Assembly (NCBI GenBank): GCA_035771175.1
Contig: CM069598.1
Location: forward strand, 13,374,539 to 13,438,538
Length of the DNA stretch: 64,000 bases
Reading direction: 5' to 3'
Origin: Paratinospora sagittata
Lineage: Eukaryota > Streptophyta > Magnoliopsida > Ranunculales > Menispermaceae
Shown: positions 1 through 64,000 of the stretch, piece by piece
Position numbering within the stretch: the first letter of the stretch is position 1
Layout of the letters: every line of letters begins with the position of its first letter
Program-made: the position numbers and the translations under genes
Notes under the pieces: model-generated
Told to the model about the DNA's origin: nothing
The model's input: only the letters and a program-made list of their open reading frames with translations
Databases searched by the model: none

Positions 1-2328
1 ACTATGAATTTGTATTCTTCTAACCAACTTACGGGTTAAGATAAACGAATACCCTTTCATCTTCAAACTCATCTTCATCTTCATACAAGGGTATTTATCC
101 TTGTCCATCAATTATGAACACAACATTTAAATATATTCATCAAATAGAATTTATGAATTCAAGTCCAAGGCATTCACACGTGAAATAAATCACAGGGTCT
201 TTACTAACCGTAATAATGTTCATTGAATTTCGATTATCAATACAATCCGTTCAAATAATAAAAATTTTAAAAATCAAATAAAAATATTCAGTCCTATCAC
301 CATAATACTAACAAATTAATTAACCCACCTCTATTACTCTGAAGTACATCACGAACTCGCGATTTTATTCTCTTAAGTACCTGCATATGAAAAATAGGGG
401 TGAGCTTAAAAGCTCAGTGGGTCATCTAAACAATTCACAACATTTTATCATGATACATACACAAGAACATTACAAACAAGTTTCACACATTAATCGTCGT
501 AACATTAGATTGTTTAAGTCGAGAATTTTATCACGTTCTAATTCACGTACCTTTAGGAAATCAAACCCAGGGTGGCACTACCCAAAAATTAGAAACTCGT
601 TGGCGATATTCATCATGAATAACTGCCCCATAATAAACATTGGTGATATTCCTTAGAATAACTGCCCCATAATAATCAATGGCGATATTCCTTAGAATAA
701 CTGCCCCATATGTGTGATTCTTATCTTAATTATGTTCTTTAGTGATGTTACACCATACATACAACTTAAGTATGATATTAATTGTATTCACAAGCCATAT
801 TCAAATTCCACTACATATAGTATCATGTCACAATGCCAAATATAATAGTATTAACACATAAATTTTCTATGCCAATATTCTCAAGTCATGTATTTCATCA
901 TCAGGCATTATAATATACAACTGAATTCAATTACCACATGAATTGCATGCATCCAATTATCATTTGATCAGAACAAAAATCATGCTGACACACATACCAT
1001 CATAGTTAACAATCACAACATGATATTTATAAAATCATGTAAAATAGACATGCAAGAACAATCTAATAATACTATAGACCTAATTAATTTAACATTCCTA
1101 TCTATATATCAAAATAAAATATTGTAAAGGCATAGAATCCTCCCCACCTGGATCGCTAAATTCCAAAAGTGTTGAGATTCATCGACGTTGGGCGTTATCA
1201 ACCTATCCACTCATAAATCACACGTTAATCAATTGTTTTGTATTATATTATATTAATATAATGTGCATACATGTCTATGTTGTATGGTGGTGGTCACATT
1301 ATACATATAATATAACTTAGCTAATAAACTTCCACATTATATAATATGATGATCTAGACAGTAAAAATGTTCAATATGATATACCATAATCTAATATATT
1401 ATATGTGGTATTGTATGTATGATATATATAAATATATTATATAACATCTCGGTTGCTCTGCTTAAAAGAAAAATAAAACTTGAGTTGTAGATAAACTGCT
1501 TTAAATGGCGGAAGGAAGAAAACAGGAGAAAGAGAGAAAAAGGGGAAAGAAAAGGGGATGAGGAAAAGGAGAAGAAGAAAAAGAGAGTGGAAAGAGGATG
1601 GTGAATGGTGGTGATGTTAAGTTGCAGAGAGGTGGTGGTGGCGATGTACCGTGGGGAACGGAGCGAGCAAAGAGAAGAGACCTGGCGATTGGGTTTGAGG
1701 GGGTTTGGGGTTTCCGACGATGGACGAGAACAGCCAGAGCAGAAAGAGAGGTTTGGGGTTTCCGACGAACCGAAGCAGAGAGAAAGAGAGGCAATTTGGT
1801 TTTTGAGCACAGGGTTGAGAGAGAGCGAGAGAGAGCTTAGAGAAGAGTTGTTGACGGCGGCTTCCACGGTGAAGAACTTGCTTATGTCCTTCAATTTTTT
1901 TCCTTTTAATTTAATGACTGAACTTGATCAAAGAGAAACAGTTCTTCTGGAAGCAAGACAAAGAAGGAGCTTAGCCGCCGGCGAAATGCCGTAATCAAGA
2001 GAAAGATCAGAGAAACAATGTTTTCCGACGAACCAGCAGAAAGAGAGAGATTTGGCGATTGGCGATTAGGTTTGCGATTGAGGGATTGGGGTCCGAGGGT
2101 TTAGCGCGATTGGGGTTTTGAAAGAGAGAGGCACGATTGGGTTTTGAAAGAGAGAGGCGAGATTGTAGGGCGAGAGGGTAAGGAGTCATGGCGAGAGTGA
2201 AATAGTGAGATTGCAGGCGAGATTGCAGAATAATTTCGAAATTGGAAGGTAGATATTTTCAGAATTTTCAGGGATTACGTTTGAAATTGGAAAGTATATT
2301 TTATTTTTTATTTTTTAGGGGATTACAT
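1..2328 (-). mobile_element. Gypsy-A family long terminal repeat, 5' LTR, runs off the left edge
   Basis: On the reverse strand this stretch aligns along its length with the complete LTR at 43424-46334, so it is the same LTR family (about 2.9 kb when complete). The LTR start (TGTAATCC on the minus strand) is at 2328. The base pairs next to it (2329 onward) show no polypurine tract, so 2328 is probably the outer edge of a 5' LTR and the element body lies left of the window. About 190 bp of the LTR end is missing. It contains no protein gene; the short reading frames in it are chance. Confidence 0.8.
602..710. repeat. Short tandem repeat inside the Gypsy-A LTR (unit about 45-50 bp)
   Basis: The phrase ATAACTGCCCCATA recurs three times with linked GATATTC blocks. 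The paralogous LTR carries the same array at about 45450-45570, so the repeat is an inherited part of the LTR. Confidence 0.6.
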
Positions 2329-2768
2329 AATTAAAACTTCGATCATGATAATAGACTAAAAAATGTCAAAGTATTTTAACCGAGATGTATTCTTACTCAA
2401 CTTGTGATCCAAATTTTTACTGGATCTCTGCGGTGTGGACTTCCCTTTTAGAAGAACATGGTATTATTAACGAGTACTCATGTCATATCTGCTCTCGCTA
2501 ATTAACCACGTTAGCTCTAATGATACTTATTGATTATCCAGAATCTCACTTAAGAACAGTATTAATTCTACTTAACTACCTCGTGGCTCAAGTACGAAGT
2601 TTCACTTTAAAAAAACCTTTCTAGTAATAACAAAGGGATTCACTTGTTTTCTATCCAGTAAGTAAAGGCGTCTTGGTAAGCCTTAAGAGTGTTACTATAA
2701 GGAGGGGTCTTGTCTTCTTTTCCCAAAAGCTCTAATATGCTAGGTAAGAAATCACTGAACCTAAAAAC
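2329..2768. other. Non-coding spacer between Gypsy-A LTR and Copia-1
   Basis: No reading frame, repeat or RNA gene is recognisable in these 440 bp. It may be intron or flank of SRK-1, but no kinase exon of SRK-1 is present here. Confidence 0.5.
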
Positions 2769-2939
2769 TGTCAAAACATTCTTTTTTTCATATATTTTCC
2801 TATGTATTTTCATAGGTTATATAGATTTTAAAAGAATAAAATCTAAACAAATCTTTGCTATTTTCAAACATTATTGTCTACAATTACGGCTAATCTATTT
2901 TTCAAACGTGATTGTCTACAATTACGGCTCACGCCAACA
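2769..2939 (-). repeat. Copia-1 3' LTR (171 bp)
   Basis: Direct copy of 5653-5823 at the end of the RNase H region, preceded (on the minus strand) by the polypurine tract. Confidence 0.9.
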
Positions 2940-2949
2940 CTCCCCCTCA

Positions 2950-5652
2950 AGTTGATGCATCGAGGTCTCGCATGCCCAACTTGTCAAGTGAGTTGTAGAG
3001 GTCCTTGCTATACAGCTTTTGTAAGGATATCCACCAATTGATCTTCAGATTTCACAAATGGAAACCTAATTGTTTTTGCTTCAAGATTTTCCTTGATGAA
3101 GTGTCGATCTACCTCCACATGTTTAGTACGATCATGTTGAATGGGATTATGAAAAATTGCAACTGCAGCTTTATTGTCACACAGAAGATCTGTCTCAGAG
3201 ATAGGAGCAAACCCAATTTCAGTAAGTAGCTTTCTTAGCCAGAGGAGTTCACAAAGACCTTTAGCCATTCCCCTAAACTCAGTTTCAGCACTTGACAAAG
3301 CTACCACTTTTTGCTTCTTGCTTCTCCAGGTTACAAGATTTCCTCCAACAAATGTAAAATATCCCGAGGTGGACTTTCTATCAGTGATATTACCTGCCCA
3401 ATCTGCATCCGTATATCCATAAACCATCAACTGACTGTTATGTTTTGAGAACATAAGCCCCTTGCCTGGAGATGACTTCAAGTATCGAAGTATTCGAATC
3501 ACTGCTTCCATGTGGCTTTTACTTGGATTATGCATAAACTGACTCACAACACTCACAGCGTATGCAATATCTGGACGAGTATGAGAGAGATAAATGATTT
3601 TACCAACTAATCTTTGGTATCTACCTTTATCTGTTGGTACTTGGTCTGGGTATTCTCTAAGTTTGTGATTCTGAACAATGGGGGTGTCTGCAGGTCTACA
3701 CTCCAACATCCCTACTTCGGTTAGCAAGTCTAATATGTATTTCCGTTGAGAAAGAAATATACCTTGCTTAGACCTAGCAACTTCAATTCCCAAGAAATAC
3801 TTGAGTCCTCCCAGATTCTTCATCTCAAATTCAGTTGTTAATTGCTTTTGAAGTAGAGAGATTTCTTCTTCATCATCTCCTGCAATAATCATGTCATCTA
3901 CATAGACTATCAGAGTCGTTACCTTACCCAACTGATGTTTTAAGAACAAAGTGTGATCAGAGTTACTTTGTTGGAAGCCATATTTCTTCATTGCCAAGCT
4001 AAGCCTTCCAAACCATGCTCGCGGTGATTGCTTCAGTCCGTACAATGCTCGCTGCAATTTACACACCACTCCATTATCTGAAGAAGCTATATAACCTAGA
4101 GGAATATCCATATACACCTCTTCTTGGAGGTCACCGTTGAGAAAAACATTTTTCACATCAAATTGATGCAAAGGCCAATCAAGATTTGCTGCAAGGGACA
4201 ACAACACTCTAACGGTATTCAACTTGGCTATAGGTGAGAAAGTCTTCTGGTAATCAACCTCATATGTCTGCGTATATCCCTTTGCTACTAGTCTCGCTTT
4301 GTACCGCTCAATAGATCCATCTGTTTTGTGTTTAATGGAGAACACCCATTTGCATCCCACTATCTGTTTTCCTTCAGGTAATGGAACAAGAGTCCATGTA
4401 TCATTTTTTAGTAGTGCCTTCATTTCTTCCTCTATAGCTCAGGTCCATCTTGGATTTGCCAATGCCTCATGAACATTAGTAGGAATCTGACATGTGGAGA
4501 GTTCCTGTGCAAAATTCTTAAGAGGTTCAGATAGTTTCTCGGTGGATACATAGTTAGAAATTGGATACCTCGACCTTCTTTCTTCAATATCTGGAAAATA
4601 TCTATTAGGTGGCTTGCCGCAATTATACCTAGGAGGTAAAACATATCCCACAGAATCATCTATGTCATTGATATCTAAGGGTGTAATAATGGTACTTACC
4701 TCAGGATTATTCTCAGGAGAGGATTCGGCTGACACTTCAGAGGAAGGGGATATAGGCTCGGTTTCAGATGTTGCATGCTTTGCATTCAGAAATACCTCAA
4801 TTTCACAATTTACATCGCCTGAGTTATCATTCGGCCCATCATGCTCATGCAGCTTCTCATTCCGATTCTGTTCCTCATGCTCATATGGCCCCTCAAGTCT
4901 GAACCAATCAAAATCATTTTGTGTCTCATGCTGGGACCAAGTCAACTCTTCATTATGTATCTCCCCCTGAAGAGGAGAAGGAGGTGTCATAGATGGAAAA
5001 AACATGTCAGTTTCCAAAAATTGAACATCCATAGTCACATAGAGTTTGCGGGTAGTAGGATCGTAACAACGGTACCCTTTTTGATGGATACCATAGCCCA
5101 AAAACACACATCGACGTGCACATGGATCAAGCTTACTGCGTTGGTTGTTGTGGAGATACACGTAGGCGACACACCCAAAGATACGAGGAGGAAGCATCAG
5201 CGCCGTAGGTATGGACACATGATCGGAAAGAGATTGAAGGGGTGTTTTAAATGATAAAACCTTGGATGGCATTCGGTTGTGAAGATGGACGGCAGTTGAG
5301 ACGGCATCGGCCCAAAAACGTTTGGGCATATTGGCACCAAGAAGCAGAGCACGGGCAGTCTCCATAATATGTCTATTCTTCCTCTCGGCGACACCGTTCT
5401 GTTGGGGTGTTTGTGAGCATGAAGTTTCATGAATTAAACCATGGTGGGAAAAATAAGATTGAAGATCTTTATTAACATATTCACCACCATTATCAGAGCG
5501 GAGAACCTTCATGGTGGCACCGTACTCAGTACCAACCATAGCATGAAATGTTTTAAAAACACCGAGAACTTCATCTTTGTGTTTTAGCAAGTAGAACCAT
5601 GTCATACGGGTACAATCATCCACAAAAATAACAAACCAACGAAAGCCAGACA
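2950..5652 (-). pseudogene. Copia-1 pol remnant: integrase core, reverse transcriptase, RNase H
   Basis: Reading on the minus strand, 5652-4439 encodes the integrase core (FVDDCTRMTW, LRSDNGGEY, TPQQNGVAERKN, a D-D-E pattern) and the variable linker. An in-frame TGA lies at 4439-4441, and the same frame then continues to 3008 with the reverse transcriptase (FDVKNVFLNGDL, YVDDMIIAGD active site) and RNase H (TDADWAG, ALSSAETEF). The frame stops at 3008 shortly before the expected C-terminus, where an indel turns the end of the conserved DILTKAV stretch into a stop. Apart from the missing N-terminal half, only these two lesions are visible, so the remnant is well preserved. Copia-2 at 12701-17407 is its closest relative in the window. 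Confidence 0.9.
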
Positions 5653-5823
5653 TGTCAAAACATTCTTTTTTTCATATATTTTCCTATGTACTTTCATAAG
5701 TCATATAGATTTTAAAAGAATAAAATCTAAACAAATCTTTGCTATTTTCAAACATTATTGTCTACAATTACGGCTAATCTATTTTTCAAACGTGATTGTC
5801 TACAATTACGGCTCACGCCAACA
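5653..5823 (-). repeat. Copia-1 5' LTR (171 bp)
   Basis: Direct copy of 2769-2939. It is followed on the minus strand immediately by integrase coding sequence, without a primer binding site. Confidence 0.9.
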
Positions 5824-5988
5824 AAAGCTATCATTGATAAGTGAAGACCGACCATTGTATATCAAACTATTATTAGCGATATCATCCCAAGCACAACACT
5901 TATATAGATTGCATTGCATTAACTTGTAAGTTTGCACACGGTTCAAAGGAAATGGTGCAATTTGATCCAAACGAAAAAAAAAAAATAC
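5824..5988 (-). other. Start of SRK-1 intron 1, interrupted by Copia-1
   Basis: The exon 1 donor (G|GTATTT on the minus strand) is at 5988. The intron continues to 5824, where the Copia-1 LTR begins. No transmembrane or kinase exon follows within the window. Confidence 0.6.
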
Positions 5989-7217
5989 CTAACACTGAAG
6001 CAGCCATCTTCACGTAGAGGTCATCTCCATTTCCAGGGATCGTTCTAATATCAATCAGATCCCCAAACCAAAGCAAGCAGCCATTACCTTGTTTAATGTC
6101 TGCAATTGCATATGCTCTACAAGAACAGTTCTTTAAGCACACATTCTCGTATTCTGCAAGGCCCATCTCCTTAATATCCATAGAAGTTCTTGTGTCCGGC
6201 AACTTCACACTTGTAAATTTTTGAAATCCTTCTCCCTTCCTGCAATCAAACAGCGTTCTCCGCACGCATCCACTTGACCAATTCATAGAATTCCATTCTT
6301 TTGGAAATTTCGGCACGAACCCATCCAAACACTGGCATATTGCTGCTGAGTTATCTACGGTACAACAGCCGTATGCACCACAGGAGTCCTAACCTGTACA
6401 CTGGTCTAAAGGCGCTATGCTGTATTGAAGCCAATTGTGGTTGTGATCGTTCCAACGAAGAAAAATAAGGAGGCCAGATTGATTCAGTGACACAAAATTT
6501 CCAACAGATGAGTAATTGTCGTCTAATTCCAAAGAGAAATATACTTCATCCTCATTAGAGATGAAATCATAAACAAACATTGGATTTGAATTCATGTAAG
6601 GAAACCCAGGAAATCGAATACCATTCCAATGCCCGGCTCGATAGATCTCTTCTTCTCCTTGCCACTCAACAAGTTGAGGGACTCCATGGGGATCAATCCC
6701 AAACTTATAGCCACCAGTAGAAGCATCTTCTGTGGTCTTCCATGAAAACAAGACCCGATTCAGACCAGTTTTTAAATCCCACCCCAACTTCATTCCTGGT
6801 AGCAATGTATCACCGGGATGATCAAAGCTTTTCCATAGGAATGAAGTTGAGCTACTACTGGGTTCCGTGGTTTCTTGGTTGAATTTGAGAACCAAACTAT
6901 GCTCCATGTTTGATTAAGTAGGATGAGCTTCCCCTCATTACTGATCTTTAAGATGCCATTGCTTTTGTTAAGAGGGTTTTCTCTGTTCGCGACCCAAACG
7001 ACTCCTTCATCACTTGATAACTCCTTGTACCATATTCCCAAGTAACCATTCTGGGATCTCCCACGATTGAAAAAACCCAATTCGAATCTGCCAGCTGCGG
7101 AAACTAAGGTCTGGCCATCGGTGAGATTTAGAGCTGGTGTAACAGAGTCCCCTCCTTCGGAGTTTCTGAAAAAAAACTAAGTATACAGGCAAAGAGAAGG
7201 AAAGGAAAGGCTTCCAT
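5989..7217 (-). pseudogene. SRK-1: exon 1 of a broken G-type lectin S-receptor-like kinase
   Basis: The exon encodes the extracellular half of a G-type lectin receptor kinase: signal peptide (ATG at 7217), bulb-type lectin domain (GIWYKEL, VVWVANRENPL), S-locus glycoprotein domain (GHWNGIRF), EGF-like segment (CQCLDGFVPKFP) and PAN domain (CLKNCSCRAYAIAD, GCLLWFGDL). The donor site is at 5988. It is broken in three places relative to SRK-2: a frameshift at the T-run near 7165 just after the signal peptide; a deletion near 6855 that removes the segment between VVAQL and SFLWKSFD (roughly 50 bp) and shifts frame; and an in-frame TAG near 6390 in the EGF-like region. The kinase exons are not in the window: Copia-1 and Gypsy-A occupy the place where they would be. 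It is a pseudogene of the same family as SRK-2 and SRK-3. Confidence 0.88.
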
Positions 7218-7540
7218 TGATCATTCATCTATTTCCTTTGCCATAACATTTATGTTCTCTTTGGTTACTTGCTTCGTCTATAAATAGTGAAGAGTTGATG
7301 GGGTCCATCCAATTGAGGATTGTTTCTCATATAAAATAGATCAAAGGTTCAGATCGTTGCGACAACGCTCAATTAATTAATAAATCATTCTGTCGTAACA
7401 GTTAACTGATCATCAGATTGATTATTTAAAAGTAGGTCTAAAGATTTAGGAGAATCTTACTTATATTCAATCAAAATGGTCCTTTTCTGTGACATCCATT
7501 GGTACAGACAGGCCCACAAGCAAGCCTAGACAACATTGCC
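7218..7540. other. Upstream region of SRK-1
   Basis: AT-rich sequence upstream of the SRK-1 start. A TATAAATA-like stretch lies at 7278-7287, about 60 bp from the ATG, but it reads best on the plus strand, so I do not call it a promoter. No other feature seen. Confidence 0.35.
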
Positions 7541-7694
7541 GGGCTTTTGACATGATTACCCTTCAAAAATAAAAAAAATTCACAAATGTCATCAAAACAC
7601 AAATATTAACTCATTTGCCCTACTTTACTATTCATCACCCAGTCAGCACGCCAAACAAGCTCCGCGTGGGTGGCGGAGGTGGCATTTTTTACAA
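7541..7694 (+). repeat. MULE left terminal inverted repeat
   Basis: Inverted copy of 8731-8883, with scattered substitutions and small gaps. The homology ends at a CATTTTTTACAA block. Confidence 0.85.
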
Positions 7695-7849
7695 AGAATG
7701 CGTCTTTTCAAAAGACGTCTTCCCTTCAAAAAAAAATTTTTAATAACGGAAGGTGTTTCTTTAAATTTTTTTTTCTTTTTATTTTTTACCTCACGGAAGA
7801 AGAAGAAGAAGAAGAAGAAGAAACTGGATTACTAAACGAATCCTTCACT

Positions 7850-8335
7850 TCAATACCCATCTTTTCTCTCACAAAATCCCCTCAAAACCGATCTTCTTCT
7901 CTTCAATCGGATGCCTTCAATCCACACAACAAGCCATCAATACCAAAAATCAATATCTGGGTCTTGTTCAATACCCCTCTTTTCTCTCACAAAATCCCCT
8001 CAAAACCGATCTTCTTCTCTTCAATCGGATGCCTTCAATCCACACAACGAAGCCCTCAATACCAAAAATCAATATCTGGGTCTTGTTCAATACCCTTCAA
8101 TCCACACAACAAGCCCTCAATACTAAAAGTCAAGATCTGGGTCTTGTTCAATACCCCTCTTTTCTCTCACAAAATCCCCTCAAAACCGATCTTCTTCTCT
8201 TCAATCGGATGCCTTCAATCCACACAACAAGCCCTCAATACCAAAAATCAAGATCTTTGTCTTGTTCTTCTTCTCTTCAATCAGATGCCTTCAATCCACA
8301 CAACAAGCCCTCAATACCAAAAATCAAGATCTGGG
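7850..8335 (+). repeat. Tandem repeat inside the MULE (unit about 120 bp, plus partial units)
   Basis: A unit containing CTTCAATCGGATGCCTTC, CCACACAACAAGCC and ATCTGGGTCTTGTTCAATAC occurs about four times, some copies truncated. It lies just upstream of the gene-like segment and would encode a repeated transit-peptide-like stretch if translated. Confidence 0.75.
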
Positions 8336-8530
8336 TCTTGTTCCCAGACCAAATGTTGTTGATATTCTCGAAGAAAGGGGCCTCCTTGAATCCATCACCA
8401 GCGAGAATCTCAGGTCAGCTTGTTCAGACCCTAAAGAAGATGGAATCAAGAAGAAAATTTGATTTCCAGTGTGGATTCTGCTGAAAAATTGAGTCCTAGT
8501 AGTATTAGTTTTGGTGAGAGTTTCGTAGTT
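8262..8530 (+). pseudogene. Captured gene fragment resembling the N-terminus of organellar tyrosyl-tRNA synthetase
   Basis: A plus-strand frame reads PRPNVVDILEERGLLESI then TSENLRSACSDP. This resembles the start of bacterial-type (chloroplast/mitochondrial) tyrosyl-tRNA synthetases, in which an LEERGL-type helix precedes the conserved YCGFDPTA motif of the Rossmann fold. After a frame change at about 8458 the sequence reads FQCGF and, after a gap of a few residues, AE, as expected for a decayed YCGFDPTAE motif. A possible splice donor (TTTTG|GTGAG) follows at about 8514, consistent with capture of a first exon. The upstream part would be the transit peptide. It cannot make a functional synthetase: the catalytic domain is absent. 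The family call is from memory of the motif, not from a search. Confidence 0.5.
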
Positions 8531-8730
8531 TTGAACAATTTTGACTGGTGAAAGGAGGTTAGCTTGTTAGATTTTTTGAGAAAACCTGGAATGGATAGAA
8601 CACACCTAATCCTAAAAAAAAAAAAAATCCAGTTCGCATATAAATTGAAAGGCGCAGTGGATAAGAGCATTAAAAGGAAGGCGTCTTTTCAAAATACGCC
8701 TTCCATTTACTTTAAAAAAAAATTGAAGGG

Positions 8731-8883
8731 TTGTAAAAAATGTCACTTCCGCCGCTCACGTGGCCCTTGTTTGGCGCACTGACTAGGCGATAAATAGTAA
8801 AGTATGGCAAAATGATCAATATTTGTGTTTTGATGGCATTTGTAAAATTTTTTTATTTTTAAAAGATAATCATGTCAAAAGCC
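8731..8883 (-). repeat. MULE right terminal inverted repeat
   Basis: Inverted copy of 7541-7694; the outer edge abuts the second CAACATTGCC duplication. Confidence 0.85.
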
Positions 8884-8893
8884 CCAACATTGC

Positions 8894-10488
8894 CTCCATG
8901 GCTCCATAGGGTTAAGGAAGGCGTGTAAGAAAATTCATAAAATTTTCAAATTATTTAGTTTTAAGTATTCATTTGATAAGTCAACGCTAGTCTTCTTATG
9001 AAGAAAAGGACTACAATCTTTAAATTATTGTTTGACCCTTTGAGGATAATATATACACATTAATTTGGCTGAGATAATTTGTGTATTTGACCAAGCCAAA
9101 TAAGTTGAATTTGTTATTAGATAAATATTAACCACATAATCATGGTAATAAATTATATCAAGTTATTTGTTGAAGCCATTTAGGTTTGAATAATGCTAAA
9201 TTAATTGTGGTAGTGTACAGCGTAAATCATAATACTTCATAACTCTTGGATTGGATTGTATTGTATTGTGTAATTGCGTTGAATCATGTACAACACGTGA
9301 CTTTATAAAATCTTAGGATGCTGGGGCAATAGAGTTTGCATTGTAAATTCTACCGCAATCAATATAATATTACTCTTTTAAGTTTTCTATTCAATAATTA
9401 GTCAATAATGAACTCCGTTCCAAAAAGTATTCATGTTCCCATACCAACTTAGCTGCCCAACGTATTCACCAAGACTCAATCAATCTTATATAATTAAATT
9501 GCTGATATATTTTCTACTATATATAGTAATATTTGTACTGAAATGAAAGTAATTAAATACACACACAAACGTGTACATATATATATCAAACTAAACTTAA
9601 TTGAACACAAGTTTCATTTCTTGTTTCTTAAATACAACAAATCTCATTTTTAACATATCAAAGGGAACAAGTTAGCACTATGTCACAAATCTAGAGCTCT
9701 TAGTTTTTATTTATTTATTCCTTAAATTTATGTCAAATTTATCTAATTACTTAATGGGCCGTAAGAGAAAAAACTCAACTAAACAAAGCCTTAAAGTAGG
9801 GTGAAAAATGATGTGCCCTATCTCCATTTCTTCTTCCAATAACTTTTTTGTTTAATTTATAAGAATTATTTATGTGCATATATCAGTACATATTTCTTAT
9901 TCAAAATATGTAATTAACATATATATGTTTCGTCCATTCTCGTGTACCATGTAGAATAAGAATTAATAGTAACAAAAAAAATGATTAACCATAATAGAAA
10001 GTAAAAAAACTGTTGACAAGAGAAAGAGAATGGCTCCAAATTAGAAATTAAACAAGAATCGATTTTTCTTTATATATAGGAAAAGCCTTGCATATTTATT
10101 TAAAACTGTAACTTCTTCTTTTTTATCGGCCTCAAAGGGGGCATAGATTCTAGAAACTCGCAGATATACATATATCAACAAGTGAGCTACTAAGCCTACA
10201 CAATCTACAAGCTAAATATGCTTGCAACAACCAAAAAAGGCTCATAGTCCCACAACATGTTGCACATCCATTTTTTTCACCTAAAGGGATTTGATATATG
10301 TTCATCAACTAACCACGTAATTCATCGAATAATTTGCTTCCAGTAGTAAATCAATTGCTACACACATGAATATGTATGTATGTATCTATATGTGTGTGTG
10401 TGCACACTTGCACGTGTGTGTATATATATATAATGACATTTTATTGGGATTCTTATACATGTAGCATACATATCAAACAAAGTCAGAA
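8894..10488. other. AT-rich intergenic region downstream of SRK-2
   Basis: No gene seen. From about 9060 to 10375 it resembles 24430-25820 (for example the block around AAAAGCCTTGCAT at 10082 and 25727). It is therefore part of the duplicated receptor-kinase unit: 3' flank of SRK-2 here, and ancestral 3' flank of SRK-3 there. Confidence 0.6.
10373..10431. repeat. TG/TA microsatellite
   Basis: Interrupted run of ATGTATGTA, TGTGTGTG and TATATATA just downstream of the SRK-2 stop codon. The paralogous position near SRK-3 (52131-52170) has the same kind of repeat. Confidence 0.7.
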
Positions 10489-19608
<9,120 letters not shown>

Positions 19609-19724
19609 TAATTCTTCTATTTCTTTCTTCTTTGATTCATATATATGTAGGAATGAAGAGTTAGTGTGGCCATCCAGTTAAGGATTATTTCTGACGTTAA
19701 ATGGATCAAAGGTCTAGATCATTG
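19609..19724 (-). promoter_or_regulatory. Immediate upstream region of SRK-2
   Basis: The promoter is expected here from position only. A TATATATG-like stretch occurs at about 19638-19650, but it is only about 35 bp from the ATG, so I do not assign a TATA box. Confidence 0.3.
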
Positions 19725-21747
19725 TAACCTATTAATAAACCATTATGTGGCAACACTTGACTTCATTGACGGATTATTTAAATGAAGTCAATAGAATTAG
19801 TAGAATCAAATTTAATTCAATAAAAAAGGGTCCACCAATTTGACATTATAGCATTACCAAGGCACGGGCGAGGGAGTTTTCTCAAAGACTAGCTTCTTTG
19901 AATTATTGTTTGAGCCTTTAAAGATTAAACATTATTATTTTTAATATTTAATAGAAACTATGTATATGTATTAAAAGATAATTTTTTTTTCTTATTTATC
20001 TCTAATTAAGACAATTACTACGCTATCAAGGTCTCATAAATGCCAGTTGGGTACGGATGTATTAAAATGATAGTTTTACGTCAAATATGGACAAAAACAT
20101 CATAAACAATTTAAGTTGAAATCTCATTCTCAGCAGTGTAGCCGCATTGAAGGCCCCTTATATATATATAATATAATTAATATTTTATTAAATATAAATA
20201 TATTAAGTATTAATTTATTATTATTAGTTAAAAGTATTAGTAATACATTCATAACTCTAACTAATTACTGAGTTAAATATTAATTTATCAAATTATATAA
20301 GAAATTAAAATAATTTAATTAAATAACAAAAATTATTAAAATTATTAATTTATTAAAAAATAATATCCAATAAATTAGAGTCACAATCAAATAAAAAATT
20401 TACATATAATTAATTAAAAACACATTCTTCTGAGTTTGTCACTCAAGTGTCGATTTACAGCATTAAAAATAAAGTTATCAAATAATTTTTGAAAAATTTA
20501 GTTGGACCTTTTTTTTATAGTAATATTTAGTTGAATTCAAAATAACTACACATACATATCCTTTAGATATTAGTAATTAGCATATATTAAATTATGCAAT
20601 AAATAATCCAATGAATATACATGCATAGTTGCATATGTAGTTATAAATTTTTACAGTTAGATTAGTATTTTTTTATTGAAAGAGAAATTATAATCTAACT
20701 TGTAAAAATTACAACTACATGTGTGACTATACATGCTTATTCTTTGAATATTAGTAATTTATATATCTTAATTAATGAAATTTTTTTATACTTTGTCTAA
20801 AAAAAAAATTTAGTTTATCCTAAATAAAATTTCTAATTATGGCCTTATACGCCAGTACCTCATAAGAAAGGAATAACCTATTAATAAACCATTCTGTGGC
20901 AACACTTGACTTCATTGACGGATTATTTAAATGAAGTCAATAGAGTTAGAAGAATCAAATTTAATTCAATAAAAAAGGGTCCACCAATTTGACATTATAG
21001 CATTACCAAGGCACGGCGAGGGAGTTTTCTCAAAGACTAGCTTCTTTGAATTATTGTTTGAGCCTTTAAAGATTAAACATTATTATTTTTAATATATAAT
21101 AGAAACTATGTATATGTATTAAAAGATATATATTTTTTTCTTATTTATCTCTAATTAAGACTATTACTACGCTATCAAGGTCTCATAAATGCCAGTCGGG
21201 TACGGGTGTATCGAAATAATAGTTTTACGTCGAATATGGACAAAAACATCAAAAACAATTTAAGTTGAAATCTCATTCTCATTAATATCATAGTCTTTAA
21301 AGTAAAACATTACATCAGCAGTATAGCCGCATTGAAGGCCCCCTTATATATATATATATAATATAATTAATATTTTATTAAATATAAATATATTAAGTAT
21401 TAATTTATTATTATTAGTTAGAAGTGTTAGTAATACATTCATAACTCTAACTAATTACTGATGAGTTAAATATTATTTTATCAAATTATATAAGAAATTA
21501 AAATAATTTAATTAAATAACAAAAATTATTAAAATTATTAATTTATTAAAAAATAATATCCAATAAATTAGAGTCACAATCAAATAAAAAATTTACATAT
21601 AATTAATTGAAAACACATTCTTCTGAGTTTGTCACTCAAGTGTCGATTTACAGCATTAAAAATAAAGTTATCAAATAATTTTTAAAAAATTTAGTTGGAC
21701 CTTTTTTTATAATAATGTTTAGTTGAATTCAAAATAACTACGCATAC

Positions 21748-21909
21748 TGTTAAATTCACTGTCAATTTTCTCTCTTTTTCCATTCACAACCATCAAATAT
21801 ATATGTATTACAAAACACAAAGCCTAAAAATAAGGAAACATGTTATCAGGAAACCTGTTCTCAGAAAACATGTTCCGTAAAATATAAACCCAATAAAGAT
21901 ATCGTAATA
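21748..21909 (-). repeat. 3' LTR of the 2.0 kb non-autonomous element
   Basis: Direct copy of 23623-23784; next to the polypurine tract. Confidence 0.9.
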
Positions 21910-22044
21910 CCCTCCCTCAAGTTGGAGCGTGAAGATTCTGAACGCCCAACTTGGAGAGAAGAAACTCAAAGTTCGCTTTCTCCGATTTTTTTTTTTTTTT
22001 TTCTTTCGTAGAAAAAAAACGGATTTTGAGGAATGCACAACGTC

Positions 22045-22575
22045 GACTGACGCGTGCTTCACCATTCGCACGCTTCACTAATCACGCACGCTTCACTAAT
22101 CACATACGCTTCACCAAGCACACGCTTCATCGCGCGCACGCATCACCGCGAGCACGCATCACTAATCACGTACGCTTCACAACGCGCACGAATAACCCCG
22201 AGCACGCTTCACAACGCGAGCACTGTTCACCAAGCTCACGCTTCACTAATGCGCACGCTTCATCGCGAGCACACTTCACAACGCGCACGCATCACTGCGA
22301 GCACGCTTCACCACGTGCATTGTTTACCGACCGCACGCCTCACCAGTGCGCACGCTTCACCGCGAGCACACTTTACAACGCGCACGCATCACTGCGAGCA
22401 CGCTTCACCACGTGCGTTGTTCACCGACCGCACGCCTCACCAGTGCGCACGCTTCACCGCGAGCACACTTCACAACACGCGCATCACTGCGAGCACGCTT
22501 CACCACGTGCGTTGTTCACCGACCGCACGTCTCACCAGTGCACACGCTTCACCGCGAACACACTTCACCAATCAC
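22045..22575. repeat. GC-rich minisatellite (CACGCTTCAC-like, with a 95-97 bp higher-order unit)
   Basis: A short unit close to CACGCTTCAC / CGAGCACGCTTCAC is repeated dozens of times. From about 22299 a higher-order unit of 95-97 bp occurs about three times (GCACGCTTCACCACGTGC at 22301, 22398 and 22493). Because the unit lacks stop codons, three plus-strand frames stay open for about 90-215 codons with repetitive His/Arg/Ala/Thr composition; these are by-products, not genes. The base composition is sharply different from the AT-rich surroundings. Confidence 0.9.
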
Positions 22576-23149
22576 GTACACAAAAACACTGTGCTTAGAT
22601 CACTGTTCATAAATCACTGTCCAACGCGGTAGCGCTGTTCACGGCAGCCACCTTTCACGGCCGCCACTGTTCACAACCGTCGCTGTTTACAACCGCGCAG
22701 TTCACCTCCTCCATTGTTCACGGTCGCGGCAGCCACTGCCCAATGCACGCTTCCCAACGCTTGCATGCTTCCCAACATTGCACGCTTCCCAGCGCTGCAC
22801 GGAAGCTCTGAAATGGGCTGCTTTATTAAAGCTACCCACTTATAATCTTGTGAAGAGAGCCATATTAAAAAAAATGGAGCACTAGAGAATTTTGGGCAGT
22901 GGATATATTAAAAAAAAGGAAAGTGGATATATATAAAAAAAGAAAAGAAAGTGGGGTTATTAAGGAAATTTGATGTTCAGAATCTTGGGCTTAAGAGAGA
23001 AGGGAGCTTTTTAGAGAGGTTGGGGGGAGAAACAGTGGGAGAGAAACAGAAGAAGACAACGAGAAGTTCTTGTTGAAGCTCAAGGGCCGTTACATACAGC
23101 TTTTCATCTTCTGATTCATTTTCTTCTTGTTCGTCGAGAGAGAGCGAGA

Positions 23150-23310
23150 CGGTTTCACTGTTCCGTCGCTCTTCACGACCGTGCTGTTCACCTCCTCCAC
23201 TGTTCACGGCCGCACTGTTCACGGCAGCACGGGAATCACAACAGAGAAATTACTGTTCAAGCCGGGGAATTGTTCATGCCGGCCCCTGGTCACGCCGGCC
23301 ACTGTTCACC
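23150..23310 (-). repeat. GAACAGT motif cluster in the leader of the 2.0 kb element
   Basis: On the minus strand GTGAACAGTG or close variants recur at least six times in about 150 bp. Similar motifs occur at 22610-22740 and in the leader of Copia-3. Confidence 0.7.
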
Positions 23311-23622
23311 GAGATCCGAAAAATCTCGTCTCTTCTGAATACCAAATCAATTCACACTATACAAGTCATCAAAATCAGAACTCTCCAACAGATCCAACCA
23401 ATCCCTCAACAGATAAACTCGATCAACCACAATTTCAAAGAACAATCAGGAATGAAAACCTTCAGAATCGCAGTATCGGAGCTGGGGTTTGAGAGATCGG
23501 AGTTGTGGCGGATGGCTTCACACACACATCTCGTTCTCAAACCCCAGCTCGGATCTTGAAGATCCACGTTCTTCAACAGATCCAAGATCTGGAAATCCCT
23601 TGCTCTCTTGGCTCTGATACCA

Positions 23623-23784
23623 TGTTAAATTCACTGTCAATTTTCTCTCTTTTTCCATTCACAACCATCAAATATATATGTATTACAAAACACAAAGCCT
23701 AAAAATAAGGAAACATGTTATCAGGAAACCTGTTCTCAGAAAACATGTTTCGTAAAATATAAACCCAATAAAGATATCGTAATA
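23623..23784 (-). repeat. 5' LTR of the 2.0 kb non-autonomous element
   Basis: Direct copy of 21748-21909; next to the primer binding site. Confidence 0.9.
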
Positions 23785-24322
23785 CATACATATCCTTTAG
23801 ATATTACTGATTAGCATATATTAAACTATGCAATAAATAATCTAATGAATATATATGCATAGTTACATATGTAGTTATAAATTTTTGCAGTTAGATTAGT
23901 ATTTTTCTTATTGAAAGAGAAATTATAATCTAACATGTAAAAATTACAACTACATGTGTGACTATACATGCTTATTCTTTAAATATTAGTAATTTATATA
24001 TCTTAATCAATGAAATTTTTTTTATACTTTGTCTAAAAAAAAATTTTAGTTCACTCTAAATAAAATTTTTAGCTATGGCGCTATACGTCAGTACCTCATA
24101 ATAAAGGAAAATGAGGGAAAATATCATATAAAATTACAATTATGTTTATATTTGACTTAAATTATGTAGTTAATCATATAAAAATTTAAAATCTATATAC
24201 AGAAATAAATCAACTTAACTCGAATTGACCCAAAGTCATTAAGACGGTGGATTGAATTGGGTTAAGAGGTCTTATTGGATTGGGTAGATTTAATATCAAT
24301 GGAATTTCAACTTATTTGGGTT

Positions 24323-24433
24323 TACTCAAACCAAAAGGTGCAAGTCCGTGACCAAGGAACTTACTTTAAGGGCAACTTCATAGAGATGAAAGTAAGTTCC
24401 TTGGTCACTGACTTGCACCCTTTGGTTTGAGTA
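24323..24433. repeat. Long near-perfect inverted repeat (hairpin)
   Basis: Arms 24323-24367 and 24389-24433 (45 bp each) pair with two mismatches around a loop of about 21 nt. The related spacer near 9076 lacks it, so it arose after the clusters duplicated. Confidence 0.85.
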
Positions 24434-25820
24434 TTTGACCAACCAAAATAAGTTGAAATTGTTATTAAATAAATATTAACGACATGATCATGGTAATAAA
24501 TTATCAAGGGGTTTGTAGGAATCTTAAAAGTTGATTAAGAAATTGTATATGTCATCAAATGCATACTTTAGGTTTTTTGTTTTTATTTATTATATCTTTT
24601 TTTATCTTGAATTTTTTTCAAGTGAAGACTGAGGTCCTTAGAGACTAATTTTTTTTTTTTTTTTTTTTTTTTATTTAATTATATTTTATTCAATCTTTAA
24701 TTTCCAACTTAAAAAAAAAGGCCTTATAAAGGGGATAGATTAGCATTATGTCAAGAATCTATAGCTTTTATTATTTTTATTTTATTTTTTCCAAGTATAT
24801 CGTTTTAATTTTGCATCTAATTATGTAACGGTTGACTTGAAGCACACGTGGCTCATTGAGACTGCAATTTAAATTGAAGTCAAATTAATCTAGTTAATTA
24901 ATGGGCAATATGTCATATATGGAGGAGGAATAGTTCAACTAAACAAAGACTTTTCGAATTTTATAATTGCTATGATATAGGATTAAAAGAAATTATATTC
25001 CACCACTCATCACCCATTGTAGTACTAGGGTAAAAGTTGACGTGCCCTTTCTTCATTTCTTCCCACTAGCTTTATGGTTTAATTTCTAATTAAGAATTAT
25101 ATATACACATTATATTTCTCTTTTCCAATGTAAATCGTATATTTCTCCCTCCATTCTTGTGAACCATGTAGAACAACTACTAATACAGAGAAAAATAATT
25201 AAGAAATGATTGATCATAATATCAAGCAAAAACTTTTCTACAATAAGAGAAGGGTTAGAAATTGTTTGCCGTAAACAATATAATTGATAAGTAGAAGCCT
25301 AATTATATATATCTTTCTTTTTTTGATAACTTTAGGTATTGAAGCTAGCTTACGTACACTAATTAATATTTAGGGGGCAAGCCCTCAATAAAAAGAAAGA
25401 GAGAGACATCTCTTTAGTAGGTATGTAGAGGTGTCTTTAATTCTATCTACCGACGAGACTCAAAGTACAAGCTTTAACTATTTTATCATCTTGTTCAAGG
25501 GTATATCATAAACGGACAAACATAGGCATTGACACTCTCCATTACTTACGTGATTGCATATGGACAAGTTTATACTAGCTAGGAATCTAAGATAAAACTA
25601 CTCTTGGCCATGTTAGAATTGTTTGAATTAAACGTTATGGCTGATAAGTGGAGGCCTACCATTGAAAAGATGATGGTTCCAACATGGAAATGAAACAAAA
25701 AAAATCAAGTCTTTCTTTATTGGAAAAGCCTTGCATGGTTATTTAAAACCATAACTTGATCCAATTAATTCATCAAACAATTTGGGAATTTGCTTCCACT
25801 AATGACTCAATTGTTGTATA
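24434..25820. other. AT-rich spacer: ancestral 3' flank of SRK-3
   Basis: No gene. It resembles 9080-10370 (the SRK-2 3' flank) and breaks off exactly at the Copia-4 LTR at 25821; the homology resumes at 52128. A long poly-T run lies at about 24650-24672. Confidence 0.6.
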
Positions 25821-26413
25821 TGTTGGAAAAAACACTCAAACCGTCAGTCTCACAAATTTAATAAAGAAAAGAACAATAGAAATCAATACCCACAACTCAA
25901 AAATACAAGTGAAAAAAATCCCAAAATTAAGAAAAAAACCATGAGCAAAAATAATCTATTTCACTAACAATTAATAAGTACCTTAAAGGAATTAAACACC
26001 CCATTAAGTATTTTTACATCAGATAGTACACAGATTCAAAACTTTAATAAAGAAGAACATAAAAAGAATACCCAAAATAAAATCAAAACTTTAATTACGT
26101 TACCTGCACAAGTTCTAAAAAATATTTCTTTCACAAAGTTTTCATTTTCTTCAAGATCTTACTCACTAGTTGAGATTAATAAATAAAAAATGAGTGTGGC
26201 CTCCTTCATATAGATTCTACAACTACAATATTTTGAAATTGTGACCAACAAAGATCTCATTCTAATACAACTACACCAACATGATTTTCCTTATTCAAAT
26301 ACAACTAGATTATAAAATAACTATTCATATTTAGTAAGGCCTAATTACTTTCTAAATGCATGTTCTATGTTCTAATCAAATAAAAAAATTCATGTTTAAG
26401 TTAAAATTCAACA
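25821..26413 (-). repeat. Copia-4 3' LTR
   Basis: Direct, diverged copy of 51525-52127 with intact TG...CA ends on the minus strand. Confidence 0.87.
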
Positions 26414-27656
26414 ATCTTTACTTTTGGTGAAAATCTCAATAATTAATTTGCTTCAATCTCATGTTTTTGTTAGGAGTGTTCATCGAGACCGATCAAATCG
26501 AAAAATTGAACCAAACCGATGCGATCGGTTCGATTCGGTTCAGTTTTTGTGAGGTTTGATTCAGTCCGTTGGATTTAAGCGTTGGAAAATCCAATTTAAT
26601 ATTATGGGTAATATTGTCATTTTTCTCTAACCCTAGCCTCCTATATCGTTGTTGAACCATTTATGGAAAAAAAAAAAAAAAAACGCCATTTCCATTTTGC
26701 TTTCACGGTTTAACCTCCGTTGCGCCGTTGTTGCCATAGCTCTGCAAATTTTCTCGCTACCCTAGCTCCAAAATCGCCATTTCTCTAACGCTTCTCTTCC
26801 TCGCTGCAACTTCTTTGTTCTTCCCCCAACCTCGATTTCTTCTCTTCCCAAAATTGCAAACCCCCCACCGCGATTCTTCTCTTACCAAAATCGCAAACCC
26901 CCATTTGCGATTTCTTCTCCTCCCAAAACTGCAAACCCCAACTGCGATTCATCTCTTCCATTTTGCAATTTCCTTCAACCCCTGCGATTTCCATTTTTCA
27001 ACCTGCAATTTTTTCATTCTCCTTACTCTATCTCCGCCGGTTGCCGCTACCCAACTTCAAACGTCGATTTCTTTGACACCCATTCAAGGTATCATTTTCT
27101 TCATTCTCCATTCTTCAAGATTTCTTTATTTTTTTATGCGGCCAGTGTAGTGTGTTTTACTTGTTTTTGTCACATTTTTTGAATCTGTAACTGATTTGGG
27201 ATTTCAATGTCATTGATTTTAGTTTCTATTTGGTTGTGATTTCAACCTCAGTAATTTGTTTGTCATCAACCTCAGTAACTGATTTGTGATTCCTTCGTGA
27301 TAGTTTTTGAATTTGTAACTAATTTGTAATTCTTTAGTTTGCTACAAAGTAAATATTGAGAAGCCAATGCCTAACATAAAAGGAGTAGAAGGTGATATTT
27401 TTTTAATCTGTAACTGATTTGTTTTTGTTTGTTTACTGTTTAGTGATGAAATTCTATTCTATATTCATGGTTTTCTGGGATTATATTTTAAACAAATCTG
27501 CATATATTATGGGTTAATTTTGCATGAGCTCTAGGCTTTTCCTACAAATCTATGTTTAAAGAATTAAAAGTTGAATATACCTTGATTCAATAGGAGGAAA
27601 AGAATCTTGTTTTTTAGTTACCCAATTTTATTTTATTTTTTTCTTATGCATGTATA

Positions 27657-27657
<1 letters not shown>

Positions 27658-27714
<57 letters not shown>
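27658..27714. repeat. (ATT)n microsatellite, left copy, about 19 units
   Basis: Lies just upstream of the left transposase start; the same locus in the right copy is at 46729-46848. Confidence 0.95.
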
Positions 27715-27715
<1 letters not shown>

Positions 27716-27748
27716 TTTTTTTTTTTATGGATGTGTATTATTTTTTAG

Positions 27749-28706
27749 ATGTCTACAAATGATACCCTAGTTGGGACATTGACAGCTAGAGAAAGTGGAG
27801 CACCTTCAAATGAAGCAGGAGTTGGAGATGCAAATGTCGTGCGCACTGATGTGAAGGAACCAGCCATGTCTACAACAAAAATAAAAATAAAAAAAGTAGC
27901 AGGCCACCCTCTCTTGTTTGGGAGCAGTTTGGTAAATCATTAGATGAAAAAGGAAAAGTAGAATTTGCATCATGTAACTACTGTGGTAGAGAATATCATT
28001 GTCTAAGTAAAAATGGTACTAGCACATTGACCAATCACTTGATGCAATGTGTTAAGTATCCATACAATTCCAAGAAACAAAAGTCCTTATCATTCCAAAA
28101 ACCCGACCAAGAAGATGATTGTCAATTGACAACATGAAAATTTGATCAAGTATATATTCGTAAAACACTTGTCGAGATGATTATCACCGATGAGTTGCCA
28201 TTCACATTTGTAAAGGGTGAAGGGTTTCGAAAGTTTTGTTATGCAATGCAGCCTAGATTTACACTTGTGTCAAGGACCACCATAGCTAGGGATTGCTTAG
28301 AACTCTATGCACATACAGTTGCAAAACATTTCAACAACTTTGCCTTACTACAGACTCATGGACTTCATTGCAAAATATGAATTATATGTGTCTCACTGCT
28401 CGTTATATTGATGATGAATGGAATTTGCATAAAAAATCATAAACTTTTGCTTAATTTCTAGTCATAAAGGTGAGACAATTGGTAAGGCTATTGAGATGTG
28501 TTTGCTTCATTGGGGAATTGAAAAGATTTTTACAATCACAGTTGATAATGCTAGCTCTAATGATGTTTCTGCTTCATATTTGAAGAGGAAAATAAATAAT
28601 TGGAAAGGGAGTGTCTTGGATGAGAATTATCTTCATATGAGATGTTGTGGGCATATATTGAATTTAATTGTAGGTGATGGTTTAAGCATCATGAATGAGT
28701 CAGTAA
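27749..28706 (+). pseudogene. hAT-1 transposase, left partial copy
   Basis: N-terminal half of a plant hAT transposase. After the start (MSTNDTLVGTL) a frame change at about 27905 leads into a BED zinc finger (CNYCGREYH...TNHLMQC). Further conserved pieces follow: VEMIITDELPFTFVKGEGF, a region encoding TDTW in a shifted frame near 28350, and IFTITVDNASSNDVSASYL and HMRCCGHILNLIVGDGLS. It breaks at 28706, where Gypsy-A LTR sequence begins. The frameshifts and stops match those of the right copy at 46876-48952, so both copies descend from one already broken gene. Confidence 0.85.
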
Positions 28707-29299
28707 CCCACTGGGCTTTCAAGCTTACCTTATTTTTCACATACAGGTACTTAGAAAATAAAGTAGCAAGTTGTGACGTCGTTCAGTGATAGGGATGAGA
28801 TGGTAATCTGGATAAGATTTTAATTAGTGAATGAACTAATTACTTGTTTGACTTTGTGAACTTTTTATTTGAAAATGGTTGTATTGACACTAGAAATTTT
28901 GATAAAACCTTATTATGGTTATTGAAGAGATCATGATTTACTTTAAATGTATGTGCTTTGGACTTGAACGTGTTAATTCTACTTGATGAATATATTTAAA
29001 ATGTTGTGTTCATAATGAATGGACAAGGGCAAGTACCTTCACAATTCAATATGAAAATTTGTATAGTGGAATTATGTGGTCCTTAGCATGAAGATGAAAG
29101 GGTATTCGTTTATCTTAATCAGTAAGTTGGTTAGAAGAATACAAATTCATATTTTTACAATTTTACTATCTATATAATGGTTATAGGTTAAGATAGATGG
29201 ATACGATTAACATCTCGATTTTTAGTAATCTTTCTCGATAAAATTTAAATATTCATTATTTTACTTAAAATTTAAGTTTTGAAAAATCGGGGTGTTACA
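28707..29299 (+). repeat. Gypsy-A 5' LTR, only the last 593 bp
   Basis: Matches 45744-46334 of the complete LTR and ends GGGGTGTTACA, directly before the primer binding site. Its left edge abuts hAT-1 transposase sequence. Confidence 0.9.
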
Positions 29300-29302
29300 A
29301 AT

Positions 29303-29314
29303 TGGTATCAGAGC
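29303..29314 (+). other. Gypsy-A primer binding site
   Basis: TGGTATCAGAGC, complementary to the 3' end of initiator methionine tRNA, a few bases after the LTR end. Confidence 0.9.
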
Positions 29315-30100
29315 TTAGGCTTCAGATCATGGGAAGTGCTACAACAAATTTTGAGAAGCTTAGTATCAGTGAGTAGATATCAAATCTTTATGAGATTAGG
29401 GTTCAACTTGAACTAGATAAATATGCCAATTATAAACTTTATAACATAATATCGAGAATGAAAGTACAGTGGGTCTAACAAATTCAAAGCTTTTAGGACA
29501 TCGGTTAGAGACGAGAACTTGTATGGAAACAATTTGGTTAGAATCTAAGATCAGGATGAATCTTTTATTCTTGGTTCCAAAGCGGTATGGGATGTGGAAG
29601 AATTTAAGGGTATTTGATGAGTCTTGAACTTAGAGACTAGTAGGCCATGTTTGGTGAATGACTAATAACTCTTGAAGAGCTTGTATCGCTACGTTCAACT
29701 GGTATGAGACAACTTGGACATAGTGGGTACCTGGGAAGCCTTAGTTGGTAGAAAATTTGCACATTGTTTCGGTGTATAGAAGTTTCTTTGTGGAAGCTTA
29801 TATCACCGGGCTAGAGTGGTATGAGACACTTGAATACGGAGGATATAAGTGAAAGTTTGGGAATCTCTTTATGCCATTGTTGTGTGATGTGTTGTTTGTT
29901 TGTTTGCTTGTCTTGTTTACATGTATCAAAACCAAATCCTGTACTCTATGACAATTATGGATTGCCAAAATTTTATTAAACCTATAAACTGAACCAATAG
30001 GATCATTTTATTTTTGAGAACTTAGAATTCTGAATCTAGAGTCACCCTAACCGAAAATAATTATCTCCTGTAGTACTAAAGATGAGTTGAAATTTTATAG
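29315..30100 (+). other. Gypsy-A leader
   Basis: Untranslated leader between primer binding site and gag start. No other feature seen. Confidence 0.6.
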
Positions 30101-31318
30101 ATGGCTGCACCTCGAAGAAGAAACGCAAGGTCTGTGAGTGATCTCATAAGGGACACTAAACCAGTTGTGCAGACACAACCAACATTCAAACCTCAGCCGA
30201 CGAAGCAAGAACATGCAAATCTGACAGCGAATGTTGACTCTACTAGAGCAGAGAATGTCCGACCTACAGCAGTTCCAACCCCTGGAATTGTTTTGGGACC
30301 AGAGATGATGGCAGAATTTGTGAGACAAGTAGTGGAACAGGTGACCAGACAGATGCCTCAACCTCAACTGAATCCAACAATTGTAGTGCAGAATAAATCA
30401 GGAGCTCGAAACATCAGGAGGCCTGAAGAAAAGGAATGGGCAAATCAATTGAGAGACTTCCAACATATGCATCCTTCGAAATTTGAAGGAAAACCAGATC
30501 CAAGGGAAGCTGACAAGTGGTTCCAGGAGGTTAAGGAACACTTGGAAGTTCTTGGAGTGACTGGTCCAAGAATGGTGGCGATTGCGGCTCACCAATTCAT
30601 AGGTGATGCCAAACATTGGTGGAGAATGGTTAAAGAAAGTCCTACAGTGGACGTGAACACTATGACCTGGACAACTTTTGAAGAGATATTTTATGATAAA
30701 TTCTTTCCCAAGGCGAAAAGAAAAGAACTACAATCTGAATTTGTGAGGCTGACACAGAGGAACATGACAGTGGCAGAATATGAGGCTAAGTTTATCGAAC
30801 TTTCCAGATTTGCTCATGAACTGGTAGTCAATGAACAGATGAAAGCTAGTAGATTCGAAGAGGGTCTCAGAATGGAAATTAGAAAGGTGGTTGTCCCTAT
30901 GAATCTAGAGACTTATAAAGAGGTGGTTGAACGAGCTTTGTTGGTAGAGAGAGAACTGAACCTACAAGAGACAATATGGAACATAAACAAAAGGCCTCAA
31001 GGACAGAATTTTGATTACCAGGGTAATCACAACAAGAGGCAAAATCTGAATAACTTTGGTGGCAATGGTAATAATTGGAACTGGAACAAGTCCAACAATG
31101 GAAATCAGTGGAACAGGGTGCAGAATCACAACAATGGATCAAGATGGTCTAGTCATAATGGTGAACAACAGATGCAACAGAACAATATTCGTGCACCGCA
31201 ACATCATAAAGATCAAGTAGTAGCCACGAGACTTTGCTTCAAATGCAACCGACCGGGTCATTTGGCACGAAATTGCACTATACAAGGAGTTCGACAAAAT
31301 TTTCGTTCGGGCAACTAG
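30101..31318 (+). CDS. Gypsy-A gag polyprotein
   Basis: A 405-codon open frame. A polar N-terminus is followed by the retrotransposon gag domain (about residues 120-280: ADKWFQEVKEHLEVLG, FYDKFFPKAKRKELQSEF), an Asn/Gln-rich linker, and a CCHC zinc knuckle (CFKCNRPGHLARNC) near residue 385. It forms the virus-like particle shell and binds element RNA. The frame ends in TAG at 31316. The sequence after it still reads as gag-protease linker (Asn/Gln-rich, then GRVFAMT) up to about 31425, so the TAG is probably a nonsense change in a former gag-pol frame. Protease does not follow; foreign DNA does. Confidence 0.9.
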   Translation: MAAPRRRNARSVSDLIRDTKPVVQTQPTFKPQPTKQEHANLTANVDSTRAENVRPTAVPTPGIVLGPEMMAEFVRQVVEQVTRQMPQPQLNPTIVVQNKSGARNIRRPEEKEWANQLRDFQHMHPSKFEGKPDPREADKWFQEVKEHLEVLGVTGPRMVAIAAHQFIGDAKHWWRMVKESPTVDVNTMTWTTFEEIFYDKFFPKAKRKELQSEFVRLTQRNMTVAEYEAKFIELSRFAHELVVNEQMKASRFEEGLRMEIRKVVVPMNLETYKEVVERALLVERELNLQETIWNINKRPQGQNFDYQGNHNKRQNLNNFGGNGNNWNWNKSNNGNQWNRVQNHNNGSRWSSHNGEQQMQQNNIRAPQHHKDQVVATRLCFKCNRPGHLARNCTIQGVRQNFRSGN

Positions 31319-32002
31319 CAGAACAACAACAATGTGCAAGGACGAAATCAAGCCAATCATCCAAGTTATAATCAGAATCAAATCCAAAATCAAAATCAAG
31401 GCAGAGTCTTTGCAATGACCAAGGTTCGAAAATTCGATTTCGCCCTAAACTTCGAAACAAGTGTTTTTACATTAACAATGTTTATGCGCATCGCGCATAC
31501 TATAAATTTTATATTGTTTACTTGTATCTAACAATTTCTTTCTTTTTTCAGGTCAAAAGATTTATGAAGGATTTAAATTGAATTCAAGATGCTTCAATTT
31601 CAGAGTGTTGAGACTTGATTGACCATTCTTAAAAGGATGAAACATCATTTTTTAAATTTAACTAGTATAGTTAGTATAGTTAGTAGCTTTCGTAGACTTA
31701 TTTAAGTTGTAATCTAAATGTTTGTCTATTGTTTAAAATTAAGATTTATTTATTTCCCGTGAATAACTTTTTTTTTAATATGGAAGATTTCATGCACATT
31801 TTGATTAATTGTCCATTAATTCTATACATTTAAAATTTAAATGTAGTTTTTTTGTATTGTTATTATACTATTATATGTTATTGAAGAAATTGAATGCAAA
31901 CTAATTGACTAAATGAGTTCAAACATAATGCATTTTCATTGTCAAGGCAAAATATCATTAAAATGTTACTAAAGACTTGTCAAGTCTTTTACAAATACAG
32001 AA

Positions 32003-35000
32003 CTATAACCACATTGACCGACGTCCTTCTTCCTTTCGACTTTTAGTTGAACCTCCTTTGAAATATTGATGTTCAATATAATTACAGTATTGAGGCCATG
32101 AAATGATGTTGTAATAATAATTTTTGTAATCCTCAACAAACTTCTCGTACATTTGTGTCTCAACTCTAGTTAATACTCCAAAGCGCGGATAAGCAAGTTC
32201 AAATTGAAAATTTCTTCCGTGGGAATATGTATACGGCTGTGGGTTAAGTGACTGAATAGATGAAGAGTATGATGAACCATCATTTTGATACTTAGTCCAT
32301 CTAGTAGGCTTTATGCTACCATAAACGTGATTGCGAGAATAATCACTTTGATACTCATGGGGCAAGATCAATCCAATTGGTCTTATAACACGTGAGATGG
32401 ATGTACTTTCAGAAGAAATGTTACCTTGATATTCATCTGGTATTATCCACCCTGTTGGCTTTACACTAATATTTTCTTGTTGGCTCTAACTGTAGCTCCC
32501 TTGAGATGACATGGCTTCATTATCATTCTGTTGTTGTTGATATCTTGGGTAGCCATATAATGATGATGACGACGATGATGATATGACTTCAATGTCATCT
32601 TCAACACTCATGTTTCCCATAGCCAATTCAACATCATGAATATTAGTATGTTTTGATCTAGACGTATGACCATGCTTTTACGTCCATATTTTTGTCTATG
32701 CATTGATGATAGCCGAGATCCATGGTCAGCATCCTGAGTAGAATGATCATATTGACTCTCTCCAGTAAATGGACTCATTTGCACTTGGCTTTGTGTATGT
32801 CTTTCACTTTGTTGTTGCCCCTGGCCCTGACTCCATTGTTGTGATCCTCCACCACCCACATTACCATCGTCTCCATCGTCATCGTCATCGGCATCTGGTG
32901 CTTGTGTTGAGTCATCATCATGGCCACCATTGTTATTGTCATCACCATCATTATCATCATCATCATTGTCATCATCTCCATCAGCATCACTATCACTAAT
33001 TGACGATATTGAATACCCTGTTGCTGGGACATTAACTTTTGTGGCCATAAATTTATCAACATCAACCCCCATCTCTTTTGCAATGTATGAACTTGGTCTA
33101 CCACCTGGTTCATCCATCAAAGGTTGATTTGTATCTTTAACCCATTCATACAAGAGATTCTCATCCCCTTCTTCCAAAAAGATTTATGTCAAATCAATAG
33201 GATCTTGAGAGATACCAAGTTCTGTATTTTCCCTTATATTTTTTGCGCGAAGTCTCATGTTATAATGAACAAATACCAACTTTTGCAACCTTTCGTGCCC
33301 CAACCTATTTCTTTGTTTGGTGTGAATCAACCCAAAAGTACTCCAATTTCTTTCACACCCTCAAAAAGATGCAGTTTGTGACAATATTTTTACAGCAAGT
33401 ACCCTTAAATTAGGAGCGGAGCTCCCATATAAATTCCACCATTCAGCTGTAGAAAAAATAAGAATAGTAATATTAAAATAAAAAATTATGGTATTTAGAC
33501 ATATAATATGATTTATCACCTGGATGCGTGTTTTTCATTCCGCTTTGAGCTGCCAGAGACCCAAATGATCCTAAAGCATCTCGAAAGTATTTTAACTACA
33601 AAAAATAAATATGCACAATATAAACCTCATTAAAAACATTGATGACGTACTATATAGTTATAAAATTTTAATTTTAATCATATCTTACCTCACTCATGCT
33701 TGCGCTTGTTTCACCTTCGGGCACTAATTTTGCAACAACTTGATTTAATGCATTTATCAAATCTGAACTCATTCCAAGCTGATGCTTATATTGGTACAAC
33801 GGGTTCAAAAAATATGCTGAAAGTATTAACAAATATAGTTAATTGCATTAGTATAACACAAAAAAATTAATATGTTTTAAACTTATTTTCAAAAAATACC
33901 TGCTTGGTGGAGTGGGTGACAAAGTTGGCTTGTCCATCTTCTATCAACAGTTTTTAAAATTTATTTATACGAACGAGGAGTTGCAGCTTTAATTGTTTCT
34001 TTCATTAACTTTATGGCTTCATATAATGATCCCATTGTCGGTTTTTTATCTCCATCTACCATCCGCAACACTTTTGCAATAGGATCTAAAGATTTCGCTA
34101 CATTCCTTGCATCATCCCAAAAACTCGTTCTGCCCACTATTTCTTCAACCTATCTTGCTTGTGGAGTTCTATTATGGACATAGTTTGTCCACTTTCTTGA
34201 TGCAAACATTTCTTTTAAACCTTGTTTTTTTTCAAGAATGCTTCTTAAGGCAATGTAGTTGGTGGCAAATCGAGTGATCCCCAGACGAATTTTGTCACCG
34301 TCGCGTTTTTCTCTCATCAAGGCCAACACCCAATGGTGATTATAAATATAATTTGTGATTTTTCTGGCTTGATCAACAACTTGTTTAACTGATTGATGAT
34401 TTCCAATATCTTTTAACATCAGATTGATGCAATGTGCAGCACAAGGTGTCCAAAAGAGATTGTATCTCTCCATCATTTTCTTTCCCGCCTTCACGAATGC
34501 AGATCCATTATCTGTGACTATTTGGACAACATATTCCTTTCCTATGTTCTTTACAACATTATTCATCAATTGATAGATGAATTTTGCATCTTTTTTCTCT
34601 GCTGAGACATCAATAGATTTATGAAAAATTGATTTTCCATCGTAGTATACCATAAAATTTATTATTGACAATCTAGTTGGCCCAGTCCAACCATCGCACA
34701 TTATTGTCACACCATATTGTGACCAACTCGTCTTCAAAGTTTTAATATAGTCTTGTAATTCATTATACTCCTCGTCAAGTAATCCATGCATCAGCTCGTA
34801 TGTTGAAGGCCCCTTGAAACCTGGTCCACACCTTGCAATTTCATTGATGATTGGTTGGTAATATGGATTGTCAGTGGCAACATTTGCTGGGATACTGCTA
34901 TAGAAAAAAAATTTGGATATAACTTTATTTAAACTTTTTCTCACACTTCCACCCCCGAAAGCTTCTTTAAGCTTCTTTTGTCTAGAACTGGGTCTAGAAA

Positions 35001-35628
35001 ATAAAGTCGGGTCTGGCGGAGGACACGAATGCCTAACACTTGTTGTGCGCAAAAGGCCGCCCCCACGCTTTTGTTGCCCTTGTGGGTCTTGTCTGATATT
35101 ATCACGTCGAGATGAACTACCTCCTACCTCTTGAAATGATGAACCAAAGTCTTGTCTCATCATATTCTTTCTCCATTGTTGTTCAGCATCTCATCGATCA
35201 GCCATAGAGTTTTTTACCTCCAATCTATGCTGCACCTTTTCGTAGTCTGTTGTACAATCAGGAGGATAGTCAATGTCTGAATCATCATCATCATCATCGT
35301 AGCTACGCGGTGGTTGTAGCATAGCTTGGGTAAATGCTTCTTTTTTCTTTTCTTTTTCAATTTTTTCTAGTACCTTTCCATGTAGCAATAGTTGCATTTC
35401 TTCTCTAACAGCTCTTAGACATTTCGTACATCTTGAAACATCTTTGAAGCCACTTGCTAAGTGTTGTTTCAATCTAGTAACTCCACCAGATGAGTTCACG
35501 TGATCACAATATCTACACCTTGACTTTTGCCTATTTCCATTAACAGATTCTCCATGTGTCCATCCAATATCGAATTCTTTTCGAGATTTAGGATTCATAT
35601 TATAAATAAATATGCACAAATTCTTCAA
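32003..35628 (-). pseudogene. hAT-2 transposase (BED finger + DUF659 + hAT dimerisation type)
   Basis: A different hAT family from hAT-1. On the minus strand exon 1 (35628 to about 33899) has a BED finger (CRYCDHVNSSGGVTRLKQHL), an acidic run, then the DUF659/RNase-H-like core (TIMCDGWTGPTRLSIINFMV, VVQIVTDNGSAFVKAGKKMM, CAAHCINLMLKDIG). Further exons follow at about 33820-33690 (LNPLYQYKHQLGMSSDLINA) and 33599-33523. The last, from about 33450, has the dimerisation domain (EWWNLYGSSAPNLRVLAVKI, GCERNWSTFGLIHTKQRNRL) and an Asp/Gly/Gln-rich tail to about 32003. Stops: TGA at 35191, TAG at 34150, TAA near 33960, TGA near 33363, TAA near 33186. All GT/AG junctions named are plausible but unproven. 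Dead transposase. Confidence 0.8.
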
Positions 35629-35639
35629 CCTGTATGTAA

Positions 35640-37110
35640 TCTAATATTAGCAGAATAATGTTAATATAAAACATGTTAATGTCAATCATATCATTTATAT
35701 TAATATTATAAAATTATTTGCTTTATTTTAGTAGTCTAACTATTTTATCAAGATAATATTAATCTAAAACATGGTAATACTAATCAATATCATTTCAATT
35801 AACATTAAAAAAATATTTATTTTAATTTACTTGTCAAATTATATAATAGGGTAGCATTAATTTAAAAAATGTTAATTTTTATTTATATTATATATATCAA
35901 CACTATTAAAATATTTCCTTTACTTTAGCAGTATATTTTAGTAAGACATATAACATTAATTTAGAATATATATATTTATTAAGGTAATATTAATTTAGTG
36001 TAAGTATTTACTAAAGTAATATTAAGTTTTAAAATGTTTAATTAACATTATTCGTATCTACATTACTAAAATATTTTCTTTAGTAGTCTATTTATTTTCG
36101 TAAGATGTATAACATTAATTTAGAAATGTTGATATAGATCAAAATTATTATAATTAACATTATTAAAATATTTTATTAATGTAAATATTTTACTAAAGTA
36201 GCATTAATATTAAATATGTTAATATAATTTCATTATTTATATTAACATTATTAAAATATATTAAAATATGTTAATGTAGATCAATATTATCAAAATATTT
36301 TTATTAATATAATTATTTTACTAAGGTAACATTAATTTTAACTATGTTAATATAAATTAATATTATTTGTATTAACATTACTAAAATACTTTCCTTACAT
36401 TATTAATCTATTTATTTCAATAAAATGTATAACATTAATTTAAAACATGTTATTATTGATCAACATTATCAAAATATTTTTATTATTGTAAGGATTTACA
36501 ATGGTAACATTAATTTTAAATATGTTTAATTAATGTTAATAAAATACTTTCTTTACATTAATAGTCTATGTTTTTTTTTTTGTTAGATGTATAACATTAA
36601 TTTAGAACATGTTGATATAGATCAACACTATTAGAAACAACATTATAAAAATAATTTTTTAATTTTTTAGTGTAAGTATTTTATTAAGGTAACATTAATA
36701 TTAAGGATGTTAATATGACATTATTTGTATTAATCTTATTAAAATATTTCATTTACTTTACTGGCATATTTATTTTTATAAGATGTATAATATTAATTTA
36801 GAACAAGTTAATATAGGTCAACATTATAAAAATTAACTTTATCAAAATATTTTATGAGTGTAAGTATTTTTATTAAGGTAATATTAATTTTAATTTATGT
36901 TAATATAAATTAACATTATTCGCATTATTAAAATATTTTTTTTTACTTTACTAATCTATTTATTTTAGTAAGATGTATAATATTAATATAAAACATGTTA
37001 ATAGAGATTAACATTATTAGAATTAACATAACATATTTTATTGATACATTTATTTGAGAAAGCTAATATTAATTTTAAATATTTTAATATAGATGAACAT
37101 TATTATTAAC
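35640..37110. repeat. Degenerate AT-rich tandem repeat upstream of hAT-2 transposase (unit about 155-200 bp)
   Basis: The phrase AAGATGTATAACATTAATTT or close variants recurs near 35940, 36105, 36420, 36585, 36780 and 36965, in a field of ACATTA / TTAATAT words. Spacing is irregular (about 155-200 bp or double). No coding potential. Confidence 0.65.
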
Positions 37111-38219
37111 TTATAAACTTGAACCATATACTATTATTAACTTATAAACTTGTAACATATGTATAAGTAATAATTATATATTTTTTATAATAATATTTTT
37201 TTTTATAAAAATATAATAATATAATTAATAATTTAAAGAATATATTATCGTAACCATTTTATAATTAATATTTTAAATACCTTTTAATTACCGTACATCA
37301 CATCAACATAGGTATAATTTTTGGGTCCTAAAAGCATTAATATAACAAAGTGTTATCCTCATAATTTTATAAAGTTAGCTACATGATTTTATTTTCTTTA
37401 GTCAACTTTATAATAGTTAAGGATAATTATGTAATTTATATTAATCAATTAATATCACAGTAGACAATTTTTTTGATAGAAAAAAATTTCTATCAAACAG
37501 CCCTAAATAGCTTCTAAAGGTGGGTTTTGTGGCAATGGGCCAATGGCATCGCTCTAGCAAAAGCATGAGTTTGATAGGCATCTCATGAGTGAGCAGCCTA
37601 AGCGTGGGATAACCTTTACACATTTTTCTTGCACCAAAAAAAAAAAAAGAAAAAGAAAAAGAAAATAAGAAGAAGAAGAACGTCAAGACCTAAAATTCTT
37701 CCTTTTCTGCCGCTAGAATAAATGGTTCTCCTCCCTCCGTCGCTGCCGCTACTGCATAAACGAACGAGAAAAATGGTCTTCTCCTTCCTCCGCCGCTGCC
37801 GCTACTGCATAAACGAACAAGAAAAAATGGTCTTCTCCTCCGCCAGCGCAAGATGGAGGTATTCTTTTCACTCATCCTTCCAAAATCTCTTCTTCTCTTC
37901 TTCTTTTATAATGGTCTCTGGTAGAGAATCTCACGCGAATCTCACACGTGAAGTTCGCCGTTGTCGTTTTTGGTAAAGAATCTCACGCGAACAAATTTAT
38001 GTGCATCCCGTGAAGATTTTCGACACCTTTGCTTGAATTTCGCCGATGTTTACGGCTTTCCCCTAATTTTGCCCGTTTTTTGCGATTTTCTGTCGATTTT
38101 TTGTAATTTTGTTTTTACCTGCGACAAATTAGTTCGCTACTTTGAATTTCGAAATTTTTCGACGAAGTAGGAGTTAACTATACGCTTGATAATACACGCC
38201 TTTTATACGTAGGAGCTAA
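37111..38219. other. Spacer with a 53-bp tandem duplication
   Basis: Contains adjacent copies of a CTGCCGCTACTGCATAAACG unit (about 37728-37780 and 37781-37834) and a poly-A/GAA stretch at 37636-37680. No gene recognised; probably the outer part of hAT-2 or of the LTR-like segment to its right. Confidence 0.4.
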
Positions 38220-40425
38220 ATATATGTGTGTATGTGTAGTAAAGAAGATGATACCTATGGGATCATCTTCTATGGGTGCTTACAAGTTAAACATTGGAGT
38301 TGATGGCTTAATTTATGGGGTTGGTTAATTAAATATGTGAATTGAGTGTATAGAAGAAGAAAAAGAGGAATAAAGGAAGAAAAAAAATAAAATAATAATT
38401 AATTACTGTTCATTTACGGGTACTGTTTATGAAACAGTACCAGAAACAGTACTCAGAAGAAAGACAAAAAAAAATATAAAAAAAAATCAAACTTAACGAA
38501 GTTGCTGGAGAAGCACAACGAAGGAGAAAACGAAAGAAAGAAGAAGAAAGAGGAGGAAAGAAAAGAGAAACGCGTGATTCGTGCGAAATTCGGACTCGCG
38601 GTAAGTGATTTTCACTCTATTTCTTTGTGAAATTACTATCTAAGCTAGATGTAAACTTTCTAGCGGAGTAATTTTTACTGTGGGAGCCGTTTTACGGCGT
38701 TTTGACAAATTGGAGTTTTGACAAATTGAAGTTTTGACCCAATGTGAATGAAAATTCGCTAGAAAGGTAGAAAAATACTCCTTAGACGGTAGGGACCCCG
38801 AATATGTGGTTAGATTCTATTTCACGAGTTTTGGAGACCGTTTGACAATTTTAGTACAATGTACATGTTTCGAATGAATAGTGATGTAAATAGTACTATG
38901 AACAGCGATATAAATAGTACTATGAACAGTGATGTGAATAGTCTTATAAACAGTGATATGAACAGTGAATAGTCACAATCACTCCATAATTCAATTTGAA
39001 AATATCTAGATTGACCACAGAAACGAGATAGTAGTTTCTTTAACTGCTTATGAGTCCTAAATGGATTTATTATTAGTGATTTGAAGTGAGTTGAGAAATT
39101 AAAGATATATGAATAAATGAAATTGAATTATGGAGTGATTGTGACAGGTTAAATTAGTTGGATTTAACTTGGAGCTGGACTCGAAAGCGACGATGATTGG
39201 GTTTAAGTTGAACGTGTTGTACTGTGAGTATAGTTTCCTTGATTTGGTTCTTGTATGACATTGTACGAATATAAAATGTTTGATTGTATGCATGTTATAT
39301 TTGAACGGAAAGAAACTGAATATGAGGTAATAAATGTGGCAAGAATTCCCGAAGGATTTGATTTTATATTGAATTATTATCCTAGGAAAGGCCAATATGT
39401 TGCTGAGGCATTGAGCAGAAACAAACTGAAACTGGAGTAGTAACTATCCGTTAGCCAGAAATGGAGATTATTTGTGAGTGAGAGTTACAGTTATGAGTGT
39501 ACTCTCTATTACTCCATGTGTTGATATTTGTGCTCGGATGCATGTTCAGCTAATTGATACTCATATTTTATATATAATGCATTGAGTTTTATGGATCATG
39601 CAAACTGATTTTAGCAATTGGAGTTTGTAATGATGTCATTTCGTTAGGAATTAGACCCGGATGAGGTTTTGCGAGTCCTCATTGTCAGTAGGCCTGTCCT
39701 AACAAAGGTTGCGATCCTTGAAATGACTGTGAATTGGGTAATGAGAGGCTGTGACTACCTTGTAACGGCCATACAAGGGTTAGACTCGCTCTCTTGCCTT
39801 GCGGAGGAGGGAGATTGTGCATTGTGTTATTGTATTGTAAACTCATGCAATTTATGTTGTTGACATGTATAATATATTCATTGAATGATGCATGTGTTGA
39901 ATAAGTGTTTGAAATGATTTTAAATGTCATATTTCTCTAAATGTATATAATTGTCATCTCAAGAACTATATTCACTGAGCTGTTGTTTGCTCACCTCATT
40001 TCCTCCAATATTTCAGGTATTGAGTCGAAGGGAAAAGGAAACTCCGTGAGTGATAATCACGTGAGCCTTCATCTGGTATGTGTATGTACGCTTGAAGGAA
40101 ATAGCTTATATTGTTAGTTTGATATGTATACTTATCACACATTATATATATATGTAATATCATCTAGATGGGATGTGTGGGCATATATATAGCTTAATAT
40201 ATTGGATGATGAAATGAAAATGTGATGTGTGAATGAATGAAATGATTATAGTGATCTATGTTGGACTTGATTTGTGGTATATTAGGAAAAAAATTTCTGT
40301 AAATATTGGGAAGGATTGTGAGACTACGTGAAGGCTGACAGTGTATTATATACTGTATATGGGTATGTACAGTGTATAGTACACTATGCCGGTCATGACA
40401 TCAGCCTACGTCAGGGGCGTCGTGA
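38220..40425 (+). mobile_element. LTR-B: LTR-like segment of another Gypsy element
   Basis: The right end reads GGGGCGTCGTGACA then ACTTGGT, the usual way a plant Gypsy LTR ends and its primer binding site begins. It then jumps straight into Gypsy-A reverse transcriptase sequence ([18 protein letters not shown]). The left part has GAACAGT/ACTGTTC motif clusters (38405-38460, 38880-38975). The left boundary is a guess. A short reverse-transcriptase/RNase H-like scrap lies inside it (39321-39440). Confidence 0.5.
39321..39440 (+). pseudogene. RNase H-linker scrap inside LTR-B
   Basis: A plus-strand frame reads FDFILNYYPRKGQYVAEALS followed by RNK. This resembles the conserved Gypsy segment between RNase H and integrase ([16 protein letters not shown] in Gypsy-A at about 41710-41765). 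Only about 35 residues survive. Confidence 0.55.
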
Positions 40426-43320
40426 CAACTTGGTGGTTAGAGACTTCCCTGAAGTGTTTCCCGAAGAATTACCTGGATTACCTCCTAAGCGGGAAGTAGA
40501 GTTCAAGATAGAACTGTACCCTGGAACAGACCCCATAGCCATGTCACCCTACAGAATAGCCCTGGCGAATTAATAGAACTAAGGACCCAGCTTGATGATC
40601 TTAGTGCAAAGGAATTTATCCAGCCCAGCGAATCACCCTGGGGAGCACCCGTATTGTTTGTCAAAAAGAAAGATGGGTCGATGAGACTGTGTATTGACTA
40701 CAGAAAATTAAATCAAGTCACAGTCAAGAACAAGTACCCCCTACCCAGAATATATGATTTGTTCGATCAACTGAAGGGAGCAACTTGTTTTTCCAAGATC
40801 GACCTAAGGTCCGGTTATCACCAACCTAGAATCAAAGAGTCAGATATACCGAAGACAACATTCAGGACTAGGTATGGACACTTTGAATTCAGAGTCATGC
40901 CATATGGACTCACTAATGCACCAACATCATTTATGGACTTAATGAATAGGACGTTTAGGCCTCACCTAGACAAATTTGTAGTGGTATTTGTTGATGATAT
41001 TTTGGTTTATTCGAAGACCAATGAGGAACATCAGGAACACCTTACGGTAGTTTTGGAAACATTGAGGGGAAATCAATTGTATGCCAAATTTGAAAAATGT
41101 GAATTTTGGATGAAGTCAGTCAAATTTCTGGGCCATGTAGTGTCATCAGAAGGGATATCCGTAGATCCAACAAAAGTTGAAGCAGTAATGAACTGGGAAA
41201 AGCCAAAGTCAGTGACAGAAATTAGAAGCTTCTTGGGACTAGTTGGTTACTATAGAAGATTTATTCTAAATTTTTCGAGACTAGTTGAGCCTATGACATA
41301 GCTAACAAGGAAGGATGCCAAATTTAGTTGGGATGAGAAATGTGAGAATTCCTTTCAAGAGTTGAAGAGACGATTGACCACAGCCCCAATATTGATCACT
41401 CCTGCAAGCGGAGTCGGTTATGTTATTTACACTGATGCTTCTAAGAATGGTCTTGGCGCTGTTCTGATGCAAGAGGGTAAAGTGGTTGCTTATGCTTCTA
41501 GGCAACTGAAGACTCATGAACAGAATTACCCGACTCATGATTTAGAATTGGCTGCTATTGTATTCTCCTTGAAGATATGGAGACACTATCTTTATGGAGA
41601 GAAATTTGATCTATACTCTGATCATAAGAATTTGAAGTACATCTATACACAAAATGAGTTAAATTTGAGGCAAAGGAGATGGATGGAATTGTTGAATGAT
41701 TATAATTTTCAGCTGCATTATCACCCAGGGAAAGCCAACGTAGTCGCAGATGCTTTAAGTCGAAAATCGTATAATAACGACGCAGAAAAAGCCCAGATGT
41801 ACCAATTAATTGAAGATTATAATTTGGGCGTACAAAAAGGTAACAATCAGATTTTCTTATATAATATGAGTTGCAAGCCAGACCTACTACATCAAATTAA
41901 GGAAGGTCAAACTTAGGATAGAAAATTGATAAAATGGGTGGCAGGTGCAAGAGCCAATAATTGAAATGCAATTTCAAGATCGATTCAGAGGGGTTATTGA
42001 GATTCAGAGATCGAATTTGTATACCCAGAATTGAGGAAATTAAAAAGATCTTATTTGATGGGGCATATCAGACTAAATACACTTTACATCCTGGTGGAGA
42101 TAAGATGTACCAAAATTTGAAGAAAAACTACTGGTGGAAAGGTATGAAGAGAGATGTGGCTAAATATGTGTCTAAATGCCTTACATGTCAGCAAGTTAAG
42201 GCCGAACATAAAAGACTGTCTGGATTGTTACAACCTTTAAAAATCCCTGAATGAAAATGGGATAACATAGCAATGGATTTCGTCGGAGCTCTTCCTAGAA
42301 ATCAGAAAGGTGAGGATAAGGTTTGAGTAATTGTGGATCGACTTACTAAAATGACACGCTTCTTACCTATTAAATCCACAGATCCGATTAGTAAACTGGG
42401 CGAGCTGTATGTTAAAGAGATTGTGAAGCTACACGGAGTACCCAAATCGATAGTGTCAGATAGAGATTCCTTATTCACATCTCAGTTCTGGAAGAGCTTA
42501 CAGCGAAAATTGGGAACCAAATTAACCATGAGCACCGCCTATCATCCTCAGACAGATGGTCAATCCGAAAGGGTTATTCAGATCTTAGAAGACATGTTGA
42601 GAGCTTGTGTAATAGATTTGAGGGAAATTGGAGTAAATACTTACACCTAGCAGAGTTTGCTTATAACAATAGTTACCAGCAAGTATACAAATGGCTCCAT
42701 ATGAAGCCCTATATGGACGACCATTTAGGTCACCACAGTGTTGGGCCGATTGGGAAGATAAGGTACTTACAGGACCTGATATGATAATGGAAATGAACGA
42801 AAAAGTGAAGTAGATCCAGGAAAGGCTAGTTACTGCACAGAGTAGGCAGAAGAGCTACGCAGATAAGAGGCACCAACCTTTAGAGTTCCAAAAAGGTGAT
42901 AAGGTGTTTTTGAAAATAAGCCCTCAAAAAGGCATCATGAGGTTTGGTAAGAAAGGGAAATTATCGCCTCAGTTCATCGGTCCGTTCAAGATTAGTGATC
43001 GAATTGGCAAGAATGCTTACAAACTAGACTTGCCAACTAGTTTATCCGCCATCCACAACGTGTTCCATGTGTCGATGTTGCGAAAATATGAACCAGACCC
43101 TTCCCACACCATCGATTGAAAAGACGTAAAAGCACAAGCTGATGCCACCTATGAAGAAGGACCTTTAAAGACCCTAGATTGGAAAGTTCATAGTTTAAGA
43201 AACAAAGACATTCCATTAGTTAAAGTGTTGTGGAAGCATCATGGAGTTGAAGAAGCCACTTGGGAACCTGAAAGTGAAATGAAGGCCAAATATGCCGACT
43301 TATTTCAAAGAACACTCTAG
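40426..43320 (+). pseudogene. Gypsy-A pol: reverse transcriptase, RNase H, integrase, chromodomain (broken)
   Basis: Reverse transcriptase: [15 protein letters not shown] at 40440, [20 protein letters not shown], and the FVDD active site at 40987-40998. RNase [14 protein letters not shown] at about 41430. Integrase: zinc-binding HPGGDKMYQNL...CLTCQQVK (42090-42200), core with [12 protein letters not shown] and [14 protein letters not shown]. Chromodomain: about 43180-43305 (VKVLWKHHGVEEATWEPESE). Lesions: frameshift near 40562, TAG 41299, TAG 41914, TGA in 41961 and 41992 surroundings, TGA 42252, TGA 42325, frameshifts near 42625 and 42680, TAG near 42812, TGA 43117. Non-functional. Confidence 0.9.
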
Positions 43321-43410
43321 GTTTCGAGATACAACTGGTTAACAGTGGAAAAAGTTTAACATCATCAAGTAAGTAAGCTTCAACTTTAATTTCGGGACGA
43401 AATTTCTTTT

Positions 43411-43423
43411 AAGGTGGGAAGAA
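43411..43423 (+). other. Gypsy-A polypurine tract
   Basis: AAGGTGGGAAGAA directly before the 3' LTR start TGTAATCC. Confidence 0.85.
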
Positions 43424-44829
43424 TGTAATCCTTTGAAAAACCTGAAAAATCTACTTTCCAATTTCAAATATAACCCCTGAAAATTCTGAAAATCTACTTT
43501 CCAATTTCAAATGTAATCCCTGAAAATTCTGAAAATCTACTTTCCAATTTCAAATGTAATCCCTGAAAATTATGAAAATATCTACATGATCATCATTAAA
43601 CCCTATAATTAACAATACTATGTATAATACCTATGCACCTCAGCCGTCTCGTTCATCTCTTTCACGCTCATCTCCTCTCGAACCAGGAATCAAGAAACGT
43701 GGAAACGGCAACCACGGTGAGACTTTTTTCTTTCTCTTTTTCTTTGCTTTGATGCTCTGTTTCTCTAAGTTGAAAAATCACCATGAACAAGACGGTGACG
43801 ATAACTGTACACCGGTGACTATTGTCCAAAATCGTCGCTGATTTCTCCAAAAGCTTCAAACTCCAAAATCGCCAAACGAAACCCCTCTCTGATATTCACC
43901 AAAATCGCAAACCCTGTTCTCGTACCTCACCAAATCTCTCCCCAGAATCGCTCTCGCCGTGGTTCTCTACTCTCTGCTCTGCTCTCTCGCTCTCGCCGTG
44001 GCTCTCTACTCCCTGCTCTTCTCTCTCGCTCTCGCCGTGGCTCTCTACTCCCTCTCTCAAAACCCAAAACTCTTCTCTTCTCTCTTGCTCGAAACTCTCT
44101 CTCTCAAAACCCTGAAACCAATCGCGCCTCTCTCTTCCAAAACCCTAGTTCTAGTTCAACAACCAAGCTATTATCCCCGTGTGTAGCGCAAGAAGCTTAA
44201 AGACAACCAACAGAAAATTTGTTCTTCTTTTTCTTAATCTCATCAGCCTCTCTTCTAAAACCCTTTATTCCAACTGTATATCTATCTATACACGAAGGAT
44301 CCGAGAGATCGATCTCTGCCGTCTTTCTCACTCAAACGCCTTCTTTTTACAGAGAAGGAAACCACTGTGTATATTCATTGTAGATCAGAGCTTCGAAGAT
44401 GATATGGGTACTCTCTGATGAAAGCTTTTCTAGAAGATCTACCTTCATTTACTGCATGGGTTCTATTACAAGATTCGCTTAGTTGAAACCTTTTTTTTAT
44501 GTAAGAATATCTCTCTTTCTCTGCACACTTTCCCTCTCTTTCACACCACTCTCTTTCTCCCAATCTCTCTGCACCGATGCACCACCTAATACCATCAATA
44601 ATACCTATACTTAAGTACCACCTCACCACTCATATAACATCATATTATCCTAGACACTAACACCCTAAACGTGCACACCATCTCTCATCTAAACGCCCAC
44701 ATCACACACACATATATATATATATTATACATCCTATATAATTAATACATCTCATCTCATATTTAACATTAAATGATATGCATTATATTATCTCATCATA
44801 TATGTATTATTATATTATACTATCTTATG

Positions 44830-44861
<32 letters not shown>

Positions 44862-46334
44862 TTGTTTAAACATCCCACCACTATATATATGTATATATCT
44901 CTACACTCATAATCGTTCTTATGAGTATTTATATTAACAAACGTAATATACGTGTACAGGTTGAGTACTAGGTGTAACAAGGAATTTAAGTGATTTGGAA
45001 TTTAGCGATTAAGGTGGGGAAGATTTTATGCCTTTACAATGTTTTATTTTGATATATAGATAGGAATGTTAAATTAATTAGGTCTATAGTATTATTAGAT
45101 TGCTCTTGCATGTCTATTTTACATGATTTTATATATACCATGTTGTGATTGTTAACTATGATGATATATGTGTCAGCATGATCTCTTATTCTGATCAAAT
45201 GATAATTGGATGCATGCAATTCATGTGGTAATTGGATTCATTTGTTTATTATAATGCCCGATGATGAAATACATGACTTGAGAATATTGACATAGTAAAG
45301 TTCATGCGTTAATACTATTATATTTGGCATTGTGACATGATACCACGCGTAGTGGAGTTTGAATATGTCTTGTGAATGCAATTAATATCATACTTATGTT
45401 GTATGTATGGTGTGACATCACTAAAGAACACAATTAAGATAAGAATCACACATATGGGGCAGTTATTCCAAGGAATATCGCCAATGTTTATTATGGGGTA
45501 GTTATTATAAAGAATATCGCCAATATTTATTATGAGGCAGTTATTCATAATGAATATCGCCAACGAATTTCTGATTTTGGGTAGTGCCACCCTATGTTTG
45601 ATTTACTAAAGGTACGTGATTTAGAACGTGATAAAATTCTCGACTCAAACAATCTAATGTTGCAACGATTAATGTGTGAAACTTGTTTGTAATGCTCTTG
45701 TGTATATATCATGATAAAATGTTGTGAATTGTTTAGATGATCCACTAGGCTTTCAAGCTTACCCTATTTTTCACATGCAGGTACTTAGAAAATAAAGTAG
45801 CAAGTTGTGACGTGGTTTAGTGATAGGGATGGGATGATAATTTGGATAAGATTTTAATTAGTGAATGAGCTAATTACTTGTTTGACTTTGTGAACTTTTT
45901 ATTTGAAAAGGGTTGTATTGACACTAGAAATTTTGATAAAACCTTATTATGATTATTGAAGGGATCATGATTTACTTTAAATGTATGTACTTTGGACTTG
46001 AACGTGTTAATTCTACTTGATGAATATATTTAAAATGTTGTGTCCATAATGAATGGACAAGGGCAAGTACCCTCACAATTCAATATGGAAATTTGTATAG
46101 TGGAATTATGTGGTCCTTAGCATGAAGATGAAAGGATATTCGTTTATCTTAATTAGTAAGTTGGTTAGAAGAACATAAATTCATATTTTTGCAAATTTTA
46201 CTATCTATATAATGGTTATAGGTTAAGATAGATGGATACGATTAGCATCTCGATTTTCAGTAATCTTTCTCGATAAAATTTAAATATTCATTATTTTACT
46301 TGAAATTTATGTTTTGAAAAATCGGGGTGTTACA
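43424..46334 (+). repeat. Gypsy-A 3' LTR, complete, 2911 bp
   Basis: Starts TGTAATCC and ends GTGTTACA, followed by hAT-1 sequence. It contains internal short tandem arrays: a unit of about 43-50 bp near 43445-43590, one of about 39 bp near 43951-44061, and one of about 45 bp near 45450-45570. There is an (AT)n run at 44833-44860. Short frames within it are chance. Confidence 0.9.
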
Positions 46335-46726
46335 TCAACCTCAATAACTGATTTGTGATTCCTTCGTAATAGTTTTTGAATTTGTAACTATTTTGTAATT
46401 CTTTAGTTTGCTACAAAATAAATATTGAGAAGCCAATGCCTAACATAAAATGAGTAGAAGGTGATATTTTTTTAATCTGTAACTGATTTGTTTTTGTTTG
46501 TTTATGGTTTAGTGATGAAATTCTATTCTATATTCATGGTTTTCTGGGATTATATTTTAAACAAATCTGCATATATTATGGGTTAATTTTGCATGAGCTC
46601 TAGGCTTTTCCTACAAATCTATGTTTAAAGAATTAAAAGTTGAATATACCTTGATTCAATAGGAGGAAAAGAATCTTGTTTTTTAGTTACCCAATTTTAT
46701 TTTATTTTTTTTCTTATGGATGTATA

Positions 46727-46848
<122 letters not shown>

Positions 46849-46875
46849 TTCTTATGGATGTGTATTATTTTTTAG

Positions 46876-48952
46876 ATGTCTACAAATGATACCCTAGCTG
46901 GGACATTGACAGCTGGAGAAAGTGGAGCACCTTCAAATGAAGCAAGAGTTGGAGATGCAAATGTCATGCACACTGATGTGAAGGAACCAGCCATGTCTAC
47001 AACAAAAATTAAAATAAAAAAAGTAGCAGGCCACCCTCTCTTGTTTGAGAGCAGTTTGGTAAATCATTAGATGAAAAAGGAAAAGTAGAATTTGCATCAT
47101 GTAACTACTGTGGTAGAGAATATCATTGTCTGAGTAAAAATGGTATTAGCACATTGACCAATCACTTGATGCAATGTGTTAAGTATCCATACAATTCTAA
47201 GAAACAAAAGTCCTTATCATTCCAAAAATCCGACCAAGAAGGTGATAGTCAATTGACAACATGAAAATTTGATCAAGTATATATTCGTAAAACACCTGTC
47301 GAGATGATTATCACCGATGAGTTGCCATTCACATTTGTAGAGGGTGAAGGGTTTCGAAAGTTTTGTTATGCAATGCAGCCTAGATTTACACTTGTGTCAA
47401 GGACCACCATAGCTAGGGATTGCTTAGAACTCTATGCACATACAATTGAAAAACATTTCAACCACTTTGCCTTACTACAGACTCATGGACTTCATTGCAA
47501 AATATGAATTATATGTGTCTCACTGCTCGTTATATTGATGATGAATGGAATTTGCATAAAAAATCATAAACTTTTGCTCAATTTCTAGTCATAAAGGTGA
47601 GGCAATTGGTAAGGCTATTGAGATGTGTTTGCTTCATTGGGGAATTGGGAAGATTTTTACAATCACAGTTGATAATGTTAGCTCTAATGATGTTTCTGCC
47701 GCATATTTGAAGAGGAAAATAAATAATTGGAAAGGGAGTGTCTTGGATGAGAATTATCTTCATATGAGATGTTGTGGGCATATATTGAATTTAATTGTCG
47801 GTGATGGTTTAAGCATCATGAATGAGTCAGTAAGCCGAATTCGAGGAGCTATTAAATATGTGAGGGGTTCTCCATCTACATTACAAAAGTTCAAGTCATG
47901 CATTGAACTTGAGAAAATAACATGTAAAAGCTCTTTCTGCTTAGATGTACCAACTAAATGGAACTCAACTTATATGATGTTGGAAGTGGCTATCAAACTT
48001 CGAAAAGCATTTGAAAGGTTACAAGAGCAAGATAGAGATTTTATATCTGAAGTTTAAAAGGGGGTTCCTCAAGAGGAACATTGGGAAGAAGCTCGTGCCC
48101 TTACAAAGTTTTTAAAATAGTTTTATGGAGCTACAAAATGCTTCTCAAGATCGCATTATGTCACAACCAATGCATATTTTCATGAAGTATGTGCAATTGA
48201 ATATCTTTTACAAGAATCAATAGATGATGGTGATTATGTTTTGAGTACAATGGCAGTGAAGGATGAAGGAGAAGTTTGATAAATATTGGGAAGATATTAA
48301 TAAGGTGAACATGATCTTGTTGGTTGCAGTGGTCCTTGAGTCTCTGTACAAGTTGAAGTATGTGAGCTATTGCTACAGTGGCTTGTATGTATTTGAGCAA
48401 GTTGAAGAGATGAGTAAAAAAGTGAAGGAAGTTTTTGATAAGTTGTATGTGCACTATCAGTTCCATTCTAGTTCTTCTACTTCAACAAGAACAACTCAAC
48501 CTAGATCATCACATGATATAGAGGTTGATGTACCAGATGAAGATGGGCAAGTCAAAAAGCAGAAATTTGGTTTTCAAAAACTTTTGGAGGAAGAAGAAAA
48601 TACATTTCATAAATCAGAGGTAGATCGATATTTAGAAGAAGGATGTGAAAAAGAATGTGATCATTTTGATATTTTGAATTGGTGGAAAGTTAATTCCTCT
48701 AAGTATCCAATCATTTCATTAATTGCAAGAGATGTATTAGCTGTTCCAGTTTCTACAGTTGCCTCAAAGTCAACTTTTAGCACTGAAAAACGTGTGCTTG
48801 GACAATTTCGTAGTTCGTTTACTCCAAAGATAGTGGAGGCTCTCATTTGTGCCCAAGATTGGCTACGTGCTTCACCAAGTTCGATAGAAATTGAAGAAAG
48901 ATTGGATGAAGTTGAAAGTATTGAATCAGGTTCAATCTCTTTTAATTATTAA
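46876..48952 (+). pseudogene. hAT-1 transposase, right copy with C-terminal dimerisation domain
   Basis: It has the same N-terminal pieces as the left copy, then continues past the left copy's breakpoint: SRIRGAIKYVRGSPSTLQKF, FCLDVPTKWNSTYMMLEVAI, and the hAT C-terminal dimerisation domain in 48263-48952 (FDILNWWKVNSSKYP, VSTVASKSTFST, RVLGQFRSSFTP). Lesions: a frameshift near 47030, a stop near 47262, a frameshift near 47500, TAA at 48055, a TAG near 48118 and a frameshift near 48262. Non-functional, but the C-terminal 229 codons are open. Closest in style to the RICESLEEPER/DAYSLEEPER group. Confidence 0.88.
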
Positions 48953-49954
48953 GTTTGGTTTTAAAAATTCTTCAACACTCACTTATTCATTATGAATACT
49001 ATATATATATATATTGAATCTCAGGTCTCATTGAAGAGGTTTCACTGGTGGTTGACTCTTGACATGCATGACATGCATGTATCATTTTGGTAAGTTTCTT
49101 TTTAATTAAAATGAATAATTAGAAATGTCATTTTTGTTTTTTGCTTTTTTCAAATTAGATCATGACACTTTGTTTTTAATAAATGCAATGTTTATGATAG
49201 TGAAGCTTGCAGTTGAGAAGATGCAGCCAAGGGAATTGTTTATGTTTGGCACTTTTGCTTGCATATGGAGTTGTGGTTATTGAGAACTATGTGATGTTGT
49301 TAATTACTTGCTGCTATTTGGGGATTGAAATAGAACTTGTCTTAATTAATTTGGTTTTTTTTTTCTTTCCTTTTTGGACACTTGGTTTGTTTAGTTATCT
49401 TGGATAATATTGCTTCAAGTTTTTGACTATGGTATGAGCTAGTTAAATATGTAGAAACATGATTAAAATATCTTTTGAATTTGCTTTTAATTTTTATTTA
49501 TTTAACTATTGGATATTTACAATTGGATGTGTAGGTAGGTACATAAAAAAAATTGCCTTGAGAAAGGCTTTGTAAGGAAAATATGCAAAAAAATTTCATG
49601 CCAAATTTTTTAGTATTCTTATTATTGAATGTAATAATGTATTTTATGTTTTAATTATAATGATAGAATTATATAGTATATTCTTCAAAGAATTGAATGT
49701 GTTTTGAAAAGGTAAAAAGGATTGAATGTGTTTTGAAAAAGTAAATAGTATTAAGTATAAGATTTATAACTGTAAAATTGACCGTGACTAACCCGATCAA
49801 CTCAAAGCGAACCAAATCGATAAAATTCGGTTCGGTTCGGTTTAAATATAAGTTCGGTTCGGATTCGATTTTAGAAAACTCAATCCAAACTCAGTTTGGC
49901 TCGGTTTAAGTTTTTTACCAAAAACTGAACCCAACCGAGGTTTGCACACCCCTA
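48953..49954. other. hAT-1 3' non-coding end
   Basis: Untranslated tail and subterminal region, with GGTTCGGTTCGG repeats near 49830-49860 that mirror GATTCGGTTCAG near 26530. No gene. Confidence 0.7.
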
Positions 49955-51509
49955 GTTTGTCTTTTTGCCCTCATGGACCATGACATTCAATGTTGAGAAT
50001 TACCCAATTTCAAGTCACCCTTGAACTTACCAACTAGAACCCGACTTTCTAAACAACCTCTTAGACTCAAATCTTGCTCCATGTGTTAATCCAAATTTAT
50101 CCACCAACACGTACAAGTTTTTATCTTGAACATCTGTCATGATTATAGTGGACTTCCAAAAAACTTTTAGTACTTCATTTTTACTGAAGTACATATAACC
50201 TTTGGAATTTTACTTAGAAAGAGAAACCAAGTTTTGAGTATAATTCGGCACATGTCGAACATCATGAAGTATAATGACGCGTTCATCAAACAACTTCACC
50301 TGTACTTCATCGACTCCTATTATTGGCCTTTGGGAGCCATCAACCATCAACACAAACTCGTAACCAATACACCTTTCATACTTGTCAAACTATGCTTCAT
50401 GTACACATATATGATGTGTGGCCCTGATATCAATCACATGCAAATCTCCATCATTAATAGATATCATAAGAATGAAATAATCATTCAACTCAACGACGTT
50501 CAAATTGTTATCGTCACCATTGACATCCTTGTTTGCAACTTGGAGCTGTTTGCCAAACTTGTTCCTTTTCCTTTCCAATTCTTACAATCCTTCTTTATGT
50601 GCCTCGATTACCCATGCTCCCAACATGTCCGCTTCATGAACCTTTTAGGATTCACTTTCTTTCTACTACTACCAATACCAAGCCCTCAAAAGAATTATTA
50701 CTTGCACTTTTTAATCTTCTCTCTTCAGAAAATGACACACTAGTACCCAACATTAACAAGTAACAGAGTTGAGGGGCATAAAGCTCGACTATAAAATAAA
50801 TTCTGAGTTCGAGCCTCCCCACTTACACAATGACGTCATTGGGTATTTGTGGTCGTACCTTAGGGGACTAAAGAGGGAGGCCTTGATACACTTGACTTCA
50901 AAAAAAAAAAAAAAAAATTGGCATACTTGTAACTTTTTGAAGGTTCACGGTATCCTTCTCATACATTAACATAATTTGAAGATGTTTATAAGAAGTTGGT
51001 AGGGACCAGATCAAACAAAGTGTTTCATCTTCATCATCAATTTTAACTCTAATTGCTACTAACTTTGAAACAATACCATTGAGGACACAGAGATGATCAG
51101 CTATTATTGTACCTTTTTCCATCCGCAATGGGTGGAATATTTTTTTAAGATACAACTGGTTTAAGAGACGTTTTGTCATATACAAGCTTTCTAACTTTTT
51201 CCAAAAATCTTTTGTTGTAAGACCACCTTTTATATTCTCAACTACATTCTTTTCATGACTAAGTTGTATTGTACTAACAGCTCTCATAACTATCTCTTGC
51301 CAGTTTTCATCACTTTATTTACTTTTATCTATCAAAGCCTTTTGCAGCCTGGATTGAATTAATAAGTCTTTAACCTACAATTGCCACATGCCAAAATAGA
51401 TTTTTTCCTTCAAACTTTTTCACATCAAACTTCAAGTTGGATGAATAATTCGACATCTCTAAATCTTTTCACACCTTAATGAATCAATTGAAATGCAACT
51501 CGAACTATA
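49955..51509 (-). pseudogene. Copia-4 gag and protease remnant
   Basis: The frame 51287-50898 encodes a copia-type gag segment (KDFWKKLESLYMTKRLLNQL, then an LIWSLPTSYKHL segment typical of the gag UBN2 domain). The frame 50578-50390 has a zinc-knuckle-proximal basic region and a decayed protease (DIRATHHICVHEA in place of the usual DSGA-x-H motif). Sequence further left, down to 49955, continues the protease-to-integrase spacer without an open frame. The rest of pol is missing at the hAT-1 junction. Confidence 0.7.
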
Positions 51510-51524
51510 GCTTTGATACCAATT

Positions 51525-52127
51525 TATTGGAAAAAAACACTCAAAACCCTCAAGTTTTACAAATTTAATAAAGAAAATATCAATAGAAATTAAGACCCAC
51601 AGCTCGAAGATATACGTGGAGACATCCCAAAATTTTTTTTTAAAAAAAGAAAAACCATAGGCAAACATAATCTATTAACAAGTACCTCAAAGTAAATAAA
51701 TATCTCAAGTACTTTTTCATTAGATAATACACAGATCTAAAACTTAGGTAAAAAGAAGAAGAAAAAGTGAATATCCAATATAAAACCAGAACTTCAACGA
51801 CACCCTGACAAACTCTAAAATTCTTATTTTTTACAAAGCTTCCAAGGATAAAGCTTCACTTTCTTTTAGATCTCACTCACTAATTAAAATTAATGAGTAA
51901 AAAATGAGAGACCTCTTTTATATAGACTCTCCAACTACAATATTTAAAAACTTTGACCAACAAAGATTCTTCATTCTAATATAACTACACCAACATGATT
52001 TTTCTTATTCTAAAAACAACTTGATCATAAAACATCTATTCATATTTACTAAGTCTTTATTACTTTCGAAATACATATTCTATATTCTAATCTAACAAGA
52101 AATTCATGTTTGAGCCAAAATCCAACA
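51525..52127 (-). repeat. Copia-4 5' LTR
   Basis: Direct, diverged copy of 25821-26413, followed on the minus strand by the primer binding site. Confidence 0.87.
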
Positions 52128-52140
52128 GAATGTACATGTA

Positions 52141-52171
<31 letters not shown>

Positions 52172-52236
52172 TTGAATAATGACACTTCATTGTGATTCTA
52201 ACATACGTTGAATGCATATTAAAAGAAGTTACTAAA
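52128..52236. other. 3' flank of SRK-3 with TA microsatellite
   Basis: TGTGTGTATATATA run at 52141-52171, then the SRK-3 3' untranslated region. Homologous to 10373-10488 next to SRK-2. Confidence 0.6.
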
Positions 52237-52901
52237 CTATCTACCCTTCAAAATTGTGATTGATAGCTCATTTGCAGTAATTGATTTTCGTCCTTTTGAT
52301 GTTGGTTGAGGTAAGGTAGTAGCCTCATTCCCCAACATCGAGATCACCTGAGACATGGATGGTCGGTCATCTGGGCATTGTTGTACACATAAAAGACCCA
52401 CATGAATGCATTTCAAGACTTCTGATAAATTGAATGTGTTCTCCATCCTTGCATCTATTAGTAATAATGCATCACTCTCTTGCCGTAACTTCCATGCCTA
52501 GGAACATATATAAAGATAATTTTTACTATATTAGTAAATGCTCTATATATGGTAATATAATTTAAAAATATTGTTGTCCCTTAAAAACTGACGTCAATTT
52601 TTCATGAATTTACCTACATTTAACTTTTGTTAAGGAAACACAAATTGCTATGGATACTTACGTGTCCAAGAAGGTTATGATAATGATCAGGATCGTAAAA
52701 CCCTCGATTTTTCTTGCCACTCACCATCTCCAACACTATAACTCTAAAGCTAAAGACATCAGATTTCACTGAGAAACGCCCATCCACGGCATACTCTGGA
52801 GACATGTACCCACTGCATTCATAGCCACATTGTCAGTATATAAGTTAGAAATAACAAATCGCGCAAAAATATTTTGTTAAGTTAACATATAGTACTTACT
52901 A

Positions 52902-53231
<330 letters not shown>

Positions 53232-53536
53232 TTATGAGTAGAGGGAATACCAAAAATATGAGTCCAAGCCCTTGTTAGGCATGTATTCATAGATTAACAT
53301 CTTTTCTTCTCCTTGAATGCAACAACCAAGAAGCTTTACAAGATTTCGATGTTGAAGCTTACTAACCAATATCGCCTCATTGTTGAACTCCTCAAATCCT
53401 TGAGTTCAGTTCTTCGAAAGCCTTTTGACAGCAATTTCTTGCCCATCGAGTAGCTTACCCTATTTATTAATTAATTTATTTTATTTTTTTTAAAAGAAAC
53501 AAATGACTTATTTTAGTAGCTTACCTGACATAATAT

Positions 53537-53808
53537 TGTTATGCGAAAGCATGAAAAAAAAATAAGACAATAAAATTTAACATGGTTCGACAAATTATCT
53601 ACGTCCACGGGAGGCAGCAATTGTATTCACAGGGATGATTTTACAAGGAGTAATGAACTATATTTATAGCCATTTACAATTGTGTGAAATGAGCCAATAA
53701 GTCAATTTCATTGTCAAATAAAGTTGTGCTTTATTTGAAACAAAGCCGCAAACTGTAACTTTATTTGACAAAAAACAGAGCAGCTTAATTTGACATAACA
53801 GAGCAACA
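53537..53808 (-). mobile_element. Solo LTR (272 bp) of a Copia element in SRK-3 intron 3
   Basis: TGTTATGC...GAGCAACA ends with a perfect 5-bp target duplication AATAT at 53532-53536 and 53809-53813. It shares the block CTACGTCCACGG with the LTRs of Copia-3 and Copia-5, so it belongs to the same broad Copia lineage. It was left by LTR-LTR recombination. Confidence 0.9.
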
Positions 53809-54057
53809 AATATTAGTAACTTACCTAATGATTTTGGAAAATAATTAATTAACCACAAACAATTAGATCGATAACCATATCGCATTTCAACGATATAATT
53901 TCTGTAAAATCAATATAGTGCACTCACCTTGTAAACAGGACCAAAACCCCTTGTCCAAGTTTATTACGCAAAGAGAAATAATCAGTCGCAGCTGTTATCA
54001 CATCAAAATCAAGCATAGGTAGCTCCCACTCCTCCTTTGACTCTACGTCCGTGTTTT

Positions 54058-55022
54058 CTTTGACTAATGTTACAAAAACCAAAGCATAGAAATTAGAATG
54101 ATGCTATTAACATTAAAAAAAAAAAAAAAATAGAATGAAAGCACAGTAAAAGAGGGGGTTTTTATTTTTCAATCTAATAGTATTTGTTACATCATATTAC
54201 AAACGATTAAGTCACTCAAGATTAATTAATGGAAGATAAGGGCTGTCTCAACTATTATCATGAGGGAGATTTGAACCTCCACCTCATGTGAACGGAGTTA
54301 GTTGCCTAATTGAGTGAACTATCTCTTATTGACAAAGAGAGCATCGGTCGGTGAGCATAATTTCTTATGGATGTTGACAAAATCTCATTAATTAATTTGA
54401 TCTTATCTTTAACACCACCTAATTGATTATTGGTAGTCCTGAACGGCAATATAAAATTGAAGTTCATACTTAATGTTTGGCATGATGAGTCTATCGAGCT
54501 TAGAATTAAAATCAATAAGAAACTAAAAGTTAATCCAATTATTCAACCTTCTGCGATATACAGCTGTTAGGAATTGCATTCAACGCAATAACATTTCAAT
54601 ATTGGTTGTATGCTTAAAGCAAATTAATTAACAAAGTTATAAACGTAGTAAGGAGTTTTACATTGTTTCATTAATAATGAAAAATGTAGCTGACTCCCCA
54701 TCATGATGATGTCAATTGATTATAACTACTAATTATAAATAGTGAATCTCACATGAGATGGCTCTACATGTAAATAATTGTGAAGTTTCTGTCGAGAATT
54801 CACTAGATCAACTAGAAAAGGTGACGTGAGGTGAGAAGTTGTTGTGCCCTAATTTAAGATGTAGACATCTATTTCTCATATTAGTAATTGAGATTGTCTT
54901 TGTCTTTAATTTAATGATTTGGAACGATTTGCATGAATAAGATGAACCAATGTAACAAATATAAATTAATAATAAAAAAAAAGTACTGAAAAGTTTTTTT
55001 TATTCTACCAAAAATAATATAC
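54058..55022 (-). other. SRK-3 intron 2
   Basis: AT-rich, no inserted element recognised, unlike the same intron of SRK-2. Confidence 0.6.
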
Positions 55023-55154
55023 CTCTCTTTTTCTGCCTTTTCCTCTTCCAAAGATGCATGATGACTACCAAGAGGAACACTCCCAATAGCAGCAGCACGC
55101 ATGTCACCAAAAGTATCACACGTCACTTTTCATTCAACCCACCCTTTGTGACAT

Positions 55155-55828
55155 CTGAATTGTGGAACATAAGATTACAAATAATATATATAAACATCTC
55201 TAAATTAAAGTGTTTTTGTTTTAAAAACATTTTAAAAAAGCTTTTTCTAACAGGGCCAATGTGTATTAGCACTACGGTTTCTTGTCATTGGATTGCCTTA
55301 AATAATGACACTTAAAAATTAAGTCACTTACATTTTTCCTAACTAAAGGCTACATTTTCCATTATAGTTGCTTACAACGACTCAAGGAGATCCAATGACA
55401 AGGAAGGCAGTGCCCGCATTTTGTTTTACCTAGTGGCGCTCAACGCAAACAAAATTGTCAGAGAAATGTAACCTTCAGGTAAGGAAATATGTTCGAGTTG
55501 TACTGATCTAATCTCTAAGTTATGGCGTTTTACTATAGAAGGCATTGGTATTAATCCATGAGCATTCAACTCAAAGAATTACTCATAACCCTTGAACACC
55601 CACGTATGCTCTGCTATGGCATTTGTGATATGATCTACTTAAAACATTAGTTCTCATACTACTTGTCAATATAAGCCTAGATCTCAACTAATTAAGATCA
55701 ATATGGACTCTTGACTAATGACTTAAATGTGGAGTTTTACTATAATAAGAAAGAGATGCCTATAAACTTATTATATATGTCTACACAAGAAGCCAACATA
55801 AAGGGAAACAATAAGAAAAGAAAATTAC
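55155..55828 (-). other. SRK-3 intron 1
   Basis: AT-rich intron without recognisable insertion. Confidence 0.6.
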
Positions 55829-56583
55829 CTAATTCTGAAGCTGCCATCTTCACATATATTTCATCTCCATTACCAGGAATTGTTCTCATATCAATTAGAT
55901 CCCCAAACCAAAGCAAGCATCCATTGCCTTCTTTAATGTCTGCCATTGCATAAGCTGTGCAAGAACAATTCTTCAAGCACACTTCCTTGCATTCTTCAAG
56001 CACACTTCCTTGCATTCTTCAAGGCCCATCTTCTTAACAACCACAGAATTCCTTGTGTCCGGCAATTTTACGCCTGTAAATTTTTTAAATCCTTCCCCCT
56101 TCCTGCAATCAAACATTGTTCTTCGAACACACCCGCTTGACCAATTCATCGAATTCCATTCTCCTGGAATTCTCGGTACGAACCCATTCAAACATTGGCA
56201 TACTGCCGCCGAGTTATCAACGTTACAAGAACCATATGCACCACATGAGTTATAATATACACACCGGTCTAAAGGCGCTATGCTATAAGGAAACCAATTG
56301 TGGCTGCGATCATTCCAACCATTAAAAGTAAGGTAGCCAGATTGATTCAACGACACCAAATTTCCAACAGAGGACCAGTCGTCGAATTCCAGAATGAAAT
56401 ACACTTCATCCTCATTAGAGATGAAGTCATAACCAAACATTGAGTTTGGATTCATGTAAGGAAACCCGAGAAATCGAATACCATTCCAATGCCCAGCCCG
56501 AAAAACCTCACTCTCTCTTTGCCATAAAACAAGTTGAGGAACCCCATGAGGATCTATCCCAAACTTTAAGTCACCTGAAGAAG
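55829..56583 (-). other. SRK-3 exon 1, 3' part (S-locus glycoprotein, EGF-like, PAN)
   Basis: Resumes GDLKFGIDPHGVPQLV and runs through GHWNGIRFLGFPY to the PAN domain, where the 23-bp duplication shifts the frame. The original frame resumes as CSCTAYAMADIKEGNGC and ends at a G|GTAATT donor. Confidence 0.9.
55969..56014. repeat. 23-bp perfect tandem duplication in SRK-3 exon 1
   Basis: TTCTTCAAGCACACTTCC followed by TTGCA, twice in a row (55969-55991 and 55992-56014). SRK-1 and SRK-2 have one copy. Confidence 0.95.
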
Positions 56584-56716
56584 AATTGTTCCTACATAGG
56601 TGGACCCCACAAATCTCCACCTCCACCTCATGTGGAACAGAGCTCCTCCACATCTGCAATCTCTTTACAGATAGCAAGCTTCTTTCAAAAAACTGTTGCT
56701 GCCTCCAGTAGTGCCC

Positions 56717-57546
56717 TTAGGCACTCCGAGCTCGTGAGATGTTGATCAAGTCCAAACAATGTTGGAACTTGATCCCTGTAACCACCTTTGTAAGCATATC
56801 TGCAGGGTTATCTGCAGTCTTGATCTTTTGCAGAAGAATACTTCCTTCTTCTACTATTTCTCGAACAAAATGAAAACGAACATCAATATGCTTCGTTCGA
56901 CTGTGATGAACTTGGTTCTTTGCCAAACAAATGACACTCTGGCTGTCGCAGAAAACTTCAACATTCTTCTGCACAATTCCCAAGTCTTTAGTCAATCCAT
57001 GAAACCAGATTGCTTCCTTGAAAGCTTCCGTTACTGCCATGTACTCTGCCTCTGTAGTAGACAAAGCAACTGTTGACTGTAGTGTTGATCTCCAACTCAC
57101 TGGTCCTCCTGCCATAGTGAAAACATAACCAGTAGTAGATCTGCGCTTGTCAAGATCTCCAGCATAGTCCGAATCCACATATCCGACTAGATGCTTACAA
57201 CTTTTCGTATCTCTTTCGAACTTTAAACCAATATCTACAGTACCATGAATATATCGTAGAATCCACTTCACTGCTTGCCAGTGGCCTTTACCGGGTTGTG
57301 CATGTAACGACTTACCATACTAACAGCATGTGAAATGTCAGGTCTGGTACACACCATAGCATACATCAAGGCACCAACTGCATTTGCATATGGAATGTTC
57401 TCCATTTGTTTCTTCTGATCTTCGGAATTTGGTGACATTGATGAACTTAGCTTGAAATATGGTGCCAATGGTGTGCTCACAGGTTTTGTGTCATTGCCAA
57501 TGCCAAAAGTTTGAAGAACTTTCTTCAAATACTGAGTCTGAGTCAA
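56717..57546 (-). pseudogene. Copia-3 reverse transcriptase end and RNase H (two frames)
   Basis: 57546-57268 (LKKVLQTFGI, ALMYAMVCTRPDISHAVSMV) and 57271-56717 (AVKWILRYIHGT, VDSDYAGDLDKRRSTTGY, ALSTTEAEYMAVTEA, VHHSRTKHIDVRFHFVRE, ADMLTK). A single-base shift near 57280 separates them. Confidence 0.92.
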
Positions 57547-60500
57547 ACAGATTGTGCTTTGGCCCTGTCTCGAGTTATCTCCATCCCGAGAATTTTTCTG
57601 GCCTCTCCAAGATCCTTCATTTCAAACTCTGAGCTCAATTGAGCCTTTAGCTTGTTGATCTCCACCTTGCTTTTAGATGCGATTAACATATCATCTACAT
57701 ATAAAAGCAAATAGATAAATGTACCATCTTGAAGTTTGCGATAGTAGACACAATGATCAAACTGACTTCGGGTATATTTTTGCCCTTGGATGAAGCTGTC
57801 AAATCTCTTGTACCACTGTCTCGGTGACTGCTTCAGGCCATACAATGACTTGCTCAACTTGCAAGCCCAATGCTCTCTTCCTGGTACTTTGAATCCTTCT
57901 GGTTGAGACATATATATCTCTTCTTCTAAATTACCATGCAGAAAAGCAGTTTTGACATCGAGTTGGGCTAACTCGAGATCAAATTGTGCAACCAAAGCCA
58001 ATAATATTCGAATTGATGAATGCTTAACAACAGGTGAGAATACCTCATTGTAGTCAATTCCTTCCCTCTGAGCGTAGCCTTTTGATACCAGTCTGGCTTT
58101 GTACCGGATATCGTCTGTGCTGGGAGAGCCTTCCTTCTTAGCGAAAACCCATTTGCAGCCAATTGGTTTCTTTCCTTTCGGAAGTGGAACCAACTTCCAA
58201 GTCTGATTCTGATGGAGTGATTTCATCTCCTCATGCATTGCCATTTTCCACTTATCACTTTCCATACTCTGACTAGCATCTTTGTAATTGTATGGAATAT
58301 CATCTCCGGTGACTGGTAATGCATATGCAACCATGTCAGTGTACCGAGCCGGTTTGCGGATTTCTCTTCTTGGTCGACTGGTGGCAATTGATTCTGGTTG
58401 TTGACTGATGTCTGGTCCTGGAGCCTCCACCTCAACTGAGATTTCCTCCTCGTCTTCTTCAGGATGGTTGGATATTTCTGCTGACTTGCTAGGAGTTACT
58501 GGAATATCTAACTCCACCTGCTGAGGCAAATCTGGATCTCGATTTTCTTTATCAGAAACTGTATGCTTTAACATCACAGATTCGTCAAAAGTTACATCTC
58601 GACTTTTTACAATCGTCTTTGCCTCAGGGTTCCATAGTCGGAAAGCCTTAACTCCTTCGCTAAAGCCCATGAAAATCGCTTTCTTGGACCTAGGATCCAG
58701 TTTGGATTCCTTTACATGGAAATATGCAGTGCATCCGAAAATGCGCAGAGAATTATAATCTGAAACGGGTTGTCCGGACCATACCTCCTTTGGAGTTTTG
58801 CCATCTAGTGCTGTTGCAGGAAGTCTATTGATGATGTGAGAGGCATATGACAAAGCTTCAGCCCAAAATGCCTTGCTCAATCCAGAATGAGATAACATGC
58901 AGCGAACTTTATCTACCAAAGTACGATTCATGCGTTCAGCAACACCATTTTGTTGTGGCGTGCCTGGAACTGTAAAATGTCTGACAATCCCTTCATTCTC
59001 ACAAAATTTCTGAAATGGGTCTGACTTGTATTCTCCTCCATTATCAGATCTGAGCCTCTTAATCTTCCTTCCCGTTTGGGTTTCTACCATTTTCTTCCAT
59101 ATAAGAAAGATATCTAGCACTTCATCTTTATGCTTCATGGTATAAACCCAAACATAGCGTGAGAAATCATCAATGAAAGTAACAAACCAACGTTTACCTC
59201 CCAATGAAGCACTTTGAGAGGGTCCCCAAACGTCGGTATGAACATAATCCAATGTTCCTTTGGTGCGGTGGATTGCAGTGCCAAACTTGACTCTCGTCTG
59301 CTTGCCTAAGATACAGTGCTCGCAGAAGTCAAGTTTCCCAGTTTTTGCACCTTTCAGAGAACCTTGCATTATCAAGGTTTGAAGAGCCTTCTCTCCAACA
59401 TGTCCGAGCCGCATGTGCCACAGTCTGGAAGTGTCTGATGAAACATCATTAGAACTTGTGCAAGCTGATACACTTCCAATTACTGTGTGTCCGTCAAGGA
59501 AATAAAGATTTCCTTTTTGAGTACCCTTCATGGCCAAGAATGCTCCACGTACAACCTTCAAAACTCCACCTTCAATGGTTACCTTGTAACCGCTAGAATC
59601 AAGGACTCCTAGGGAGATCAGATTTTTCTTCAGATCTGGGACATATCTGACATCCGTGAGCCGTCTTGTTGTACCGTCATGCATCTTTAGGCGTATAGTT
59701 CCAATACCTTTTGTTTGACAGGTATTGTTGTTGCCCATTAGCACGACTCCTCCATCGAACTCATCCAGTTTTGAGAACCAATGTCGATTCGGACACATAT
59801 GATAGGAACAGCCGGAATCTAATATCCATCTATCAGACTGATTGTCTATAGATGAAACGGAGAAGGCAGAATCTTCTTCAGCCTTCTGTGCCACATTTGC
59901 AGTTGTCTTGTCCTTATTTGGACAATCTTTCTTCCAGTGCCCCTTTTGGTGACAATAGGCACATTCATCCTTTGCAAGACGTTGACGTGATGAAGGTCCT
60001 TGTGACTTTGAGCGAGATCGGCCTCGCCCACTGGATCTATCAGATCTGTTGTTAGCCCTGCCTCTGGATACCGTCAAGGCTGCTGGTGATGCTTCATTGT
60101 GATCGCGTTGGTCCTTCCTTCGATACTCGTTGTTCACCAAAGCATTTGAAACATCACTGAATTTAACCTCATCTTTACCATAAAGCAAAGTTGTTGTTAA
60201 ATGTTCATAACTTTCAGGCAAAGAGTTTAACAACAATAGTGCTTTATCCTCATCAAGAGGGTCAATATCAAGATTTAGTAGATCAGCAAGAATCTTGTTG
60301 AATTTATCAAGATGCTCACTCATGGGAGTACCTTCCTTGTACTGAAAACGATAGAGCTTCTTCTTCAGGTAGAGGCGGTTCTCTACGCTTTTCGTCATGT
60401 ATTTGTCCTCCAGTTTCTTCCAGAGACTTATTGCCATAGTCTCTTTCATGACAAAGTACTTCTGATCCTTCGCCAAACAGAGTCGGATTGTGCCACAAGC

Positions 60501-60713
60501 TTGGCGATTTACAAAATTCCAATCATCATCGGACATATCCTTGGGCTTGGCTTCCAAGGCAATATGTGATCCTTCCCTGAATAGTAGATCTTGAACTTCG
60601 CATTGCCACATGCCAAAGTTGTTGGTGCCGTTGAATTTCTCCACCTCGAACTTTGCGTTGGTTATCGAAGTTCTTTGCCAAGGCCTGCTTGTGGTTGGGA
60701 GTTCTTCCGCCAT
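57543..60713 (-). CDS. Copia-3 gag-pol polyprotein, 1056 codons, C-terminus frameshifted
   Basis: One long open frame. Gag with UBN2 domain (about residues 55-190, LYLKKKLYRFQYKEGTPMSE), zinc knuckle CAYCHQKGHWKKDC near 255, protease DSGCSYHMC near 305, GAG-pre-integrase LWHMRLGHVGEKAL and CEHCILGK (about 430-470), integrase core (HTDVWGPS, FIDDFSRYVWVY, LRSDNGGEY, TPQQNGVAERMN; D-D-E), reverse transcriptase (LAQLDVKTAFLHGNLEEEIY, LLLYVDDMLIAS). The frame ends soon after ILGMEITRD because of an indel near 57570; the rest continues in 57546-56717. The start ATG lies after a 780-bp leader. Best-preserved retroelement protein in the window, and Tnt1/Tork-like in motif content. Confidence 0.93.
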   Translation of the reverse strand: MAEELPTTSRPWQRTSITNAKFEVEKFNGTNNFGMWQCEVQDLLFREGSHIALEAKPKDMSDDDWNFVNRQACGTIRLCLAKDQKYFVMKETMAISLWKKLEDKYMTKSVENRLYLKKKLYRFQYKEGTPMSEHLDKFNKILADLLNLDIDPLDEDKALLLLNSLPESYEHLTTTLLYGKDEVKFSDVSNALVNNEYRRKDQRDHNEASPAALTVSRGRANNRSDRSSGRGRSRSKSQGPSSRQRLAKDECAYCHQKGHWKKDCPNKDKTTANVAQKAEEDSAFSVSSIDNQSDRWILDSGCSYHMCPNRHWFSKLDEFDGGVVLMGNNNTCQTKGIGTIRLKMHDGTTRRLTDVRYVPDLKKNLISLGVLDSSGYKVTIEGGVLKVVRGAFLAMKGTQKGNLYFLDGHTVIGSVSACTSSNDVSSDTSRLWHMRLGHVGEKALQTLIMQGSLKGAKTGKLDFCEHCILGKQTRVKFGTAIHRTKGTLDYVHTDVWGPSQSASLGGKRWFVTFIDDFSRYVWVYTMKHKDEVLDIFLIWKKMVETQTGRKIKRLRSDNGGEYKSDPFQKFCENEGIVRHFTVPGTPQQNGVAERMNRTLVDKVRCMLSHSGLSKAFWAEALSYASHIINRLPATALDGKTPKEVWSGQPVSDYNSLRIFGCTAYFHVKESKLDPRSKKAIFMGFSEGVKAFRLWNPEAKTIVKSRDVTFDESVMLKHTVSDKENRDPDLPQQVELDIPVTPSKSAEISNHPEEDEEEISVEVEAPGPDISQQPESIATSRPRREIRKPARYTDMVAYALPVTGDDIPYNYKDASQSMESDKWKMAMHEEMKSLHQNQTWKLVPLPKGKKPIGCKWVFAKKEGSPSTDDIRYKARLVSKGYAQREGIDYNEVFSPVVKHSSIRILLALVAQFDLELAQLDVKTAFLHGNLEEEIYMSQPEGFKVPGREHWACKLSKSLYGLKQSPRQWYKRFDSFIQGQKYTRSQFDHCVYYRKLQDGTFIYLLLYVDDMLIASKSKVEINKLKAQLSSEFEMKDLGEARKILGMEITRDRAKAQSV

Positions 60714-60894
60714 TAAGACCGAAAATATGTATGACGCCGAAAAGTGCTGAAAAAATGATAAACAACTCCAACTAAGCTATATCAATAACTTAGGAGTTGA
60801 ATCTGCAGAAACGGATTGCACGGATGCGTCCGGAACGGTCGAAAATGGTGGAAACGAGTCTGACTTTGCTGAAATCAGACAAAAAATTAGCCGG

Positions 60895-61270
60895 ATAAAC
60901 AGTATCAGGCCGCGGATGAACAGTATCGGGCTGTATGAACAGTGACGGGCCGAAACAAATGGGCCTGATGAACAGTGGCGAACCGACCGGGCTGGGCCGA
61001 AATGAACAGTGGCTGACCGAATGGGCTGGGCTGAGATGAACAATGAAACTGCGTGGGCTGGGCCGCAGATGAACAGGGCGGATTATGTGGGCTGGACAGA
61101 GGATGAACAGTGCGGACTGTTTGGGCTGGACCGCGGATGAACAGTGAGGTTTGTGTGGGCTGGACCGCAGATAAACAGTTCCGGATCTGAGTCGGGTTCG
61201 GATCGGATGAATAGTGTCACGGATGAACAGTGCCGATGATGAACAGTGTCGGGATGAACAGTGTCAGACA
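60895..61270 (-). repeat. GAACAGT motif array in the Copia-3 leader
   Basis: Read on the plus strand, TGAACAG occurs ten times, mostly as GATGAACAGTG, and several close variants (ATAAACAGT, ATGAATAGT, ATGAACAAT) lie between, with GGGCTGGGCCG / GGGCTGGACCG spacers. It lies between primer binding site and gag start. Confidence 0.85.
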
Positions 61271-61508
61271 AAAAAAAATTGCAAAATACAAAGATCAAAC
61301 TTTGATCGGCTCTTGCGAACTCGTTTCTTGTCCGTTTTTCTCGCCGTTTGTTGCGTTGGACTCCTGGAAACAAGAGCTACCTCCATGGGTGATCAGAAAA
61401 TAGTTCCGATCACTGTTGCAAAATTTCGAAAATTTCGACGCTATCTCGAAAAATTCGACGGAGGGTCTGTTTTTCTTCCAAAACCTAACCTTGGCTCTGA
61501 TACCAATT

Positions 61509-61861
61509 TGTTGTGCAGAATCGGAGTAAAGCATGAAAGAAAAAATAGAACAACAAATTTAACGTGGTTCGGCAAATTGCCTACGTCCACGGGAGGCAGC
61601 ACTCTTTTATTAGATCACCCTTAGGTGGATCTTACAGATTAGATCTCTTAATAGATCTCTCAGAATAGAACTCACTGAACATGAATTTATGAATGAAGTA
61701 AGGCCCTATTTATAGGAGTATTCAGGGGTATTTGTGTAATTAAAATAACATATTTTAATAGTATTAAAATCAAACTAAGCGGCTGTTGACGGAGTTGGTG
61801 GCCGCCCTCATGGGCGGCCACCAACCAATTAATTTTGGTTCCTACATAGGTGGACCCCACA
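61509..61861 (-). repeat. Copia-3 5' LTR (353 bp)
   Basis: Similar in parts to the LTR at 62919-63335; both contain GGTTCGGCAAATTGCCTACG near their element 3' end. Confidence 0.88.
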
Positions 61862-62437
61862 TAAGTCACCTGAAGAAGCATCTTCTGTGGTCTTCCATGA
61901 AGACAAGAACCAGTTCGCACCAGTTTTGAAGTTGCATCCTAACTTCATGCCTGGTAACAATGTATCACCAGGATGATCAAAGCTTTGCCACAAGTAGTTG
62001 TTGGGGTTGTTGTCATTCTGTTCTTTCACAACTAGATTTCCTGTGTTAAGTAGCCGAGCTGCTATTACTACTGGGTTATGTGTTTTCCTAGATGAATTTG
62101 TGAACCAAACTATGTTGTTTCCTGCTTGGTTAACTAGGATGAGATTTCCTTCAGTACTTATCATTAGAACTCCATTATTTTTGTTAAGAGGGCTCTCTCT
62201 ATTGGCAACCCAAACGATTCCTTGATATCTAATTGATATCTCCTTGTACCATATTCCTAAGTAGCTGTTCTGGGATTTTCCAAGACTCAGAAAACCCAGT
62301 TCGAATCTGCCACCATCGGAAACTAAGGTCTGGTCATCGGTGAGATTTAGACCTGGTGTAACAGAGTCCCCTGCTTTGGTGATTCTGAGAAAACTGAGAA
62401 TTGAAACACAGAGAAGAAGGAAAGAAAGCCGTTCCAT
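61862..62437 (-). other. SRK-3 exon 1, 5' part (signal peptide and lectin domain)
   Basis: An open frame of about 190 codons ending KTTEDASSGD at the Copia-3 junction. Lectin-domain motifs GIWYKEIS, VWVANRESPL and WQSFDHPGDTLLPGMKLG are intact. Confidence 0.9.
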
Positions 62438-62918
62438 TGATCATTCCTCTATATCTTTGAAATAAATGATATGGGAATGCTTTACTCTATCTACAAATTT
62501 CACCATCTAGATAGATTAAATTCTATTGCATTTGCCTCAGCCTCTCAATTATTTGTCATCATATGACTACTTATCAGTTCATCCAACCGAACAAAGGCTG
62601 CTAGTTGAAACTTGAAAACCATTCTTCCCTTCACCTCCTCTCCCTTTAATTATTATTATTATTATTATCATAAGTGGTCGTGCGTAGCGTGATTAAATTG
62701 ATTATTGATTATATTAAGATTTCTAGATAAGAGTGAGGTTTTCTTGCTTTTCAATTTATTCTTAAAAAACACATAAATAAAAAATAATAGAAGCGAATGA
62801 CTTCAACCAATAATTAAAAGTGACAAATATAAATTAAAAATTCAATGTTCATGAATAATTAAATAATTAACTAACAAACCAATATTTAAACGTTAAAATT
62901 AATAACTTATAATGCCAA
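62438..62918. other. Upstream region of SRK-3
   Basis: AT-rich 5' flank between the SRK-3 start and Copia-5. It contains a short TTATTATTATTATTA tract near 62650. No gene. Confidence 0.5.
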
Positions 62919-63335
62919 TGTTGTAATGTGAAATCGTGATAAAGCATGAAAGAAAAAAATAAGACAACAAATTTAACGTGGTTCGGCAAATTGCCTACGT
63001 CCACGGAAAACAGCAAACTTGTATTATCAGAGATAACAAACTACACCCTTAGGTGAATGTTACAGATTGGATCTCTTAATAGATCTCTTATAATAGAACT
63101 CTCTGACTCTTAGGAATTTAACTCACTGAACATAAATTTCAAGAATGAAGTTAGACTCTATTTATAGGAGTATTCAGGGGTATTATCGTAATTATAAATA
63201 TATAATATAATATATTTAATAATTTAATATATCACCCTTTTGGCGCGCGAGCCGAATGCGCCGATTTCAGCCGCCCAATTGTCTTCCACCTTGTCTGCCA
63301 CAACCGTTTGTTTGCCACATGTGGTGGTCCCCACA
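62919..63335 (-). repeat. Copia-5 3' LTR (417 bp)
   Basis: Ends and the CTACGTCCACGG block match the Copia-3 LTR; the middle, including AT-rich runs, is diverged. Confidence 0.85.
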
Positions 63336-63440
63336 AATCTCCACCTCCACCTCATGTGGAACATGACTCCTCCACACCTGCAATCTCTCTTCAGATAGCA
63401 AGCTTCCTTCAAAAAACTGTTGTTGCCTCCATTAGTGCCC

Positions 63441-64000
63441 TTAGGCACTCCGAGCTCGTGAGATGTTGATCAAGTCCAAACAATGTTGGAACTTGATCCC
63501 TGTAACCACCTTTGTAAGCATATCTGCGGGGTTATCTGCAGTCTTGATCTTTTGCAGAAGAATATTCCCTTCTTCTACTATTTCTCGAACAAAATGAAAA
63601 CGAACATCAATATGCTTCGTTCGACTGTGATGAACTTGGTTCTTTGCCAAACAAATGGCACTCTGGCTGTCGCAGAAAACTTCAACATTCTTCTGCACAA
63701 TTCTCAAGTCTTTATTCAATCCATAAAGTCAGATTGCTTCCTTGAAAGCTTTCGTTACTGCCATGTATTCTGCCTCTGTAGTAGACAAAGCAACTGTCGA
63801 CTGTAGTGTTGATCTTCAACTCACTGGTCCTCGTGCCATAATGAAAACATAACCAGTAGTAGATCTGCGCTTGTCAAGATCTCCAGCATAGTCCGAATCC
63901 ACATATCCGACTAGATGCTTACAACTTTTCTTATCTCTCTCGAACTTTAAACCAATATCCACAGTACCATGAATATACCGTAGAATCCACTCCACTGCTT
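63441..64000 (-). pseudogene. Copia-5 RNase H region (partial)
   Basis: VHHSRTKHIDVRFHFVRE, ADNPADMLTKVV and the C-terminus ISRARSA are as in Copia-3. A stop near 63727 and an ATG-proximal change interrupt the frame, so this copy is also mutated. Continues past the window. Confidence 0.88.

What the first reader, a model, noticed from the sequence alone, without database searches (positions are those of the whole stretch)
21748..23784. Very young non-autonomous LTR element whose interior is a GC-rich minisatellite
The 2.0 kb element has 162-bp LTRs with one visible difference, a perfect CATAC duplication, a primer binding site and a polypurine tract, but no protein. About 530 bp of the interior is a CACGCTTCAC-type minisatellite with a 95-97 bp higher-order unit. 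Typical TRIM or LARD elements are not built on a minisatellite. The near-identical LTRs mean it moved recently, so a helper must exist or have existed recently.
Basis: partly seen in the sequence, partly recalled or inferred. Interest (0 to 1): 0.75.

Follow-up and report, generated by a model that had tools for sequence, protein, structure and literature searches.

The report
Gutted copia retrotransposon carrying a minisatellite
A short plant jumping gene that appears to have lost its protein genes carries a stretch of short repeats where they would lie; it landed recently, next to a duplicated copy of the same site that still lacks it.

Summary
A 2,037-bp LTR element lies at 21748-23784: 162-bp LTRs with one difference, CATAC on both sides, a primer site, a polypurine tract, no accepted Pfam domain, and a 516-bp minisatellite with a 97-bp higher-order unit. 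Its sense strand is minus. Three things are new. (1) A tandem duplicate of the flanks (19725-20873) is an empty-site paralogue: it reads through one CATAC where the element sits in the other copy, so insertion with target duplication is shown. (2) The last 24 codons before the polypurine tract resemble the C-terminus of a copia pol in the same window, with the same frame and stop; the element is therefore most likely an internal-deletion derivative of a coding Ty1/copia element. (3) The minisatellite has the 15-16-bp period of GTGAACAGTG units in the element's own leader; I infer that it grew from them. A coding copia element in the window has a leader array with the same word, oppositely oriented. 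LTR elements with internal tandem arrays, some without pol, are already published (gypsy). The genome search did not complete (13 tries), so copies and a helper remain unseen. Interest is modest.

The parts
21743..21747 (.). target site duplication CATAC, left
21748..21909 (-). 3' LTR (162 bp)
21910..21923 (-). polypurine tract AACTTGAGGGAGGG; it contains the stop codon TGA (21917-21919) of the pol tail
   Evidence: compare elements A and B
21920..21991 (-). probable relic of the copia pol C-terminus (24 codons, ...LLSKLGVQNLHAPT*)
   Evidence: tblastn E 0.003 to the last 24 residues of element B; nucleotide shuffle test
22056..22571 (-). minisatellite block III, 16-bp period, 97-bp higher-order unit in 22175-22568
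22635..22801 (-). array block II: GTGAACAGTG-type units (22635-22727) and a 17-18-bp unit (22744-22801)
23158..23309 (-). array block I in the leader, GTGAACAGTG-type units; 23163-23213 is 86% identical to 22677-22727
23475..23554 (-). leader hairpin, arms 23475-23494 and 23535-23554, 19 of 20 complementary
23610..23622 (-). primer binding site TGGTATCAGAGCC
   Evidence: (12-base word)
23623..23784 (-). 5' LTR (162 bp)
23785..23789 (.). target site duplication CATAC, right
19725..20873 (.). tandem duplicate of the flanks without the element (empty-site paralogue; single CATAC at 20551-20555)

Best explanation
A plant Ty1/copia LTR retrotransposon with short LTRs lost nearly all of gag-pol by internal deletion. 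It kept what minus- and plus-strand priming need: LTRs, primer site, a leader with a hairpin, and the last codons of pol overlapping the polypurine tract. GTGAACAGTG units of its leader were duplicated and amplified into the minisatellite that now fills the place of gag-pol, probably by strand transfer or slippage during reverse transcription. Proteins from a coding relative then copied the RNA and inserted the DNA into one half of an existing tandem duplication, making the CATAC duplication. Shown: the structure and the insertion into a duplicated site. Supported: that the insertion is younger than the duplication, and descent from a coding copia element. Inferred: that the array grew from leader units, how it grew, and the helper.
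For: Structure. Empty-site paralogue 19725-20873, junction at a single CATAC. LTR pair 1 of 162 different against 43 of 1147 for the duplicated flanks, Fisher p 0.035. Pol tail: of 13 window retroelement protein pieces searched against the element, the best match (E 0.003 for that query) was the last 24 residues of element B's pol, in frame, with the same APT-stop before the purine tract. Over the 36 nt upstream of the tract, 21 are identical to A and 21 to B, each reached by 1 of 20,000 shuffles; with 45, 60 and 90 nt, 5 to 56 of 20,000 reach it. With part of the tract included, the A and B tails are the two best non-self places in the window (30 of 45; next 28, on the element's own opposite strand; scan). 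Of the 120 relatives of B's pol listed (out of 7,568), 60 end in KLG-x5-A[PS]x, as this tail does. Repeat blocks I, II and III share a 15-16-bp period and GTGAA starts, with intermediate units; one unit in block III still reads GTGAACAGTG.
Against: The pol tail is short. Corrected for 13 queries its E-value is about 0.04, and the next match, of another pol piece to the repeat's opposite strand, is at 0.014. When the 36-mer without the tract is slid over the whole window, two other places score 22-23 (one overlaps its own opposite strand) and two more score 21, the same as A and B, so the case leans on position and frame. No related copy with gag-pol was seen. LTR ends are TA...CA in the sense direction, not TG...CA. 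The link from leader units to the minisatellite rests on period and a short core.
Confidence: 0.75

Rival explanations
1. A long-standing non-autonomous family in which the minisatellite has been a stable part of the mobile unit over many insertions. This does not exclude an older origin by deletion.
For: Three neighbouring 97-bp units differ from each other at 3 of 95, 4 of 97 and 7 of 95 sites, more than the LTRs at 1 of 162 (p 0.14, 0.067 and 0.0045); a fourth unit differs from these three at 16, 16 and 19 of 95. So the array probably predates this insertion. CpG is not depleted in the array (observed/expected 1.72).
Against: The 14 differences among the three close units are all transitions, so fast decay of methylated C could explain the excess (the fourth unit also has transversions). 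No second copy was found in what could be searched: the window, viral contigs, and protein data through spurious frames. It is longer than the TRIM size in PMC4717578.
Confidence: 0.4
2. The minisatellite expanded in place after the element inserted.
For: Minisatellites are unstable (general knowledge), and the three close 97-bp units are alike.
Against: The units have diverged at least as much as the LTRs, significantly so for one of three pairs.
Confidence: 0.12
3. The element captured a host minisatellite or gene fragment.
For: The array is much richer in GC (0.59) than the window (0.36).
Against: Units of the same type lie in the element's own leader. Pfam and two protein searches gave nothing accepted, but these cannot see non-coding DNA.
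Confidence: 0.1

Closest known systems
Ogre/Gmr9 and Retand (Ty3/gypsy) elements with internal tandem arrays (PMC3305785, PMC7004042, PMC11963269)
   Same: Tandem arrays inside an LTR element; some array-bearing Ogre copies lack pol through large deletions (PMC7004042, passage).
   Different: Their arrays lie between pol and the 3' LTR of gypsy elements; here the array lies upstream of the pol tail in a 2-kb copia-type element.
Short-LTR Ty1/copia families of grapevine such as Noble and Tvv1 (PMC2576258, passages only)
   Same: LTRs of 147-502 bp in ten families, 5-bp target duplications, Noble leaders starting TGGTATCAGAGCC and varying from 269 to 695 bp, and young copies without an intact gag-pol frame.
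   Different: The canonical elements are 4,086-5,519 bp; the Noble leader varies by large deletions and insertions, and no minisatellite is mentioned (0 hits for the word).
TRIM elements (PMC4717578; passages and Background section)
   Same: No proteins, target duplications of 4-6 bp; 11 of 289 subfamilies had larger related elements.
   Different: Under 1,000 bp by that paper; this one is 2,037 bp with a repeat interior.

Membership tests
LTR retrotransposon | direct LTRs, target site duplication, primer site, polypurine tract | tested here: met
   empty-site paralogue
LTR retrotransposon | LTR ends TG...CA (typical, not required) | tested here: not met
   ends are TA...CA in the sense direction. 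That such ends occur in plant copia elements is recalled; one search listed 2 papers, neither read
Ty1/copia | integrase before reverse transcriptase in pol | not testable with these tools
   gag-pol is missing from this element
Ty1/copia | pol C-terminus with its stop inside the purine tract, as in copia elements A and B (RVT_2 pieces in both) | tested here: met
   short match, see evidence against
TRIM | total length under 1,000 bp (PMC4717578) | tested here: not met
   21748-23784 is 2,037 bp
LARD | long LTRs and a large conserved non-coding interior (recalled) | tested here: not met
   LTRs are 162 bp; conservation among copies not tested
Ogre/Retand (Ty3/gypsy) | tandem array between pol and the 3' LTR | tested here: not met
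   the array lies upstream of the pol tail
Retrozyme | hammerhead ribozyme (PMC4918200, listing only) | tested here: not met
   0 Rfam matches in the window at gathering score
Cassandra | 5S RNA-like sequence in the LTR (PMC10853983, listing only) | tested here: not met
   0 Rfam matches in the window at gathering score

The most novel reading that the evidence does not exclude
The word TGAACAGTG forms separate arrays in three places of this window: this element, the leader of a coding copia element (in the other orientation), and 38874-38968. It may be a cis-acting module that copia elements share or exchange, for example for RNA packaging or for adding length, and here it was amplified until it took the place of gag-pol.
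Probability: 0.1. Interest if true: 0.6.

Novelty: new variant of a known kind. Interest (0 to 1): 0.3.

Why it matters
It is a compact case of a gutted copia element whose genes appear to have been replaced by a repeat of the type in its own leader, with a built-in empty site. If copies exist, their array lengths would show whether retrotransposition itself makes minisatellites, a mechanism that the Ogre literature proposes but calls yet to be determined (PMC7004042, Discussion).

Tried and rejected
Hidden gene: 27 of 27 frames of 40 aa or more gave no accepted Pfam domain. tblastn of 13 window retroelement protein pieces, with filters off and a cut-off of 10, gave many chance matches; I accept only the pol tail (E 0.003; next 0.014 and 0.049). 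Retrozyme or Cassandra: 0 Rfam matches. Copies elsewhere: 0 matches of the LTR/primer junction in viral contigs; no protein match for the antisense frame through the minisatellite (4,151 candidates, none at E 0.01) or through the leader (29 candidates, none). A three-unit TGAACAGTG pattern found 4 viral contigs; none of the 4 holds the primer-site word, and I take them as unrelated. RNA folding of the array was not remarkable (z -1.78, 6 of 100 shuffles as good); the leader folds somewhat better (z -2.63, 1 of 100), and its hairpin (19 of 20) exceeds the best of 60 single-base shuffles (16 of 20). LTR similarity to the LTRs of A, B and T1 was weak (best E 0.013, to A). In one search an indexing slip voids the aligned identity counts and the shuffle test (they compared the wrong offset); one search replaces them; the sliding scan stands, but its query includes part of the purine tract.

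Full report
Observation. The element is real and its coordinates are right. LTRs at 21748-21909 and 23623-23784 (162 bp) differ at one base, CATAC flanks both ends, and the minisatellite spans 22056-22571 with a 97-bp higher-order unit over 22175-22568. The primer site TGGTATCAGAGCC and the purine tract AACTTGAGGGAGGG both lie on the minus strand, so the RNA reads from 23784 down to 21748. In that direction the order is 5' LTR, primer site, leader with a hairpin, repeat block I, a spacer, repeat block II, the minisatellite, a pol tail, purine tract, 3' LTR. The LTRs read TA...CA. None of 27 frames of 40 aa or more gave an accepted Pfam domain.

Insertion. A self-comparison of the window showed that 19725-20873 is a tandem duplicate of the DNA around the element: 19725-20555 matches 20874-21747 (92.0%) and 20550-20873 matches 23784-24109 (92.9%). 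When the two flanks are joined with one CATAC, they align to the duplicate straight through the site. The base before CATAC is A in the duplicate and G in the left flank. Gaps aside (9 gap blocks), the duplicates differ at 43 of 1147 sites and the LTRs at 1 of 162 (Fisher p 0.035). This supports insertion after the duplication. With recalled plant substitution rates of 1.3e-8, 7e-9 and 4e-9 the LTR difference gives 0.24, 0.44 and 0.77 million years; the 95% ranges run from 0.01 to 4.3 over the three rates.

Origin. Just before the purine tract the minus strand reads LLSKLGVQNLHAPT-stop. Element B in the same window (12701-17407; copia gag, RVT_2) ends LDKLGVRDIYAPT-stop at the same place, and A (2769-5823; integrase and RVT_2) ends LDKLGMRDLDAST-stop (for the frames). 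Of 13 window protein pieces searched, the best match to the element was B's last 24 residues, E 0.003; allowing for 13 queries this is about 0.04, and the next match is at 0.014, to the opposite strand of the repeat. Identity over the 36 nt before the tract is 21 to A and 21 to B, each reached by 1 of 20,000 shuffles; over 45, 60 and 90 nt, 5 to 56 of 20,000 reach it. In a scan of the whole window four other places score 21 to 23 of 36; with part of the tract included A and B are the best non-self places. So the case rests on position and frame as well as on identity. Among the 120 listed relatives of B's pol (of 7,568), 60 end in the pattern KLG-x5-A[PS]x; where a source named an organism, these were plants such as Vitis, Prunus, Rosa, Malus, Magnolia, Aristolochia and Acer.

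Repeat. The minisatellite units (about GTGAAGCGTGCKCGCG) share their 15-16-bp period and GTGAA start with units in the leader (GTGAACAGTGGCGGCC and similar), and intermediate units exist. A 51-bp piece of block I is 86% identical to a piece of block II. I infer that leader units were duplicated and amplified. Three neighbouring 97-bp units differ from each other at 3 of 95, 4 of 97 and 7 of 95 sites, all 14 of them transitions; a fourth differs from these at 16, 16 and 19 of 95, with transversions. Against the LTRs p is 0.14, 0.067 and 0.0045 for the three close pairs. This leans to an array older than the insertion, but faster decay of methylated C could do the same.

Wider pattern. TGAACAGTG occurs 16 times in the window against 0.49 expected, in three places: this element (6), 60936-61263 (8) and 38923-38967 (2). 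The second is the leader of a coding copia element, T1 (Retrotran_gag_2 and RVT_2), between its primer site (61494-61505) and its gag-pol frame; there are 14 units of the type CTGTTCAT, and the word runs in the opposite orientation. Whether this is shared descent, exchange or chance preference I cannot say.

Literature. Tandem arrays inside plant LTR elements are established: Gmr9/GmOgre (PMC3305785, abstract and two sections), Ogre in Lathyrus, including copies without pol (PMC7004042, passages and the Discussion), Retand (PMC11963269, passages), and by title only a Zea element of 1995 cited there. Gmr9, Ogre and Retand are gypsy elements with the array after pol. Grapevine copia families give matching LTR sizes, primer site and variable leaders (PMC2576258, passages). 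TRIM size and relatives are from PMC4717578 (passages and Background). In the listings, some of them capped (25 of 35, 15 of 27, 10 of 16 and 8 of 41 papers shown; none found), I saw no title or abstract start describing a copia element whose genes are replaced by a repeat of its own leader's type. Most subscription papers are not held, so this is weak evidence of novelty.

Limits. The window's genome could not be searched in 13 tries, so copy number, a helper and polymorphism are open. The host plant is not identified.

Noticed in passing
60880-61265: The leader of a coding copia element (T1) holds 14 CTGTTCAT-type units between primer site and gag.
   Followed up: partly
38874-38968: A third short array with TGAACAGTG, outside any element I delimited.
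   Followed up: no
27264-29299 and 45742-47836: Two similar pairs of blocks (93% and 96%) occur in swapped order at the two ends of a gypsy element (gag and RVT_1). The frames at 28433 and 47560 look hAT-like by eye only; Pfam gave nothing for the one at 47560. Not explained.
   Followed up: partly
5974-7479, 18250-19829, 55793-56586, 61829-62465: Related S-domain lectin receptor gene pieces; 18253-19677 has B_lectin, S_locus_glycop and PAN_2, 55976-56716 has S_locus_glycop and PAN_2. The last two pieces appear split by T1.
   Followed up: partly
21833-21874 and 23708-23749: A 15-bp unit is repeated 2.8 times inside each LTR, possibly a promoter element.
   Followed up: no
12701-17407: Copia element B has 193-bp LTRs 97.9% identical and a 93-bp tandem repeat at 17007-17192.
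   Followed up: no
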